A DNA stretch of 64,000 nucleotides from Parabacteroides johnsonii DSM 18315 (GTDB lineage Bacteria; Bacteroidota; Bacteroidia; Bacteroidales; Tannerellaceae): positions 3,596,001 through 3,660,000 of the forward strand of contig NZ_CP102285.1 of assembly GCF_025151045.1 (NCBI RefSeq), written 5' to 3'. Shown in pieces: positions 1 to 64,000 of this stretch (positions are counted from its first letter, which is position 1; each line of letters opens with the position of its first letter). The position numbers and the translations under genes were made by a program. The notes below the pieces were generated by a model that was given only the letters and a program-made list of their open reading frames with translations, was not told the DNA's origin and searched no databases.

Positions 1-1521
1 TTTGCCGGTATCGTCTATCCATACGCCTTTAGGCAACATCACTCTGCGTGTGTGCTCTTTGGTCAGTACCGGAGCAATCAGATATTTATCGCCCAACATG
101 AACTGATCCTTGCAATCAACGAATCCCTGGTGCGGGAACACATATTCCATATGCCGGATGATCGGCTCACCGGTCTTTGCAGCATGATGCGCCTGCTCCA
201 GAATGTATGTTCCCATCTTCTCGTGCAGATGAGCATAATCACGGCAAATCGCCAGATGCTTTTCATCGAGGATCCGCCACGGAGCCACCGAGAATTGCAT
301 CATCGGCATCAAGGCGTGTACCTGGCAGGAACGCACAATCAGCTCCTGGTCGAGCTTTGTCTGGTCCACTCCCAGGAAAGAACCGAACTGACCTCCGCCG
401 ATCATATCCGGGCAAGCATAAGCATATCCCAGCAGACCGGCAGCAATCATGTCTGGAATCAGCAGGCCAACCGCATTCCAAGAGTAATCCTTATCACCCA
501 GACGCTGAACCAAGGCCTCACCCCCCATCTTCCATCCGGCACGATACTCGTTGAACGGGAAATCCAACCCGATTTCCGCCCAATACCGGCACATATCCAC
601 CGAAGTAGCCGACTGATCGTAAAACTCCAGTCCCGGATCGTTATAATGGCCAATATCACCGGCGTCGAACTTGAAACCATCCGCCCCGTATTTCTCTTGC
701 ATGCTGCGCAATTGTTGTTTCAGATGTTCAGCAGCAGCCGGATTACTCAAGTCATAGCAGGCACTATAGCCATTCCACCACGGGATGATGGCCGCTTCAT
801 TTGTTCCCTTCTTCTTGATCAGGTATTCTTTCTGCTGAAGCTCACGAAACTCCGGGCTATCCGGGCTGACGAACGGGCAAATCCAGAACATGATCTTAAA
901 TCCCTGCTCGTGCAGACGATCGATCATTCCTTTCGGATCAGGAAAGCGTTCAGGTTTAAAGTCGAAATTGCCATAATATTTCTGCCAGTTATCATCCACC
1001 ATGAACACACCGACTGGAAAATCATTCTCCAATACATGATCCGCATATTTCAGGATATCCTGCTGATTCTGGTTATACATCAGTTCGATCCAAGTATTAT
1101 ACTGCGGCATGGAAAAGAACAACGGGTCCGGCAAATCACCGGAAGGCGGGAAATGTTTGGCTGAAGCAGCCATATAGGCATCTTTTAACGTACGGCCCGC
1201 CAATACCGGTTCCATCTTCTCATAATCGGAATACAAACGCAGCTCTCCATTCTCGACTTGAAAAGAAAACGGCTTGTCACTCCAGATATACCGTCCCTCC
1301 GAAGAAAGCAGAAGCGGCACGTTCTGATTGTTCAGATTCTCAGCAGAAAGGTCGAACAAACGCAGGTCACCTTCAAAAGGCATCCTCGCTCCCAGACCGA
1401 CTGCACCGCCCCACCATTTCTCTCCTTCGAGAGACGTTATTTTCGATTCGTACTTACTCGCGGCAAAGCAGGGCAATACCAAGAGAGCCAAGAAAAGGAG
1501 AGAGATTGTTCTATGTGTCAT
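1..1521 (-). CDS. GH31 family glycoside hydrolase, secreted (C-terminal part beyond window)
   Basis: Only the first 507 codons lie in the window; the gene runs off the left edge. The ATG at 1521 is followed by a signal peptide (residues 1-21, ending CFAAS). The (beta/alpha)8 barrel of a GH31 enzyme follows: the QYNTWIELMYNQ stretch near residue 140, VDDNWQ near 175, and DGFKFDAGD near 281, where Asp286 is the expected nucleophile. The FKFDAG form of this motif is typical of the MYORG-like branch of GH31, some members of which are alpha-galactosidases, so the usual label alpha-glucosidase should not be assumed. It is the last gene visible in the polysaccharide utilisation locus, 21 bp after the GH89 stop, and probably trims an alpha-linked sugar in the periplasm. 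The family is clear; the substrate is an inference. Confidence 0.85.
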   Translation of the reverse strand, partial: MTHRTISLLFLALLVLPCFAASKYESKITSLEGEKWWGGAVGLGARMPFEGDLRLFDLSAENLNNQNVPLLLSSEGRYIWSDKPFSFQVENGELRLYSDYEKMEPVLAGRTLKDAYMAASAKHFPPSGDLPDPLFFSMPQYNTWIELMYNQNQQDILKYADHVLENDFPVGVFMVDDNWQKYYGNFDFKPERFPDPKGMIDRLHEQGFKIMFWICPFVSPDSPEFRELQQKEYLIKKKGTNEAAIIPWWNGYSACYDLSNPAAAEHLKQQLRSMQEKYGADGFKFDAGDIGHYNDPGLEFYDQSATSVDMCRYWAEIGLDFPFNEYRAGWKMGGEALVQRLGDKDYSWNAVGLLIPDMIAAGLLGYAYACPDMIGGGQFGSFLGVDQTKLDQELIVRSCQVHALMPMMQFSVAPWRILDEKHLAICRDYAHLHEKMGTYILEQAHHAAKTGEPIIRHMEYVFPHQGFVDCKDQFMLGDKYLIAPVLTKEHTRRVMLPKGVWIDDTGK

Positions 1522-1542
1522 GATATATTCAATATTGTTATG

Positions 1543-3699
1543 TTATTTCCCGAATATTTCTGCAAATATACGTTGTACTGTCGGAATACAATCACCTTCC
1601 GGTTCGTTTGAATAAGGATTTGTCTGCTTGGTCCAGGGTTCCTCGATTGCATAAAAGTCGATCGCCGCTGTTTTTTTACCATCCAAAAGCCGAGTCTGAT
1701 AATCGAACCAGGTTTTCCAACGCATATAATAGAAATCTTTCAGGATGCCGTTCCATTCGCGATGGGCATAATCGCGCAAGCCTCCTTCGTCGGCCGCCAA
1801 CCGGTTACCCCAAGTCGTAATCTGCACACGGGCATTCCATTCGTACAGATCCTTTTCTTCAGAGGTATTTCCGAGGCTACGAGCGCGGGCGATCCAGGTT
1901 CCGACCTTAAACTCAGGACGTGTTGCCAGCAGTTCATCCTGCAACAGGATCAAACGCAGAAAACGATCCGAAGCATCTTTATACAGCTTTTTATCGCCGG
2001 CGGCAAAAGCGGCCTCAACCACCTTCTCCGTAAGACGTCCTTTCTCGGCGATTGCCTGGCGGACAATATCAACCAGATCATACTCGAAATTATTGTTTCC
2101 CTTAAACTGATCGGAGACAGACACCATCATGGCGGCAGCACGGATCACATCGTTCGGATCATAATAGTCTTTCATCTCCGACCAGCTCGAAACCTGATAC
2201 GGATGTTCGGTAGGACGGGCACAGAATACCGACTCATGGGTTCCCTGCTGCGTATTTGCGTCTGGGCAGTTATAGATGGAATTGCTCAACAGTATCCAGG
2301 CGTCCTGCACAACGGGGTTGCTCTTTCCGTAACGGGCAACCGTATACGCTTTCAACCACTGATCCTTGTCGAAACGCTGCGGGCGCCAAGGCAATTCCGT
2401 CAGCAGTTCGAACATAACCGGATTGTTTTCACTTCCTTCCATTGTCATACCGACTCCTTTCAAGGTTGTACCGAACGGACTTTCCTTCGCTTTATAGAAC
2501 TCGTCGATCACATGCTTCATCTTCCCATGCAGCCCGATGTTTCCACCATAGTTCAGCAACATACAGTAAATCCAGTCATGCTGTCCAAACCCGTCCTTCC
2601 GATACCAAGTAGATGCAGGATCTCCCCACTGCGGACGGCTTTCCGCAAACAGATCCAACGCGATCAGGTCTCCTGCCTCCAAATTCCCGATCATCTGCGG
2701 ACGTGGGTTCGCCTGCCATGCCTGAGCCACCCAGACGGCTTTCGGATTATTCTTCTTCATCGCCTGCATGATTGCCTTTCCGGCAGCATCCAGATCCACA
2801 CCGGCCACACTTCCGCCTTCGTGGAACGGGTCCATGCTATAATAGTTCGCTTTGCCATACAATTTGTTCATCTCCTTATAATAGAGGGAAGCGATCTCTT
2901 CGAAACGCGGATCTGTCGGCTGTAAAAATGCCGGACGGCGATACCCATTCCATAATCCCGGATCAGAAACATTCAAGCCTAACTTTTCTTTTGCGTTATG
3001 AGGAACCATGCCGGAGTATCCGGGGAATACCGGTTCGATACCATATTCACGCATCCGCTTTACGATCTGTTGCTGCAAAGCGATTTGCTGCTTGTACCAG
3101 CTATCCGGATTCGGACCGCCCCAGCCTTCCAGATTGTTCATCAGCCACCAAGCCTGAAAACCGGGACCGGCTATAAACTCATTGATTTCTTCTTTCGTAT
3201 AACCTAACTTGCTCAGCACATTGAACCAGACACCATCCGTCCCGACCATCGCCAACGGCAAATTAATACCGTGCAACGCCATCCAGTCGATCTCTTTCTC
3301 CCAACGTGCCCAATCCCAAAAAGCCATCGTATAAGAGAAGGTACAATAGTTGAAGTCATAGCGGTATTTCATATCCGTCTCATGGCGTTCCTTCAGCTTC
3401 ACTGCCGGCAAGACTTCCGGCAATTCGGCTTGCATGCCGTTCCAGGAAAGATGAATTCCGGCATGATATTTCAGATACCAGTTCAGCCCGGTCGCGATAC
3501 TCACATAATTATTACCCCGAATCACGACCTTGTCACCCTTCTGGTCGAGCTCAAAGAAATCGACAGGAGATTTCACCTGTTCAATCACAAATTTACGCGA
3601 CGCACCTTTGTCGATACGTTCCAGCAACCCTTCGATAGGAGAAGCTGCATTTACGGCAAGTGCAATGAGCAGCATGCCAAGGATATGGATGATTTTCAT
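1543..3699 (-). CDS. GH89 alpha-N-acetylglucosaminidase
   Basis: The 718-residue protein has a signal peptide (1-19) and the full NAGLU layout: a small N-terminal domain, a TIM barrel and a helical C-terminal domain. Seen directly are the family stretches FSYTMAFWDWARWEKEIDWM (121-140), NNLEGWGGPNPDSW (188-201), MDPFHEGG (Glu294) and MTMEGSENNP (Glu421). The two glutamates match the positions of the catalytic pair of this family. GH89 enzymes release terminal alpha-linked GlcNAc; in gut bacteria a known target is the alpha-1,4-GlcNAc cap of gastric mucin O-glycans. The start overlaps the stop of the upstream gene in an ATGA, so the two are translationally coupled. The length is typical for a bacterial member without extra CBM modules. 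The periplasmic location is inferred from the signal peptide. Confidence 0.93.
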   Translation of the reverse strand: MKIIHILGMLLIALAVNAASPIEGLLERIDKGASRKFVIEQVKSPVDFFELDQKGDKVVIRGNNYVSIATGLNWYLKYHAGIHLSWNGMQAELPEVLPAVKLKERHETDMKYRYDFNYCTFSYTMAFWDWARWEKEIDWMALHGINLPLAMVGTDGVWFNVLSKLGYTKEEINEFIAGPGFQAWWLMNNLEGWGGPNPDSWYKQQIALQQQIVKRMREYGIEPVFPGYSGMVPHNAKEKLGLNVSDPGLWNGYRRPAFLQPTDPRFEEIASLYYKEMNKLYGKANYYSMDPFHEGGSVAGVDLDAAGKAIMQAMKKNNPKAVWVAQAWQANPRPQMIGNLEAGDLIALDLFAESRPQWGDPASTWYRKDGFGQHDWIYCMLLNYGGNIGLHGKMKHVIDEFYKAKESPFGTTLKGVGMTMEGSENNPVMFELLTELPWRPQRFDKDQWLKAYTVARYGKSNPVVQDAWILLSNSIYNCPDANTQQGTHESVFCARPTEHPYQVSSWSEMKDYYDPNDVIRAAAMMVSVSDQFKGNNNFEYDLVDIVRQAIAEKGRLTEKVVEAAFAAGDKKLYKDASDRFLRLILLQDELLATRPEFKVGTWIARARSLGNTSEEKDLYEWNARVQITTWGNRLAADEGGLRDYAHREWNGILKDFYYMRWKTWFDYQTRLLDGKKTAAIDFYAIEEPWTKQTNPYSNEPEGDCIPTVQRIFAEIFGK

Positions 3700-5267
3700 T
3701 TGATAGAGATTTTATTCATTAAGATATTGACACCATATTTTCCGTCAGGAGACACCCACCACTGCGTATCACCGTTTGCACAACGGATCGCAAAACGATT
3801 GTCATACTGCAAACGGTCAGAGCCATCGGGAATCCAGAGACCGAGACGGTACGTTCCCTTTGCCAGGCCAGCCGGAATCTGCAGGTCGGTAGCGATCGTA
3901 TGCAGCAACGGAGTGCAGGTGCTGTCGCCCGGTTCATACGGTTGCCAGTCATTCACATTCGTATCCGTCAAGGCGACATGGCAGACCTTACCGGACTCGT
4001 CGATCAAGACCAGATAAACAGGATGTTCATTAAACAATGTCGAGAAACCCCGGTTTATCAAAGATATTTCAACAGGATTAGCCTGTCCGGCAAGCAAAAC
4101 CGCCGGAGCCGTCATCTCCTGCAACTCGATACGGTAACCGAGGTGGTCCCGGATATAATCGAATACATTCCGTTCCGCGACAGAACCATCCTTCCTGGTG
4201 AAATATCCATCCGATACCGGCATCTTGTTTTCCCGCAGGAATTCTGCGGAAACAGGAGTTTCCTTCCAATACATCATCGAATACTTATCTTTCGTATTCT
4301 TTTCTTTATAGTTATGGATTGCGCTAAGTGAAGTGAAATGTTGCAAGAACAGGCGGCGTGCCGTCTGCAGTCCATCAATGATCCACCCGGCTTCGGGATT
4401 ATCAGGGTCCTCGTTCATGCTCCAAGTTCCCCAGGGCAGTTCTCCATCGACCGGAAGACAAGGAGACTCACACACAATCTGCTCATAAGCAGGCGTACCT
4501 TCCGACATTCCGCCATCCCACTGATGTTTTTTAATCACAATAAAATCATCATGGAAAGAAACCCGTTTATAATCGCCAGAAGCCATATCCAGCAAATTTT
4601 TATATTCGGGAACCCGTATTTGGATAGCCCGCCCTTCCGGTGTCATCCGGCAGATATGTTGCAAAACAGTCCGCTTCGTGTCATCCGATTTTTCTAGACC
4701 ATGAAAAGAACTGTGCCACTCCCCCCAGGCACCGATCATGCCAGCCTGTACAACCTGGATCACATCCTTATTCTCTTCAAGGAAAGGCTTGAGTTGTTCC
4801 GTATGACGAATGATGTCTTCCAATGTAGGACCGGTAGCTGCCCGCCCCAGGAACTGGGTTTCATAAGCAAAACGGAGGACTGCTTTCTTGCCTAAGGCCC
4901 GCAATTTGTCAAAAAAAACGCCCATCGTCTGGAAATCCTCTCCTGCCAGCTCTTTTCCGACTGCTCCCGTCAGATAGAAATAGGTCTGCACCAGTGAAAC
5001 GCTGTCGGAAGCATAGAGTTCGGACTGTTCTTCCAGATAGGAAGTGATGTCAGGAAATTCTTCAGGGGCCCAGACATAGTTCTTTTCCGTTACATCCAAT
5101 GCCACTTCAAGGCGAAACCCTCTTTCGGGATTATACAGCCCTTCCATACCTGCCGGATCATCCGCATAAATACCTCGGAAAGTACGATGCTGAACACCGG
5201 AACCACAAGAGATGAAAAGTCCAAGCGTCAATGCGGTAGCCAGCATAAGGGTCATAATATTTTTCAT
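3696..5267 (-). CDS. DUF4874/DUF4832 lipoprotein, putative TIM-barrel glycosidase-like
   Basis: The 523-residue protein begins with a lipoprotein signal; the lipobox is LFISC, so Cys21 is the likely lipidated residue. The N-terminal half starts with the NPERGF motif (about 47-52) of DUF4874 and continues as a barrel-like domain with a conserved GMIGAWGEWHSS stretch (about 177-188) whose Glu sits where a clan-A glycosidase would have a catalytic acid. The C-terminal half is DUF4832, a beta-sandwich with conserved aromatic residues near the end. No activity is established for this family that I can name. It lies 1 bp after the GH16 stop and overlaps the GH89 start by 4 bp, so it belongs to the same transcript and probably binds or cleaves part of the same glycan. 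Confidence 0.75.
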   Translation of the reverse strand: MKNIMTLMLATALTLGLFISCGSGVQHRTFRGIYADDPAGMEGLYNPERGFRLEVALDVTEKNYVWAPEEFPDITSYLEEQSELYASDSVSLVQTYFYLTGAVGKELAGEDFQTMGVFFDKLRALGKKAVLRFAYETQFLGRAATGPTLEDIIRHTEQLKPFLEENKDVIQVVQAGMIGAWGEWHSSFHGLEKSDDTKRTVLQHICRMTPEGRAIQIRVPEYKNLLDMASGDYKRVSFHDDFIVIKKHQWDGGMSEGTPAYEQIVCESPCLPVDGELPWGTWSMNEDPDNPEAGWIIDGLQTARRLFLQHFTSLSAIHNYKEKNTKDKYSMMYWKETPVSAEFLRENKMPVSDGYFTRKDGSVAERNVFDYIRDHLGYRIELQEMTAPAVLLAGQANPVEISLINRGFSTLFNEHPVYLVLIDESGKVCHVALTDTNVNDWQPYEPGDSTCTPLLHTIATDLQIPAGLAKGTYRLGLWIPDGSDRLQYDNRFAIRCANGDTQWWVSPDGKYGVNILMNKISIK

Positions 5268-5268
5268 A

Positions 5269-6456
5269 TCAATCTTTTTTAATAGTTGTTATAATCAATG
5301 TAGCCTCCTGCCCCTTCAACAAATCATCCGGAAGACCGGTAATCTTCCCGTTCACGATAATCGTTCCGGCGTCTTGAACCAGTCGTAAGGCTTTATCACT
5401 CAACGGCTCCCATTCCACAAACTGTTGTGTTACCGTTCCGTCGTTATAATGCACATTCACAAACGAAGGTGTATATAACAACTCACGTGTCACATGCCCG
5501 TCAATATCGCGCAAGGTAGCTTTTCCTTCGGAGACCTGCAAGCGTGCCGGTTCGATAGAAGTGATGCGCAACTCATTTTCCGATACCGCCCGATAGCCGT
5601 CGGGTATCTTCTTGTACATACGGATATAGTCGATATCAAAACTCTTCGGATACGGGACGGAAGGATCGTAAGTTCCTGTCCAACCGTTCTTTGCTTTTCG
5701 ATTGTCATAGAAAGAGATAATCTGGATCAGCGGATAAGTGATCGCAGCCTTATGTGTCATCACCTGTATGCCATCCACATACACGGTCACACCTTCCGGT
5801 GTCCAATCGAAACCATACACATGAAATTCTTCCGCCAGTTTCTTATTGGCAAACCAGGGATGTTCCGTGTGATACTGGATCGTCGAATCTTTCCAACTGT
5901 GCACGGTGGACCAGATACGATCGACATCAGTCCCCAATATCTCAAAGATATCGATCTCGCAACTCTGGTTCGGATCATCTTCAAACCCGATCAACCACCA
6001 GGCACAATGCACACCACCTCCTGCTTGCATCTTGGCACGCATTTCGTAATAGCCGTACTGGTTTATTTGTGTAGCTTCCGTCTTGATCGAGTGAAGGGCT
6101 TTCTTTTTCGGATCATAGTGATGCATACCTGTGCGGCTGGCACTCATAAAACCCGATATATACATACCCTTATCAAACTCATTTTTTGAATCCCGGTCGA
6201 TCGTCAGACGGACCACTCCGTCTTTCATCTCGTATGTCGGTGTACAGACGGTCCGGTCTTTCGGCCAGGATGGCAGATACTCGGGAATCCATTTCGTCCG
6301 GTCGATCTCTTTCCCATCGAATTCATCGTGAAAGATCAGACGGTAGCCCTCTTTCTCCAAAGGATTGGCAGGATAATCCTGGGCCTGTATGTTCTGCAAG
6401 TTTCCCTGTAAAAGGAAACAGGCAAGAAGTGTACTGAATAGATGTTTATTACTCAT
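5269..6456 (-). CDS. GH16 family endo-glycanase, secreted
   Basis: The 395-residue protein has an N-terminal signal sequence (about 1-26). The GH16 jelly-roll domain starts at GYRLIFHDEFDG (37-48) and carries the family active-site motif EIDIFE, with Glu167 as nucleophile, Asp169 as helper and Glu172 as acid/base. Residues from about 275 form a small C-terminal beta domain after the catalytic part. GH16 enzymes cut internal beta-1,3 or beta-1,4 bonds in glucans, galactans and host poly-LacNAc chains. With GH89 and other host-glycan enzymes nearby, a mucin O-glycanase role is more likely than laminarin cleavage, but this is inference. It is the first enzyme gene after susD, separated from it by an intrinsic terminator. 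Its signal peptide has a Cys at residue 13, but no clear lipobox follows it. Confidence 0.85.
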   Translation of the reverse strand: MSNKHLFSTLLACFLLQGNLQNIQAQDYPANPLEKEGYRLIFHDEFDGKEIDRTKWIPEYLPSWPKDRTVCTPTYEMKDGVVRLTIDRDSKNEFDKGMYISGFMSASRTGMHHYDPKKKALHSIKTEATQINQYGYYEMRAKMQAGGGVHCAWWLIGFEDDPNQSCEIDIFEILGTDVDRIWSTVHSWKDSTIQYHTEHPWFANKKLAEEFHVYGFDWTPEGVTVYVDGIQVMTHKAAITYPLIQIISFYDNRKAKNGWTGTYDPSVPYPKSFDIDYIRMYKKIPDGYRAVSENELRITSIEPARLQVSEGKATLRDIDGHVTRELLYTPSFVNVHYNDGTVTQQFVEWEPLSDKALRLVQDAGTIIVNGKITGLPDDLLKGQEATLIITTIKKD

Positions 6457-6475
6457 GATATTTATTTGTTAGCGG

Positions 6476-6510
6476 AGAGAAAAAAGGCCGCAAATGAAGC
6501 GGCCCTTTCT
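6476..6510 (-). terminator. Intrinsic terminator between susD and GH16
   Basis: Read on the minus strand, a perfect GGCCGC/GCGGCC stem (6499-6504 with 6486-6491) closes a 7-nt loop and is followed by an uninterrupted run of U. It lies about 30 bp after the susD stop and before the GH16 start, with no plus-strand gene to serve. Partial read-through here would give high susCD and lower enzyme mRNA. Confidence 0.8.
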
Positions 6511-6539
6511 CAATTAATATAGACTCTAAAAGAATCGGA

Positions 6540-8012
6540 TCAATAGCCCGGATTCTGGACGATCTTACCCTTACCTTCGTTGATTACAGCTTGAGGCAAC
6601 GGGAATAAGACAAACTCGTCTTTGGTAGTCGTACAACCACGGTCTCTTGCATTCTGGATAAACTGTCCGTGGCGAATCAGGTCGGAACGGCGGACACCTT
6701 CGAACCAAAGTTCGTGTCCTCTTTCATCCAATACTTTCTGCAAGAAATCGTCTACACCTTTTACATCACCCATCGTATATGGATTCAGTTTGGCACGTAC
6801 ACGAACCTGATTCAACAGATCCAGTGCTTCAGAGGTTACGGCATTTCCTTTACGGACGATTGCTTCAGAAAGCAAAGTCAGAACATCTGCATAGCGGTAA
6901 ACAACCAAGTCGATCTGGCTACCGTCACCTGTAGATTCGGGGTCTTCGCCATATTTTACAGGAACAGCTCCTGAATAAAGGTTACCATGCTTGGCAATAT
7001 CAGACTCTTCATTGAACAGTACGCCATCAGTACCTACATATTCGCCAACCAAAACAGACAGACGGTCATCTCCTTCCTCGAAAGTGCGGTAAAAAGGCCA
7101 GGGAACTTTGTAACCATCCCATTTCTGGATAGCAGTATTCTGAGTCGGGTAATTGCCCGGTAAAGCGTGATCATGCCACAACTGAAGATTTGTACCTCTT
7201 TCTTCCGTACAAGCAAAGATAATCTCCTTGTTACCTTCATTTTCAAGCGTAAAGATATCTGCATATCTATCCATCAATCCATAACCATATTCGGCTTTCA
7301 ACAATTCACGACCGCATTCTTCCGCTTTCGCCCAGTTTTTCTCATGCATATAGTACTTCATCAGAATCGTATATGCCAAACCTTTGTCAAAGCGTCCGAA
7401 CTGTGTCGTACGGGTAGGCAGGCCTTTCAAAGATTCAGTCAATTCTGTTTCAATGAAATTTGTCATCTCTTCCTGAGTTGCACGCGGCTCAATTACTTCA
7501 TCCAACGGATTCTTCAAATCTTCCAGCGTCGGAATTGGAATAGGTCCATAGAAATCATACAACAAGAATGCCAACCAACCACGACCGAGATGAGTTTCAG
7601 CCACCAGTAAAGCCTTCTTCTCGTCACTCATTTCTACATTTGATATACGATCCAATGTCAATGTCATTGTACCCAGATATTTGGCATAATCCGTATAATT
7701 GAGGGTCGTATAAGAATGATTCGGAGTCCAGTTATGAGTTGTCAGCGGAATCCAGCTATCATTCACCCAGCAGCAAACAGCAATATCAGTTGACATATCT
7801 CCAATAACCTGGAAACTGTGAGCCGTACTGAATACACCGCTATACTCCGCACTACGGAAAGGGGCATAGACACCACCCACGACAAGTGCCTCCGCATCTT
7901 TTTCATTCGTCGGGAAAAAATCCGGATTGATCGCATCATATCTTTCCGAATCCAAATTAGTACATGAGGCCAATGCGCAACAGCACATTACTGTATATAA
8001 TAATTTCTTCAT
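6540..8012 (-). CDS. SusD/RagB family outer-membrane glycan-binding lipoprotein
   Basis: The 490-residue lipoprotein has its signal in MKKLLYTVMCCCALASC, with Cys17 lipidated. It has the SusD layout: TPR-like helices in the first half (the LGRGWLAFLLYDFYGPIPIP stretch near 150-170) and the conserved C-terminal RagB part ending in the characteristic FPLPQAVINEGKGKIVQNPGY segment. SusD proteins sit on the cell surface as a lid over the SusC barrel and capture oligosaccharides. The gene is 32 bp downstream of susC, as usual. The ligand cannot be read from sequence; the enzymes downstream suggest a host O-glycan fragment. Confidence 0.95.
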   Translation of the reverse strand: MKKLLYTVMCCCALASCTNLDSERYDAINPDFFPTNEKDAEALVVGGVYAPFRSAEYSGVFSTAHSFQVIGDMSTDIAVCCWVNDSWIPLTTHNWTPNHSYTTLNYTDYAKYLGTMTLTLDRISNVEMSDEKKALLVAETHLGRGWLAFLLYDFYGPIPIPTLEDLKNPLDEVIEPRATQEEMTNFIETELTESLKGLPTRTTQFGRFDKGLAYTILMKYYMHEKNWAKAEECGRELLKAEYGYGLMDRYADIFTLENEGNKEIIFACTEERGTNLQLWHDHALPGNYPTQNTAIQKWDGYKVPWPFYRTFEEGDDRLSVLVGEYVGTDGVLFNEESDIAKHGNLYSGAVPVKYGEDPESTGDGSQIDLVVYRYADVLTLLSEAIVRKGNAVTSEALDLLNQVRVRAKLNPYTMGDVKGVDDFLQKVLDERGHELWFEGVRRSDLIRHGQFIQNARDRGCTTTKDEFVLFPLPQAVINEGKGKIVQNPGY

Positions 8013-8044
8013 GACTTTATCTTTATTTTTAACTGTTTATACTA

Positions 8045-11000
8045 TTAGAATGTAATATCCAAACCGAAGCTGTAAGTACGAACATTCGGGTAAGCCCATT
8101 GCAACTGAGATGGAGCACTTTCTGAACTTGAAATGTCAGTTTCCGGGTCAAGACCTGTATACGGAGTAATCGTAAACGGATTGTTCACGTCGAAGTACAC
8201 ACGTATGTTAGACAGAATATGTTTGCTAGTCTTAATTGGAATATTATAACCTAAAGTAATATTACGACAACGGATAAACCAAGTCTTTTCATAATAATAA
8301 TCACCGACTCCATATGCGCTTTCAGTCTGGAAATATCCGGGTAACGTACCGTTCGGATTGCTGGAAGACCAAAGATCCGATATTGAAGTAGGCTGATTAT
8401 AGCCACGACGCAAGTCATTAACGTTATTACTCAACCATTGTTTCTTATAACTTCCGGCAGAGAGTTTATCAAACTGTCCATAGAAATAAACATTGAAATC
8501 AAAGTTTTTCCAACGCAAAGTATTATTAAACCCGAACAAATAGCCCGGATCGGCAGATCCGTAGATCACTTTATCTGCATCATCCAGCTTACCATCAGGT
8601 TTTCCAGTCTTCATCGGAATACCATGTTTATCGACCTTAATGGAACCATCGGCTTCATAAACATATCCGTCGATATCTTTGATCTTTACCTGTCCGGGTA
8701 ATGCACCAGGCATATGGTCGATCGTTTCACCTACCTGGACCAAACCATCTGACAAATAGCCGGAATAATAACGCATCCATCCGTTATATTGGTCATAAGC
8801 GTTAGGTTTCCATTTCGGATCACGTTCTTTCCACTTGTCACGATACAGAGAGAATGTCAAGTCTGATGTCCATTCAAAGTCCTTATTACGGATATTAGTC
8901 GTATTGATTGTCAATTCAAAACCTTGGCTCTGAGTTTTACCCACGTTTGCAATGATTTTATTTACCTCGTTATAAGACAGCAGAGTCTGTTCGTTCAACA
9001 AATCGGAAACGACTTTGTGATAATATTCAGCAGTCACATTAATACGTCCGTCCAAGAAACCTAAATCCAGACCAACGTTCCATTCACGGGCTGTTTCCCA
9101 AGTCAAAACACTGTTTCCGAACTGATCCAAATAGACACCATTAATCATGGAACTGCCAAAGATATTGTTGTTGCCTACCTTATAATAACTATATGCTTTA
9201 TCTCCTACATTGGAGTTACCTGTTTCACCATAGCTTAAACGCAATTTACCATTAGACAATACACTTCTCAAAGGAGCCAAGAATTCTTCTTCCGTAAATC
9301 TCCATCCGGCAGCAACTGAAGGGAAGAACCCCCAACGTTCACCTGAAGCAAAGTTAGAAGAACCATCGGCACGCAATGTAGCTGTCAGCAGATAACGATC
9401 TTTAAACGTATAGTTCAAACGACCGAAGAATGAAGCCATACGAGATTTGGTCGCACTCGATTCGACCGTCGGACGTTTCGCATTACCCGCACCCAAGTTA
9501 TTGTATAAGAAACCATCTGTAATGAAGTCATTGCTTTTTCCAGAAAACATTTCATACGTAAACAACTGATAAGAATGACCAACCAAAGCGTTGAAATTAT
9601 GATCGCCTACCTGTTTCGTATAATTAGCTGTCAATTCCATCAAGTAGTCAGAGTTATCACCCTGCGCAATAGAAGCCGCACCATTTTCACGTTGTCCATA
9701 AAGAGTCGTCGTAGGCATATATTGTTTCAGTTTCTGATAATTACGGTCGATACCGAAATTTGCCTTCAATAATAAACCATCGATCGGACGAACTTCAAAA
9801 AAAGCATTTGCCAACAAACGTTCCTGAGTCGTTTTATCTGTAATATCCAACAGTGAAACTGGGTTCGGTAAGAAAGAGGCATCGGAGTTCATCGAATAAT
9901 TACCATTCTCGTCCCGAACAGGTAAAGCCGGATTAAACTGAGCCGCAGAAACCAGGATTCCCGCATTTTCATTCTGGCCACTACCTAAAGGCACATTGTC
10001 ATATTCATTACGTGTCGCCGTCAAATTAATCCCCATCTTTACATATTTGCTCAATTTCTGGTCTAAATTGGCACGAAGGGAGTATCTTGTCATTCCATTA
10101 TTTTTAATCACCCCATTCTGATTAAAATAGTTTCCGGAAACCAGGTATTTCGTATTGTCGTTCCCACCTGTTATAGACAAGTTATGAGATGTCTGAAAAC
10201 CTAAACGGGATATTTCATCAAACCAATTCGTATTATTAGCCGGATTGGCAATCTGAGCATCCGTATAAGGCAACGTCAAAGCCGGCAAAGAAGGATCTGT
10301 AGCCTCTTTTCCTCCATAAATGCCAACACCGTTCGTACGCATCCACTGTTCACGAGTGTAATCGTTTGTTGCCGACATAAAACCGGAAGCGTCTAACATT
10401 TCATAAGATTTGGCAATCTGCTGTACAGAAGCCGATCCGGAATACTGCACCTTAGCTGCTCCGCTCTTACCTCGTTTTGTAGTCACGATGATCACACCGT
10501 TACCAGCCCGGGCACCATAAATTGCAGTCGAGCTTGCATCTTTCAGCACTTCGATAGACTCAATATCGTTTGGATTGATAGAAGCCAGGATATTATCTTT
10601 ATTACCTCCCGAATATTGGTTACCACTATCCAATGAGCCCGGGGAATTCACGGGGAAACCATCAATAATGATCAACGGATCATTACCTGCCTTATCAGAA
10701 GAAGCAGCACCGCGAATACGGAATGTTGATTGTCCACCCGGCTGGGCGCTAATCGTGCTGACCTGCAAACCGGCAGCTTTACCAGCCAAAGCATGACTAA
10801 CTGTAGACACTGTCGCTACAGGAGTATCATCCATCTTTACAGAGGCAACCGCACCTGTCATATCCTTCTTCTTCATTGTACCGTAACCGACAACGACTAC
10901 TTCTTCCAAAGCCTGCGTATCTTCTTTCAACAGAACGTTGATCACACTCTGGTTCTTCACAACAATATCCTGCGGAATGTATCCGATAAAGGAAATTTGC

Positions 11001-11524
11001 AAAGTCGCGTTAGCCGGAACTTCAATGGAGAAGTTTCCATCCATGTCGGTAGTCGTACCATTAGTCGTACCTTTCTGGATAACGTTTGCGCCGGCAACAG
11101 GACCGAATGCATCGCTTACAGTACCGGTCACCTTACGATCCTGTTGTGCGGCGGCGGTAGAAGCCGGAGCCGGTTCGGAAGTCAGGACGATGTGACGGTC
11201 CTTGATAGTATATTTCAGTCCTGTTTTAGCAGCAATGGCGTCCAACACAGTCTGAATATTGGCATTCTTCTCATTAATTGAGATCTTTTCATTCTTGTTG
11301 ATCTCTTCCAGATTATAGAAAAACAGGAATTCAGACTGCTTTTCGATCTGTTTCAACACTTTTTCTAACGTTTCATTCTTAGCTGAAACATTTAGAGTGG
11401 CAGTTTGTGCATAGGTGGAAGCAACCACGTTCGACAGACAAACAGCCAACATTAACACGGTTAATTTCATGATTTTTATAGTTCTTTTCAGGTTAAGAGA
11501 AACAACTATACGTTGATTATTCAT
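8045..11524 (-). CDS. SusC/RagA TonB-dependent transporter with STN signalling domain
   Basis: I chose the ATG at 11524 (1159 residues) over a GTG 36 bases earlier, because MNNQRIVVSLNLKRTIKIMK followed by a signal peptide to about residue 40 is the normal start of this class. Then come an STN (secretin/TonB short N-terminal) domain at about 48-105, a carboxypeptidase-D regulatory-like domain at about 127-205, the EEVVVVGYG TonB-box region near 210, the plug domain (LIIIDGFPVNSPG) and a 22-strand barrel ending in the aromatic SFGLDITF. It imports oligosaccharide across the outer membrane using TonB energy. An STN domain is the part that contacts a FecR anti-sigma factor, which matches the FecR/ECF sigma genes directly upstream, so the transporter is also the receptor that switches on its own operon. 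Confidence 0.95.
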   Translation of the reverse strand: MNNQRIVVSLNLKRTIKIMKLTVLMLAVCLSNVVASTYAQTATLNVSAKNETLEKVLKQIEKQSEFLFFYNLEEINKNEKISINEKNANIQTVLDAIAAKTGLKYTIKDRHIVLTSEPAPASTAAAQQDRKVTGTVSDAFGPVAGANVIQKGTTNGTTTDMDGNFSIEVPANATLQISFIGYIPQDIVVKNQSVINVLLKEDTQALEEVVVVGYGTMKKKDMTGAVASVKMDDTPVATVSTVSHALAGKAAGLQVSTISAQPGGQSTFRIRGAASSDKAGNDPLIIIDGFPVNSPGSLDSGNQYSGGNKDNILASINPNDIESIEVLKDASSTAIYGARAGNGVIIVTTKRGKSGAAKVQYSGSASVQQIAKSYEMLDASGFMSATNDYTREQWMRTNGVGIYGGKEATDPSLPALTLPYTDAQIANPANNTNWFDEISRLGFQTSHNLSITGGNDNTKYLVSGNYFNQNGVIKNNGMTRYSLRANLDQKLSKYVKMGINLTATRNEYDNVPLGSGQNENAGILVSAAQFNPALPVRDENGNYSMNSDASFLPNPVSLLDITDKTTQERLLANAFFEVRPIDGLLLKANFGIDRNYQKLKQYMPTTTLYGQRENGAASIAQGDNSDYLMELTANYTKQVGDHNFNALVGHSYQLFTYEMFSGKSNDFITDGFLYNNLGAGNAKRPTVESSATKSRMASFFGRLNYTFKDRYLLTATLRADGSSNFASGERWGFFPSVAAGWRFTEEEFLAPLRSVLSNGKLRLSYGETGNSNVGDKAYSYYKVGNNNIFGSSMINGVYLDQFGNSVLTWETAREWNVGLDLGFLDGRINVTAEYYHKVVSDLLNEQTLLSYNEVNKIIANVGKTQSQGFELTINTTNIRNKDFEWTSDLTFSLYRDKWKERDPKWKPNAYDQYNGWMRYYSGYLSDGLVQVGETIDHMPGALPGQVKIKDIDGYVYEADGSIKVDKHGIPMKTGKPDGKLDDADKVIYGSADPGYLFGFNNTLRWKNFDFNVYFYGQFDKLSAGSYKKQWLSNNVNDLRRGYNQPTSISDLWSSSNPNGTLPGYFQTESAYGVGDYYYEKTWFIRCRNITLGYNIPIKTSKHILSNIRVYFDVNNPFTITPYTGLDPETDISSSESAPSQLQWAYPNVRTYSFGLDITF

Positions 11525-11683
11525 ACTTTTGAATGTTTTTAAGATTAAACATGATCCCACGGCAATGGGAGTTTAATTGTTCACACTTTCAGAAGAGGAG
11601 ATCCAGCAAGATTTTCTCTTCTTTTTTTGTTTAAGACTAACTGGTGTTCATATTTCCTACTAAGATTAGCAATTTGTTTTTAT

Positions 11684-12664
11684 TTAGATTTCTGATATTA
11701 TTACATGATGATCATCGATCTTGTACCGGATCGGGATTGACAAATGGATAATCTCCATGATGTCTTTGATACTCTGCCCGCGATAGAAAGTCCCTGTAAA
11801 TGTCCGCCGGTTCAGGGCTTCCGACTTGACTGTGAACTGCACGCCGTAGACATGGCTCAACCGGTACAGAATAGCATCAAGACTTTGTTCGGGGAAATAA
11901 TAATATCCGGTTGTCCACGAAACGAACCGGTTGGCGTCGACTTGTTGCAGGAGGGCTGATTGCGTTTTTTTGTTATAGACAAACTGTTCGTTTGGCCTCA
12001 ATACCGTAGGATGTAACAAGCTCTGCGTGGTCAACAGGACGGAACCTTCCAGCAGTGTTGTAGTCAGAAGTGAATCGGTCGGATAAGCAGAGACGTTGAA
12101 CTTTGTTCCGAGCGCTTTGATAGATTGCTCTTTCGTATTGACAATAAATGGCTTATCTTTATCTTTGGCGACTTCAAAATAAGCTTCTCCTTCCAGTTGC
12201 ACGACACGTTCGGATTGACCATAACGGGAATCATAGGAGAAAGAAGTCCGGGTTCCGAGACTGACACGGGTTCCGTCCGGCAAGACAACTACATCCGCTT
12301 CAAGCCCGTCTCCACCTACATAGCTGGTAATCCAGCCATCATATTCTCTTGAAAAAAATAGAAATACAGTAGAAGTAATGGCTGCGGCAAAGATTGCCAC
12401 AGCCGCATAAGTACTTATGCGCGTTAACAAGGTAAACCTTTTACGCTGGCGGGACTTTCTCTTATGGAGAAGGCGAAGCCAGCTATCGTGTATTTCAGAA
12501 ACATCACGGGAAGGTGCACAGGCTTCATAAAGTGCTTTCGTCTCGAAAAACAGTTTTTTATTGTCTGCACTTTCATTCACCCAGGCATAAAAATCGTCCA
12601 AAGACCGACCTTGCAGCCGTCCTTGCAAATACCCGATGATTAATTCCGAATGTTCGTTTTCCAT
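11684..12664 (-). CDS. FecR family anti-sigma factor
   Basis: The 326-residue protein has a cytoplasmic N-terminal region (1-80) for binding the sigma factor, one membrane segment (about 84-104, TYAAVAIFAAAITSTVFLFF), then the periplasmic FecR domain (about 115-215, with VVVLPDGTRVSLG and LEGEAYFEVAKD) and a C-terminal STN-like/DUF4974 domain (about 255-326). In this class the periplasmic domain receives the signal from the STN domain of the partner SusC, releasing the sigma factor. It is 159 bp upstream of susC on the same strand. Unusually, it is separated from its sigma factor by about 530 bp rather than by a short gap. Confidence 0.93.
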   Translation of the reverse strand: MENEHSELIIGYLQGRLQGRSLDDFYAWVNESADNKKLFFETKALYEACAPSRDVSEIHDSWLRLLHKRKSRQRKRFTLLTRISTYAAVAIFAAAITSTVFLFFSREYDGWITSYVGGDGLEADVVVLPDGTRVSLGTRTSFSYDSRYGQSERVVQLEGEAYFEVAKDKDKPFIVNTKEQSIKALGTKFNVSAYPTDSLLTTTLLEGSVLLTTQSLLHPTVLRPNEQFVYNKKTQSALLQQVDANRFVSWTTGYYYFPEQSLDAILYRLSHVYGVQFTVKSEALNRRTFTGTFYRGQSIKDIMEIIHLSIPIRYKIDDHHVIISEI

Positions 12665-12909
12665 TTTTTTAATTAATTAGATGTAGATACAAAGTCGACA
12701 CATGGTTAACTTGGCTCTTACATATACACAACGAACGGGAAAGAAAAAGTACTCACAAGAAAAATGATTTTTTTATAAAATATTTTCATCATACAATTAA
12801 GAGTCGGTACAACCAACCTCTCCTTATTGTCATATTTCTTGAAAAAGCCATTGGTCCGAATCGAAACTACTACCGCATCTAATTCACTTTTATACTCCAT
12901 CTAATTCAA

Positions 12910-12933
12910 ATTACCCGCAAGGGTAATATTTTT
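12910..12933 (+). terminator. GNRA-loop hairpin with T-tract
   Basis: ATTACCC and GGGTAAT (12910-12916 and 12921-12927) form a perfect 7-bp stem around a GCAA tetraloop, followed on the plus strand by ATTTTTT. The T-tract faces the plus strand although all neighbouring genes are on minus, so it would end an unknown plus-strand RNA or simply be a structured part of the minus-strand leader. Confidence 0.4.
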
Positions 12934-13098
12934 TAACAAACTAATATTTCCATATATCACTAATAACCAAAGATTTAAGAAAAAACATAATTTTAAGGGG
13001 GGATACTGTCATGTTTGCAAGCACAAAAGAGGATTCAAATGCCTGCCGATCTTCCCGAAAGCTCCGATGCTGCCGAACTTTTTCCGGCATCACGTCGT

Positions 13099-13141
13099 CT
13101 GCCGACAATCGTCGGCAAGCCTGCTGACAGTTGTCGACAAG
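13099..13141. repeat. Two tandem palindromic units, 22-bp period
   Basis: Copies at 13099-13119 and 13121-13141 match at 17 of 21 positions, and all four differences are transitions. The first contains a perfect TGCCGAC/GTCGGCA stem with a 4-nt loop; the second keeps a weaker version. They lie 57-99 bp after the sigma gene stop, in the sigma-fecR gap. Either tandem RNA hairpins or a two-site operator would fit. Confidence 0.6.
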
Positions 13142-13197
13142 CGGCTAAATACCGATTGGTTGGAAAGGATGAGGAGAGAAAAAGACCCACAAATCCT

Positions 13198-13740
13198 TTA
13201 TAAAAGAAAGATAAGCAGGAACAGATTCGAACAGTTCTTGCGCAGATAAAGGAGGGAACGATAAAGCAGGTTCTCGACCGTTCGGACGGAGAGATTCAGG
13301 CGTTCTGCTATTTCGGCCGCTTTCAGACCTTCGAGATAGGACATACGGAAGACTTCCTGGCTTCTTTCAGGCAGTTCGGCAACCTTTTTCATCAGCAAAT
13401 CGAGCAGATCCTTTCGCATGAAAAGTTCGTCGGAAGCTTCAAAGAAATCAAGTTCGTCCAATTTTAACTGAAGGGCACGGTGATCGATGATCTCCTGCTC
13501 CATATTCATCCGGCGGAGGTAATCCAGGCAGGCATTCCGTACGGAGACATAAAGCACCCGTTTCAGGTCACTCTCCGGAAGGCGGAACACCTGCTTGTCC
13601 CACAGTTTCAGGAATACATCGTGAACAATATCTTCTGCAAAGAAGCCGGAAACAAACTTCTCCGCAAAGCGCATCAACATCGGGGCATACTCCGTATAAA
13701 TATGTTGATAATGATCTATGTCCAAAGATGCATTCCCCAT
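13198..13740 (-). CDS. ECF-type RNA polymerase sigma factor (Bacteroidetes PUL type)
   Basis: The 180-residue protein has sigma region 2 (about 9-80, with AEDIVHDVFLKLWD and the basic NACLDYLRR stretch) and region 4 (about 125-172, with LPERSQEVFRMSYLEGLKAAEIAERLNLSVRTV split over the helix-turn-helix). It lacks regions 1 and 3, as expected for ECF factors. With the FecR protein downstream and the STN-bearing SusC it makes a complete trans-envelope signalling chain; it should direct polymerase to the susC promoter when the glycan is present. A perfect -7 box (TATATTTG) ends 5 bp upstream of the ATG, which would make a transcript from it nearly leaderless; co-transcription with the gene 27 bp upstream is the alternative. 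Confidence 0.93.
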   Translation of the reverse strand: MGNASLDIDHYQHIYTEYAPMLMRFAEKFVSGFFAEDIVHDVFLKLWDKQVFRLPESDLKRVLYVSVRNACLDYLRRMNMEQEIIDHRALQLKLDELDFFEASDELFMRKDLLDLLMKKVAELPERSQEVFRMSYLEGLKAAEIAERLNLSVRTVENLLYRSLLYLRKNCSNLFLLIFLL

Positions 13741-13745
13741 ACTTG

Positions 13746-13753
13746 CAAATATA
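13746..13753 (-). promoter_or_regulatory. -7 box abutting sigma gene start
   Basis: TATATTTG on the minus strand fits the Bacteroidetes TAnnTTTG consensus. It ends only 5 bases before the sigma ATG. No TTTG lies at the usual 19-21-base distance, so use of this site is uncertain. Confidence 0.4.
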
Positions 13754-13767
13754 GAAAAAAAATCTAA

Positions 13768-16700
13768 TTATTCATTAACAAACACTTCATGCACACCCGG
13801 CTTATCGAATTTTATAGGTTCGACCTTCCCGGTGACAGCATTCATACATTGAACAATATCGTTTCCAGTAGTCTGGGCCTTGACTGCCCATCCATTTTCT
13901 TTCTTGCAGACAGACAGGATATCCGTCGTATTAGAAGCCGGCATAACAGCCAATCCATCAGCGCAATGTATGGTTTCGATATGATAGCGGCGTACAGCTA
14001 CCGGGAATCTCTTACCTTTATATATGAAGGTAGCCGGACGCTGTTCTTGGTCGCTCGTCCAATCAGCGTTCAACAGATAGATCGTACGGCGATCCGAGTG
14101 ATCCCAAACCGTGAAACCGACGGAAGGAGCCGCCTCCATCCAGCCTTTACAGACTTCCTCACCGGCAGTCTTGGCTGCAATCTCTTTCATGGCTGCCACG
14201 TAGTCAGCTTTCAACGTTGTTTCGGCAGGATAGGCTTTCTGGGGGAAATAGATGATTTTTCCCAAACCACAGGTAATCTCTGTCTTAGTTGTTAATTGTT
14301 GGTAATTTTCTCCCAACATCTCACGGATAACCGCATCGTCGGAAGGAAAACGGACCGATTGGTCGGGCTGCAACTCTTCATTCAGATGAGCAGCCGTAAG
14401 CAAAAGTGTTCCGCCTTTGAATACGAAATCCCGGATACGCAGGAAATCATTCGCATCATAACTGTTCCATCCGAGGAAGATCATCGCTTTATACCGGTCC
14501 ATCACATCTTGAGGTGCTTCGACAGGAAGCAAGTCAACCGTACCGTAAGGGGTGGAAGTGAACCAACCTTCCGGCCCGCAGCCATCCACGATATTGTCCG
14601 GATAGAAGACATTCAGCAGATCGAAACTTTCGCATGCCTTATTGAACTTCCATTTATCACCCTTCTGCGACCACAGGCTACCGCGACCGAACGATTTCCA
14701 AGCGTCATTACGTCCCTGAATCACGGCAATATTGCTTCTCAGATCTCCACGGCGGGAATGCGTTTCCACGAAATCGAGCATCTGATGCTGGGCAAACAGG
14801 TGTTCCTTGCCGGAAACGGAATAACGGTCGTTCATATATTCGTCCGTCCACAAGGCTTCTTCCGTATTCATGTGGGAAGAACCGTGCATATAAGCAACAG
14901 CCAGCGACATATACAGACGCAAGGAGTGCTTCGGATCGGTAAACGGGCCTGAGCCCCATTGCATGGCATGAAGCGTCCCGTAAAGCGGACGGCTGTAGGC
15001 GCGGGATGCACCACGCAAGGAAGAGAGTATGATTTCTTCCGGCCCGTACATTTGTTCGGCTCCCAACCAGTCGTAACCGGCTTGATACAGATAGCGGAAC
15101 AATGTGGATGGTCCCGTATGGCGTGTACTCGGACCTTTGGAATAGCGGAAATTGGCAACGAGTTTGCGGGCGCCGTCGGCCATATCCGTCACTCCTTCCG
15201 GATCATAATGGATAAAGACACCGTGATCGGTATAAATCGGACGACGTTTGGCAAAGATTCCGCCATAAGGACGGTTGCGTGCCGCCATATCAGAGAAGAC
15301 TCCCTGATACTGGAAATGCTGCCAGTAATAGTAGCCGCCGTCATTCTCATGCGCCTGCTTGCCACGGAACATCGGGGAAGCCAATGTTTCCAAAGAAGGA
15401 TTGATCCGGCTTCCTGCCAGCGTACGCCCTTCGACTTGCCAAGCGTACGGGATTTTCAACTGGTCCAGCAACCGGGTGTAATAGCCGATTACGGCAGGGT
15501 CGGCAACACGGAAACCGCTCCACTGGTAGGAAGGACGGAACTGATACCAGTTACCGATCCGGTTGGAAATATACCATTTAAAAAAATAATCATACGGCGT
15601 ATATTGCTTGTCGATATAGATTTCATCACCAGACGAAAGGTAAATCTGCTCTGCTTCCTTGTCGATTACTTGGCGGATTTGTGCCTGCTCCGTACGGCTA
15701 CCATCATCAAACACCAGCGGGATAGCGTGACCGGCCTCGCCTGCACGCATTTCTACAACATGCAGACCGGGCTTTTCAAACAAACATTCCTGCTCGGCGG
15801 GCGTGGCAGCACCGTTTGCCTTTACTTTGAGGCTGACACTCGGTTTATTCGTTTCCACCAATATGCCGAAAGAGGCGTTTTTGGCAACATATTCGGGGAC
15901 GGAAACGACTTCGAAATCACGTGCTGTCTCTTCGATGATCTCCAAACCTCTCAATTCATACGGATAAGCGGCGCGATGCGGTTCTTTCCGAAGTGTCAGC
16001 TTCATCTCGCCACTGCCTTGCAAGGAAGACGGAAGCGGAATATAGAAATCCGCCACATTGGAAGCACGGTCGAAGATGTTTCCCTCGAAGAGCGTCTCTC
16101 CATTAAATTCGAGCTTCCACATCGGCCAGCTACGGGTTGCGAGATTACAGCCGATCCAGTAGTTGTAGTCGTCCGTTTTTTGGGTAAATTTGGTAAATGG
16201 TATGGAGCAAACCACCTTCTTGTCCTGTGTCAGGCGCGGAGCTTCCACCCAACATTCGCCGCTGAAATGCGTTCCGCCAACACGCAGGAAAGCGCAAGCC
16301 ACATTTTCCGGCAATACGAATGTCTCAGACACCGTCTGGTATTTTCCCGTACCTTCCGGGACCGGCATGTAGAGCACAGAATCCGGCTTATCATAGATAT
16401 CGTCAGCCCCCCGTCCCGGTTTCTGGTAGAACAATTCGATTTCGACTCCGAAATCGCCATTCTTGGAAACAGTCAAATCCTGTTTCTTCACGACCGGCAG
16501 CGTAACCGTCAGTTCACCCGGTTTCAGCAACTTACCGGAAATGCGGTAATAGGCATGGCGCTCGAAATTATTGTCTTCGCCTTTGAAATAAAGCGAATAA
16601 CGATCCTTTTTACGGATCACAGAATCCAAGTTGTCGTCAATATAAAACTCAGACCGACGGAACATTTCTTCACCTCTGCTCTGAAAAGGGGCAGACATCT

Positions 16701-16917
16701 TCACTCCTCCGATCACGCGCAGGAATTTCCGTGTCGGGATTCCGGACTGCCCGAAGGTAACGATTTCGGAGACGCTCTGATCGGGTTCGAGCAGATGTGT
16801 TTTTTCACTTCCTGCGGGGGTAAAGATGACTGTTCTTGTTTCTTTCCAGGAAGATGAGGCGTATGCCTGAAGTACAGCAAATACAATTAGGCATAGGGAG
16901 ATACATGTTTTTTTCAT
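13768..16917 (-). CDS. Large secreted protein of unknown family with a GATase-like domain
   Basis: The 1049-residue protein has a signal peptide (1-20, ending AYASS). I do not recognise the family. The N-terminal 350 residues look like beta-sandwich modules; the middle (about 430-740) is rich in aromatic residues (IGNWYQFRPSYQWSGF, GGYYYWQHFQYQGVF) and resembles a TIM-barrel glycosidase core. Residues around 820-930 (VMDRYKAMIFLGWNSYDAND and GGTLLLTAAHLNEE) look like the glutamine-amidotransferase-like fold used as a trimerisation domain in GH42-type enzymes; a small beta domain follows. It has its own -7 box and lies 27 bp before the sigma gene, so it may share regulation with the locus. A glycoside-hydrolase-like role is inference. 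Confidence 0.6.
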   Translation of the reverse strand: MKKTCISLCLIVFAVLQAYASSSWKETRTVIFTPAGSEKTHLLEPDQSVSEIVTFGQSGIPTRKFLRVIGGVKMSAPFQSRGEEMFRRSEFYIDDNLDSVIRKKDRYSLYFKGEDNNFERHAYYRISGKLLKPGELTVTLPVVKKQDLTVSKNGDFGVEIELFYQKPGRGADDIYDKPDSVLYMPVPEGTGKYQTVSETFVLPENVACAFLRVGGTHFSGECWVEAPRLTQDKKVVCSIPFTKFTQKTDDYNYWIGCNLATRSWPMWKLEFNGETLFEGNIFDRASNVADFYIPLPSSLQGSGEMKLTLRKEPHRAAYPYELRGLEIIEETARDFEVVSVPEYVAKNASFGILVETNKPSVSLKVKANGAATPAEQECLFEKPGLHVVEMRAGEAGHAIPLVFDDGSRTEQAQIRQVIDKEAEQIYLSSGDEIYIDKQYTPYDYFFKWYISNRIGNWYQFRPSYQWSGFRVADPAVIGYYTRLLDQLKIPYAWQVEGRTLAGSRINPSLETLASPMFRGKQAHENDGGYYYWQHFQYQGVFSDMAARNRPYGGIFAKRRPIYTDHGVFIHYDPEGVTDMADGARKLVANFRYSKGPSTRHTGPSTLFRYLYQAGYDWLGAEQMYGPEEIILSSLRGASRAYSRPLYGTLHAMQWGSGPFTDPKHSLRLYMSLAVAYMHGSSHMNTEEALWTDEYMNDRYSVSGKEHLFAQHQMLDFVETHSRRGDLRSNIAVIQGRNDAWKSFGRGSLWSQKGDKWKFNKACESFDLLNVFYPDNIVDGCGPEGWFTSTPYGTVDLLPVEAPQDVMDRYKAMIFLGWNSYDANDFLRIRDFVFKGGTLLLTAAHLNEELQPDQSVRFPSDDAVIREMLGENYQQLTTKTEITCGLGKIIYFPQKAYPAETTLKADYVAAMKEIAAKTAGEEVCKGWMEAAPSVGFTVWDHSDRRTIYLLNADWTSDQEQRPATFIYKGKRFPVAVRRYHIETIHCADGLAVMPASNTTDILSVCKKENGWAVKAQTTGNDIVQCMNAVTGKVEPIKFDKPGVHEVFVNE

Positions 16918-16956
16918 ATAAACTTAATACAAATGTTTTTCGTTCAAATCACTTTC

Positions 16957-16964
16957 CAAATGTA
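16957..16964 (-). promoter_or_regulatory. -7 box for the 1049-residue secreted protein gene
   Basis: TACATTTG on the minus strand, about 40 bp upstream of the ATG at 16917, fits TAnnTTTG. No clear -33 box was seen. Confidence 0.5.
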
Positions 16965-17003
16965 CGATTTATTTCCGTATTATTATTACTCGCAGTTTTT
17001 ATG

Positions 17004-17011
17004 TACTTTTG
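17004..17011 (+). promoter_or_regulatory. -7 box for ribF
   Basis: TACTTTTG fits TAnnTTTG and lies 31 bp upstream of the ribF ATG. It is divergent from the minus-strand promoter at 16957. Confidence 0.5.
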
Positions 17012-17042
17012 TAGATGTAATATAAGCACCTAAGACTGAAAA

Positions 17043-17969
17043 ATGATAGTTGTAAGAGATACGGAGACATTGAAAGGGAAAAGGCTGGTAGCCACTATCG
17101 GCTTTTTCGATGGAGTTCATCTGGGACATCGTTTTCTGATTCACGAACTGAAGCAGGTGGCCGAGGCCGCTGGATTGCCTTCCGCCGTCATTACGTTTCC
17201 CGAACATCCCCGTGCAGTCCTGCACGCCGACTATCAGCCTAAGCTGCTCAATTCGTTCGAAGAGAAATTGAAACATTTGGCATCCACCGGGATCGACTAT
17301 TGTATCGTGTTAGACTTCACTCTCGAACTATCCCGCCTGACGGCAAAAGAGTTTATCACGACCGTATTAGCAGACCGGTTGCATGTGGATACTTTGCTGA
17401 TCGGCTACGACCATCGCTTCGGGCATAACCGCGAGGATGGCTTCGAGCAATATGTAACGTATGGTAAGAATTACGGCATCCGGGTGATCAAAGCTTCGCA
17501 ATACAGCGAAGGTGAGGCGGCCGTCAGTTCGTCCGAAATACGGAAACTCCTTGCGGAATGCCGGGTAGAAGAGGCGGCTCATCTGCTGACTTATCCTTAT
17601 GGGCTGAGGGGAAGCATCGTCAGTGGTTATAAGGTTGGCCGGAAATTAGGTTTTCCGACCGCCAATATCCAGGTAGACGAACCTTTCAAGATTATTCCGG
17701 GTATCGGCGTATATGCCGTTCGGGTCTATCTGAACGAACAGCGCTACAAAGGAATGCTGTACATCGGCAACCGCCCGACTTTGGACAACGGTGACAACAT
17801 CACACTGGAAGTAAACATCCTCAACTTCTCCGGCGATATCTACAATAATGAAATAACAGTCGCGTTCATACAACACGTACGAGGCGACATCAAATTCAAC
17901 TCCCTCGACCAATTGATCGACCAACTGAAAAAAGACAGGGAAACGGTGGATAGAATATTAACGGAATAA
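17043..17969 (+). CDS. ribF: Bifunctional riboflavin kinase / FAD synthetase
   Basis: The 308-residue protein has both RibF domains. The N-terminal adenylyltransferase (about 1-180) carries the GFFDGVHLGH nucleotide-binding motif near 20-29 and SSSEIRKLL near 167. The C-terminal riboflavin kinase (about 185-305) has GRKLGFPTANI, the KMLYIGNRPT-like stretch GMLYIGNRPT and the LEVNILNFSGDIYN segment. It converts riboflavin to FMN and then FAD in the cytoplasm. Length is normal. It is followed 8 bp later by the argE-like gene, suggesting one transcript. Confidence 0.96.
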   Translation: MIVVRDTETLKGKRLVATIGFFDGVHLGHRFLIHELKQVAEAAGLPSAVITFPEHPRAVLHADYQPKLLNSFEEKLKHLASTGIDYCIVLDFTLELSRLTAKEFITTVLADRLHVDTLLIGYDHRFGHNREDGFEQYVTYGKNYGIRVIKASQYSEGEAAVSSSEIRKLLAECRVEEAAHLLTYPYGLRGSIVSGYKVGRKLGFPTANIQVDEPFKIIPGIGVYAVRVYLNEQRYKGMLYIGNRPTLDNGDNITLEVNILNFSGDIYNNEITVAFIQHVRGDIKFNSLDQLIDQLKKDRETVDRILTE

Positions 17970-17977
17970 AACATATC

Positions 17978-19030
17978 ATGTACTACGACGCAATAGACCT
18001 ATTAAAAGGGATGATTTCACGTCCTTCTTTCAGCAGGGAAGAGGGAGAAGTGGCTGATTTTCTCAAGAAAAGTTGGGAAAAGGCCGGGTATAAGGTGAAC
18101 CGCAAGGGGAATAACCTATGGCTAATTGCTCCTGGTTTTGATTTGGACAAGCCTACCTTGCTGCTTAATTCGCATATCGACACTGTCAAGCCGGCTTCGG
18201 GCTGGACCAAAGATCCGTTTAAGCCAGAGGAGACGGAAGACGAACGTCTGTACGGTCTCGGCAGCAACGATGCCGGCGCGAGCGTAGTTTCTCTTTACGA
18301 GGCATTCAGAGTGTTGTCAGGAAAGGAACAACCCTACAACCTGATCTTCTTGGCTTCATGCGAAGAAGAAGTTTCCGGTAAGAACGGGCTGGAAAGTGCT
18401 CTTGCCGACCTTCCTCCCATCTCATTCGCCGTTGTCGGCGAACCGACTGGTATGCAACCTGCCATAGCCGAAAAGGGGCTGATGGTCCTGGATTGCGTAA
18501 GTACCGGTAAGGCCGGACATGCCGCCCGGAACGAAGGGATCAATGCCATCACGCTCGCTATGAAAGATATCGAATGGTTCAACAGCTATCAATTCCCGGA
18601 AAAAAGTGATTTCCTCGGACCGGTGAAAATGAGCGTAACGATTATCCATGCCGGTACACAGCACAATGTCATTCCGGACCGCTGCGAATTTACCGTCGAT
18701 ATCCGGACAAACGAATTCTATCCCAACGAAAAGCTGTTCGAACTGATCAAGCCTCAGGTCGGCTGCGAAATAAAGGCCCGCAGTTTCCGCCTCAACTCTA
18801 CCCGTACAGATTTGCAACATCCGTTCGTACGTCGCGCCGTCATGATGGGGAAAGAGCCTTTCGGTTCGCCTACTTTAAGCGACCAGGCCCTCATGCACTT
18901 CCCTTCCGTAAAGATCGGACCGGGAAACTCCGCCCGTTCCCATGCCGCCGACGAATATATCGGCCTGATGGAGATACGGGAAGCAATCGATATGTATGTG
19001 AAGTTATTAGACGGACTACAACTGGTATAA
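17978..19030 (+). CDS. M20 family deacylase, ArgE/DapE type
   Basis: The 350-residue zinc peptidase-like enzyme has the M20 metal ligands in sequence: LLNSHIDTV (His/Asp near 66-68), LGSNDAGAS (Asp near 95), CEEEVSGKNG (catalytic Glu and ligand near 128-129), VVGEPT and the C-terminal SARSHAADEY His. The dimerisation domain sits between about 165 and 270. In Bacteroidetes the ArgE counterpart removes a succinyl or acetyl group from ornithine or citrulline in arginine synthesis, so that is the best guess; the exact acyl group and amino acid cannot be read here. It lies between ribF and a flippase gene, with only a 1-bp gap to the latter. Confidence 0.85.
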   Translation: MYYDAIDLLKGMISRPSFSREEGEVADFLKKSWEKAGYKVNRKGNNLWLIAPGFDLDKPTLLLNSHIDTVKPASGWTKDPFKPEETEDERLYGLGSNDAGASVVSLYEAFRVLSGKEQPYNLIFLASCEEEVSGKNGLESALADLPPISFAVVGEPTGMQPAIAEKGLMVLDCVSTGKAGHAARNEGINAITLAMKDIEWFNSYQFPEKSDFLGPVKMSVTIIHAGTQHNVIPDRCEFTVDIRTNEFYPNEKLFELIKPQVGCEIKARSFRLNSTRTDLQHPFVRRAVMMGKEPFGSPTLSDQALMHFPSVKIGPGNSARSHAADEYIGLMEIREAIDMYVKLLDGLQLV

Positions 19031-19031
19031 A

Positions 19032-20540
19032 ATGATCCAACTGTTAAAAGACAAAAGCAATATTATGCAAGCCTTTTGGTTAGGTTTCGGAAGACTTAGC
19101 TCATTTGCATTGGCTTTTGTCAGTGCAGCGATTCTGTCCCGTTTTCTTAGCAAAGAAGATTATGGGACCTATAAACAAATCATGTATTTATATGCATCTT
19201 TTTCATTAATCTTCATGGCAGGTCTTCCGGAAACACTTACCTATTTTCTGCCAAAATTAAAGAAAGAAGAGCAAAAATACTTAGTTCTCCAGTTTGAAAT
19301 AATATTCATCTTCTTAGGATTGCTGTTTTCTTCTTGCTTATATTTTGGCTCCTCTACTATTGCTGAGATATTGAATAACCCAACCTTGGCAGATGCACTA
19401 AAAATATATGCGCCGGTCCCCTTGTTGCTGATGCCGACTTTCACTATGGAAAGCATTTACATGAACGAACATAAAAGCCATTATCAAGCGATTTATCTTA
19501 TTTTCTCGCGATTCATGGTTTTATGCGGTATTACACTTCCAGTCATTTTCTATCAGGCAAGTTGTCAAGTAGCTCTTCATGGCTTGGTCTTCTCGTCTGC
19601 TTGTATGCTCATTGTGGCTCTATTTTTGATAGCTAAGCCATACAAAGGATATCACTGTCAGAGAAGCCATTTGAATATACGAGATGTCATTGGCTATTCT
19701 ATTCCTTTGTTGAGTGCAGACTTTGCTTTGATGCTATTCAATTCAGCCGATCAGTTTTTCATCAGCCGATATTTTGGAGAAGCTGTTTTTGCCGAATATT
19801 CCAATGGATTCATACAATTTCCTTTAGCAACTATGGTGTCAGGAAGTGTCCTAACTGTATTGATACCAATGTTTTCACAAGCCAATACTACTAAGAAACT
19901 AAACGAGGCTATCCGATCATGGCAAAATGCCATCCGAAAAACCTGCTTGTTGCTCTATCCGATCTTAGTATTTTGTTTCTTTTTTGCGACAGAGATTGTT
20001 ACGTTCATTTATGGGAAAAACTATACTTGTTCGGCCATTTACTTTCAAATCATACTTATTAGCAATTTATTTAATATTTATCCATTCCTTCCCCTTTTAT
20101 TGGCACTCAAAAAGTTAAAAGTATATTCATCTTTTTACTTCTTATCTGCCTTATCCATCTGGGTAACGGAGGCTATTGGGATTCGTCTCTTTTCTTCCCC
20201 GATTGCTATTGCTTGTATATCAATTACCAATACAATCTTGTTAGTAGTCGTGTTTTACCTTTACATAAAAAGGGAGTTACAAACAACTGTGTTTACAAGC
20301 AGAATTTTGTTATTTCTGAGCAAGGTGCTATTTCACAGCCTATTGACTGCCTCTCTGATTTACTGGAGTACATCGGCCTTTCAGGAATCATATCCACCAT
20401 TGATTACCTTGCTGATGGCATTTCTGCTTTTTTATTTAGTGCTCGTCGCAAGCAGTCGCTTGTTTGGACTCAATTATATGAGTATTTTAGTACATCTTTT
20501 TAATTCTTTCACAAACAAAAATCATGGACGTTCAAATTAA
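19032..20540 (+). CDS. Polysaccharide/oligosaccharide flippase (MOP superfamily, Wzx-like)
   Basis: The 502-residue membrane protein has about 12-14 predicted hydrophobic segments spread over the whole length, starting with ARLSSFALAFVSAAILSRFL-like residues (12-40) and the LSKEDYGTYKQ cytoplasmic loop typical of the flippase branch of the MOP superfamily. It would move a lipid-linked oligosaccharide across the inner membrane. The coding sequence is visibly richer in A+T than ribF and argE before it, and it overlaps the next gene by 17 bp. Both point to a two-gene unit of different origin. No glycosyltransferase is adjacent, which is unusual for a Wzx. Confidence 0.85.
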   Translation: MIQLLKDKSNIMQAFWLGFGRLSSFALAFVSAAILSRFLSKEDYGTYKQIMYLYASFSLIFMAGLPETLTYFLPKLKKEEQKYLVLQFEIIFIFLGLLFSSCLYFGSSTIAEILNNPTLADALKIYAPVPLLLMPTFTMESIYMNEHKSHYQAIYLIFSRFMVLCGITLPVIFYQASCQVALHGLVFSSACMLIVALFLIAKPYKGYHCQRSHLNIRDVIGYSIPLLSADFALMLFNSADQFFISRYFGEAVFAEYSNGFIQFPLATMVSGSVLTVLIPMFSQANTTKKLNEAIRSWQNAIRKTCLLLYPILVFCFFFATEIVTFIYGKNYTCSAIYFQIILISNLFNIYPFLPLLLALKKLKVYSSFYFLSALSIWVTEAIGIRLFSSPIAIACISITNTILLVVVFYLYIKRELQTTVFTSRILLFLSKVLFHSLLTASLIYWSTSAFQESYPPLITLLMAFLLFYLVLVASSRLFGLNYMSILVHLFNSFTNKNHGRSN

Positions 20541-22182
20541 GTTATATCGAAATAAATGGATATCCGGAAACGGAATTCATAGCATCGGATGGGCTTCTAC
20601 TCCTGACACTTGCTATCCGGATAAAGCCTTCCACCAATTTATCGAATCGCAAATTGATCCGAACACATTCGGCGCAGATGATGCTTATCAATTAGCAAAC
20701 ACACTCAATGGGAGCTATGCTTTAGTAATTACCACACATCAAAGCGTCTTTTTAATTGCAGACAGAACACGGTCATATCCCTTAATCTATCTAAAAAATA
20801 AGGGTGTCCTATATATCACAGATGATTTTTTATCTCTAAAAGCCGATTATGTACTCAAACCTACAGTGGATATTTCTCAGGCCGAAACATTCCTCCTTTC
20901 AAGTTTGACGTTCGGAAACCATACGATTTACAAAGAGGTATTTGGCATACAAGCTGCCGAAATAGTAGAATTATCTAAACAAAATGAGACTGCCAAGTCA
21001 AAACGTTATTTTCGCTATACGCTAAATACCGAAAACAAGCAGCAACTCATAACTAAAGAAGAGATCAACAAGCAAAACGAAATATTTGCCCATGTTTTCC
21101 AACGAATGTCAGATAGTGCTCCGACCGTACATAATTGGATTGTACCTTTAAGTGGAGGGCATGATTCTCGTATGATTATCAATCAAATACATAAGCTGGG
21201 AATTAAAAATGTGATTTGTTTTTCATACGGAGAAGTCAACAATCGGCAAGCTCAATTAAGCCAACGAGTGGCTAATGCATTAGGGTATCCTTGGTATTTC
21301 GTTGAATATACTGCTGAAAAGTGGTATCAAATACGACAAACTGCCGATTTTAACCGATATTTCGACTTTGCTTTCAACGGAATAAGCAATCCGCATATAC
21401 AAGATCTGTTAGCAGTATATGAACTGAACAAACAGGGTGTTTTCCACCCTGACGATATTTTTGTTCCAGGACATACATTCGATTTTATCACAGGTTCTCA
21501 ATGTCTAAGAAATATAAAAGAACTACAGTCGGAGAAAGATGTTATCAATTATTTGAGATACTGCATCAATCAATGGAGTTACAAAACACGTCCCAAACAT
21601 CTTTTAAAAGAGATTACTGATATGATCAGGCAAACCCCTTTACCTTATAATAACTTTACAGAATACTTCTATTGGCAAGAATGGCATTGCAAATTTTTAT
21701 TGAACAGTGTCCGTGTATATGAATATTTCGGATTTGATTGGCGTGCACCTTTATGGGACCAAGAGCTGGTTAAATATTGGCAATCGTTGCACGTAGACTA
21801 CAAATTATACCGCAATTTTCTATATGAATGTGAACAACAAGGACTATATAATGAACCTCTACGCTCCATCCCATTTGATTTTCAAATGAATCCAAAAGCT
21901 CGCACAATAGACAAACTGTTGCGTTTGATTCCCTATACCTTCATTCGCAAAATTAAACATTATATTCGCCCGCAAGCCATACATTTAGATGACGGGCTGC
22001 ATCATGTATATGCTCATCAAAAAACAATCTTAAAAGATCAGGCTACCTACAACTCTTGTCCCAAAGCATTACAAAACTATTTGAAACCGTATAAAAATCG
22101 ACCTTTATGCTGGTTCCCAGACAATGATAACAATAGTATGTACGCTTTGCGAGAGCAATTTAAACAGGAAGTTTTTTCCTAA
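20524..22182 (+). CDS. Asparagine-synthetase-like protein lacking the glutaminase Cys
   Basis: The 552-residue protein has an asparagine synthetase B layout. The first ~170 residues resemble a class II glutamine amidotransferase fold (LNGSYALVITTH...LIADRTRSYPLIY), but the start is MDVQI, with no Cys2, so it should not hydrolyse glutamine. The C-terminal part has the ATP-binding PP-loop PLSGGHDSRM (Ser210 to Ser215), which should allow AMP activation of a carboxylate. Relatives in polysaccharide loci amidate uronic acids, or in other pathways form amide bonds using ammonia or an amine. Next to a flippase, modification of a surface glycan is the best inference. A+T-rich like the flippase. Its stop overlaps the convergent envC-like gene by 4 bp. 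Confidence 0.8.
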   Translation: MDVQIKLYRNKWISGNGIHSIGWASTPDTCYPDKAFHQFIESQIDPNTFGADDAYQLANTLNGSYALVITTHQSVFLIADRTRSYPLIYLKNKGVLYITDDFLSLKADYVLKPTVDISQAETFLLSSLTFGNHTIYKEVFGIQAAEIVELSKQNETAKSKRYFRYTLNTENKQQLITKEEINKQNEIFAHVFQRMSDSAPTVHNWIVPLSGGHDSRMIINQIHKLGIKNVICFSYGEVNNRQAQLSQRVANALGYPWYFVEYTAEKWYQIRQTADFNRYFDFAFNGISNPHIQDLLAVYELNKQGVFHPDDIFVPGHTFDFITGSQCLRNIKELQSEKDVINYLRYCINQWSYKTRPKHLLKEITDMIRQTPLPYNNFTEYFYWQEWHCKFLLNSVRVYEYFGFDWRAPLWDQELVKYWQSLHVDYKLYRNFLYECEQQGLYNEPLRSIPFDFQMNPKARTIDKLLRLIPYTFIRKIKHYIRPQAIHLDDGLHHVYAHQKTILKDQATYNSCPKALQNYLKPYKNRPLCWFPDNDNNSMYALREQFKQEVFS

Positions 22183-23504
22183 TCCAGCCACGGAGCTGGA
22201 TTCAATTTCGTCTTTTCTTTCCAAAGCTGGAAATGAAGGATCGTAGCATTGCCATCCTCAGTATCGGTAAAAATCTTTCCGATCGCCTGGCGGGTACTTA
22301 CCTTATCGCCTGCCTTCACATAGACCTGGCTCAAATTGCTGTAAACCGTCAGATAGTTACCGTGACGGATAATGACCGAATTGTTATATCCCGGGACAAC
22401 GAACACGCGTGTCACCTCGCCATTGAACACGGCACGAGCATCAGCCCCTGGAGCGGTCTGGATATCGATACCGCTGTTATTCGTACGGACATACTTCAGT
22501 TCCTGATGCTGCTGCTCGCCAAAGGCAGCGACAATCGTATGGCGACCGGACACAGGATAGGGCAAACGGCCCTTATTGCCTGCAAAATCATCAGACAAAC
22601 GTTTCTCGGCTTTTGTCATGGCATATCCCCCTTTGGTATCGGCAACACGTTCCTCACGGACCTGCTCTGTCTCAGGTGCGGTATCAGGGACTTTCTTGCC
22701 TGAAGCAGCTGCCTTTTCACGTGCCAGACGGTTCCTTTCAGCACGGGCGGCCCGCTCACGGGCGGCTTCGGCTTCGGCACGGGCGATTTCTTCAGCTATC
22801 TGCTTTTCGATCTGGCGGTTCAGGGCATCAGCCTGCTTCTTCTTCTTTTTCAGATCAGCCTGCAACTGCTTCTGTTTCTTGTTTAACTGCTGCACCTCCT
22901 CTTTTTGGCTCGATTCTTCGGTCTGGAGCTTGCGGCTTTCATCTTCCCGTGCCCCCAATAAGGCGTTCTTCTCGGAACGCGTCTTTTCCAGTTCTTTCTG
23001 CTTGTCGGCAATTTCCTTTTGCTTATCGATAATTTCGGATGCTTGCTTCTTCTGCCAGTCGGCATACTCGCGAAGGTAACGCATACGGCGAAGAGACTGG
23101 GCGAAATTGTCAGCGGAAAGGATAAACAGCAATTTATCCTGCGAACTACGGCGTTTGTACATGCTTTGAACCGATTTACCGTAATTCTGCCGTTTATTCC
23201 CCAACTCTTTTTCCAGTTGGGAGATGTTACGGCGGGAAGAAGCTATTTGTTTGTCTATTTCCCCGATCTCTTGGTTCAGGAGACTGATAACCTGTTTACG
23301 GGAAAGAATTTGTTTGGAGAGCAGGTTTAGCCGGTTTAGAGAGTTACGTGCCGTCTGCCGCGTCTCGTCTAATAACTGGCTGGTCATCTCGATCTCGGCA
23401 AGTGCGGCTTTACGCTGTTTTTCGAGTTCGCGCACTCTTGCCGAGTTCTGTGCGAAAACAGAACCGATCGACAGCACGAATATGACGAACCAGAGATATC
23501 TCAT
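22179..23504 (-). CDS. EnvC-like murein hydrolase activator, degenerate LytM/M23 domain
   Basis: The 441-residue protein has a signal peptide (1-18), a long charged coiled coil (about 22-270, rich in Lys, Glu, Gln and Arg) and a C-terminal LytM fold (about 315-440). The zinc site is incomplete: the usual HxGID start is NNSGID, and the usual HxHF is ILHFQ, so one His of each pair is missing. This is the pattern of EnvC/NlpD, which switch on amidases at the division site instead of cutting peptidoglycan themselves. It is the last gene of the dut-TPR-DUF4292 group, 1 bp after its neighbour. Confidence 0.88.
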   Translation of the reverse strand: MRYLWFVIFVLSIGSVFAQNSARVRELEKQRKAALAEIEMTSQLLDETRQTARNSLNRLNLLSKQILSRKQVISLLNQEIGEIDKQIASSRRNISQLEKELGNKRQNYGKSVQSMYKRRSSQDKLLFILSADNFAQSLRRMRYLREYADWQKKQASEIIDKQKEIADKQKELEKTRSEKNALLGAREDESRKLQTEESSQKEEVQQLNKKQKQLQADLKKKKKQADALNRQIEKQIAEEIARAEAEAARERAARAERNRLAREKAAASGKKVPDTAPETEQVREERVADTKGGYAMTKAEKRLSDDFAGNKGRLPYPVSGRHTIVAAFGEQQHQELKYVRTNNSGIDIQTAPGADARAVFNGEVTRVFVVPGYNNSVIIRHGNYLTVYSNLSQVYVKAGDKVSTRQAIGKIFTDTEDGNATILHFQLWKEKTKLNPAPWLD

Positions 23505-23505
23505 C

Positions 23506-24345
23506 TTACATCTTACTACTACTCAACGATTTGATGATCTGAGACAATGTGATACGTTTATATTTGGCAGGAATGGAAAAATCCATTTTCACCGGGACAT
23601 CCGTCTGCATACGGGAGAAATACAGTGTAATTCCTCCTTGCGAAGCGCCCTCCTTCATCACCTGCACATCCATTTTCATCGGGAATGGCTGTCCGTCTGC
23701 CAAGCGAAAATCGGCATAGTCCCATTGCAGGGCGTAACGGTCTGAAGGTTCGGCAATACAGGTTGAGAGAATCTTCTCCTCTCCATCCGCCATAAAAGTG
23801 TACAATAGTCCCATCACATCCTTTACCTGTATTTCGGCTGTGGGTCCGTCCTGCTTCAACTTAAAACGACTATACTGCTTCGGGCTGATCCCTTGCTGTC
23901 CAGGAAGGAACAGATGATTGGTGAAAAGCGCCTGCAGATTATAAAAATTGAACTCAATCGGCGTCTGCCCTTTTAGGTTGGCATAATTATCAGCTACATA
24001 GCGCTTGTTCATGCGGTCGATCACTTTTACGCTATCCACACTGATCTCGGCGCGGAAAACCTCAATACCTAAAAAAGGTTGTACGGACAACTGGAAAGCG
24101 CTGTCTTTTACCATCTTCAGGTCAACACGAGAACTCATATTGTTACCCGGCAGGTTCAAGTCTACGTTCAGGCGTGCGGTCAGGGTTTCATACTTAAACG
24201 CCTGCTCCTGCATAAGCGCAAAGAACTCGTTATGCGCTTTCGCTCCGCCTGCTTCGACCGTACCGACTTTCTTGGTCGATTTGCAGCCTGTGAACGACAG
24301 GGCGATAAAAAAGGCCAGCACAAAGGCAAAGCTTATCTTATTCAT
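23506..24345 (-). CDS. DUF4292 lipoprotein
   Basis: The 279-residue lipoprotein (lipobox FTGC, Cys20) has the DUF4292 domain over residues ~35-275, a beta-rich fold of the LolA/LolB-like type judged from length and pattern. Features seen are the alternating hydrophobic strands (SRVDLKMVKDSAFQLSVQPF) and the conserved FNFYNLQALFTN stretch near 143. Function is not established; an outer-membrane lipoprotein helper is plausible. It overlaps the TPR gene by 8 bp and leads into the envC-like gene, so all three are co-translated or co-transcribed. Confidence 0.8.
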   Translation of the reverse strand: MNKISFAFVLAFFIALSFTGCKSTKKVGTVEAGGAKAHNEFFALMQEQAFKYETLTARLNVDLNLPGNNMSSRVDLKMVKDSAFQLSVQPFLGIEVFRAEISVDSVKVIDRMNKRYVADNYANLKGQTPIEFNFYNLQALFTNHLFLPGQQGISPKQYSRFKLKQDGPTAEIQVKDVMGLLYTFMADGEEKILSTCIAEPSDRYALQWDYADFRLADGQPFPMKMDVQVMKEGASQGGITLYFSRMQTDVPVKMDFSIPAKYKRITLSQIIKSLSSSKM

Positions 24346-26071
24346 TCTTGACCTCCTCTTCTATATAGGTTCCTTCTGCGATCTTGCGATCCAGTACCTC
24401 ACTTTCTTTTCCCATCTCCTTCGCCTTCTTCCACTGTTCAAGCGCTTTTTCCTTATCACCGCTCATAAAGAGGATATCGCCGTAATGGTCCACCAGTTCG
24501 GAACTTTTGGTCGTATCGTTGGCAAGAGCGCTCTCTATGTATATCTTGGCAAGCGTATAGTTTCCTTGTACAAAGAATATCCAAGCATAGGTATCAAGAT
24601 AAGTCGAATTGTTCGGTTCCAGTTTGACCGCCAACGCGCTCATCCGCTCCGCCTTTTTCAGGTCTTTCTTTTCCAGTGAAAGAAAATAGGCATAATTATT
24701 GAGGACGACCACATTCTTATCATTATATTTCAAAGCTTCGTCATATGCCTTGTAGGCTTCCGGCATATTCTTGATCTGATAGTAAATATCGCCTATCTGC
24801 CCATAAAAATCAGACTTCAACCCGACGTTCGTCTCTGGAATAATCTCCAGGCCGGCTTTGTAAGTATCCAGTGCATCCTGATACTTTTCCTGCTGGAAAT
24901 AAGCGATCCCAAGATAAAAGTAATACTCCGGTGCATCGGGGAAAAGCTCCTGGCAACGGGTACAAATACGGATCACTTCGGGGATGTCTTCCGACTTCAA
25001 CGCCAGATTCAGGAGTTGTTGCCAGGCAGCAGCATTCGAAGGCTCCATCTCGGTAATCAGCTGAAACTGGAAACGGGCTTCGTCTGTCTTTCCCTGCGTA
25101 ATCAGCAAACTACCGTACATCTGTTTCAGATCGATATCTTCCGGATGTTGTTCCAGCAATGTCAGGAAAAGGGCATTCGCGCTCTCGGTCCCTTTCTTCG
25201 TCTGCTGCAATTTGAGAATATAGCGGGACAGGATACCGACTTTCGTATCGACATCCAGCTTTTCATTCACCAATGCATTGCGTATCTGCGTCTCGGCAGC
25301 GTCCTTATTACCGACAGCTTCATAATAGTTCGCCATGGAGACAATGTAATAAGGACTTCCCGGATCGATTTCGTGCGCTTTCTGATAATATTTCAGTGCT
25401 TTGACCGTATCATTCTTTTCCAGGTGAAGATCACCCAGAATTATCTGATAGCGGGATTCCATCGGGAACTTGTCGGCAAGCTTTTCCACCTCTTTGAACG
25501 CATTTTCGGTCTGCTCCAACGCGTTATACAACTTATATTTCTGCATTGAAAGCGCTTCATTCATACCGATGGACGATTCGAGGGCGTCATAAGCATCGAT
25601 CGCCTTCCCGATTTCGCCTTCCTGTGTAAGCGCATCCGCCAGGTAATAGTTCAACTCCGGTTTTCCGGGATAATCTTTTACAAGCTTCTCATACTCTTCC
25701 GCCGCCTCGCCGAACATACCAAGGTTGCGGCTCATGGTCGCCAACGCCAGTCTATAGGTAAAATTATCGGAACTGTAAGCCACTGCACGTCTCAACATCT
25801 CCAACGACTTTTCCGGACGGTTCAGCTGGGCATAAAACGAAGAAAGTTCGTATAAGACGGCCGAAGCAGTCGAGTCGATCGCCAGACAATGGTTAAAGGC
25901 ATCATAAGCAGCATCGAATTTTCCGGCAGTCTTCAAGTTCAGCCCTTCGTAGAAGAAGTAATCGAATTTCCGCTGATCCGCCTCCTGTCCCTGCGCCCTC
26001 AACGACAGCGGACATCCCATCAAAGGGAATAGGAACAATATCGAAAACAGCAACTTTAGCATTTTCCTCAT
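24338..26071 (-). CDS. TPR-repeat lipoprotein
   Basis: I chose the ATG at 26071 (577 residues); a TTG nine bases earlier lies inside an AATTGTCAATT repeat. A lipoprotein-like signal (FPLMGC) is followed by at least twelve tetratricopeptide repeats, seen as recurrent motifs such as YYYLGIAYFQQEKYQDALDT and AYKAYDEALKYNDKN. Such proteins act as scaffolds in the periplasm or at the outer membrane. It is the second gene of the dut group and overlaps the DUF4292 gene by 8 bp. The partner is unknown; proximity to the envC-like gene suggests an envelope role. Confidence 0.85.
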   Translation of the reverse strand: MRKMLKLLFSILFLFPLMGCPLSLRAQGQEADQRKFDYFFYEGLNLKTAGKFDAAYDAFNHCLAIDSTASAVLYELSSFYAQLNRPEKSLEMLRRAVAYSSDNFTYRLALATMSRNLGMFGEAAEEYEKLVKDYPGKPELNYYLADALTQEGEIGKAIDAYDALESSIGMNEALSMQKYKLYNALEQTENAFKEVEKLADKFPMESRYQIILGDLHLEKNDTVKALKYYQKAHEIDPGSPYYIVSMANYYEAVGNKDAAETQIRNALVNEKLDVDTKVGILSRYILKLQQTKKGTESANALFLTLLEQHPEDIDLKQMYGSLLITQGKTDEARFQFQLITEMEPSNAAAWQQLLNLALKSEDIPEVIRICTRCQELFPDAPEYYFYLGIAYFQQEKYQDALDTYKAGLEIIPETNVGLKSDFYGQIGDIYYQIKNMPEAYKAYDEALKYNDKNVVVLNNYAYFLSLEKKDLKKAERMSALAVKLEPNNSTYLDTYAWIFFVQGNYTLAKIYIESALANDTTKSSELVDHYGDILFMSGDKEKALEQWKKAKEMGKESEVLDRKIAEGTYIEEEVKNE

Positions 26072-26108
26072 AATTGTCAATTATCAATTATTAATTGTCA
26101 ATTCAGAA
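26069..26108. repeat. AATTGTCAATT-type intergenic repeat
   Basis: Two direct AATTGTCAATT units separated by related A/T-rich sequence fill the 37-bp space between dut and the TPR gene. The same unit recurs at 29391-29518 and 30159-30227, where it forms inverted pairs. Confidence 0.6.
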
Positions 26109-26540
26109 TTATTTCCCTGTGTGACCGAAGCCGCCAGCACCCCGTTCGGTGTCGTCCAGCGCTTCCACCAGCTGCCAAGCGACCTGGCTATGAGTCGTGA
26201 TCACCATCTGGCAAATCCGCTCTCCGTCATTGACGGTAAAAGGTTCGGATGAGAGATTTATCAGGATTATACCGATCTCGCCGCGATAGTCCGCATCGAT
26301 AGTACCCGGAGTGTTCAGCAATGTAATGCCATGCTTCAATGCCAGACCGCTACGGGGGCGCATCTGTGCCTCATAGCCTTCCGGCAATGCGATATATAAT
26401 CCGGTCGGAATCAGTTTCCGTTCAAGGGGGTTCAAAACTACCGGTTCCGTCAGATTTGCACGGATATCCATTCCTGCCGACAGCGGAGTCGCGTATCCCG
26501 GCAGCGGATGGTGTGACTTATTTATGATCTTTACTTCCAT
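26109..26540 (-). CDS. dut: dUTP pyrophosphatase
   Basis: The 143-residue protein has the five dUTPase motifs: [10 protein letters not shown] (21-30), [10 protein letters not shown] (about 62-71), [13 protein letters not shown] (about 78-90), GERICQMVI and the C-terminal [11 protein letters not shown]. Asp in motif 3 activates water. It converts dUTP to dUMP as a trimer, keeping uracil out of DNA and feeding thymidylate synthesis. It is the first gene of the dut/TPR/DUF4292/envC-like group and has a -7 box 20 bp upstream. Confidence 0.97.
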
Positions 26541-26559
26541 AAACTCTTTTATTTCCGGG

Positions 26560-26567
26560 CAAATTTA
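26560..26567 (-). promoter_or_regulatory. -7 box for dut
   Basis: TAAATTTG on the minus strand fits TAnnTTTG and would give a leader of about 13 nt before the dut ATG. Confidence 0.5.
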
Positions 26568-26739
26568 CACAAATATCCCTGATTACCATCTCTTGGAAGT
26601 TCCATTATTCTTTAAATTATGCTTATAAAACGAACGTTCATCGCTCAACAGGCTTAGCTCACCCGGACAGCCTTCTGTCACTTCGAGCGGAAGATGAGCA
26701 CGATAACTTTGCAGGTTCATTTAGAATAGACTCATTATA

Positions 26740-26812
26740 AAAGCAAAAAGGATCACCCTCACAGGCAATCCTTTCTTATTAACCAAAACCTTAACTATGA
26801 AAAAATTTATGA
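26740..26812 (-). ncRNA. Small RNA, paralogue of 48441-48512
   Basis: On the minus strand a 30-base block (TAAATTTTTTCATAGTTAAG, then GTTTTGGTTA) is followed by a hairpin (AAAGGAT/ATCCTTT, 26768-26774 with 26747-26753) and a U-rich tail. The loop contains GCCTGTGAGGGT. A second locus on the plus strand near 48441 carries the same block with one change, the same loop with one change, and a stem of different sequence that still pairs. The block starts where transcription from the promoter at 26815-26845 should begin. It lies between dut and the GH2-like remnant gene, both on the same strand. Paralogous small RNA families are known in Bacteroides; whether this is one of them I cannot check. The remaining bases of the 322-bp gap hold nothing I recognise. 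Confidence 0.75.
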
Positions 26813-26814
26813 TG

Positions 26815-26845
26815 CGAATATAGGGTATCTTTTTTAATCTGCAAA
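26815..26845 (-). promoter_or_regulatory. Promoter of the small RNA
   Basis: On the minus strand TTTG (26842-26845), 19 bases, then TATATTCG (26815-26822) match the Bacteroidetes -33/-7 arrangement. The paralogous copy has the same 19-base spacing. Confidence 0.7.
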
Positions 26846-26862
26846 CTTTTTCGAGAAAAAAT

Positions 26863-27666
26863 TCATATACTATCGAGCGAATGCATGCCGAATGTAGTTT
26901 GATGGCTATCTATCAATTCATTACCAACTTTCACTTCTACTATAGCAGTGTATAGATAAGGATTTCGGACACTCCATCGTTCCGGATAAAACATTTCTAT
27001 CGTATGTATAACGACCTTCTTCCCTCCAGCTGCGATCTCTGCCGGAGAGGATATCTGATAGAGAACTTTCCCTTCCCGATCCTGTATCCGGGTAGAAACT
27101 TCCACGATTACGCCAGAGGCTTCATTCTTCAAGGGTGTTTCAATTTCGACCGTACTCTTGTCCGCATTAATGACCGGGATAGTGATGTTCGTTCCCCAAT
27201 TATCCACATGAACCTGTCCGGCTTTCACCAGCCATACATTCCGGCCGATATCAGAATCCGAATCCCGGTGAGAGTTAAATTGTACGCAACTGTCTGTTTG
27301 AACAAGTAATATATTTTCTTTCTTGCCATAATTCAGAAACGGTGTTAGGACAAAACGAGACGAGGCATTTCCGTCAGGACGAGGACATAACCAATGTCCG
27401 TTCAGCCAGATCTTACGATTCAGGGTCGCTCTTTCAAAATCCAGACAGATCACTTTTCCTTTGTCTTTTTCGGGCAACTTGAATTGTTTCCGATATCCAT
27501 CCATGCCCTCACACAGTGTATCGCCTTCGGATATGAAAGCATCTGTTTGTCCTCCGCCCAAAACAAAGTCCCATTCCTGGCTGAAGGATATTCTTTCATA
27601 CCCTTTTTTCCAAATGCCACATGCGGTAAGAGACAGACAGATCAGGGCAAATACGGATAGTCTCAT
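26863..27666 (-). CDS. Truncated GH2-like lipoprotein (N-terminal binding domains only)
   Basis: The 267-residue lipoprotein (lipobox LTAC, Cys16) matches the start of a GH2 beta-galactosidase. It has the jelly-roll sugar-binding domain (about 20-165, with GYRKQFKLP, WLNGHWL and RDSDSDIGRNVWLV) and the Ig-like domain (about 165-262, ending WSVRNPYLYTAIVEV and TTFGMHS). It stops exactly where the catalytic TIM barrel should begin, so it has no GH2 active-site glutamates. No remainder of the barrel is seen downstream; the small RNA locus follows. Either it is a decayed gene, or a retained non-catalytic glycan-binding lipoprotein. An intact signal, frame and promoter favour retention. Confidence 0.7.
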   Translation of the reverse strand: MRLSVFALICLSLTACGIWKKGYERISFSQEWDFVLGGGQTDAFISEGDTLCEGMDGYRKQFKLPEKDKGKVICLDFERATLNRKIWLNGHWLCPRPDGNASSRFVLTPFLNYGKKENILLVQTDSCVQFNSHRDSDSDIGRNVWLVKAGQVHVDNWGTNITIPVINADKSTVEIETPLKNEASGVIVEVSTRIQDREGKVLYQISSPAEIAAGGKKVVIHTIEMFYPERWSVRNPYLYTAIVEVKVGNELIDSHQTTFGMHSLDSI

Positions 27667-27695
27667 ACGTGTACAGTTAACTCGTTTATATTATA

Positions 27696-27703
27696 CAAAG
27701 GTA
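27696..27703 (-). promoter_or_regulatory. -7 box for the GH2-like fragment
   Basis: TACCTTTG on the minus strand, 30 bp upstream of the ATG, fits TAnnTTTG. No clear -33 box was seen. Confidence 0.45.
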
Positions 27704-27769
27704 ATACAAAAGAGACTAAAAAATGAGAGAAGAACATACAAAATAAAGGGGTATGTCGTTATAATATCA

Positions 27770-27777
27770 TACATTTG
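27770..27777 (+). promoter_or_regulatory. -7 box for porX
   Basis: TACATTTG on the plus strand lies 46 bp upstream of the chosen porX start. It also rules out the earlier in-frame starts, which lie upstream of it. Confidence 0.5.
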
Positions 27778-27823
27778 TAGGGATGAACCTGTTTGTTCAT
27801 CTTCAAAAAAGAAAGATAAAACT

Positions 27824-29374
27824 ATGGCAGCAAAGAAAGACAGAGTGCTTTGGGCAGACGATGAGATAGATTTGTTAAAGCCCCACATCCTTTTCCTGCA
27901 GGATAAGGGATATGAAGTGATTCCGGTAATCAGCGGGCAGGACGCCATCGAATGCTGTAAGGAAGAGTCGTTCGACATTATTTTCCTGGACGAGAATATG
28001 CCGGGGCTGACCGGATTGGAAACATTGGCACAGATCAAGGCGATCAATCCCGATGTCCCTGTCGTCATGGTTACCAAGAGCGAAGAAGAAAGCATCATGA
28101 ACCAGGCTATCGGTAACAAGATCGCCGATTACCTGATCAAACCGGTCAATCCGAATCAGTTGCTCTTGTCTATCAAGAAGAATGTTCATAAGAATGTAAT
28201 TATATCCGAGACGACAACTGTCGGCTATCAGCAGGAGTTCGGGCGTATTGGCATGCAGATCAACGACTCGCTAACGACCGACGACTGGATGGAGGTTTAC
28301 AAGAAGCTTGTCTATTGGGAAATAGAACTGGAAAACAGTCAGGTTCCGATGACCGACCTGCTACGCATGCAGAAACAGGAGGCGAACAGTGCATTCGGCA
28401 AATTTGTCAAAAAGAATTACGTGGACTGGATTCAGAACCCCGGAATCCGCCCGTTGATGAGCCCGGATTTATTCAAAAAGAAAGTATTCCCGATGCTCGA
28501 CAACGGAGATAAGGTCTTTTTCATCCTGATCGACAATTTCCGTCTCGATCAGTGGCGCGAAGTAAAGGATCTGCTTGCCGAATACTATACGTTCGACGAA
28601 AGCCTATACTACAGTATCCTTCCGACTGCCACACAGTATGCCCGCAACTCGATCTTCTCAGGACTGATGCCTTTGCAGATCGAAAAGATGTTTCCGGAAC
28701 TTTGGGTGGACGAGGATAGCGAGGAGGGGAAAAACCTGAACGAAGCACCGCTTATCCGGACGCAGATCGAGCGGTTTCGTAAGAAATATACCTTCTCCTA
28801 TCACAAGGTGCATGATTCGCAATATAACGACAAATTGCTGAATATCGTCCCTTCCCTATTTCATAACCAGTTGAATGTGGTGGTACTGAACTTTGTCGAT
28901 ATGCTTTCCCATGCCCGTACCGAAAACAAGATGATCCGCGAACTGGCCCAGAGCGAAGCTGCCTATCGCAGCCTGACACGTTCCTGGTTCCAGCATTCGG
29001 GCACGCTGGAACTTTTCAAGCGTATTGCCGGAAAAGGATATAAAGTGATCGTTACGACCGACCACGGTACTATCCGTGTCGATAACCCGCAGAAAGTAAT
29101 AGGCGATAAGAATACAAATACCAACCTGCGCTACAAGGTTGGCAAAAACTTGAATTATAATCCGAAAGAAGTATTTGACATCCGTTTTCCCGACAAGGCA
29201 GGGTTACCTTCCCCGAACCTGAGCAGCAAATACATCTTTGCGATGAACAATGATTTCTTTGCTTATCCGAACAACTATAATTATTATGTTTCTTATTATA
29301 AGAATACATTCCAACACGGTGGTATTTCGATGGAAGAAATGCTGATTCCTTTCATTACTATGACAGTAAAATAA
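27824..29374 (+). CDS. porX: PorX: response regulator with PglZ phosphodiesterase domain
   Basis: The start at 27824 gives 516 residues, close to known PorX length. Residues 1-120 are a receiver domain: acidic pair ADDE (11-14), phospho-acceptor Asp56 in FLDENMPG and Lys in YLIKPVNP (about 105). A helical bundle (about 125-200) joins it to a PglZ domain of the alkaline phosphatase superfamily (about 205-516), with the metal-site stretches FILIDNFRLDQWR, ATQYARNSIFSG and VTTDHGTIRV. In Porphyromonas PorX works with PorY to control the type IX secretion system, and the PglZ domain hydrolyses oligonucleotides. No porY or por secretion genes are nearby, and gut Bacteroidales keep this gene even without full type IX secretion, so its role here may be different. 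Confidence 0.93.
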   Translation: MAAKKDRVLWADDEIDLLKPHILFLQDKGYEVIPVISGQDAIECCKEESFDIIFLDENMPGLTGLETLAQIKAINPDVPVVMVTKSEEESIMNQAIGNKIADYLIKPVNPNQLLLSIKKNVHKNVIISETTTVGYQQEFGRIGMQINDSLTTDDWMEVYKKLVYWEIELENSQVPMTDLLRMQKQEANSAFGKFVKKNYVDWIQNPGIRPLMSPDLFKKKVFPMLDNGDKVFFILIDNFRLDQWREVKDLLAEYYTFDESLYYSILPTATQYARNSIFSGLMPLQIEKMFPELWVDEDSEEGKNLNEAPLIRTQIERFRKKYTFSYHKVHDSQYNDKLLNIVPSLFHNQLNVVVLNFVDMLSHARTENKMIRELAQSEAAYRSLTRSWFQHSGTLELFKRIAGKGYKVIVTTDHGTIRVDNPQKVIGDKNTNTNLRYKVGKNLNYNPKEVFDIRFPDKAGLPSPNLSSKYIFAMNNDFFAYPNNYNYYVSYYKNTFQHGGISMEEMLIPFITMTVK

Positions 29375-29390
29375 TTAGCAACCGCAAAAT

Positions 29391-29518
29391 AATTGGCAAT
29401 TGACAATTGACAATTGACAATTGTTTTAACTTTGCAATCGAAAACTTCAATTGCCGGCTGTCAATTACCAATTCTCTTTCTCACTGAATTGTCTATTGTC
29501 AATTGTCAATTGCCAATT
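29391..29518. repeat. Inverted pair of 32-bp AATTGACAATT-type arms
   Basis: The arm at 29391-29422 and the reverse complement of 29487-29518 agree at all but one or two of 32 positions; each arm is a run of AATTGACA units. The 64-bp space between them is ordinary sequence. The pair separates porX from tsaE and could fold into a long hairpin that ends the porX transcript. Confidence 0.8.
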
Positions 29519-29527
29519 ATTAAAGTT

Positions 29528-29947
29528 ATGCATACAATTAAAATCGAAAATTTAGATACGATCCGCCAAGCTGCCAAAGAGTTTATTGCCGGGATGGACG
29601 ACCGTACCGTTTTCGCTTTCCGGGGCGATATGGGAGCCGGGAAGACCACTTTCATCAAGGCTATCTGCGAAGAGTTAGGCGTGGAAGATGTCATCAACAG
29701 CCCGACGTTCGCCATTATCAACGAATATCGTAGCGGAGAAACCGGTGAACTGATCTATCATTTTGACTTCTACCGCATCAACAAATTAAGCGAAGCAGAA
29801 GATATAGGCACGGAAGACTATTTCTATAGCGGTGCTCTCTGCTTTATCGAATGGCCGGAAAAGATCGAAGAATTATTGCCGGGTGACGTTGTGGAAGTTG
29901 CCATTACAGAAAACCTGGACGGTTCCCGCACCGTAGAAGTGAAATAA
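29528..29947 (+). CDS. tsaE: tRNA threonylcarbamoyladenosine synthesis ATPase TsaE
   Basis: The start is the ATG at 29528 (139 residues); earlier starts fall in the inverted repeat. The Walker A motif is [11 protein letters not shown] (about 33-43), followed by [11 protein letters not shown] (about 59-69) and the [16 protein letters not shown] segment. TsaE is the small ATPase that drives the TsaB/TsaD complex making t6A37 on ANN-decoding tRNAs. Full length and all key residues are present. The small Imm17-like gene follows after 1 bp. Confidence 0.96.
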
Positions 29948-29948
29948 G

Positions 29949-30164
29949 ATGGAACCTACCGAATATTTTATCCTGACACTCTTTATCGCATTAGGGATAT
30001 TCTCGATTGTCGCTGCAATCCTGAATCTCGACTGGTATTTCCAAACCAGTGGAGCCATGACATTCGTCAAGTGGCTGGGGCGCAAAGGCGCCCGTATTTT
30101 CTATGCTCTTTTGGGATTAGGATTGATTGCCTGTGGAGTGACAGGACTTCTCTTTTGGAATTGA
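29949..30164 (+). CDS. Small membrane protein, Imm17-like
   Basis: The 71-residue protein has two membrane segments (about 7-27 and 50-68) joined by a basic loop with FVKWLGRKGARIFY. It resembles the family named immunity protein 17. No toxin gene is nearby, so the immunity label should not be taken as function. It follows tsaE with a 1-bp gap and must share its transcript. The conserved LNLDWYFQ and GRKGARIFYALLG stretches suggest a defined, non-random product. Confidence 0.75.
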   Translation: MEPTEYFILTLFIALGIFSIVAAILNLDWYFQTSGAMTFVKWLGRKGARIFYALLGLGLIACGVTGLLFWN

Positions 30165-30227
30165 CAATTGACAATTTTAGAGATAGAACAATCGACCAAA
30201 GGCCGAACTAATTGTCAATTGTCAATT
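30159..30227. terminator. Perfect 18-bp inverted repeat between convergent genes
   Basis: AATTGACAATTGACAATT at 30159-30176 pairs perfectly with 30210-30227 around a 33-nt loop. It begins inside the last codons of the Imm17-like gene and ends just before the rnr stop, so it can serve as terminator for both strands. It is built from the same unit as the repeats at 26069 and 29391. Confidence 0.7.
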
Positions 30228-30229
30228 GT

Positions 30230-32410
30230 TTAAACCAGTGCAAAGTCCAGCTGTTTCCTCTCCAGGTTAGCTTGTGCTACTTTTACCGTGATGGCATCTC
30301 CTAATTGGTAAGTACGTTTCGTTCTACGACCAAGCAGACAATAGTTCTTGTCGTCAAACTCATAGAAGTCATCATCGAGATCACGGATCGGAACAAGCCC
30401 CTCACATTTGTTTTCATTCAGCTCCACGTACAAACCCCATTCGGTGACACCGGATACGACACCATCGAATACCTGTCCCAGTTTATCTTTCATAAACTCG
30501 ACCTGTTTGTACTTGATGGAAGAACGTTCGGCATTTGAAGCCACTATTTCCATCTCAGAGCAATGTTTGCAATACTCCTCATACTTGCTCTTTATCACAC
30601 TACGGCCACCTGCCAGATAGCGTTCCAGCAAACGATGTACCATCATATCCGGATAACGGCGGATAGGAGAAGTGAAGTGTGTATAATAGTCCATTGCTAA
30701 CCCATAATGACCGATATTATCCGTCGTATAATGAGCTTTCTGCATGGAACGGATAGCCAGCGTCTCCACCAGATTTTCTTCTGGTTTACCCTGTACGTTA
30801 TCCAACAACTTGTTGATACCTTTGGATATATCCGTTTTCGTCCCTTCCGTACGCATCTTGTAACCGAAGCGACTGATGAATGCGGAGAAGTCCCTCAATT
30901 TTTCAGGATCCGGCTGTTCATGAATACGATAGACAAACGTTTTCTTTGTCCTATTCTTGCTCTTTCCGACAAACTCGGCTACCGTACGGTTGGCCAGCAG
31001 CATGAATTCTTCAATCAGTTTATTAGCTTCCTTCGATTCTTTGATGTAGGTTCCTAACGGTTTACCATTCTCGTCTATGTCGAATTTGACTTCGTAACGG
31101 TCGAAAGCGATTGCCCCGTCCTTAAAGCGACGGTCACGCAATTTTTGCGCCATGCTGTTAAGCATCAGGATTTCTTCTTTATAATCGCCTTCTCCTGTCT
31201 CGATGACAACCTGAGCTTCTTCATAAGTGAAGCGACGGTCGCTCTTGATAATGGTACGGGTGATATGGGATTGTTGGACTTCGGCATCCTTATTCAACTC
31301 GAAAACTGCGGAAAAACAAAGTTTTTCTTCATCCGGACGGAGCGAACAGATCTGATTGCACAGACGTTCCGGTAACATCGGGATAGTGCGGTCCACGAGA
31401 TAAACAGATGTCGCACGACTGAAAGCTTCCCGGTCTATCAGACTTTCGGGTTTGACATAGTAGGTCACATCGGCGATATGAACGCCTACTTCCCAATTGC
31501 CATTATCCAACTTACGGGCGGAAAGGGCATCATCGAAGTCCTTAGCATCTTTCGGGTCAATCGTAAAAGTCGTGATGCCACGGAAATCCTCACGCTTGGC
31601 AATTTCCTCTTCGGGAATTGCTTCCGATATCTTTTCCGCAGCCTTCTCTACATTGACCGGATATTTATACGGAAGGTTGAACTCTGCCAGAATAGCGTTC
31701 ATCTCCGCATTGTTTTCACCGGCGGTACCCAAAATATCTACCACCTCACCCAGCGGGTTCTTGGCTTCCTCCGGCCATTCGGTAATACGGACGATCGCTT
31801 TGTCGCCAGTCTTGCCACCTTTCAACTTGTCTTTTGGGATAAAGATATCGTTTGCGAGCGTTTTGTCTTCCGTTATCAGGAACGCAAATCCTTTGGTCAC
31901 CTGTAGTTTACCGGTAATCAATCGTCGCTCACTTTCCAGTATCTCGATAACCTCGCCTTCTGGGTCAGCCCCTTTTCTCTTGGCATGAAGCTGTATTTTT
32001 ACCTTATCACCGTTAAGCGCATGTGCGGAGTTTCGCTCTGCCACAAAAATCGGCGTCCCCCCATCTTCGGGAATAAAAGAGTTTTTGCCATTCTGACGGC
32101 GCATAAAGGTTCCGATAGCAGTCGTTCCCCAATTATTATAACGGTAACGTCCCCTGTCTATTTCGGAAATGAAGTTGTCGGAAGAAAGAGCATACAGGAT
32201 ATCCACCACCTGCAACTTCTGCACCTGATTGGTTACTCCTATCATACTGCTGATTTGTCGATAGTTAAAAGGTTCTTTGGGAGAAGACTTGAAAACGTTG
32301 ATGATGGCATTGATCATAGCCTCTTTTTTCATCCGTTTGTTTTCGCCTTTGGAATTGCTTTTCTTCTTCCCCGGTTTATTACTTTTCTTTTCAGATTTAC
32401 TCTTAGTCAT
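30230..32410 (-). CDS. rnr: Ribonuclease R
   Basis: The 726-residue 3'-5' exoribonuclease has a Lys/Ser-rich N-terminus (1-28), a winged-helix domain (about 30-95), cold-shock OB domains (about 100-250) and the RNB catalytic domain (about 260-600). The RNB domain carries TIDPKDAKDFDDALS, the cluster of Asp residues that binds the two metal ions, and HYTHFTSPIRRYPDMMVHR. An S1 domain closes the protein (about 640-720, GVVSGVTEWGLYVEL). It degrades structured RNA and mRNA fragments in the cytoplasm. Length and order of domains are normal. Confidence 0.96.
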   Translation of the reverse strand: MTKSKSEKKSNKPGKKKSNSKGENKRMKKEAMINAIINVFKSSPKEPFNYRQISSMIGVTNQVQKLQVVDILYALSSDNFISEIDRGRYRYNNWGTTAIGTFMRRQNGKNSFIPEDGGTPIFVAERNSAHALNGDKVKIQLHAKRKGADPEGEVIEILESERRLITGKLQVTKGFAFLITEDKTLANDIFIPKDKLKGGKTGDKAIVRITEWPEEAKNPLGEVVDILGTAGENNAEMNAILAEFNLPYKYPVNVEKAAEKISEAIPEEEIAKREDFRGITTFTIDPKDAKDFDDALSARKLDNGNWEVGVHIADVTYYVKPESLIDREAFSRATSVYLVDRTIPMLPERLCNQICSLRPDEEKLCFSAVFELNKDAEVQQSHITRTIIKSDRRFTYEEAQVVIETGEGDYKEEILMLNSMAQKLRDRRFKDGAIAFDRYEVKFDIDENGKPLGTYIKESKEANKLIEEFMLLANRTVAEFVGKSKNRTKKTFVYRIHEQPDPEKLRDFSAFISRFGYKMRTEGTKTDISKGINKLLDNVQGKPEENLVETLAIRSMQKAHYTTDNIGHYGLAMDYYTHFTSPIRRYPDMMVHRLLERYLAGGRSVIKSKYEEYCKHCSEMEIVASNAERSSIKYKQVEFMKDKLGQVFDGVVSGVTEWGLYVELNENKCEGLVPIRDLDDDFYEFDDKNYCLLGRRTKRTYQLGDAITVKVAQANLERKQLDFALV

Positions 32411-32491
32411 ATATCTTTTTCAATGTTTTACAAAGTAAACAATAAATTTTGAGAAGCTGTTTACATTTGTGATAAATAATCTTCGGGAGAT

Positions 32492-33445
32492 TTATTCCCC
32501 GAAACAGTTGGCCCTTACACCTTTAATACCCGGTTTGCAACAAAATACACTGCCACTTAAGGGGTATTCCCGGAGTTGTTCCTCGGACAAGCCTGCACGA
32601 GCCGTTGTTATGTAAAGCGTATCCATTTTATTGCCTCCGAAAGCGCAAGAAGCGACATTAGGTGCCGGGACCTCTACTTTCGCCAGCAATTCTCCCGTGT
32701 AGGGATTGTAGCAATAAACACCATATCCTCCCCATTGGGCTACCCAAAGGTGATCGTCGCTATCAATCGCCATACCATCGGGTGCTCCCGTCCCGTCGGG
32801 CAAGGTAACGGCTATACCGTCGAACAAGATATCCCCGTTGTCGGCATCGTAGCGGTAGCGGGCTATCTTACCGGTCGGCGTGTCGTTATAATACATAAAC
32901 TTCTTATTGGACGACCAGACGATCCCGTTTGAAATCGTGACCTTTTTCAATTTCGTGGTGACAGTCCCGGCAGGCGAAACAGTGTACAAGGTCCCGGCAC
33001 CTTTAGGTGCACCAAATCCCATCGTCCCTACCCACAAATGTCCGGCAGGATCACATTTACCGTCGTTACAACGCACTTTACCGTTTTCGTCAGGTATCGG
33101 AGCAATGGAAGTGGTATGGCCGTCATGCAGGTTTACCCGCACAATTTCATTTTGCAAGGCTATGATAACCGTACTGTCCGTTTCGGGAACCACCGTCGAT
33201 GCCATACGATCAAACTTCCAGGAACTACATTCTTTTGTATCGGGATGATATTCGTATAATGTTTGCCCTTCGATGTCCACCCAAAACAAAGTGTGACGCT
33301 CGGGATGCCAGATAGAACCTTCTCCAGTAGTCGCTTCAGCCTGATAAGCCAACTCTGCTGGAATCATTTCGACCTTTGGTGAGCAGGATGTTGTCATAAT
33401 TAAAAGTGATAATAAAATAGATGCGTTAATAAGAAAATGTTTCAT
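32492..33445 (-). CDS. SMP-30/gluconolactonase-like lipoprotein
   Basis: The 317-residue lipoprotein (lipobox MTTSC, Cys21) has a six-bladed beta-propeller of the SMP-30/gluconolactonase/LRE family. Seen are GEGSIWHPERHTLFWVD (about 41-57, with the metal-ligand Glu), RCNDGKCDPAGHLWVGTM (Asn/Asp ligands), ISNGIVWSSNKKFMYYNDT and PDGMAIDSDDHLWVAQ. Family members hydrolyse sugar lactones with a divalent metal. The gene is divergent from uxaB/uxaA, so hydrolysis of an aldonate or uronate lactone in the same pathway is a reasonable inference. Lipidation places it outside the cytoplasm, which would put it before import. Confidence 0.85.
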   Translation of the reverse strand: MKHFLINASILLSLLIMTTSCSPKVEMIPAELAYQAEATTGEGSIWHPERHTLFWVDIEGQTLYEYHPDTKECSSWKFDRMASTVVPETDSTVIIALQNEIVRVNLHDGHTTSIAPIPDENGKVRCNDGKCDPAGHLWVGTMGFGAPKGAGTLYTVSPAGTVTTKLKKVTISNGIVWSSNKKFMYYNDTPTGKIARYRYDADNGDILFDGIAVTLPDGTGAPDGMAIDSDDHLWVAQWGGYGVYCYNPYTGELLAKVEVPAPNVASCAFGGNKMDTLYITTARAGLSEEQLREYPLSGSVFCCKPGIKGVRANCFGE

Positions 33446-33489
33446 GGTATAAAAAAGACTGTTCTTGCCAGTTACGGATAAGTTTTATG

Positions 33490-33497
33490 CAAATATA
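33490..33497 (-). promoter_or_regulatory. -7 box for the SMP-30-like gene
   Basis: TATATTTG on the minus strand, 45 bp upstream of the ATG, fits TAnnTTTG. No -33 box was seen. Confidence 0.5.
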
Positions 33498-33579
33498 CTA
33501 AATAAATCCGAGATTTCTTTTAAATTAGGCGCCGAATTTATATAATCGGCTTTGATTGCCATTAATGAACAGATTTTAA

Positions 33580-35031
33580 ATGAATAGTAAGATGAAAGAA
33601 TTGAATGAAAAAACTGCCGGCAAAATGCTGTATCCGGAACGGATTATCCAGTTCGGCGAAGGCAATTTCCTCCGGGCATTCGTGGATTGGATTATCCAGA
33701 AGATGAATGAAAAAGTGGATTTTAACAGCAGCGTTGTGGTGGTCCAGCCTATCGACCGGGGAATGGTCGACATGTTGAACGCACAGGATTGCTTGTACCA
33801 TGTCAATCTTCAGGGATTAGACAAAGGCAAGAAGGTCGACAGCCTTACCCGGATCGATGTGATAAGCCGCGCGTTGAATCCTTATGTGGATTTTTCCGCA
33901 TTCATGAAACTGGCGGAACAGCCGGAAATGCGCTTCGTCATTTCAAATACGACGGAAGCAGGAATCACCTTCGATCCGGCTTGCAAGTTGGAGGACGCGC
34001 CTGCTTCTTCTTATCCGGGCAAGCTGACGCAATTGCTTTATCACCGCTACAAAACATTTAACGGAGAAAAAGACAAAGGCTTGCTCATCTTTCCGTGCGA
34101 ATTGATCTTCCTGAACGGGCATAAACTGAAAGAGACCATTTACCAGTATATCGATTTGTGGCAATTAGGAGAAGATTTCAAAACCTGGTTTACGGAATGC
34201 TGCGGTGTATATGCGACGCTGGTCGACCGTATTGTCCCGGGATTTCCACGTAAAGAGATCGATTCAATTAAAGAGAAACTGCAATATAACGACAATTTAG
34301 TCGTACAGGCGGAAATATTCTATTTATGGGTAATCGAAGCGCCCGAATCGGTCGCCAAAGAGTTTCCGGCAGACAAAGCTGGCTTGAATGTACTGTTTGT
34401 TCCGAGCGAGGAACCTTACCACCAGCGGAAAGTGACCCTTTTGAACGGTCCTCATACTGTTTTAGCGCCTGTCTCTTGGCTTTCCGGAGTGAATATCGTG
34501 CGGGATGCCTGCCAACACGACATTTTAGGGAAATACATCCACAAAGTGATGTTCGGGGAATTGCTGGAAACGCTGAATCTGCCGAAAGAAGAATTGGTAC
34601 AGTTCGGCAATGACGTCATGGAACGTTTTAACAATCCGTTCGTCGATCATTCGGTTGTCTCGATCATGCTGAACTCATTTCCTAAATATGAAACACGTGA
34701 CCTGCCGGGCTTGAAAATTTACCTGGAACGGAAAGGCGAGTTGCCCAAAGGACTGGTGTTAGGTCTGGCAGCTATTATTACCTATTATAAAGGATATGTC
34801 CGTACCGATGGAGCAAAATCCGAACCGAATGATTCCACCGAGATTCTTCAACTATTGCAAGACCTTTGGGCTACTGGCTCGACCGGTCAAGTCGCCGAAG
34901 GCGTATTGGCAGCGACTTCCATTTGGGGAGAAGACTTGAACCGCATTCCTGGATTAACCAGTATGGTAAAAGGTTTCCTGGATGCCATTGAAGAAAAAGG
35001 AATGCTTAATGTCGTTAAAGAAATTTGCTGA
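33580..35031 (+). CDS. uxaB: Tagaturonate reductase (altronate oxidoreductase)
   Basis: The 483-residue protein belongs to the mannitol dehydrogenase family. The N-terminal NAD-binding stretch is RIIQFGEGNFLRAFVDW (21-37); the catalytic part has ISNTTEAGITF (about 127-137) and KVTLLNGPHTVLAPVSWL (about 287-304), with the Lys and the Asn-Gly-x-His of this family. It reduces tagaturonate to altronate with NADH in galacturonate breakdown. Its TGA overlaps the ATG of uxaA, so the two steps are translationally coupled. uxaC is not in the window. Confidence 0.93.
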   Translation: MNSKMKELNEKTAGKMLYPERIIQFGEGNFLRAFVDWIIQKMNEKVDFNSSVVVVQPIDRGMVDMLNAQDCLYHVNLQGLDKGKKVDSLTRIDVISRALNPYVDFSAFMKLAEQPEMRFVISNTTEAGITFDPACKLEDAPASSYPGKLTQLLYHRYKTFNGEKDKGLLIFPCELIFLNGHKLKETIYQYIDLWQLGEDFKTWFTECCGVYATLVDRIVPGFPRKEIDSIKEKLQYNDNLVVQAEIFYLWVIEAPESVAKEFPADKAGLNVLFVPSEEPYHQRKVTLLNGPHTVLAPVSWLSGVNIVRDACQHDILGKYIHKVMFGELLETLNLPKEELVQFGNDVMERFNNPFVDHSVVSIMLNSFPKYETRDLPGLKIYLERKGELPKGLVLGLAAIITYYKGYVRTDGAKSEPNDSTEILQLLQDLWATGSTGQVAEGVLAATSIWGEDLNRIPGLTSMVKGFLDAIEEKGMLNVVKEIC

Positions 35032-36518
35032 TGCGGACTTATATACAAATAAATCCGGCAGACAATGTCATCGTCGCCGTAAAGGATTTACAGGCCGGTG
35101 CATCTTTGGATATCAACGGTAAAACGATCATCGTCCTGCAGGATATCCCGGCAGGACACAAAGTAGCCTTACAGGATTTTAAAGAGGGAGACTATATAAT
35201 TAAATATGGCGCTCCCATCGGACATGCCCGTAAAGCGATAACTGCCGGAAGCTGGGTGAATGAAAAGAATATCAAGACCAATCTGGAAGGGTTACGGGAA
35301 TATGAATTCAATCCGCAACCTACTCCGGAACAGTTATCCGGAAAGCTGCTTTCCTTTAAAGGATATCGCCGCAAGAATGGAGAAGTGGGAATCCGGAATG
35401 AGATATGGGTGATTCCGACCGTCGGTTGCGTCAACGGTATCACACATCGATTGACAGATCGGTTACAACAGGAGACACAGGGCGCCGGAGTCGATGCGAT
35501 CGTCGCATTCCCTCATAATTATGGCTGTTCCCAACTGGGAGACGATCATGAGAATACCCGGAAGATTTTACGGGATATGGTTCTGCATCCGAATGCCGGT
35601 GCAGTTCTCGTTGTCGGGTTAGGTTGCGAAAACAACCAGGTCGGCGCTTTCCGTGAAATACTTGGCGATTACGATACGGAACGTATCCGCTTTATGGAAA
35701 CGCAAAAGGTGGACGATGAACTGGAAACGGGAATGGCACTGTTGCGAGAACTCTATGCGATTGCTTCGCAGGATCAGCGGACAGATATTCCTTTAAATGA
35801 ATTGCGTGTAGGATTGAAATGCGGAGGATCGGATGGATTTTCCGGTATTACGGCCAATCCGCTGTTAGGTGTCTTTTCCGACTTTCTGGTAGCCCAGGGA
35901 GGGACAACCGTCCTGACAGAAGTTCCGGAGATGTTTGGCGCCGAGACGATCCTGATGAACCGGAGCGAATCGAAAGCTGTCTTTGAGAAGACCGTTCATC
36001 TGATTAACGACTTCAAATCCTATTTTATAGAGAACAAACAGCCGATTTACGAAAACCCTTCTCCGGGTAATAAGGCAGGAGGCATTTCCACCCTGGAAGA
36101 GAAATCCCTGGGTTGCACGCAAAAAGCCGGAACATCGGCTGTCCGAGACGTGATGCTTTACGGTGAACAGCTAAAAACAAAGGGACTGAATTTGTTGAGT
36201 GCCCCCGGGAACGATCTCGTAGCCAGTACGGCTCTTGCTTCATCCGGCTGTCATCTGGTTTTGTTCACAACCGGAAGAGGAACTCCGTTCGGCACATTTG
36301 TTCCGACAGTCAAAGTTTCGACCAACAGTAATCTAAATGCCCGCAAACCGAACTGGATCGACTTCAATGCCGGCTCCCTTTTGGAGGGCAAAAGCATGGA
36401 GGAACTTTGTGAATGTTTTATCCAGTTTATCATCGGTATCGCAAGTGGCAACCCGACTAACAATGAAAAGAACGGTTACAGAGAGATCGCAATTTTCAAA
36501 TCCGGTGTGACACTGTGA
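35031..36518 (+). CDS. uxaA: Altronate dehydratase
   Basis: The ATG at 35031 (495 residues) overlaps the uxaB stop; a TTG six bases earlier is less likely. The N-terminal SAF domain (about 8-90) is followed by the UxaA catalytic domain, with GYRRKNGEVGIRNEIWVIPTV near 110-130, the metal-binding Cys in PTVGCVNG and CSQLGDDHENT, and GLKCGGSDGFSG near 263. It dehydrates D-altronate to 2-keto-3-deoxygluconate. Galacturonate from pectin or related glycans is the likely source. Confidence 0.93.
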   Translation: MRTYIQINPADNVIVAVKDLQAGASLDINGKTIIVLQDIPAGHKVALQDFKEGDYIIKYGAPIGHARKAITAGSWVNEKNIKTNLEGLREYEFNPQPTPEQLSGKLLSFKGYRRKNGEVGIRNEIWVIPTVGCVNGITHRLTDRLQQETQGAGVDAIVAFPHNYGCSQLGDDHENTRKILRDMVLHPNAGAVLVVGLGCENNQVGAFREILGDYDTERIRFMETQKVDDELETGMALLRELYAIASQDQRTDIPLNELRVGLKCGGSDGFSGITANPLLGVFSDFLVAQGGTTVLTEVPEMFGAETILMNRSESKAVFEKTVHLINDFKSYFIENKQPIYENPSPGNKAGGISTLEEKSLGCTQKAGTSAVRDVMLYGEQLKTKGLNLLSAPGNDLVASTALASSGCHLVLFTTGRGTPFGTFVPTVKVSTNSNLNARKPNWIDFNAGSLLEGKSMEELCECFIQFIIGIASGNPTNNEKNGYREIAIFKSGVTL

Positions 36519-36526
36519 TTCACACA

Positions 36527-36579
36527 AGTCTGATAGACGCAGATTCAAATAAATAAAATTATATCTGCGTCATCAGACT
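36527..36579. terminator. Bidirectional terminator between uxaA and Na/Pi cotransporter genes
   Basis: AGTCTGAT-AG-ACGCAGAT (36527-36544) pairs with ATCTGCGT-C-ATCAGACT (36563-36579): two 8-bp perfect stems with a small internal bulge and an A/T-rich loop. It lies between two convergent stops. Confidence 0.8.
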
Positions 36580-36588
36580 CATATTTTC

Positions 36589-38277
36589 TTAAATCTTCTT
36601 CTCAATAACTGCTTGTACCACATTCAGCACATAGTCGCCTAACTTCTCAGCTTCACCAATGATATCCATGTAGTAGACACCGTCCTGATACTGGTATTTC
36701 TTATTGTTGATATTTTCTACATTGTGGATCTTCAACTGATTGCGGTAATTGTTTATTTCATTTTCGATATTATAAGACGGATTGACATCGTCGCGTACAA
36801 GCTCCGACTTCTTCAGAATCTCAATCATACGATGCAAAGCTTTCTCCGTAAGTGCCAACATCTGGTCCACATTGTGATTCTGCTCATCTGTGAATATCGA
36901 TTTAAACTCGTTACGACGTTTGATGCTTCTCGCCATGTTATTGCAAGAGTCCGCTATACTCTCGATCTCCGATACGGCACGCAGCATGATACGGATTTCT
37001 TCCTTACCTTCCGAACTCAAGCGACCTTCCGCCACGCAAGTCAAATAATTGGCAATCTCGATCTCCATCCGGTCACTGATACTTTCGTACTTCTCGACAC
37101 GGCTATAAATTTTCAGGAAAGCATCCTCATTCTTCTCGTAGAACAGCGCTTTCACCATATCCAGCATACGGCCTGTACGCTCGGCAAACAGCGTGATCTC
37201 CTTATGTGCCTGCAAGATCGAAAGTTCGGCTGTCGACAGCATACCCCCCGTAATATAACGTAAACGATATTCCTCGTCCTCGTCTTTCTTTCCTTTGATA
37301 AGGAAGCAAACCGTCTTCTCGATCAGCCCGACAAACCAAATCATTATAAAGGTATTGCTGATATTGAAAGCCGTATGGAAAGCAGCCAACTTGAAAGAAA
37401 CAGCCACTGCTGGATCAGATATATTCATGACATCGGTGACGAACCAAGATACGGCAGCCGTAAACGGATAAAACAAAACCAAGACCCACATAACGCCGAA
37501 TATATTGAAGACGAGATGCGCCAAAGCAGCCCGCCGGGATTGCGTATTGCCAGTCAAGGCGGCCAAATTAGCGGTAATCGTCGTACCGATGTTTTCACCC
37601 AGCACAAGCGCGACTCCCAGGTGATAATCAATCCATCCGTTAGCACACATAATCAACGTGATAGCCATCGTCGCAGCAGAAGCCTGCACGATCATTGTCA
37701 GGATAGCTCCGATGAACAGAAACAGGATGATGGACAAGAATCCCATGTCAGTATAATTCTGTACAAAGGCAAGCATCTCCGGATTGGCCCCAAGATCCGG
37801 TGCATTGGCTTTTAAGGCCTGAAGTCCCATAAAAAGGAAAGAGAAACCGAAAATGAACTCTCCGACCGATTTACGTGAACTTTTCCCGGAAAACAGGAGT
37901 GGAATACCGAATGCGAGTAGAGGAAGGGCAAAAGCCGCAATGTCAACTTTGAACCCGAGAGCCGAGATCAACCAGGCGGTAACGGTCGTACCGATATTGG
38001 CTCCCATTATGACTCCGATAGATTGGGTAAGAGTGAGCAGACCGGCGTTTACGAAACTGACCACCATGACTGTAGTGGCGGATGATGATTGAATCAGGGC
38101 TGTAATTAAAACCCCGGTAAGCACTCCGGTAACCCTGTTCGTCGTCATGGCCGTCAGAATCCTGCGCAGACTGTCTCCCGCAAATTTCTGCAGACCTTCG
38201 CTCATGATCTTCATACCATACAGGAACAAACCTAAGGAACCTATAAGGCGTAGAAAATCAAAAAATGAATAGTCCAT
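36589..38277 (-). CDS. Na/Pi cotransporter family protein with PhoU-like domain
   Basis: The 562-residue protein has a membrane part (about 1-325) with two inverted Na/Pi repeats and a cytoplasmic PhoU-like helical domain (about 345-555). The first repeat carries the signature LIQSSSATTV (about 60-69); in the second the usual QSSSA is QASAAT (about 200). It is related to NptA-type sodium-phosphate transporters. Many bacterial members are of untested substrate, so phosphate is likely but not certain. It ends convergently with uxaA and starts divergently from the uridine-kinase-like gene. Confidence 0.88.
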   Translation of the reverse strand: MDYSFFDFLRLIGSLGLFLYGMKIMSEGLQKFAGDSLRRILTAMTTNRVTGVLTGVLITALIQSSSATTVMVVSFVNAGLLTLTQSIGVIMGANIGTTVTAWLISALGFKVDIAAFALPLLAFGIPLLFSGKSSRKSVGEFIFGFSFLFMGLQALKANAPDLGANPEMLAFVQNYTDMGFLSIILFLFIGAILTMIVQASAATMAITLIMCANGWIDYHLGVALVLGENIGTTITANLAALTGNTQSRRAALAHLVFNIFGVMWVLVLFYPFTAAVSWFVTDVMNISDPAVAVSFKLAAFHTAFNISNTFIMIWFVGLIEKTVCFLIKGKKDEDEEYRLRYITGGMLSTAELSILQAHKEITLFAERTGRMLDMVKALFYEKNEDAFLKIYSRVEKYESISDRMEIEIANYLTCVAEGRLSSEGKEEIRIMLRAVSEIESIADSCNNMARSIKRRNEFKSIFTDEQNHNVDQMLALTEKALHRMIEILKKSELVRDDVNPSYNIENEINNYRNQLKIHNVENINNKKYQYQDGVYYMDIIGEAEKLGDYVLNVVQAVIEKKI

Positions 38278-38318
38278 TTAAAATACGTTTAAGTGGATGT
38301 ATATCCGATTAATATTCC

Positions 38319-38339
38319 TAACTTTAGGGGACAAAAGTA
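38319..38339. promoter_or_regulatory. Divergent -7 boxes for Na/Pi and uridine-kinase-like genes
   Basis: On the minus strand TACTTTTG (38332-38339) faces the Na/Pi gene; on plus TAACTTTA (38319-38326), one base off TAnnTTTG, faces the kinase gene. The two overlap face to face within 21 bp, so the genes may compete for polymerase. Confidence 0.45.
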
Positions 38340-38359
38340 TAAATAATAACTGAGATACC

Positions 38360-40027
38360 ATGTCTGAAACTATTACAATTTATTGCAAAAATAACAATAC
38401 TTATAAAGAGGTGCCGATCGGCTCCTCGCTGTTGGACATCTATTCACTGGTTGGCGCACCCCTCCGGTTACGCCCGATGAATGCGCAAGTAAATAACAAA
38501 ACAGAAGGGCTTACCTTCCGTTGCTGGCATCCGAAAGATGTTGAATATGTCGACTATTCCGGACTTTCAGGGATGCGGACATATGTCCGTTCCCTCTGTC
38601 ATATTTTCTCGAAAGCAGTGAACGATGTACTCCCTTCGGCAACTCTGAACCTGGAACATCCCATCTCGAAAGGCTATTATTGCGTTATCCACAACGGCAA
38701 AGACATAGACGAAGAAACGATTGGCAAAATCAAGAAGCGGATGCGTGAAATCATCGACGCAGACCTTCCTTTCCATTTGAAAACGGTCCGCACGGTCGAT
38801 GCAGCAGTCTTGTTCCGTGAAAGGGGCATGAACGACAAGGCCCGTCTGATCGAAAGCGCCGGTATGCCTTATACGTCTTATTACGAACTGGACGGCTATA
38901 TCAATTATTTCTATGGTTGCCTGACTCCTTCCACCGGCTATATACAGCATTTCGACCTGGTTCCTTATTTCGACGGCGTATTGCTGCGCGTACCCCAAAG
39001 GACGAATCCGACAGAGTTAGAACCGGTCATCCGCCAAGATAAAATGTTTCAAGTTTATAAGGAACATCTGACACTACAACGCACGGTCGGATTGGATAAC
39101 GTCGGAGACCTGAACCGGGCGATAGAGAAGGATATGGCATCCGAGGTCATTATGGTTTCCGAAGCCATGCAGGAAAAACAGGTAGCCAAGATCGCAGAGG
39201 AGATTGCCGCCCGCTACGATAGCGGTATCCGTATCGTATTGATTTCCGGTCCGTCTTCTTCGGGAAAAACAACTTTCTGCAAACGGTTGGAGATTCAGTT
39301 GATTACAAATTTGATCCATCCGGTCGGACTTTCACTGGACGATTATTTCCTGAACCGTGAAGATACGCCGAAGGACGAATCCGGCGAATATGATTTCGAA
39401 TCGCTGTATGCGCTCGACCTGCCTTATTTCAACAGTGAATTGCAGAAACTCCTTTCAGGCGAAGAGATCGAAGTGCCGAGCTTCGATTTTGAAACAGGCC
39501 GCCGCGTTTTCAAAGGGAAGAAACTGAAGATGCAGAAAAACTCCGTCCTGGTGATAGAAGGCATCCATGCCCTGAACCCCGAACTGACCTCCATGATTGA
39601 AGATCGCTACAAATACCGGATCTATGTATCCGTGCTGACTTCCATCTCGCTGGACAACCATAACTGGATTCCGACAACCGACAATCGCCTCTTACGCCGC
39701 ATCATCCGTGATTATCGGTTCCGCGGATATTCCGCACGCGACACGATCGCACGCTGGCCCAGCGTACGCCGGGGTGAGGACAAATGGATATTCCCGTATC
39801 AGGAGAACGCGGATGCGATGTTCAATAGCGCCATGTTGTATGAGCTGGCCGCCCTGCGCAAGGAAGCCGAACCGATCCTGGGCGAAGTGCGCGAATGTGA
39901 TCCGGAGAATGCCGAAGCATATCGTCTGCTCCGTTTCCTCCGCTACTTCAATTACATTCCCGATGTCGGGCTTCCAGGCACTTCCCTTTTGCGTGAATTC
40001 CTCGGAGGCGGCAGTTTCCGATATTGA
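38360..40027 (+). CDS. Uridine kinase-like nucleoside kinase with TGS/ThrRS-like N-terminus
   Basis: The 555-residue protein is a fusion. Residues 1-65 look like a TGS domain, 70-210 like the second additional domain of threonyl-tRNA synthetase, and the C-terminal half is a P-loop kinase of the uridine kinase/phosphoribulokinase family: GPSSSGKTT (297-305), LSLDDYFLNRE (about 325-335), VIEGIHALNP and RRIIRDYRFRG. It probably phosphorylates a nucleoside such as uridine. The same fusion occurs widely in Bacteroidetes and Firmicutes, but I know no proven reason for the tRNA-synthetase-like part. All kinase motifs appear intact. Confidence 0.85.
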   Translation: MSETITIYCKNNNTYKEVPIGSSLLDIYSLVGAPLRLRPMNAQVNNKTEGLTFRCWHPKDVEYVDYSGLSGMRTYVRSLCHIFSKAVNDVLPSATLNLEHPISKGYYCVIHNGKDIDEETIGKIKKRMREIIDADLPFHLKTVRTVDAAVLFRERGMNDKARLIESAGMPYTSYYELDGYINYFYGCLTPSTGYIQHFDLVPYFDGVLLRVPQRTNPTELEPVIRQDKMFQVYKEHLTLQRTVGLDNVGDLNRAIEKDMASEVIMVSEAMQEKQVAKIAEEIAARYDSGIRIVLISGPSSSGKTTFCKRLEIQLITNLIHPVGLSLDDYFLNREDTPKDESGEYDFESLYALDLPYFNSELQKLLSGEEIEVPSFDFETGRRVFKGKKLKMQKNSVLVIEGIHALNPELTSMIEDRYKYRIYVSVLTSISLDNHNWIPTTDNRLLRRIIRDYRFRGYSARDTIARWPSVRRGEDKWIFPYQENADAMFNSAMLYELAALRKEAEPILGEVRECDPENAEAYRLLRFLRYFNYIPDVGLPGTSLLREFLGGGSFRY

Positions 40028-40040
40028 TCTGCAACAACGG

Positions 40041-40087
40041 AATATTTTCATATGAAGGAACAGGAATTCCATACCCATGAAAATATT
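40041..40087. repeat. 11-bp inverted repeat upstream of the EamA gene
   Basis: AATATTTTCAT (40041-40051) and ATGAAAATATT (40077-40087) are perfect reverse complements 25 bp apart. The right arm is part of a direct repeat CCCATGAAAAT that recurs at 40096-40106, 22 bp on. Confidence 0.6.
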
Positions 40088-40099
40088 GTTTCACTCCCA

Positions 40100-40137
40100 T
40101 GAAAATTTATTTTCCCGCAAGAGAAAATAAATTTTCA
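40100..40137. repeat. Perfect 15-bp inverted repeat next to the EamA promoter
   Basis: TGAAAATTTATTTTC (40100-40114) and its exact reverse complement (40123-40137) flank an 8-nt spacer. It ends 23 bp before the -7 box of the EamA gene, where an operator would sit. There is no T-tract, so a terminator role for the kinase gene is less likely but possible. Confidence 0.65.
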
Positions 40138-40160
40138 CCGGATGGTAAAAGATGAAACAT

Positions 40161-40168
40161 TACCTTTG
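40161..40168 (+). promoter_or_regulatory. -7 box for the EamA transporter gene
   Basis: TACCTTTG fits TAnnTTTG. It lies downstream of the first possible ATG (40142) and 24 bp before the ATG at 40193, deciding for the latter. Confidence 0.55.
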
Positions 40169-40192
40169 CAGCCAATAAAAAACAGGGAGGAT

Positions 40193-41065
40193 ATGAAAGA
40201 GGCTTTTATAAAACTGCATATTTCCATTATCTTAGCTGGCTTTACCGGCTTGTTCGGAAAATTAATTACACTGAATGAAGGATTACTCGTTTGGTACCGC
40301 ATGCTTTTTGCAGCAATTATGCTTTTTATAATCCTTTGGGGAAGTGGAAAATTAAAGCGGACTTCCTTTCGCGAAGTGTTGAAAATAGCGGGAACCGGGC
40401 TGCTGTTAGGGCTTCACTGGGTATTCTTCTATGGAAGTATCAAGGCGGCAAATGTTTCGATCGGGGTAGTCTGCTTTTCACTGGTCGGCTTCTTCACAGC
40501 CTTATTGGAACCTCTGATTATTGGAAGGCGGGTATCGGTAAAAGAACTCTTGTTCAGTCTGGTGACTGTATGCGGTATCGTTTTAATCTTCCAGTTCGAC
40601 ACCCGTTATCGGACAGGAATTATCATCGGTGTGATATCTTCGGCACTGGCAGCTCTTTTCACCATTACAAACAAGAAAGTGGGAGTACGGCATGCTTCCA
40701 GCATGATGTTGTTTTACGAAATGATTGGCGGTTTCTTAGGACTGACCTGTCTGCTACCGTTCTATCTGCATTTCTTTCCGGTGGAAACGATCCTACCGGG
40801 AATGACCAATTTCCTCTACCTGTTGTTGCTTTCGCTGGTTTGCACAATCGGGCTGTACCTCTTACAGATACAAGTATTGAAACAGGTATCCGCATTCACC
40901 GTGAATCTGAGTTACAACCTGGAACCGGTTTACAGTATTATCCTAGCTATGCTTTTTTTCGGCGAGGCGAAAGAGTTGAATCTCGCTTTCTATGCCGGAT
41001 TGGGATTGATTCTCCTTTCTGTCCTGCTACAGACGCGGGAAGCTACCCGTTGTAAGGGAGCGTAA
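40193..41065 (+). CDS. EamA/DMT family transporter
   Basis: I chose the ATG at 40193 (290 residues): it has GGAGG just upstream and follows the -7 box, while the ATG at 40142 precedes the box. The protein has ten hydrophobic segments in two repeated halves, the second around residues 150-285, typical of the drug/metabolite transporter superfamily (IRGSIKAANVSIGVVCFSL-like segment near 95, and LEPVYSIILAMLFFGE near 245). The substrate is unknown; relatives export amino acids or metabolites. Its stop overlaps the convergent histidine kinase gene by 23 bp. The inverted repeats upstream suggest a dedicated regulator. Confidence 0.85.
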   Translation: MKEAFIKLHISIILAGFTGLFGKLITLNEGLLVWYRMLFAAIMLFIILWGSGKLKRTSFREVLKIAGTGLLLGLHWVFFYGSIKAANVSIGVVCFSLVGFFTALLEPLIIGRRVSVKELLFSLVTVCGIVLIFQFDTRYRTGIIIGVISSALAALFTITNKKVGVRHASSMMLFYEMIGGFLGLTCLLPFYLHFFPVETILPGMTNFLYLLLLSLVCTIGLYLLQIQVLKQVSAFTVNLSYNLEPVYSIILAMLFFGEAKELNLAFYAGLGLILLSVLLQTREATRCKGA

Positions 41066-43205
41066 ACCAAAACCGCGCACCTTCTCCCGGCCTCGAATCG
41101 ACACCGATTGTCCCGTTAAGAGCTTCGATAATGGTTTTGCAGATTGTCAGACCTAAACCGGTTCCCTGCTTGAACGAGTTAATTTTCACGAAGCGGTCGA
41201 AGATCGACTGCTGATGCTGAAGCGATATTCCGATACCCGTATCAATTACTTCGATCAGGACATAGCCTTCTACAATGCGGTAAGAAAAACTTATGCTTCC
41301 CTCCTCCGTAAATTTGGCCGCGTTCGAGATCAAATTCGAAATCACCTGCGTGACTCGCTTCGGATCGGTATGGATGAGAATGTCCGGCAGAGCATCGAAG
41401 TCACAGATCAAAGAAACCTTTTCAGGCATTTTCAACGCGTGTACCTGATACTGCTCATGAAAGATCTCTTTCAGACTGGTATCGGCAAGCGAATAATCCA
41501 AGATGCCCGATTCTATTTTGGAAAAATCAAGTATGTCAGTAATCAGACGAAGGAGCAAATCACTATTCTTATTGATTATTTTGACAAACTCTTCTTTTTC
41601 TTCTTTATCGTCAGTCTCGGCAAGAATATTGGAAAAGCCGATTATGGCGTTAAGCGGCGTCCGGATCTCATGGCTCATATTGGCGAGGAAAGCCGATTTC
41701 AGCTTATCCGCCTCACGTACCTTTTGTATCTCCAACTCCGACTGCCGGGTTTCATATTCCGCATGGTGCAATTTCTCTTCCAACAGTTTTTCTTCGGTGA
41801 TGTTAGTAACATGGCAGATCATTTTGTTCTGTCGCCTGCTCCCTTTCGTCTTATAAGCCTGCGCATTGATACGAATCCAGATCGTTTCGTTTTCAATAGC
41901 GGTACGACATTCAAAGCTGCAATGATCCTGCTTCCCTCCTATCACCTGGAAAAGCAAGTTGACATTATCGGTCGAACGAATAATCTGTTGTACACCTTCG
42001 ATCGTCATATACTTATTATTTCTCAAATAGTTGAAAAGCTTGTTATCCTCCGGTGTTTCGTTCAGAAGTGGATTGACAAACAATTCTTTCTTTTCAATAT
42101 CATATTCGGCAATAAGGGAATGGCCGGACAAGAGGACAGCTTTCAAGATCGCCAAATTGTTTTGCGTCTGCTCCTCTTTGGCTTGTTTTTCCGTTTCGTC
42201 GGAAATGATCAGCAAATAGCCGATATGCCCAAATTCCCGGTCGTTCAACCCGATTCCTTTCACCATCAGATATTTGGTTTCATCGGAAATATTGGAATGA
42301 TAATAGCGGGAATCCCGTATACAATTGAAATCATATGCAAGCGGAAAACTGAATGCCTTCTTCTTCTTGATCTGATTAAGAATTTTCTCTGGAACAGCCG
42401 GATTCTTGAACAGGTTGACTCCTAACAACTGTTCACGGGAGCTACCGAAGATTTTGGTGTCGGCATCGTTTATATCGATCAAGTTACCTTCCGCATCGTA
42501 TAATTCCACCCCGATCGGCAGATTATTGAAAAACTGCTGAAACTTTGTGCTCAGCTTGGAGATACGTTTTCTCGACTCTTCCAGGTTATAATTGGTTTGC
42601 CAGCGTTCAATTATGATGGAGAAAATACCGGCAATGATATGCATATCCTCCACTTCCGGAGCAGTCCAGAAACGGCTCATCCGGACCGAATCGAAACCAA
42701 TGAAACCTTGTACTTTATTATGGAAGGTAAGTGGAATGATCAGCATAGACTTCAGTTGCTGTTCGGTCAGCAGGATTTTATCGATGTCCGCTTCGGCGGG
42801 TAAACCGGCAATATCTCCCAACACGATATCGTGTCCGGCTTTGACGGTGTCAATAATCCACGGGATTATATCGTATGTCAACTTATTCCGATCATCTTTA
42901 GGAGCCTTTACCCACGTACTCATCACTTCACATGTGAAATTGGCCGTCAACCCGTCTTCTTCAAAGATGGCAACGTAGCCCCAATCAGCACTGAAATAGT
43001 CCAGTAACAAATTCATTGCTTTTTCGATAGGCTTGTTTTCTTCGTTGAAAAGGATTACCAGGACTTCAGAAATAATACGTTTGATTGTCGGCGTCTCCGA
43101 GGATATACAAACCTCGGCATTGTCAGGTTCATTATCTCTGGCTTCCAGTAATCGTATCAATTCTTCCCGGGTCAACTGATCGTATGGCGATGCTTTAAGA
43201 GTCAT
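41043..43205 (-). CDS. Sensor histidine kinase with GAF and PAS domains
   Basis: The ATG at 43205 (720 residues) is chosen because a TTG 24 bases earlier overlaps the -7 box. No membrane segment is seen, so it is a soluble sensor. A GAF domain (about 45-195), a PAS domain (about 220-330) and a second PAS-like part (about 345-465) lead to HisKA with FLANMSHEIRTPLNAI (His512 phosphorylated) and the HATPase domain with N-box ISNLISNAAKFTEE, G1 IDTGIGIS and G2 GTGLGLTI. No response regulator is adjacent, so the partner is elsewhere. The signal is unknown. It converges on the EamA gene with a 23-bp overlap. Confidence 0.92.
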   Translation of the reverse strand: MTLKASPYDQLTREELIRLLEARDNEPDNAEVCISSETPTIKRIISEVLVILFNEENKPIEKAMNLLLDYFSADWGYVAIFEEDGLTANFTCEVMSTWVKAPKDDRNKLTYDIIPWIIDTVKAGHDIVLGDIAGLPAEADIDKILLTEQQLKSMLIIPLTFHNKVQGFIGFDSVRMSRFWTAPEVEDMHIIAGIFSIIIERWQTNYNLEESRKRISKLSTKFQQFFNNLPIGVELYDAEGNLIDINDADTKIFGSSREQLLGVNLFKNPAVPEKILNQIKKKKAFSFPLAYDFNCIRDSRYYHSNISDETKYLMVKGIGLNDREFGHIGYLLIISDETEKQAKEEQTQNNLAILKAVLLSGHSLIAEYDIEKKELFVNPLLNETPEDNKLFNYLRNNKYMTIEGVQQIIRSTDNVNLLFQVIGGKQDHCSFECRTAIENETIWIRINAQAYKTKGSRRQNKMICHVTNITEEKLLEEKLHHAEYETRQSELEIQKVREADKLKSAFLANMSHEIRTPLNAIIGFSNILAETDDKEEKEEFVKIINKNSDLLLRLITDILDFSKIESGILDYSLADTSLKEIFHEQYQVHALKMPEKVSLICDFDALPDILIHTDPKRVTQVISNLISNAAKFTEEGSISFSYRIVEGYVLIEVIDTGIGISLQHQQSIFDRFVKINSFKQGTGLGLTICKTIIEALNGTIGVDSRPGEGARFWFTLPYNG

Positions 43206-43226
43206 ATCAGATTCTTTATCTGATCG

Positions 43227-43234
43227 CAAAAGTA
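43227..43234 (-). promoter_or_regulatory. -7 box for the histidine kinase gene
   Basis: TACTTTTG on the minus strand lies 21 bp upstream of the ATG at 43205, giving a short leader. It overlaps the earlier TTG, which therefore cannot be the start. Confidence 0.5.
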
Positions 43235-43340
43235 GAAAATAGTTTTGATTTTTAATCCTTTTCGATAATAATAATAATTTAATCTATCCTCCTTTAGAAC
43301 TATTATATTTTGAATATCGAGGTCATTCCGTGTAAAAAGT

Positions 43341-43348
43341 TATATTTG
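43341..43348 (+). promoter_or_regulatory. -7 box for rpoN
   Basis: TATATTTG is a perfect TAnnTTTG match 55 bp upstream of the chosen rpoN ATG. Confidence 0.5.
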
Positions 43349-43403
43349 CATGTTCTAAACATTGGACGGTCCGGTGATTGTCCTCTCATTATTGAATTTG
43401 ATT

Positions 43404-44873
43404 ATGTTGAAGCAACAGTTACAACAAAAGTTACAGCAAAAACTCTCTCCGCAGCAGATTCAGTTGATCCGGCTTCTGGAACTTCCCGCCATAGAGCTGG
43501 AAGAACGCGTGAAGCATGAACTGGAAGACAATCCCGCTTTGGAAGAAGGAAAGGAAATTGCGGATGACTTTGACCGTACTGACGAAAGTGGCGAGGAGCC
43601 TTCATCTAACGAGATGGAGGGAGGAAACGAAACAGACACCGACCTTTCACTCGGTGACTATATGAGTGAGGACGACATACCCGATTACAAACTTCGTGAG
43701 TTGAGTGAGCGGGCAGAAAAAAAAGAGGATGTTCCTTTCTCGGTCAGCGAATCCCTGAACGAATATCTGCTCCAACAACTCGGACTACGGGATTTGCCGG
43801 AGAAGCAGGTGAAGATCGCCGAATATATCATCGGAAACATAGATGATGACGGCTATCTACGCCGTGACCTGTCCGCCATAGCCGATGACCTGGTGTTTCA
43901 GGCGGGACAGGATGTGACGGAAAAAGAAATAGAGACAGTTCTTACTATCATACAAGACTTTGATCCGGCAGGAGTCGGCGCCCGTAATCTTCAGGAGTGC
44001 CTTCTTCTCCAGTTGGCCCGTCGGGAAAAAACACCTGAGACGGAGTTAGCAACCCGGATGTTAACTAATTTTTTCGAAGAGTTTACCCGTAAACATTACG
44101 ACAAGATCATAAGAGGACTGGATATCGACGAGGCCGCCCTGAAAAAGGCCATTCGTGAGATAACAACCCTCGATCCTAAACCTTGTGCCAGTTGGGGCGG
44201 TTCTATGGAAACAGCTTTGAGCCAGATCATTCCCGATTTTGTAGTGGAGGCGACAGGTGGTGAACTGATCCTGAGCATGAACAACCGGGGAATCCCCGAT
44301 ATGCGCATCAACCGTGAATATGCGGAGATGTTTCAGGATTATGCCGGTAACAAAGCGAACCAGACAGCCCAAATGAAGGAAGCTGTCCAATTTGTGAAAC
44401 AGAAACTCGATTCCGCCCAATGGTTCATCGATGCCATCAAGCAGCGTCAGGAAACTTTGCAGCGCACGATGGAAACGATCATCCTCTTGCAACGCGACTT
44501 CTTCCTCACCGGTGATGAAGCGACTTTACGGCCTATGATCCTCAAAGATGTGGCGGAACGAGCCGGATATGACATCTCGACAATCTCGCGTGTGAGCAAC
44601 AGCAAGTACGTGCAGACAAATTTCGGTATTTATCCGCTCAAATATTTCTTCTCCGAATCGATGCAAACCGACAGCGGCGAAGAAATTTCCACCCGCGAGG
44701 TGAAAAAGATCATGAAAGAGCATATCGACGGAGAAGACAAGCGCAAACCGCTTACCGATGAAGAGCTGGCCTCCATCCTGAAAGAGAAAGGCTATATCAT
44801 CGCCCGCCGTACGGTAGCCAAATACCGCGAACAATTGGGTATCCCGGTTGCACGGCTCAGAAAAGAAATATAA
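43404..44873 (+). CDS. rpoN: RNA polymerase sigma-54 factor
   Basis: The start is the ATG at 43404 (489 residues), because MLKQQLQQKLQQKLSPQQIQ is the normal N-terminus of this factor. Region I (1-45) is the Gln/Leu-rich activator-responsive part; an acidic region II (about 50-100) follows. The core-binding domain spans about 105-290 and the DNA-binding domain about 310-489, with the helix-turn-helix (STISRVSNSKYVQTNFGIYPLK) and the RpoN box ARRTVAKYREQL near the end. It directs polymerase to -24/-12 promoters and needs AAA+ activators, none of which is in the window. Confidence 0.96.
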   Translation: MLKQQLQQKLQQKLSPQQIQLIRLLELPAIELEERVKHELEDNPALEEGKEIADDFDRTDESGEEPSSNEMEGGNETDTDLSLGDYMSEDDIPDYKLRELSERAEKKEDVPFSVSESLNEYLLQQLGLRDLPEKQVKIAEYIIGNIDDDGYLRRDLSAIADDLVFQAGQDVTEKEIETVLTIIQDFDPAGVGARNLQECLLLQLARREKTPETELATRMLTNFFEEFTRKHYDKIIRGLDIDEAALKKAIREITTLDPKPCASWGGSMETALSQIIPDFVVEATGGELILSMNNRGIPDMRINREYAEMFQDYAGNKANQTAQMKEAVQFVKQKLDSAQWFIDAIKQRQETLQRTMETIILLQRDFFLTGDEATLRPMILKDVAERAGYDISTISRVSNSKYVQTNFGIYPLKYFFSESMQTDSGEEISTREVKKIMKEHIDGEDKRKPLTDEELASILKEKGYIIARRTVAKYREQLGIPVARLRKEI

Positions 44874-44885
44874 ATTTGAAGCGTT

Positions 44886-45506
44886 ATGAGGTTATTTTCA
44901 AATATCATATCCGGTATGTTCCATCCGTTGCTGATGGTGACGTATGGAGTCGTGCTGGCTCTCACCTTCACGTATCTGGCAATCTATCCGCCGACCATGA
45001 AGCTGTTGCTCGCAGGCGGAACATTCCTGTCTACCGCGGTTATCCCCGGAGCATTCATCTTTATGATGGTAAAAAACGGGGCGGCAGTCGATCTGGAACT
45101 GTCGGATAGACATGAGCGTGTGGTTCCGTATCTGATCTTTATCACATCGATCATGGTCTGCGCTTTCTATATGTATAAAATGATGTTGCCGTTCTGGTTC
45201 ATCTCCTTGCTATTAGGTGCCTGTGTAGCATTAATCTTGGCACTGCTCATCAACTTTTTCTGGAAAATCAGCGCCCATGCGATCGGGATAGGCGGATTGT
45301 TGGGCGGCATTATGGGGGTAGCGCGGATCCACTTGATAAATCCTTACTGGGCTTTTATCATCGTGATCCTGATAGCAGGGCTGGTAGGTACTTCGCGTAT
45401 CTTTCTGAAAAGGCATACTCCCATGCAGGTATATGCCGGGTTTTGTCTCGGATTTATATGTACCTTTGTAGCCTCATTCTTGAGTTATATCTATTTATTC
45501 ATCTAA
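44886..45506 (+). CDS. PAP2-like membrane phosphatase
   Basis: The 206-residue protein has six hydrophobic segments. The C-terminal half has a PAP2-like active-site order: [11 protein letters not shown] (Ser-x-His, about 128-138) and [19 protein letters not shown] (Arg and His, about 169-187). The first phosphatase motif is weaker ([12 protein letters not shown] near 75). It may act on an isoprenoid or lipid phosphate at the inner membrane. It follows rpoN by 12 bp and precedes gcvH by 16 bp, so these genes are likely one transcript. Confidence 0.75.
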
Positions 45507-45522
45507 TAAAAACACTAAAATT

Positions 45523-45903
45523 ATGAATTTTCCTGCAGATTTAAAGTACACAAAAGATCATGAATGGATCCGTGTAGATGGCAATGTAGCTTACGTTGGT
45601 ATTACCGATTACGCTCAGGGCGAACTGGGTGAAATCGTTTTCGTCGACATCACGACAGAAGGCGAAGTTGTTGCCAAAGAAGAAGTTTTCGGTACAATCG
45701 AAGCTGTAAAGACCGTTTCAGACCTGTTCATGCCGGTAAGCGGTGAAGTGATCGAAGCAAATGCCGAGCTGGATGACAAACCTGAATTGGTGAATGAAGA
45801 TGTATATGGCAATGGATGGTTAATCAAGATTTCTATCTCAGATCCTTCTGAACTGGATGAACTGATGTCTGCTGCCGAATACGAACAAATGATTGCGAAA
45901 TGA
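45523..45903 (+). CDS. gcvH: Glycine cleavage system H protein
   Basis: The 126-residue lipoyl carrier has the family sequence [24 protein letters not shown] (9-32) in two parts and the lipoylation site [13 protein letters not shown], with Lys63 as acceptor. It shuttles the aminomethyl group between the P, T and L proteins. Those genes are not in the window. Its stop overlaps the purE start in an ATGA, linking one-carbon and purine metabolism in one transcript. Confidence 0.97.
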
Positions 45904-46406
45904 CACCTGTAGTAAGCATTATCATGGGCAGTACCTCGGACCTGCCCGTAATGGAAAAAGCGGCTAAACTGCTTGACGAGATGGAAATCCCGTTCGAAAT
46001 GCACGCTTTGTCCGCCCATCGTACGCCAGCTGAAGTGGAAGTATTCGCCAAAGGAGCCAAAGACCGCGGTATCAAAGTGATTATTGCGGCTGCCGGCATG
46101 GCTGCCCACCTGTGCGGTGTAATCGCTTCGATGACGACAGTCCCTGTGATCGGCGTGCCTATCAATTCGACACTCGACGGTATGGACGCTTTGCTGGCCA
46201 TCGTACAGATGCCTCCGGGAATTCCGGTCGCCACTGTCGGTATCAACGGTGCTTTGAACGCCGGTATCCTGGCAGTCCAAATGCTTGCCGTCGGAGACGA
46301 ACAACTCCAAGATAAGCTTGCCGCCTATAAGGAAGACCTTAAAAAGAAGATCGTAAAAGCAAACGAAGAACTGGCTAAGGTTTCCTTCAAATACAAAACG
46401 AATTAG
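45900..46406 (+). CDS. purE: N5-carboxyaminoimidazole ribonucleotide mutase
   Basis: The 168-residue protein has the PurE motifs [12 protein letters not shown] (7-18), [10 protein letters not shown] (about 38-47), [14 protein letters not shown] (about 61-74) and [19 protein letters not shown] (about 103-121). The SDLP and SAHRTP motifs contain the active-site residues. It converts N5-CAIR to CAIR in purine synthesis. It overlaps gcvH by 4 bp and is followed by an inverted repeat before ispG. Confidence 0.97.
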
Positions 46407-46523
46407 TTGAAAGTTGAGAGTTGAAAGTTGAAAGTTAACAAAAACGCAAAGTGTTGATACCGCTTGCCACCCTCGTTGACTCTCACCTTTCAACTTTCAC
46501 CTTTCAACTTTCACCTTTCAACT
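46405..46523. repeat. Inverted GTTGAAA-repeat pair between purE and ispG
   Basis: Four GTTGAAA/GTTGAGA units at 46405-46436 face CTTTCAAC units at 46481-46523; about 28 of 32 positions pair. The 50-bp space between holds ordinary sequence. The left arm starts in the purE stop codon. It is the same design as the AATTGACA pairs but with a different unit. Confidence 0.75.
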
Positions 46524-46530
46524 AAAAAAG

Positions 46531-48369
46531 ATGGAAGATTTTTTTAACTATCGCCGCCGCAAATCATCTATTGTCAACATAGGGAATACTCCGTTAGGGG
46601 GCGATAATCCGATTCGCATCCAGTCGATGGCAAACGTCTCCACAATGGATACCGATGCAGCCGTCCACCAAGCGATCCGGATGATCGAAGCCGGTGCGGA
46701 ATATGTACGTTTCACCGCCCAGGGAGAACGTGAAGCTCGTAATTTAGGTGCAATCCGCAAACAACTTGACGAAGCCGGATATACGACTCCGTTAGTCGCC
46801 GACATCCATTTCAACCCGCGCGCGGCCGATGCCGCAGCCGAAGAAGTGGAAAAAGTGCGCATCAACCCCGGAAACTATGTGGACAAAGTGAAGACGTTTG
46901 ACCTACTGGAATATACCGACGAGGAATATGCTGCAGAGCTGCAAAAGATACGCGACCGTTTCATACCATTCCTCAACATCTGTAAAGCACACGGAACCGC
47001 CATCCGTATTGGCGTAAACCACGGTTCGCTATCCGACCGGATCATGAGCCGGTACGGCGACACTCCCGAAGGCATGGTTGCCTCATGCATGGAATTCCTG
47101 CGTATCTGCCGGGAGGAAGACTTTCCCGATGTCGTGATTTCCATCAAAGCCTCGAACACGGTCGTCATGGTAAAAACCGTCCGTCTGTTGGTCAGGACAA
47201 TGGAATCAGAAGATATGCACTACCCGTTGCATCTCGGTGTAACGGAAGCCGGCGACGGAGAAGACGGACGCATCAAAAGTGCCGTCGGAATCGGAGCCCT
47301 ATTGTCCGATGGCATAGGTGATACGATCCGCGTCTCTTTGAGCGAAGATCCGGAGGCAGAAATCCCGGTTGCCCGTAAGTTGGTCGATTACATACTCGAA
47401 CGCGAAGGGCACGAGCCATTAGAGGCCACACCTGCTCCGGGATATGATCCGGTAACAGTCGGACGCCGCCACAGCCGGGTGACGGAAGGAATCGGGGGTA
47501 ACTTCCCGCCAGTCGTCATTTCCGACCGCAGCAACGGTGATTTCGAGTTTGATCATGCTTCCCAGCCGGACTATATATACATCGGCAAGGAAGATCCCGA
47601 CAACCTGCCGGACAACTTCCGTCTTTTAGTAGACGCCCACTTCTGGAAAGAACGTCCGAACGCCTATCCTTTCTTTATCGCATCGGAAATAGAGGAACTG
47701 AAAGACTATTCTGTCCCCTTGAAATTTATCCGCCTCACCTACCGGGATCTGACCGACCGCGTAATCGAGGTCCTGAAAAAGGATACTTCCGTAATCGTAG
47801 TCTTGAGCACGCATCACCGGAACGGTATCGCTGCCGAACGCGCAGCCATGCATCGCCTGCTCATTGCCGGTTGCGATGTACCGGTTATCTTGCACCGCGA
47901 CTATAGGGAAACAGATACCGAAGCTTTACAACTGAAATCGGCCGCCGATTTCGGAACTTTACTGTTAGATGGTTTCGGAGACGGGATCATGTTGCACAAC
48001 GAAGGCTGCGAAGCGATGGTGACAGACAGTTGCATGTTCGGCATCCTGCAAGCAACCCGTACCCGCATCAGCAAAACAGAATATATCTCCTGTCCAAGCT
48101 GCGGACGAACTTTGTATGACCTACAAACCACAATCGCTCACATCAAGGAGGCCACTTCACATCTGAAAGGCTTGAAGATCGGCATCATGGGGTGCATCGT
48201 GAATGGCCCCGGCGAAATGGCGGATGCCGATTACGGCTATGTCGGTGCCGGAAAGAACCGGATCAGTTTGTACAAAGGCAAAGAATGTGTCCTGAAAAAT
48301 ATCTCCGAAGAAGAAGCTGTAGAACGATTGGTCCAGCTGATAAAGGAAAATGGAGACTGGAAAGGTTAA
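46531..48369 (+). CDS. ispG: 4-hydroxy-3-methylbut-2-enyl diphosphate synthase, long form
   Basis: The 612-residue protein is the long IspG found in Bacteroidetes, chlamydiae and plants. It has an N-terminal TIM barrel (about 1-270, RIQSMANVSTMDTDA near 29), a large insert domain (about 300-490) and a C-terminal [4Fe-4S] domain with CPSCGRT (about 514-520) and MGCIVNGPGEMADADYG (about 552-568), which hold the three cluster Cys and the catalytic Glu. It makes HMBPP in the MEP isoprenoid pathway. All key residues are present. Confidence 0.96.
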   Translation: MEDFFNYRRRKSSIVNIGNTPLGGDNPIRIQSMANVSTMDTDAAVHQAIRMIEAGAEYVRFTAQGEREARNLGAIRKQLDEAGYTTPLVADIHFNPRAADAAAEEVEKVRINPGNYVDKVKTFDLLEYTDEEYAAELQKIRDRFIPFLNICKAHGTAIRIGVNHGSLSDRIMSRYGDTPEGMVASCMEFLRICREEDFPDVVISIKASNTVVMVKTVRLLVRTMESEDMHYPLHLGVTEAGDGEDGRIKSAVGIGALLSDGIGDTIRVSLSEDPEAEIPVARKLVDYILEREGHEPLEATPAPGYDPVTVGRRHSRVTEGIGGNFPPVVISDRSNGDFEFDHASQPDYIYIGKEDPDNLPDNFRLLVDAHFWKERPNAYPFFIASEIEELKDYSVPLKFIRLTYRDLTDRVIEVLKKDTSVIVVLSTHHRNGIAAERAAMHRLLIAGCDVPVILHRDYRETDTEALQLKSAADFGTLLLDGFGDGIMLHNEGCEAMVTDSCMFGILQATRTRISKTEYISCPSCGRTLYDLQTTIAHIKEATSHLKGLKIGIMGCIVNGPGEMADADYGYVGAGKNRISLYKGKECVLKNISEEEAVERLVQLIKENGDWKG

Positions 48370-48404
48370 AAAAGATAAAATAGTAAAGAAAAATAACACA
48401 TACG

Positions 48405-48435
48405 CTTGCGGATATAGAAATTGTAACTATATTTG
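48405..48435 (+). promoter_or_regulatory. Promoter of the second small RNA
   Basis: CTTG (48405-48408), 19 bases, then TATATTTG (48428-48435). The -7 box is perfect and the spacing equals that of the paralogous locus at 26815-26845. Confidence 0.7.
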
Positions 48436-48440
48436 TAGCA

Positions 48441-48512
48441 CGTAAATTTTTTCATAGTTAAAGTTTTGGTTAGAGAAGGGCAGGCCTGTGAAGGTAGCCC
48501 TTTTCGTTTTTT
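48441..48512 (+). ncRNA. Small RNA, paralogue of 26740-26812
   Basis: The same 30-base block as at 26740 (TAAATTTTTTCATAGTTAAA, then GTTTTGGTTA) is followed by a hairpin AAGGGC/GCCCTT (48476-48481 with 48497-48502) and a U-rich end. The loop has GCCTGTGAAGGT, one base different from the other copy. The stem bases differ (GGGC here, GGAT there) but stay paired, which is evidence for a conserved RNA structure. The T-rich end reaches the stop codon of the convergent GH110 gene, so the hairpin also closes the space between ispG and GH110. Size is about 70 nt. The target is unknown. Confidence 0.75.
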
Positions 48513-50319
48513 AGTACTCTTCCCTAATGTCTTTCTCCCGGTCAAACCCCTCCTCGAACCGATTATCCTTGATCTCAGCATTAACAACACGCTGGAAAAA
48601 GAAACGATGGTTGTTCCAGTGGAAAGCCGGATAATCATGATTTTGTTTAATCACATTATTACGGAAGACAAGGCCATCCACCGATTTAGCATACAGGATC
48701 GGCATATCAAAGGTTTCGAACTCGTTGTCCTCGATCACGATCCCACCATGGAAATATTTCTTCTGACCTTTCAAATCCGGTATCTCCGGATAGATGGAGA
48801 TAACAGCGTTCGTAAACTGGAACTGATTTGTCAACGCATTGATAAACTTGTTGTTCCGGATCAGTACGTCATGACAAGCCCCCGTCTCGAACCATCCGTT
48901 ACAGTCACCACACAAAAGGATTGCCGTCCCGGAAGTGTGATCAAAAATGTTATTCTCGACTACCGTCTTCTTCGGAGTACTGAACAGGGAACCACGGGCA
49001 CGATTGTTACGGATCACATTGTCGGCAAAATAAACCTCCGGTGTCCACTCCAGATTCTCGATACCGTAAGTGCCGGCCTCACTGATGGCGGGATCGACAG
49101 GCTTATCAAACGTAATGCGGAACTGCTTTGCACCATGATCGTCAGGCTTATCGACAGCTTCAATCGCAGTTACCTTGTTCTGTTTCCCTAAAATTTCCAT
49201 TGTTTTGGAGTCGATAAACTGGACGGCATCACCCGGACGTCCCCATTCGAAACCGTAGGACTGACCGTGCATGTATTCACCGACCAATGTCTTGTCGTCT
49301 ATTCGCTTTTGCACTTTCAGATAGGTTCCATGCACATTGATGGCATCATCCATCATGCCCTCGTACAGACCACCGACCGAACGAATCAACCCCTTACAGC
49401 CGGAAAAATGAGTCGCATCAGCCTGTGTCGTAAAATAACGCGGATCATCCTCGCCACGCAGGCAGACCGAGAATTTATCCAGTGTGATATTTTCGCTCAT
49501 CTGTGCCAACAAACCCATTCCTTCCGCATAATGCACCTGTATATTTTTGAGTGTCGTATTCGTATCATGATACATGAATATCCCCGGAGTCGGACGGCCG
49601 TATCCACGGAAAACGACAACCGTGCCCGGTATCAGTTTCTTGTTCTTCCAGGGAGCGCAGATCTTGCGTGGCGCAATCTCTGCAACCTGTTTGCTGCCCA
49701 CGCTGATATCACTGGTCGTATAGACCAATCGCTTTGTATCTCCTTCAAAAGCGATACCCCAAGCAGGGACATGCTCCCAACCTTCCCCTTTGGCGACAAA
49801 GTTACTGTCACGTATTTCGTATTCCACCCAAGGAGCAACCTCGTAGGTGATCATACCGCCGAGCGTGTCATTCTCCAGCACTTTCACCTGGCTGATATGC
49901 GGATTCGCAAAGTCAATACTGAAATTCTTCAACGTGCAATTATCCGAACCCACCAGAGAGACCGGAAGCATCCGCCCATGGAAAACCAATTCGGAGCCTT
50001 GCCCGTCAAAAACCACGTTCTTCATATTCTCGAAAGCCAGCCCCACCTGTTTCGGATTATCCTGGTCATGATTGGAGATGAAATATTCACGTTCCGAAGA
50101 ACCTGTCGGATAAAAATCATAACGCCCTTTCGGCAGGAAGATCCGGACTGTGTCGGAATTCGATTCCGCCGCTATTTGTTGAAGGGCTTTTGCCATCAAT
50201 GGAGAAGCGTTCTCGCCGGTATCAGGGTTCAATCCATATGAGGACAGATCATACGCACTGCCTTTACAAGCCGTAAGGAGAGCGACAAACAGAAGCATTA
50301 CAATAGAATTTAGTTTCAT
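48511..50319 (-). CDS. GH110 alpha-1,3-galactosidase lipoprotein
   Basis: The 602-residue lipoprotein (lipobox LTAC, Cys18) is a right-handed beta-helix of the GH110 family. Conserved stretches are FISNHDQDNPKQVGLAFE (about 80-97), LKNFSIDFANPHISQ (about 131-145), TQADATHFSGCKG (about 303-315, Asp acid) and MMDDAINVHGTYLKV (about 326-340, two Asp), the expected catalytic residues. GH110 enzymes remove terminal alpha-1,3-galactose, as on blood group B antigens; some also act on linear alpha-Gal. In this genome it would work with the mucin-type enzymes at 1-8 kb. It has its own promoter and no SusCD neighbour. Confidence 0.9.
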   Translation of the reverse strand: MKLNSIVMLLFVALLTACKGSAYDLSSYGLNPDTGENASPLMAKALQQIAAESNSDTVRIFLPKGRYDFYPTGSSEREYFISNHDQDNPKQVGLAFENMKNVVFDGQGSELVFHGRMLPVSLVGSDNCTLKNFSIDFANPHISQVKVLENDTLGGMITYEVAPWVEYEIRDSNFVAKGEGWEHVPAWGIAFEGDTKRLVYTTSDISVGSKQVAEIAPRKICAPWKNKKLIPGTVVVFRGYGRPTPGIFMYHDTNTTLKNIQVHYAEGMGLLAQMSENITLDKFSVCLRGEDDPRYFTTQADATHFSGCKGLIRSVGGLYEGMMDDAINVHGTYLKVQKRIDDKTLVGEYMHGQSYGFEWGRPGDAVQFIDSKTMEILGKQNKVTAIEAVDKPDDHGAKQFRITFDKPVDPAISEAGTYGIENLEWTPEVYFADNVIRNNRARGSLFSTPKKTVVENNIFDHTSGTAILLCGDCNGWFETGACHDVLIRNNKFINALTNQFQFTNAVISIYPEIPDLKGQKKYFHGGIVIEDNEFETFDMPILYAKSVDGLVFRNNVIKQNHDYPAFHWNNHRFFFQRVVNAEIKDNRFEEGFDREKDIREEY

Positions 50320-50359
50320 GGCCTACATCTTTTGTTGATTATATTGATAAATATACAGG

Positions 50360-50387
50360 CAAATATACCATATTATTTGTAAATTTG
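50360..50387. promoter_or_regulatory. Divergent -7 boxes for GH110 and cysS
   Basis: TATATTTG on the minus strand (50360-50367) faces GH110 and TAAATTTG on plus (50380-50387) faces cysS. Both fit TAnnTTTG. -33 boxes are not clear. Confidence 0.5.
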
Positions 50388-50409
50388 CCCCTCTTAATAC
50401 AATATAGAT

Positions 50410-51888
50410 ATGGAACATCCATTAAGCATTTACAACACACTCACAAGAAAAAAGGAACAGTTCATCCCGCTGCACGAACCGCATGTGGGTATGTATGTTT
50501 GTGGTCCTACCGTTTATGGCGATGCCCATCTGGGCCATGCACGTCCGGCGATCACATTTGATCTGCTGTTCCGTTATCTGACTCATATAGGATACAAAGT
50601 ACGCTATGTACGCAACATAACGGATGTCGGTCACCTGGAACACGATGCAGACGACGGCGAAGACAAAATCGCCAAGAAAGCCCGTCTCGAACAACTCGAA
50701 CCGATGGAGGTCGTGCAATATTACCTGAACCGTTACCACCGTGCAATGGAAGCGCTCAACGTATTGCCTCCCAGCATCGAACCGCATGCGTCCGGCCACA
50801 TCATCGAACAGATAGAACTGGTCAAGAAGATACTGGATAACGGTTATGCGTACGAAAGCGAAGGTTCCGTTTATTTTGATGTGGAGAAATACAACAAAGA
50901 TCATAACTACGGCGTTCTTTCCGGACGTAACATCGACGATATGTTGAATACGACCCGCGCATTGGACGGACAGGATGAGAAGCATAATCCGATCGATTTT
51001 GCCCTTTGGAAATGTGCACAGCCGGAACATATCATGCGCTGGCCTTCTCCCTGGAGCGACGGATTCCCCGGCTGGCATTGCGAATGCACGGCGATGGGCA
51101 AGAAATACTTGGGCGAACATTTCGACATCCACGGAGGTGGCATGGACTTGATCTTCCCGCATCACGAATGCGAGATTGCACAGGCTGTCGCTTCCCAAGG
51201 TGAAGATATGGTCCATTACTGGATGCACAACAATATGATCACCATCAACGGACAGAAGATGGGAAAATCCTTGGGCAACTTCATCACGCTGGACGAGTTT
51301 TTTACCGGGGACAATAAGATGTTGAGCCAAGCCTATTCACCTATGACCATCCGTTTCTTTATCCTTCAGGCGCATTATCGCAGCACGGTGGATTTCAGCA
51401 ACGAAGCCTTGCAGGCCGCCGAAAAGGGGTTGGAACGCTTGATGGACGCCTACCACCACCTGATGAAGCTGAAGGCAGCCGACGTTTCAACAGTGGACGT
51501 AAAGGATTTGCGTCGCAAATGCTACGATGCGATGAACGACGACCTGAACTCACCGATCGTGATCGCCCATCTATTCGACGCAGCTCGCACAATCAACTCC
51601 GTAAAAGACGGTAAAGCTACGATTTCGCTCGAAGACCTGAAAGAGTTACAGGATGTATTCCATACGTTCATTTTCGATATCCTCGGAATGAAAGATGAAG
51701 CGGCTTCAGCTGGAAATAACAGCAATGAAGCGTTCGGCAAAGCTATGGATCTGTTGCTAACCATCCGCCAGCAGGCAAAAGCCAACAAGGACTGGGCTAC
51801 ATCAGACAAGATCCGCAACGAACTAACAGCTATCGGCTTCGAGATCAAAGACACGAAAGACGGAGCTGAATGGAAATTAAGCAAATAG
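50410..51888 (+). CDS. cysS: Cysteinyl-tRNA synthetase
   Basis: The 492-residue class I synthetase has the zinc Cys and HIGH-type motif in [17 protein letters not shown] (30-46), the GWHCECTAM zinc ligands (about 217-225), [14 protein letters not shown] (about 241-254) and KMGKSLGN (KMSKS, about 283-290). The C-terminal DALR helical domain spans about 350-490. It charges tRNA-Cys. The next gene begins 4 bp after its stop. Confidence 0.97.
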
Positions 51889-51892
51889 AAAG

Positions 51893-52300
51893 ATGACTAT
51901 ACAGGAATTTCTACAGGGCGACAAGTTCGCCCTGCTTGCTGGTGTCGAATTATTAGAAACCGCAAGCGGGTATGCAAAAGCACGCATGGAAATAAAACCG
52001 GAACATCTCAACGGTGGTGGCGTATGCCAAGGAGGCGCCATTTTTACGTTAGCAGACCTGGCCTTTGCAGCAGCCACAAATAGTCATGCACGCCTGACAC
52101 TTTCCATCACATCCAGCATCAACTTCTTTAAAGCTGAAAGCAAAGGCTATCTTTATGCCGAAGCCCATGAGACATTTAGCCACAAACGGCTCGCGAACTG
52201 TGAAGTACGCATTACCAATGAAACCGGTGACCTGATCGCCACCTTCAACGGTACAGGCTATCGGAAAGACACGGAACTGCCTTTTGCCCCGATAGAATAA
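51893..52300 (+). CDS. PaaI-type hotdog thioesterase
   Basis: The 135-residue hotdog protein has the PaaI/4HBT pattern: HLNGGGVCQGGAIFTLADLAFAAA (about 38-61) with the active-site Gly-Gly and Asp, and the strand LTLSITSSINFFKA. It is likely a homotetramer that hydrolyses an acyl- or aryl-CoA thioester. It lies 4 bp after cysS, so it is co-transcribed. The substrate is unknown. Confidence 0.88.
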   Translation: MTIQEFLQGDKFALLAGVELLETASGYAKARMEIKPEHLNGGGVCQGGAIFTLADLAFAAATNSHARLTLSITSSINFFKAESKGYLYAEAHETFSHKRLANCEVRITNETGDLIATFNGTGYRKDTELPFAPIE

Positions 52301-52319
52301 GATTCATCTCAATATTTCC

Positions 52320-52336
52320 AACAGACGGCGTCTGTT
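52320..52336 (+). terminator. Possible terminator after the thioesterase gene
   Basis: AACAGACG and CGTCTGTT are perfect reverse complements around one G, followed after four bases by ACTTTTT. The loop is tight, so pairing would use five outer bases. Confidence 0.35.
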
Positions 52337-52435
52337 CGTTACTTTTTAAGTAAGTTTTCGTGTCAGTCGAATAATTTACTTAAAAGATGTACCAGACTGA
52401 TTTAACGGAAACAAAATATTATCCGATTTATAAAA

Positions 52436-52964
52436 GAGGACGACACCCGGCATCTTCTGTCACTATCTATCTAATAAATAATATATTAGCCGGTGTCAAC
52501 GTGGTTTTTCAAGGTTGACACCACATCGACACCTTTTCCTGTCTTTGGCGATTACCGGATATTTGTAGACAAGTAATAATCTACCAACTATCCCATTTCA
52601 TGCCATCAACTAATTCAAAACATACAAAGAACTAAATGATAGCATATGGTAAAGTATATACAGGTAGTACTACTTATATGCAACAGGTAGTACTGCCTAT
52701 TGACAGTATATAGTACTACGTATCTACGGTAGATAGTATTGCATATAAGTAATATGTGATATGCCATGAATTAGTTCACTATGACTTTTGAAGTAGTTTA
52801 TGGCATATTTCGAAACAGTTGCTTCATGAGGATGGACAGGTTACGGACAAAACTTCGGACACAAAAAGGTGTCGATGTGGTGTCGACCTCAATACCGGCA
52901 TCGACACCTTTTAATATATTGTTTATTAGACAGATGACATCAAGATATGCCAGGTGTCGTTCTC
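52436..52964. repeat. Giant nested imperfect palindrome, about 530 bp
   Basis: Arms share a centre at about 52700. From outside in: 52436-52453 with 52947-52964 (16 of 18 paired), 52468-52488 with 52912-52932 (19 of 21), 52513-52537 with 52864-52888 (24 of 25), 52600-52647 with 52759-52806 (long, imperfect) and 52672-52683 with 52739-52750 (12 of 12, centre shifted by about 11 bp). Similar sequence may extend out to about 52418 and 53005. A GGTGTCGA-like octamer occurs eight times. There is no gene inside. It could be a MITE-like element, the DNA of a long hairpin RNA, or a site for a DNA-binding protein. Confidence 0.85.
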
Positions 52965-53292
52965 TATTGCATTTTTTTATATAAAGATTTGAATTGGATA
53001 AAATCTAAACAGGCTCTATTATCATGATCAGCTACCACCTTCTTCCGTAGTCGATATAAACACAAAGCAAGCTTTACCCCTCATCCCTGAGACATAAAGC
53101 CTAAACACGTAAATCAGTTATTATAAAAAACGAAGCAGTGTTATTAATGAATGTGTCTATAAGTATACTCTTTATTTTCCGTAGACAAAGGAAGGGCATA
53201 TATATTGCAAGGATATGACAAGAGAAAGACAATTTAATTGAAAATAGAAGACCAAGGATTGTTTTTCTTTCGTACCTTAGTCCCCAAAGACG

Positions 53293-53352
53293 AGAAACTG
53301 TTTTGATTTTTTCGCCTCATGATTTGAGATGTATTAAATCAAAACAGTTTCT
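53293..53352. repeat. Perfect 17-bp inverted repeat before the ATPase gene
   Basis: AGAAACTGTTTTGATTT (53293-53309) and its exact reverse complement (53336-53352) are 26 bp apart and end 30 bp before the ATPase ATG. It could be an operator or a leader hairpin. Confidence 0.7.
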
Positions 53353-53382
53353 GAGTTTCCTAACAATTTTCAATTACCAATA

Positions 53383-54150
53383 ATGGTTTATCTGAAGCAA
53401 ATCAAACTAATCAATCCGGACGAGGTATCGGGGCCGGTAGAAGATCTGAAATATCCGTACAAGGCAGCAGCCGTACGGTATATGGACGAACTGGTATTCA
53501 CGAGGCCTGTCACATTCCTGGTGGGAGAAAACGGGATCGGTAAATCGACCTTGTTAGAGGCCGTCATGTATAAATACGAGAGGCGTAACGAAGATCTGCA
53601 AGGCATGCTGAACGACGGCGACGAGAGCCACAAGGTACTCGCCAACGTCTTACCCGATCAGATTCGTTTAGTGGAGGTACGCAAACCGGACGACTATTTC
53701 TTTTTCCGTGCCGAATCTTTTTTCGACCATGCCCGCGAGATCGATGCCCAATCGATGCGCGACATCCTCAAATACGGACGCGATTACTCCATGGCACGCT
53801 ATGGAGGACGGCGTCTGCTGGAGCAGTCGCACGGTGAAAGTTTCCTCAGCACATTCCTCAACTACGGAGAACGGAACATGCTCTATATCCTCGACGAACC
53901 GGAAGCAGCCCTTTCCCCCCAGCGCCAACTGTCATTGCTCGTACGGATAAAAGAATTGGTGGACCAGGGATGCCAACTCATCATCTCCACCCATTCGCCG
54001 ATACTGATGGCTTATCCGGAAGCCGACATCTACAACATAGACGAAGACGGCGCTCGCCTGACTCCTTTTGAGGAAACGGAACATTACCAACTGACGAAAT
54101 ATTTCCTGACACACACGCAGCAGATGCTCCGAGAACTGGGAATCGGTTGA
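53383..54150 (+). CDS. Small ABC-type ATPase (AAA_23/COG3910 type)
   Basis: The 255-residue protein has Walker A GENGIGKST (about 48-56), a Q-loop region, an ABC signature in LLEQSHGESFL (about 146-156), Walker B MLYILDEPEAALS (about 166-178) and the H-loop STHSP (about 201-205). It lacks the long coiled coil of SMC/Rad50 proteins and has no membrane partner. Similar stand-alone ATPases are common, and their role is not known; RecF-like DNA work or part of a defence pair are possibilities. There is no second gene that could be a partner on this strand. It follows the large non-coding stretch. Confidence 0.85.
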   Translation: MVYLKQIKLINPDEVSGPVEDLKYPYKAAAVRYMDELVFTRPVTFLVGENGIGKSTLLEAVMYKYERRNEDLQGMLNDGDESHKVLANVLPDQIRLVEVRKPDDYFFFRAESFFDHAREIDAQSMRDILKYGRDYSMARYGGRRLLEQSHGESFLSTFLNYGERNMLYILDEPEAALSPQRQLSLLVRIKELVDQGCQLIISTHSPILMAYPEADIYNIDEDGARLTPFEETEHYQLTKYFLTHTQQMLRELGIG

Positions 54151-54201
54151 ACAGGATATCCGGCATGCGTCCGTCCCCTGACTTTCAGCAGTGCCGGGAG
54201 A

Positions 54202-54708
54202 TTATCTCTCCCAGGCATTTAGGATTTCCGCTACATAGACGTTATGCGGATTCCCAGCCATCGCGCTGTACCACTTTTCGTATAAGGCGGGATCAACAAA
54301 ATGATCCTTATCCATCTTAGTCACATAAAGAGTTTTGCATTCGAGTGTCAGGCGCGATTCCTCGAAACAAGGGTTACCCAAATCGGTAAAACAGGGCGTC
54401 AAACCTGTCGCAGCCACCTTATCAATCTCCCGTCCCGACTTCGAACCGCAAATCTTATGAGCGGCCTTATGCTCTTCCCCCAAGAAGGAAAGCGTGAAAG
54501 CGCCCTTCGCATCGACAAACTCGCGGGTATAACGTTCCGGACGGATAAAAACGAACACTACCGGCTTGTTCCACAGGAAACCTACGCCTCCCCAACTTGC
54601 CGTCATCATGTTGAACTCGTCTTTATCACCGGCGCTTACCAGCATCCACTCTTTTCCGATAATCTCTATAAAATTGTCTTTGACCCGACCCGGCTCTATT
54701 GCCTTCAT
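54202..54708 (-). CDS. Flavin reductase family protein
   Basis: The start is the ATG at 54708 (168 residues); an earlier GTG adjoins the -7 box. The protein has the FMN-binding split barrel of the flavin reductase/NADH-FMN oxidoreductase-like family: EFNMMTASWGGVGFLWNKPVVF (about 30-51) in two parts, RPERYTREFV (about 54-63), and FTLSFL. It probably binds FMN and passes electrons from NAD(P)H to a flavin or acts as an FMN-dependent oxidoreductase. The partner and the substrate are unknown. It is a single-gene unit. Confidence 0.85.
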   Translation of the reverse strand: MKAIEPGRVKDNFIEIIGKEWMLVSAGDKDEFNMMTASWGGVGFLWNKPVVFVFIRPERYTREFVDAKGAFTLSFLGEEHKAAHKICGSKSGREIDKVAATGLTPCFTDLGNPCFEESRLTLECKTLYVTKMDKDHFVDPALYEKWYSAMAGNPHNVYVAEILNAWER

Positions 54709-54736
54709 AATTTCATACCTTAATTTTATAACCACC

Positions 54737-54744
54737 CAAAGATA
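54737..54744 (-). promoter_or_regulatory. -7 box for the flavin reductase gene
   Basis: TATCTTTG on the minus strand lies 28 bp upstream of the ATG at 54708 and fits TAnnTTTG. Confidence 0.5.
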
Positions 54745-54828
54745 CAGAAATATTCATTTGCGTATATGCTGAGTGTAAATATCTCTCTACAACATATAAA
54801 ACTATTTTAGTACGGTTAACCAGATATT

Positions 54829-54860
54829 CTTGTCCATACAGAATATTTTCTTTAGGTTTG
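54829..54860 (+). promoter_or_regulatory. Promoter of the alanine symporter gene
   Basis: CTTG (54829-54832), 20 bases, then TAGGTTTG (54853-54860), 43 bp before the ATG. Both boxes and spacing fit the Bacteroidetes arrangement. Confidence 0.55.
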
Positions 54861-54903
54861 CATCTTAATATTCACGTAATTATCAAGACTATAAACTGCC
54901 AAA

Positions 54904-56304
54904 ATGGAAATACTGAACAACTGGATCAGCGGGATTAACGACCTCTTGTGGTCGTATGTTTTAATTATCATGCTATTAGGATGCGCCTTCTGGTTCACCT
55001 TCAAAACCCGTTTCGTCCAATTTCGTATGTTCCGGGAGATGATACGCGTGCTTGGCGACTCCGCCAACAAAGCCCATGAAGGCGAAAAGCATATCTCATC
55101 TTTCCAAGCGTTCGCCGTATCGCTCGCCAGCCGTGTCGGTACAGGCAATCTGGCCGGAGTAGCCACAGCCATCGCCGTAGGAGGTCCGGGGGCAGTGTTC
55201 TGGATGTGGATCATCGCCCTTTTAGGTTCGGCCAGCGCTTTTGTCGAGTCTACGCTCGCACAGCTTTACAAACGGAAAGGGAAGGACTCCTTTATCGGAG
55301 GACCGGCTTACTATATGCGATACGGATTGGGGCTGAACTGGATGGGCGCATTGTTCGCTATCCTGATCTCTGTCACTTTCGGCTTCGCGTTCAACTCGGT
55401 ACAGAGCAACACGATCTGCGAGGCCATGCAAGGCTCGTTCGGTTTCGATCCGAAAATCGTAGGTGCGATACTGACGGTACTGACACTTGTCATTATTTTT
55501 GGAGGAATCCAGCGAATAGCCAAAGTCAGCAGCGTACTCGTCCCCATGATGGCATTGGGATACGTGGCACTCGCATTGGGGATCGTACTGTTCAATATCA
55601 CAGAACTGCCGACCGTCATCAAACTGATCGTAAGCAGTGCTTTCGGATGGGAACAAGCGGTAGGCGGCACGGTCGGAGCCGCCCTGATGCAGGGGATCAA
55701 GCGCGGCCTGTTCAGCAACGAGGCTGGTATGGGTTCGGCCCCGAACGTGGCGGCCACCGCATCCGTCACACATCCGGTCAAACAGGGATTGATCCAAACT
55801 TTGGGCGTTTTCACCGATACCCTGCTGATCTGTACTTGCACAGCTTTTATCATCCTGTTCAGCGGGGCGCCGTTGGACGGTTCGGTAAACGGAGTACAAC
55901 TGACACAGCATGCCTTGACGCTCGAAGTGGGAAAAGCCGGAGGGATATTCGTTGCCGTAGCGATCTTTCTGTTCGCTTTCAGCAGTATTATCGGAAACTA
56001 TTATTACGGGGAAGCGAACATCCGTTTCATCACACCGAAGAAAAGCGTGCTTTATATTTATCGCCTGTTGGTCGGCGGCATGGTAATGTTCGGAGCGTTG
56101 GCAAGCCTGGAACTCGCTTGGAGTCTGGCGGATATCACGATGGCTTTCATGACGATCTGCAACCTGGTCGCTATCTCGTTGCTGAGCAAACAGGCCTTCC
56201 TGCTACTGCACGATTACATTGCTCAGAAACGCAGTGGGATCAAAAGTCCGGTGTTCGATAAAAACAAGCTACCGGAACTGAAGGACAAGGCAGAATGCTG
56301 GTAA
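54904..56304 (+). CDS. Sodium:alanine/glycine symporter (AGCS family)
   Basis: The 466-residue membrane protein has about eleven hydrophobic segments. AGCS signatures are seen: FQAFAVSLASRVGTGNLAGVATAI (about 66-89), GGPGAVFWMW (about 90-99), FIGGPAYYMRYGLG and GIKRGLFSNEAGMGSAPNVAAT (about 265-286). It imports alanine or glycine with sodium. It is a single-gene unit with its own promoter and converges on the M16 protease gene 7 bp away. Confidence 0.92.
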   Translation: MEILNNWISGINDLLWSYVLIIMLLGCAFWFTFKTRFVQFRMFREMIRVLGDSANKAHEGEKHISSFQAFAVSLASRVGTGNLAGVATAIAVGGPGAVFWMWIIALLGSASAFVESTLAQLYKRKGKDSFIGGPAYYMRYGLGLNWMGALFAILISVTFGFAFNSVQSNTICEAMQGSFGFDPKIVGAILTVLTLVIIFGGIQRIAKVSSVLVPMMALGYVALALGIVLFNITELPTVIKLIVSSAFGWEQAVGGTVGAALMQGIKRGLFSNEAGMGSAPNVAATASVTHPVKQGLIQTLGVFTDTLLICTCTAFIILFSGAPLDGSVNGVQLTQHALTLEVGKAGGIFVAVAIFLFAFSSIIGNYYYGEANIRFITPKKSVLYIYRLLVGGMVMFGALASLELAWSLADITMAFMTICNLVAISLLSKQAFLLLHDYIAQKRSGIKSPVFDKNKLPELKDKAECW

Positions 56305-56311
56305 ACACTTC

Positions 56312-57538
56312 TTATTGATAGATCAGGCTAAACAAACGTTCAGGAGCAAAGACCTCGTTGGCGACCTCCTGTATCTCTTCGGCGGTCAGCCTTTCCACCT
56401 TAGCAAAGACTTCCGGCAGGGTATCATAGCGGTTATAATGGAGAAAGCTCTTTCCCAACCCCAAGAACAGTCCCTCCCGGTTATCGCCAGAGACACCCAA
56501 CTGCCCGATCACCTGCTTCTTGGCCGCTGCCAACTGGGTTGCGGTCAGTTTTACATCGCGCAGCTTAGCCAGTTCCTTATGAACAAGCCTGATCGCTTTC
56601 TCCTTATTCTTCGGATCGGTCCCGAAATAGATACTTGCCAATCCTGTATCGGTATAAGAAGTCACATTTGATTCGACATTATAGACAAGCCCGTTTTTTT
56701 CCCGGAGAGAGACATTCAAACGGTTGTTCATCCCCGGACCTCCCAAGAGATTGTTCAGCAGGAACAGCGGCAGACGTTTCTCATCGTGCATACTGTATGC
56801 TCGTCCTCCGATCAGCACATGCGCCTGATGGGTATCTTTGTGTATCTGGCGGCTGACGGGAAGGATCTCGCCGGGTGCCATCCGGTTACGTGCCGCCATC
56901 GGGAAAGCGATATCAGACAGGGTGCTTTCCGCCAGCTGCACGATCTTCTTGAACGGAATCCGGCCCATCGAAAAGAACACCATGTTTTCGGGTGCATAAA
57001 AACGCTTCATAAACGACTTGCCCGACTCACTTCCGAAACCGAGTAGCGAATGCTCGTCCCCTAAGATATTATGTCCCAATGCATGACCGTCGAATAGCAG
57101 ATTCTCAAATTCATCGAAGATCAGTTCAGAAGGACTGTCCTCGTATGAATTGATTTCGTCCAGGATCACATCCACCTCCTTCTCGATCTCTTGTTCCGGG
57201 AACTGCGAATGGAACACCAGGTCGGTCAGCAGTTCGAAAGCCCGCCGGAAATGCTCCTCCATAAAGATGGAATAGACAAAAGTCTCCTCCTTCGTGGTAT
57301 AGGCATTCAGCTCCCCTCCCACATTCTCCATCCGGTTCAGGATATGCCAAGACTTACGTTTTTCCGTTCCTTTGAATATCATGTGTTCGACAAAATGAGC
57401 CAAGCCGAACTCGTCCGCCTCCTCATCCCGTGTCCCGACATTCACGGCAAACCCGCAGTATGATACCGGAGAAGCAGCAGGAAGATGTACGATACGCAAA
57501 CCATTCGGCAAAATATGTGAGAAGTAATCTTTTTCCAT
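56312..57538 (-). CDS. M16 family zinc peptidase
   Basis: The start is the ATG at 57538 (408 residues); a TTG 24 bases earlier lies in the -7 box. The active site is LAHFVEHMIFKGT (HxxEH, about 46-50 after the chosen start), with the third ligand Glu about 76 residues later (EKEVDVILDEINSY). The C-terminal half is the inactive M16 domain. No signal peptide is seen, so it is probably cytoplasmic, cutting peptides or processing a precursor. Single gene with its own promoter. Confidence 0.92.
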   Translation of the reverse strand: MEKDYFSHILPNGLRIVHLPAASPVSYCGFAVNVGTRDEEADEFGLAHFVEHMIFKGTEKRKSWHILNRMENVGGELNAYTTKEETFVYSIFMEEHFRRAFELLTDLVFHSQFPEQEIEKEVDVILDEINSYEDSPSELIFDEFENLLFDGHALGHNILGDEHSLLGFGSESGKSFMKRFYAPENMVFFSMGRIPFKKIVQLAESTLSDIAFPMAARNRMAPGEILPVSRQIHKDTHQAHVLIGGRAYSMHDEKRLPLFLLNNLLGGPGMNNRLNVSLREKNGLVYNVESNVTSYTDTGLASIYFGTDPKNKEKAIRLVHKELAKLRDVKLTATQLAAAKKQVIGQLGVSGDNREGLFLGLGKSFLHYNRYDTLPEVFAKVERLTAEEIQEVANEVFAPERLFSLIYQ

Positions 57539-57559
57539 TATCCATTCATTAAGAGGGCA

Positions 57560-57567
57560 CAAAAGTA
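57560..57567 (-). promoter_or_regulatory. -7 box for the M16 peptidase gene
   Basis: TACTTTTG on the minus strand fits TAnnTTTG and lies 21 bp upstream of the ATG at 57538. Confidence 0.5.
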
Positions 57568-57630
57568 CAACAAATATTTATTTACAGACTTCTTTTAACT
57601 ACCCTAGCCGTCAAATTAAAACTCTTTACT

Positions 57631-58161
57631 ATGGAATTACAAACAATACAAAGTAAGATTTACGAGATCAGAGGACAGAAAGTCATATTAGATTTCGACT
57701 TGGCTGAATTATATCAATCAGATACCCGCTCTCTCAATCAAGCAGTCAAAAGAAACATCAAACGTTTTCCTCTCGACTTCATGTTTCAACTGACCACCGA
57801 CGAATGGTCCGTCTTGATGTCACAATTTGTGACATCAAGTTGGGGTGGCACTCGGAAACGTCCCTTTGCATTTACAGAGCAAGGTGTTGCTATGCTGTCA
57901 GGACTATTGAAGAGCGATATCGCAATAGAAGTGAATATTTCAATCATGCGTGCTTTCGTCGCCATGCGCCAATACCTGCTCAACTCCGCTCCCTCACCCC
58001 AACTCAAAGAACTGAAAGAACGGATCGAGGCATTAGAAGACATCACAGAGGAAAACGAAGAAAAATTTGACGAAATCTACCTTGCCTTGGCGCAATTGGC
58101 ACAAAAAAACAAACAGAACAACCAACCCCGTAATCCAATAGGATTCGTCAAACCCCAATAA
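57631..58161 (+). CDS. ORF6N domain protein
   Basis: The 176-residue protein has the ORF6N domain (about 8-110) with [30 protein letters not shown] and [15 protein letters not shown], then a short coiled tail (about 125-155, acidic). ORF6N domains occur in phage antirepressor-like proteins and as single chromosomal genes in Bacteroidetes; DNA binding is probable. Inside the coding region (57813-57839) lies a perfect 27-bp palindrome spanning the LMSQFVTSS codons, which might be an internal operator. No other phage gene is nearby. The role is unknown. Confidence 0.8.
57813..57839. repeat. Perfect 27-bp palindrome inside the ORF6N gene
   Basis: CTTGATGTCACAA and TTGTGACATCAAG flank one T. All 13 pairs match. 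It lies within the coding part of the ORF6N gene. Confidence 0.75.
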
Positions 58162-58208
58162 AGTACAAAAATATGCGCTTCCCGCTGTGCAGGTATCATT
58201 AAAATAGA

Positions 58209-58216
58209 TACTTTTG
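58209..58216 (+). promoter_or_regulatory. -7 box for the SIS-domain gene
   Basis: TACTTTTG fits TAnnTTTG and lies 45 bp upstream of the ATG at 58262; it overlaps the earlier start at 58214, ruling it out. Confidence 0.5.
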
Positions 58217-58261
58217 TACTTTGTTAAATTCATAACATCATATAGAATCATTTTTAAAGCT

Positions 58262-58879
58262 ATGATAAACGAAGCAATCTCATCCATCCTGCAACAGGAA
58301 GCTGAAGCAGTACGCAATATTCCGATAACCAACGGCTATGAAGAGGCAGTGACACTCATTGTGAAACACGTACACGAACTCGGTGGAAACCTGATCACCA
58401 GCGGCATGGGGAAAGCAGGACAGATCGCCATGAACATCGCAACGACCTTCTGTTCGACAGGCACGCCTGCCTACTTCCTGCATCCCAGCGAAGCGCAGCA
58501 TGGCGACCTCGGTATCGTCCGCAAGAACGATGTCATGTTGCTTATCTCCAATTCTGGCAAGACACGCGAACTGCTCGAACTGGTGGAGTTGACACGTGGT
58601 CTCGTGCCGGAAATGCAGTTTATCGTTATCACTGGCAACCCCGACAGCCCGTTAGCAGCTGAAGCGACGATCTGCCTGCCGACAGGTGCGCCAAAAGAAG
58701 TGTGCCCCTTAGGCCTCACCCCCACCACATCGACCACGGTCATGACGGTGATAGGCGATCTGTTAGTAGTCGGCACCATGAAACGCATCAACTTCGGCTA
58801 TCCCGACTATGCCAAACGACATCACGGTGGTTATCTAGGCTCGAAAAGCCGCGAGCAGTGTAAAACAGAAAACAAATAA
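58262..58879 (+). CDS. SIS-domain sugar isomerase, KdsD-like
   Basis: The start is the ATG at 58262 (205 residues), downstream of the -7 box. It is a single SIS domain without CBS repeats: GGNLITSGMGKAGQIAMNIATTF (about 41-63) in two parts, FLHPSEAQHGDLG (about 72-84), LLISNSGKTREL (about 93-104) and PTTSTTVMTVIGDLL. These match arabinose-5-phosphate isomerase, which makes the precursor of Kdo for LPS; a short SIS-only form is known in Bacteroides fragilis. It could instead act on another sugar phosphate. It is 5 bp from the PfkB kinase gene, so both are one unit. Confidence 0.8.
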   Translation: MINEAISSILQQEAEAVRNIPITNGYEEAVTLIVKHVHELGGNLITSGMGKAGQIAMNIATTFCSTGTPAYFLHPSEAQHGDLGIVRKNDVMLLISNSGKTRELLELVELTRGLVPEMQFIVITGNPDSPLAAEATICLPTGAPKEVCPLGLTPTTSTTVMTVIGDLLVVGTMKRINFGYPDYAKRHHGGYLGSKSREQCKTENK

Positions 58880-58884
58880 ACAGT

Positions 58885-59814
58885 ATGAGGAAGGTAATCG
58901 GCATCGGAGAAACCATTCTCGACATCATCTTCAAGAACAACCAGCCCCATACAGCAGTACCCGGCGGATCGACCTTCAACGGCCTTATCTCGTTAGGACG
59001 TCTCGGAGTACCCGTTTCCTTCATCAGCGAAGTAGGCAATGACCGTGTCGGCGACATCATCCGCGACTTTATGATGGAAAACAACCTTTCCACCCGCTAC
59101 GTCGACCGTTTTCCGGACGGTAAAAGTCCGATCTCGCTCGCGTTTCTGGACGACGACAGCAATGCCAACTACACCTTCTACAAGGAGTATCCGAAGCAAC
59201 GCCTCGACGTGCCCCTGCCGGAGATCAACGAAGATGACATTTTCATCTACGGCTCCTACTATTCGCTGAACCCCGCGCTCAGAGGACGGATGGTGGAGTT
59301 CCTCAACTATGCCCGCCAGCGCAAGGCGATTCTTTACTACGATCCGAATTTCCGCAAGGCGCACGCCCACGAAGCCATACGCCTCGCTCCGACATTACTC
59401 GAAAATTTCGAATATGCCGATATCGTACGTGGTTCGGACGAAGACTTCCTCAATATTTTCGGAGAGACTGACAGTGAAAAGGTCTACACTGACCATATCC
59501 GTTTCTACTGCGACCGTTTCATCACTACCCACGGAGCCGGAGGCGTAAACCTTTACCACGGCGACCGGCACCGTCATTTCGACTCGCCCGCCATCCGTCC
59601 GGTCAGTACGATCGGAGCCGGAGACAACTTCAATGCAGGTATCCTCTACGGTCTGTTAAAATATAATGTCCGCCACCGCGACCTCGTCACTCTCCCTCAG
59701 GAGACATGGGCGAACATCATCCGGTGCGGGATCGATCTGGCTACTGAGGTTTGCCACAGCTACGACAATTACATTTCTAAAGAATTTGCAACCTCCTACC
59801 TCTCTCAGTCTTAA
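58885..59814 (+). CDS. PfkB family carbohydrate kinase
   Basis: The 309-residue kinase has the N-terminal PfkB signature VPGGSTFNGLISLGRLG (about 25-41) and the C-terminal one STIGAGDNFNAGIL (about 244-257), with Asp250 as catalytic base. It phosphorylates a sugar or nucleoside; fructokinase and ribokinase relatives cannot be told apart here. It is co-transcribed with the SIS isomerase gene, which suggests a shared sugar-phosphate pathway. No signal peptide; cytoplasmic. Confidence 0.88.
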   Translation: MRKVIGIGETILDIIFKNNQPHTAVPGGSTFNGLISLGRLGVPVSFISEVGNDRVGDIIRDFMMENNLSTRYVDRFPDGKSPISLAFLDDDSNANYTFYKEYPKQRLDVPLPEINEDDIFIYGSYYSLNPALRGRMVEFLNYARQRKAILYYDPNFRKAHAHEAIRLAPTLLENFEYADIVRGSDEDFLNIFGETDSEKVYTDHIRFYCDRFITTHGAGGVNLYHGDRHRHFDSPAIRPVSTIGAGDNFNAGILYGLLKYNVRHRDLVTLPQETWANIIRCGIDLATEVCHSYDNYISKEFATSYLSQS

Positions 59815-59863
59815 ATATCATTAACCGGGTAGATAAAGGGGTATAAAGACACATGTTTTTCAC

Positions 59864-59871
59864 TATCTTTG
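59864..59871 (+). promoter_or_regulatory. -7 box for the phosphatase lipoprotein gene
   Basis: TATCTTTG fits TAnnTTTG. The ATG at 59893 lies 22 bp downstream; the ATG at 59878 would be almost at the transcript start. Confidence 0.5.
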
Positions 59872-59892
59872 CTTTGCATGAGTAGTAGAAGT

Positions 59893-60957
59893 ATGATATT
59901 GAAACGGATTCTTTTCTTGTTCACCAGTGTGACCTTATTGGCAGGGTGCAGCTCCGGCAGAGCACCTGAAATTCGTGCCATATGTTTGCGTGACGACATC
60001 GGTAACTATATTATCAAATGGGAAACAGATCCCCATACCGACGGGATGATGAAACTTTATGTATCCGACACCCCCAACTCTTTCGACATGTCGCAGCCGT
60101 GCGGCTATGCTAACATCAACGACGGGAGAGTGACCTACATCACAAATGACAACATCACCCGCAAATACTTCCTCCTGTCGTTCAACGACAAGTACTACCG
60201 TACCGTCGGTGCCCGCTCGGTACAGATGGACAGTGTCCAGAACTTGCGCGACATAGGAGGCTATTTCAGCGAACACGGGAACCGTATGACCGGCTGGGGC
60301 AAGATATTCCGTTCGGGTGAACTCAAGGCGCTTAGCCGCAACGACACCATCCGGTTGGACAACCTGAAGATCAAAACGGTCATTGACCTCCGGGGAGAAG
60401 ACGAGGTAGCTCTCGCCCCGGAAAAATATACAGGAGCAAACATCATCTCCATCCCAATCCCGGTAAAAGGAAAAGAACAGATCGCCCGACGTTTGGAAGA
60501 AGGGCGCATACGCAAAGGTGACGGACTCGTATACATGCAGGATACATACATCAGCTACGTGACAGACGAGAGCGAACAGTTCGGCAAGGCATTGAAAGTC
60601 TTCCTCGACAAGGACAACTACCCGATCCTCGTGAATTGTTCGTTAGGCAAAGACCGCGCAGGTTTCCTGACCGCCATGCTGCTGACAGCTCTCGACGTAC
60701 CCGAAGAAACGATTATGAAGGACTATATGGCTTCGAACAACCATATAGACCTGAGACACCTTGCCTATATGGCACGCAACCTCAATACGGACGCCCAGGA
60801 AACTATCACCGTTCTGCTGGGTGCAGACGAGACATGGCTGGACTTAGCCTTCCATAAAATAAAGAAAGAGTACGGTTCGACTGACAAATATTTGTCGAAA
60901 GGGCTCCATCTTACGGAAAAAGAGCGCGATACACTAAAAGATATTATCCTACACTGA
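59893..60957 (+). CDS. Tyrosine-phosphatase-like lipoprotein, atypical P-loop
   Basis: The start is the ATG at 59893 (354 residues), giving a clean lipoprotein signal (lipobox LLAGC, Cys18). A fibronectin-like N-terminal part (about 25-115) precedes a Y_phosphatase3 domain (about 120-340) with NLRDIGGY (about 122), IDLRGEDEV (about 166) and the P-loop NCSLGKDRAG. The usual form is HCxxGKDRTG: here the His is Asn and the Thr is Ala, while Cys and Arg stay. This should weaken the nucleophile but may leave activity. Lipidation puts it outside the cytoplasm. Substrate unknown. Confidence 0.85.
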   Translation: MILKRILFLFTSVTLLAGCSSGRAPEIRAICLRDDIGNYIIKWETDPHTDGMMKLYVSDTPNSFDMSQPCGYANINDGRVTYITNDNITRKYFLLSFNDKYYRTVGARSVQMDSVQNLRDIGGYFSEHGNRMTGWGKIFRSGELKALSRNDTIRLDNLKIKTVIDLRGEDEVALAPEKYTGANIISIPIPVKGKEQIARRLEEGRIRKGDGLVYMQDTYISYVTDESEQFGKALKVFLDKDNYPILVNCSLGKDRAGFLTAMLLTALDVPEETIMKDYMASNNHIDLRHLAYMARNLNTDAQETITVLLGADETWLDLAFHKIKKEYGSTDKYLSKGLHLTEKERDTLKDIILH

Positions 60958-60978
60958 TAGGTATCCGAATAATTTGCG

Positions 60979-60986
60979 TACCTTTG
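60979..60986 (+). promoter_or_regulatory. -7 box for the DEAD-box helicase gene
   Basis: TACCTTTG fits TAnnTTTG, 38 bp before the TTG start. No ATG in frame lies between it and the conserved N-terminus. Confidence 0.55.
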
Positions 60987-61024
60987 CCCACTCTGAATTA
61001 TTATATATACACATATATCACATT

Positions 61025-62857
61025 TTGAAAACATTTGAAGAATTAGGAGTTGCCGCACCAATACTGAAGGCAATTCAAGAAATGGGCTACGAATCGCCCA
61101 TGCCGGTACAGGAGGAAGTGATTCCTTTCTTACTGGGAGATGACAACGACGTAATTGCATTAGCACAAACAGGTACGGGGAAAACAGCCGCTTTCGGCCT
61201 TCCGATCCTGCAAAAAATCGATGTAACTACATACCAGCCCCAAGCACTCGTACTTTGTCCTACTCGCGAGCTTTGTCTACAGATCGCAGACGATCTGAAC
61301 GACTACTCCAAGTATATCGACAACCTGAAGGTTCTCCCAGTGTACGGTGGTTCCAGCATCGAGAGCCAGATTAAGACGCTGAAACGTGGTGTGCACGTGG
61401 TAGTGGCCACTCCGGGACGCCTCTTGGACCTGATGAACCGCAAGACGGTGAACCTCAGCTTGGTAAAGAATGTCATCATGGACGAGGCGGATGAGATGCT
61501 CAACATGGGCTTCACCGACAGCATCAACGCCATCCTCGCCGAAGTGCCGGAAAACCGCAACATGCTGCTCTTCTCGGCCACCATGCCGAAGGAGATTGCT
61601 GCCATCACGAAGAGGTACATGAAGAATCCGAAGGAAATCGTGATCGGCAACAAGAACGAGGGCAATAAGAATATCCGCGATATCTACTACATGGTCCGTG
61701 CACAGGACAAGTACCTCGCGCTGAAACGTATCGCCGACTTTTACCCGAACATCTACGGCATCGTCTTCTGCCGTACCCGCAAAGAGACGCAGGAGATCGC
61801 CGACAAACTGATACAGGATGGCTACAACGCCGATTCGCTGCACGGCGAACTGAGCCAGGCACAGCGCGACTACGTAATGCAGAAGTTTCGCGTCAAAAAC
61901 ATACAGCTTCTGGTTGCCACTGACGTGGCTGCCCGCGGCCTGGACGTGGACGACCTGACACACGTGATTAACTATGGCTTGCCCGATGAAGTAGAATCCT
62001 ACACACACCGCCGCGGCCGTACCGGTCGTGCCGGTAAGACGGGTATCTCCATTTCGATCTGTCATGTGAAAGAAAAGGGCAAGATACGTGAGATCGAACG
62101 CATCATCAACAAGAAATTCGAAAAGGGTGAGATCCCTTCCGGAAGTGCTATCTGCGAAAAGCAGCTTTTCAATCTCGTAGATCAGATCGAAAAAGTGAAG
62201 GTGAACGAGGAAGAAATCGCCTCCCTGATGCCTCAAATCTACCGCAAGCTGGAATGGCTGGACAAGGAGGATATCATCAAGCGAGTCGTTTCGCTCGAAT
62301 TCAACCGTATGATCGACTACTACAAAGATGCTGACGAAATCCAGCAGGTGGACGAACGTTCCGCCCGTAGTGAACGGGGTGAACGTGGCGAACGCCGTGC
62401 ATATGTGGCCGAAGAGGGTTATTCGCGCTTCTTCCTCAACTTCGGCAAAGCCGACGGCCTCTATCCGAACCAACTGATCGAACTGGTCAACAAATGCGTG
62501 CCGGGCAAGGTGCGTATCGGTAAGATCGACCTGCGCGAAAACTTCTCTTTCTTCGAAGTGGAAGAGGGTGAAGCCCAACGCGTGATGAACAGCATGAATG
62601 GGTTTGAAGTGGACGGACGCCGCATCTCCGTCGAGCCTGCACAGGGCAAGAAAGAAGAAGGCGGACGGGGTGGCAAACGCAGTTATGGAGGCCGGCGTAG
62701 CGATGACGGCTACAAAGGCAAACGAGGTTCCAAAGATAGCGGACGCCGGAGTAACGATCGTTCAGACCGTGCTTTCCGCAAAGACGAACGCGACAGTAAC
62801 CGCCCATGGAAACGGACAGCCGCCGCACGTGATGCCCGTAAAAAAAGACGTTTCTGA
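61025..62857 (+). CDS. DEAD-box RNA helicase (DeaD/CsdA-like) with TTG start
   Basis: The 610-residue helicase starts at a TTG at 61025: the KTFEELGV sequence after it is the conserved Q-motif start, and no ATG or GTG in frame lies between the -7 box and it. Motifs are AQTGTGKT (I), PTRELC (Ia), MDEADEML (II), FSATMP (III) and HRRGRTGRAG (VI). A DbpA-type RNA-binding domain (about 460-535, SRFFLNFGKADGLYPNQ) and a basic Arg/Gly/Ser tail follow. It probably remodels RNA and helps ribosome assembly in the cold. A TTG start could keep translation low. Confidence 0.93.
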   Translation: MKTFEELGVAAPILKAIQEMGYESPMPVQEEVIPFLLGDDNDVIALAQTGTGKTAAFGLPILQKIDVTTYQPQALVLCPTRELCLQIADDLNDYSKYIDNLKVLPVYGGSSIESQIKTLKRGVHVVVATPGRLLDLMNRKTVNLSLVKNVIMDEADEMLNMGFTDSINAILAEVPENRNMLLFSATMPKEIAAITKRYMKNPKEIVIGNKNEGNKNIRDIYYMVRAQDKYLALKRIADFYPNIYGIVFCRTRKETQEIADKLIQDGYNADSLHGELSQAQRDYVMQKFRVKNIQLLVATDVAARGLDVDDLTHVINYGLPDEVESYTHRRGRTGRAGKTGISISICHVKEKGKIREIERIINKKFEKGEIPSGSAICEKQLFNLVDQIEKVKVNEEEIASLMPQIYRKLEWLDKEDIIKRVVSLEFNRMIDYYKDADEIQQVDERSARSERGERGERRAYVAEEGYSRFFLNFGKADGLYPNQLIELVNKCVPGKVRIGKIDLRENFSFFEVEEGEAQRVMNSMNGFEVDGRRISVEPAQGKKEEGGRGGKRSYGGRRSDDGYKGKRGSKDSGRRSNDRSDRAFRKDERDSNRPWKRTAAARDARKKRRF

Positions 62858-62902
62858 TCCTTCTTCCTCACGCTAACAAAAGCAGGAAACCGCAGCATAC
62901 AT

Positions 62903-62944
62903 CAGCAACCCCCAGCCGGTAACGACAGGGAGTTGCTGTTTTTA
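62903..62944 (+). terminator. Intrinsic terminator after the helicase gene
   Basis: CAGCAAC (62903-62909) pairs with GTTGCTG (62932-62938), extended inward by C/G pairs, and is followed by TTTTTA. Confidence 0.8.
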
Positions 62945-62974
62945 TTTCCACTTCTCTTCTTATCCCAACATATC

Positions 62975-64000
62975 TTATCCATTCTTCAACACATCATCCT
63001 TGTCCGGTGCATCGGGTTCGGGTGTGGATTCCGGATTAAAGGGGTTGAAATAGTAGATGCCTTTCTCACCGAGGAATTGCAGGAAGTACGGGAGCTTCTG
63101 CATAAAGAGGCTGCACTCCTTTGACTTGGCAGGGGTCCAAGCGGATTCGGCTACTGCGACCAAACGTGGGAACGTCATATAATCCAGACGTTTGGCATCG
63201 GCTACACGTTCCGTCCAAAGGGAGAACTGGAGACCCATCACCTGGTCTTCATAATCACGAGTCAGATGGATGATAGGTTCGGGGAAACGGTAGATGTCTT
63301 CGACCGGATTGAAACCGCCCCACACACGGCCCACTTTATGGCCACCATATTGGATGAAGTCGGCATACAACGGACGACGCGGAGTCATAATCACCCGGTA
63401 ACCGTTTTCGAGCGCTTTCACCAACTGGTGTTTGCGGTCATGCCGCCACCACATGATGACGGCTTTGTCGGGAGAGACACCGGCATCGATCATCTCGTCC
63501 CAACCGATCATCGTCTTACCTTTGGAAGCTACGATATCGGCGGCACGGCGGATAAAATACTGTTCCAAGCCCGTTTCGTTGCCCAAGTTCTTATCTTTGA
63601 TAAACTGTTGGATTTCGGGATCGGTGAACCAGCTTTGGTTACCGTAATGCACTTCATCGCCTCCGATATGGATATAGGGAGACGGAAACAGGGCAACAAT
63701 CTCATCGAGCACGTTGCTGATAAACTCGAACGTCTCTTCCTTACAGGGATGGAATGTGAAATGCTGCCATTTTCCCTCACCGCCGCCGGAGATTTCGGGA
63801 TAGGAACGGCAGACGGCAGTAGCATGGCCCGGCATGTCGAATTCAGGAACGACCATGATATGACGGTCGGCTGCATAGGCAACTATCTCTTTGATCTCTT
63901 CTTGGGTGTAGAACGTAGCGGGCGCTTTCGGGTCGTGCCAGTTACCGACAGCCCCCTCGGTAGTCAGCTTCGGATAGCGCTTGATCTCGATACGCCAACC
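62975..64000 (-). CDS. GH20 beta-N-acetylhexosaminidase (N-terminal part beyond window)
   Basis: The frame is open to the right edge of the window, 341 codons before the stop. It holds the GH20 catalytic barrel from about strand 2 onward: RHIMVVPEFDMPGHATA, the catalytic pair in YIHIGGDEVHYGN, GWDEM, VIMWWRHDRKHQL and the final WTERV and YMTFPRLVAVAESAW stretches. It removes terminal GlcNAc or GalNAc from glycans, with the substrate acetamido group as nucleophile. With GH110, GH89 and GH16 in the same window it supports mucin use. The signal peptide and N-terminal domain are not visible. Confidence 0.92.
   Translation of the reverse strand, partial: GWRIEIKRYPKLTTEGAVGNWHDPKAPATFYTQEEIKEIVAYAADRHIMVVPEFDMPGHATAVCRSYPEISGGGEGKWQHFTFHPCKEETFEFISNVLDEIVALFPSPYIHIGGDEVHYGNQSWFTDPEIQQFIKDKNLGNETGLEQYFIRRAADIVASKGKTMIGWDEMIDAGVSPDKAVIMWWRHDRKHQLVKALENGYRVIMTPRRPLYADFIQYGGHKVGRVWGGFNPVEDIYRFPEPIIHLTRDYEDQVMGLQFSLWTERVADAKRLDYMTFPRLVAVAESAWTPAKSKECSLFMQKLPYFLQFLGEKGIYYFNPFNPESTPEPDAPDKDDVLKNG

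Follow-up and report, generated by a model that had tools for sequence, protein, structure and literature searches.

What kind of sequence is a nested palindrome of about 530 bp that lies between two genes of Parabacteroides johnsonii and seems to hold no gene of its own? An earlier note on the 64,000-nucleotide stretch of chromosome analyzed here (the window) had proposed a MITE-like mobile element, an ancient inverted duplication, the gene of a long double-stranded RNA, or a site for a DNA-bending or recombination protein. Here, we conclude that the element is probably a MITE-like, non-autonomous intergenic palindromic repeat of some Parabacteroides, with a putative protein-binding array as its core, and that it was probably moved in trans. 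The first of the four proposals fits best, given dispersed intergenic copies that group partly by species, shared ends, and element-free sites. An ancient inverted duplication is unlikely: the copies form a repeated family, and the symmetry is a property of that family, which has an internal array of its own. For common gut bacteria, the array would give a handle on a putative protein that binds or transposes DNA: if the array is bound, the copies mark loci under shared control, and if the element is only mobile, it is a marker of Parabacteroides genome plasticity.

The palindrome is real, its arms lie where they were first noted, and the element now measures ∼549 bp. Inverted arms pair at 52432–52497/52903–52968 (66 nt, 76%, center 52700), 52512–52543/52858–52889 (32 nt, 91%, center 52700), 52668–52683/52739–52754 (16 nt, 94%, center 52711), and 52608–52624/52760–52776 (17 nt, 82%, center 52692); the shifts of the center fit the internal 22/23-bp pitch. 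In a gapped alignment, the self-inverse score of the element (52429–52980) is 125, a score reached by none of 1,000 dinucleotide-preserving shuffles (mean 24.3, sd 4.4, maximum 58). Moreover, none of 100 shuffles folded as well, either as RNA (z = −14.36) or as DNA (z = −12.51), which bears out the claim that the arms are too ordered for chance. That the element is unlike other inverted repeats in the window was not wholly upheld, since other palindromes outscore the fixed windows that cut it. A coarse scan over 454 fixed windows of 560 bases each gave top scores of 76 near 29.1 kb and 60 near 46.2 kb; the fixed windows over the element cut it and so reach 55, compared to 125 for the whole element. 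The palindromes at 29388–29521 and 46403–46525 have arms that are inverted short tandem repeats of the TTGACAA type and the GTTGAAA type, with 64 and 55 bp between the arms, respectively. The window also holds a perfect 17-bp inverted repeat at 53293–53352, with 26 nt between its arms, upstream of the ATPase gene at 53383.

The element recurs in its own genome and in a few relatives (G numbers denote genomes and L numbers loci). G000, the own genome, is one contig of 4,749,455 bases and holds at least five copies, near 2.551, 3.450, 3.649 (the window copy), 4.409, and 4.598 Mb. Three of 59 genomes of relatives, the own genome included, carry the element (G000, G013, and G020, which is Parabacteroides massiliensis SN4), and a family-wide search matched 4 of 123 genomes, adding G091 (P. 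acidifaciens 426-9); copy numbers are lower bounds because a limited number of candidates was scored per genome. The close relative G002 had no match. An order-wide search with a sequence-only model and stricter filters matched 3 of 393 genomes, i.e., the own genome, G091, and, weakly (117 bp, E 1.7e-4), G102; G013 and G020 were not among its matches. A 22-row HMM of the core matched 25 of 25 sequences (5 from the own genome, 8 from G013, 10 from G020, 1 from G091, and 1 from a metagenome contig), all of which had been preselected by a BLAST match to the repeat. The recurrence that the earlier note had proposed to look for in Parabacteroides and Bacteroides genomes was thus found in Parabacteroides, with at least 5 own copies and 25 in total when relatives and the metagenome contig are counted. 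A pattern scan of genome contigs returned 15 stretches, of which 10 contain the core (9 from P. massiliensis and 1 from P. acidifaciens) and 5 gave no HMM match. There was no match in 72,556 plasmid records. In viral contigs, none of nine loci from a first pattern scan had a core HMM match at E ≤ 10, and in two further scans, the last of which gave at least 120 stretches with 80 of them covered, the best core E value among the matches listed (110 loci) was 0.11. Carriage by phages was rejected, as the sole matching “phage” record looks chromosomal. This record, L040 (MT836775.1, “Bacteriophage sp.”), has VirE-, HU-, and DUF3575-like genes in the chromosomal order of G000 and G013 and looks mislabeled.

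What the copies have in common is a core with a mirror-image layout: ACTA sites with a pitch of 22 bp, the fourth of which is degenerate, are followed by four dyads of ACTA and TAGT with a pitch of 23 bp and then by TAGT sites, again with a pitch of 22 bp (Table 1). The unit spacings in copy L068 are 22, 22, 34, 23, 23, 23, 38, 22, and 22; other copies agree, except that single units are absent and that the spacing is 24 where a dyad gains a center base, and the loose motif used for these spacings gives some spurious extra matches. TRF reports 2.6 copies of a 23-nt period in the core, and the array overall is mirror-symmetric. In an alignment of 24 cores, which omits the partial copy L078, the boxes that are invariant in all rows are the second AACTAA, the AACTA part of the third, and one TAGTT; the dyads vary little. 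With column 257 and the uneven left margin of L085 set aside, interior indels occur at seven alignment sites, four of which are the centers of the four dyads. Over all pairs, 0.114 of motif positions differ compared to 0.339 of spacer positions, a comparison that leans towards constraint because the motif columns were chosen from the consensus of the same alignment. This layout suggests an array that would be read by a dimeric DNA-binding protein, with half-sites flanking and dyads in the middle. The idea of a site for a DNA-bending or recombination protein may therefore hold for the core with its fixed-pitch dyads, but the binder is only putative. The weak match in G102 (L199, ∼1464–1623), which belongs to another genus of the family, is a different 23-nt tandem array, with TTAGTANNNTACTAA units that resemble the dyads of the element.

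Table 1. Positions in the window of the palindromic element, its parts, and the gap that contains it
Feature	Position	Strand	Basis or remark
Whole palindromic element	52429..52977	.	Left end by alignment with L068, right end with L069, and inverted arms; ends ± few bases
Intergenic gap of 1082 bp that holds the element	52301..53382	.	One-base overlap of these genes in G002
Left end, inverted-repeat terminus, with ACGACACCCGGCA at 52440-52452	52429..52460	+	Same end type in L068, L069, L086
Left inner arm, GACACC/GGTGTC material	52512..52543	+	Pairs with 52858-52889 at 91%
Conserved 245-bp core common to copies	52586..52830	+	Core alignment/HMM
Forward sites AACTAT 52586, AACTAA 52608, AACTAA 52630, degenerate AAGTAT 52652; pitch 22 bp	52586..52657	+	
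Four dyads GTAGTACTAC 52664-52673, GTAGTACTGC 52687-52696, ATAGTACTAC 52710-52719, ATAGTATTGC 52733-52742; pitch 23 bp	52664..52742	.	
Reverse sites TTAGTT 52771, GTAGTT 52793, ACAGTT 52815; pitch 22 bp	52771..52820	-	
Right inner arm	52858..52912	+	52864-52877 pairs with 52899-52912 (14 nt, 100%) between A run and T run
Right end, inverted-repeat terminus, with ACGACACCTGGCA (- strand, 52948-52960), then T run	52945..52977	-	Alignment, motif search

The outer parts are less constant than the core. In the window copy and in L069, both ends carry the motif ACGACACCNGGCA beside an A/T run, the right end of L069 having diverged; many other copies have one such end or none. The exact motif occurs three times in the own genome, always in the window copy or L069, and with one mismatch it has 29 matches compared to 12 for the reversed control. 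No transposon with ends ACGACACCYGGCA was found in the own genome, where the exact motifs lie only in copies of the element. Because the exact end motifs in the own genome led to no partner transposon, we call the element MITE-like rather than a MITE. Both arms are present, by eye, in the G091 copy; in G013 and G020, many copies are missing one outer arm or both. An outer arm from G020, searched in seven genomes, has nine matches, all beside cores; the search did not recover the arms known from L069 and G091, and solo arms may therefore have escaped it as well. As for the conserved ends and target-site duplications that a mobile element might show, ends are shared by some copies, but no target-site duplication is recognizable by eye at these old copies; the TATAAA found on either side of the window copy is more simply taken as belonging to the terminal repeat. 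A consensus scan for terminator-like sites found two in the 1082-bp gap compared to 0.5 expected. The right arm holds one of them, on the − strand only, and the other lies just past the thioesterase gene, outside the element. We read the right-arm hairpin with its A and T runs as a putative two-way terminator. In P. massiliensis, another intergenic repeat, a hairpin with CTGCGTCC, flanks the element in L085 (∼5848–5900 and 6485–6530), and by eye a similar hairpin fills the element-free gap at this site in G000.

The copies lie between genes. An ORF of ≥100 aa is present on both sides of 22 of the 25 copies (13 tandem, 6 convergent, and 3 divergent), and none of these 22 lies inside a gene of ≥100 aa, a count that sets aside mechanical ORFs of 128 aa (L069) and 119 aa (L072) that extend 43 and 50 bp into the core, respectively; L080, which belongs to the three copies outside this count, has a third overlapping mechanical ORF, of 102 aa. 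The neighboring genes are unrelated and have no visible common theme, with most of their names read from translations and Pfam run on six proteins. In the tree of 24 cores, a G000 trio is supported by 98, a G020 pair by 100, and the VirE-linked group by 99. The fourth dispersed G000 copy, L070, falls outside the trio, L077, a G013 copy, clusters with copies from G020, and the broader groups of G013 and of G020 have supports of 38 and 57. The tree thus suggests that the copies group by species only in part. Y1 transposases gave no match in G000 or G013, four in G020 (three of which have an internal stop), and one in G091.

Several sites can be compared between genomes. The thioesterase and ATPase genes, which lie 1082 bp apart around the window copy, have a one-base overlap in G002; among 30 fetched thioesterase loci, the ATPase gene is within 1.5 kb only in the own genome and in G002. 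G002 could have lost sequence here rather than never having gained the element, and a species tree from three stretches in eight genomes did not decide between loss and original absence. At the site of L085 in P. massiliensis, the element-free gaps measure 141 bp in G000, 91 bp in G018, and 93 bp in G021, and the flanks are 2.5 to 2.7 kb apart in G002, G013, and G091. The flanks of the L068 site are ∼3.2 kb apart in G091 and lie at different places in G013, making a rearrangement possible. Copies also occupy the same locus in different genomes, i.e., L077/L080 (G013 and G020), L070/L075 (G000 and G013), and the VirE site (G000, G013, and G020). At the syntenic site of L070 (2707–7413) and L075 (5857–6181), 4.7 kb lie around the element in G000 and ∼0.3 kb in G013; the extra genes in G000 appear, by eye, to be fimbria-like.

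The VirE site differs from the dispersed copies. A divergent core is present in G000, G013, G020, and the metagenome contig, and downstream of it come a VirE-like gene and then an HU-like gene. The distance from the core to the start of the VirE-like ORF is 41 bp in G020 and 5 bp in the other three. This core is without the usual pair of outer arms, and the G000 copy has one arm-like stretch upstream. Pfam assigns BT4734-like N-terminal, VapE-like, and DUF3874 domains as well as an HU-HIG domain to the proteins of the G013 locus. A general link between the core and VirE was rejected: across 30 VirE loci, one per genome and with fetched flanks, the core is present in only 3, which are orthologs (89 to 100% identical), and absent from 27. 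Because the 27 other loci are without the core, we regard the VirE-linked copy as one old kept site and not as a rule for this gene family.

How would such a repeat have spread and been kept? We suggest that the elements were carried into intergenic gaps by an enzyme provided in trans. The core would be bound by a dimeric protein, with single half-sites at the sides and dyads in the middle, and the outer hairpins with their A/T runs may act as two-way transcription terminators, which would let the element be tolerated between genes with little harm. The frequent absence of one or both outer arms is odd under simple cut-and-paste transposition.

A second reading, which we consider rather unlikely, turns this around: the core would be a maintained cis-acting site (an operator, an origin, or a nucleoid-type array) bound by a dimeric protein, with mobility being secondary. 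The fixed 22/23-bp pitch, the few interior indels with four of seven at exact dyad centers, and the VirE-linked copy kept at one locus in three species speak for it, as do fewer changes in motifs than in spacers in same-locus pairs. For the VirE-linked pair L079/L089 (G013 and G020), the changes fall on 12 of 76 positions in motifs and 65 of 169 in spacers (p 0.00023), and for L071/L089 13 of 76 and 64 of 169 (p 0.00074). The remaining pairs gave 1/76 and 9/169 for L071/L079 (p 0.13), 7/77 and 29/169 for L077/L080 (p 0.068), and 8/77 and 31/169 for L070/L075 (p 0.079). However, only the pairs with L089 are below 0.05 in a test biased to constraint by the choice of motifs, and three young pairs of dispersed copies had no significant difference between motif and spacer (p 0.23, 0.17, and 0.19). 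Furthermore, the neighboring genes have no visible theme and G002 has no match. A more specific form of a cis-acting site, in which the core is an iteron-like replicator or operator for the VapE-domain and HU-HIG proteins that was captured and spread by a palindromic mobile element, appears improbable. Its basis is positional, the divergent core being kept 5 to 41 bp upstream of the VapE-like ORF in three species; if true, dispersed chromosomal sites would answer to one trans-acting module.

The other alternatives make the element a gene or an accident. That it is the gene of a structured or double-stranded RNA is quite improbable; the fold is very stable, but any palindrome folds well, and the proposal of a long double-stranded RNA gained no positive evidence. 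Rfam had no match at the gathering score in the whole window, and ARAGORN found no tRNA in it. For the consensus fold of the 24 cores (−15.24 kcal/mol), the covariation term is −0.47 and speaks neither for nor against a hairpin; just 8 of 44 pairs have a double change and many arm pairs never vary. Promoter-like sites are at chance level (5 compared to 5.2 expected), although the sigma-70 type used may be unsuited to Bacteroidota. The Rfam candidates in the gap at E ≤ 1, MIR1509 and U4, were both far below their gathering scores and were discarded. A small gene in the right half, encoding a peptide that starts MTFELVSGMFR, is very improbable. Of 19 dispersed copies, 18 retain its ATG and one has GTG, divergence over the first 42 bases is 0.338 at third positions compared to 0.155 and 0.171, and the three strongest windows of a sliding control are in the same frame a few bases upstream. 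On the other hand, the frame ends after six codons in L070 and L075 and at varied lengths in other copies, the sliding control puts the ORF window at rank 9 of 204 with similar ratios elsewhere in the core, and no ATG is there in the VirE-linked and G091 copies. The only ORF of ≥60 aa that lies (nearly) wholly inside the element, of 67 aa, has no Pfam match. The earlier view that the element is not coding thus fares well on the missing Pfam match and the varying stops and less well on the kept ATG; it is likely noncoding. Finally, a chance artefact of composition in A/T-rich DNA can be set aside with near certainty, being refuted both by the shuffles and by the homologous copies elsewhere. The MITE-like repeat remains the preferred reading.

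Several known systems resemble such a repeat in part. The element has ∼549 bp without a transposase inside, shared terminal inverted repeats, and multiple dispersed copies, as MITEs do; we know of no MITE counterpart of the core array. None of the best open-access literature matches holds an earlier description of the repeat. REP/REPIN elements are dispersed intergenic palindromes moved by RAYT (Y1) transposases; the element is much longer, and Y1 matches are absent from G000 and G013, with four in G020. Iteron origins of plasmids and SaPI-type satellites have short repeats at a 22/23-bp pitch, in which direct sites and inverted dyads share a half-site. Like them, one copy of the element adjoins a VapE-domain gene and then an HU-like gene; unlike them, most chromosomal copies have no such gene beside them, and plasmids gave no match.

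Prokaryotic MITEs named in PMC10969869 include Correia, BOX, RUP, and SPRITE, the last with terminator-like sequences. The element shares with the MITEs described there that it is short, intergenic, and multi-copy (PMC10969869) and differs in that a partner transposase and target-site duplications were not found for it. The closest known kind is BrickBuilt of Porphyromonas gingivalis, which has 19 dispersed intergenic copies in one strain with 1 to 22.8 copies of direct 23-nt repeats (PMC4596501) and is also mentioned in PMC5771137 and PMC10969869. The BrickBuilt end GAGACCTTTGCA occurs in the window with ≤3 mismatches 49 times compared to 50.2 expected, i.e., at chance level; 2 of the 49 are 3-mismatch matches in the GACACCTTTT stretches of the element. 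The BrickBuilt ends GAGACCTTTGCA and TGCAAAGGTCTC are thus not those of the element, and the 23-nt unit, shown there as a logo, was compared by description. As in BrickBuilt (PMC4596501), which belongs to the same order of bacteria, the copies are dispersed and intergenic, with an internal 23-nt unit, predicted long stem-loops, variable and often incomplete ends, no transposase remnant inside, and a narrow host range. In contrast to BrickBuilt, which has direct repeats between an unlike leader and tail (PMC4596501), the element is a mirror image of nearly constant size.
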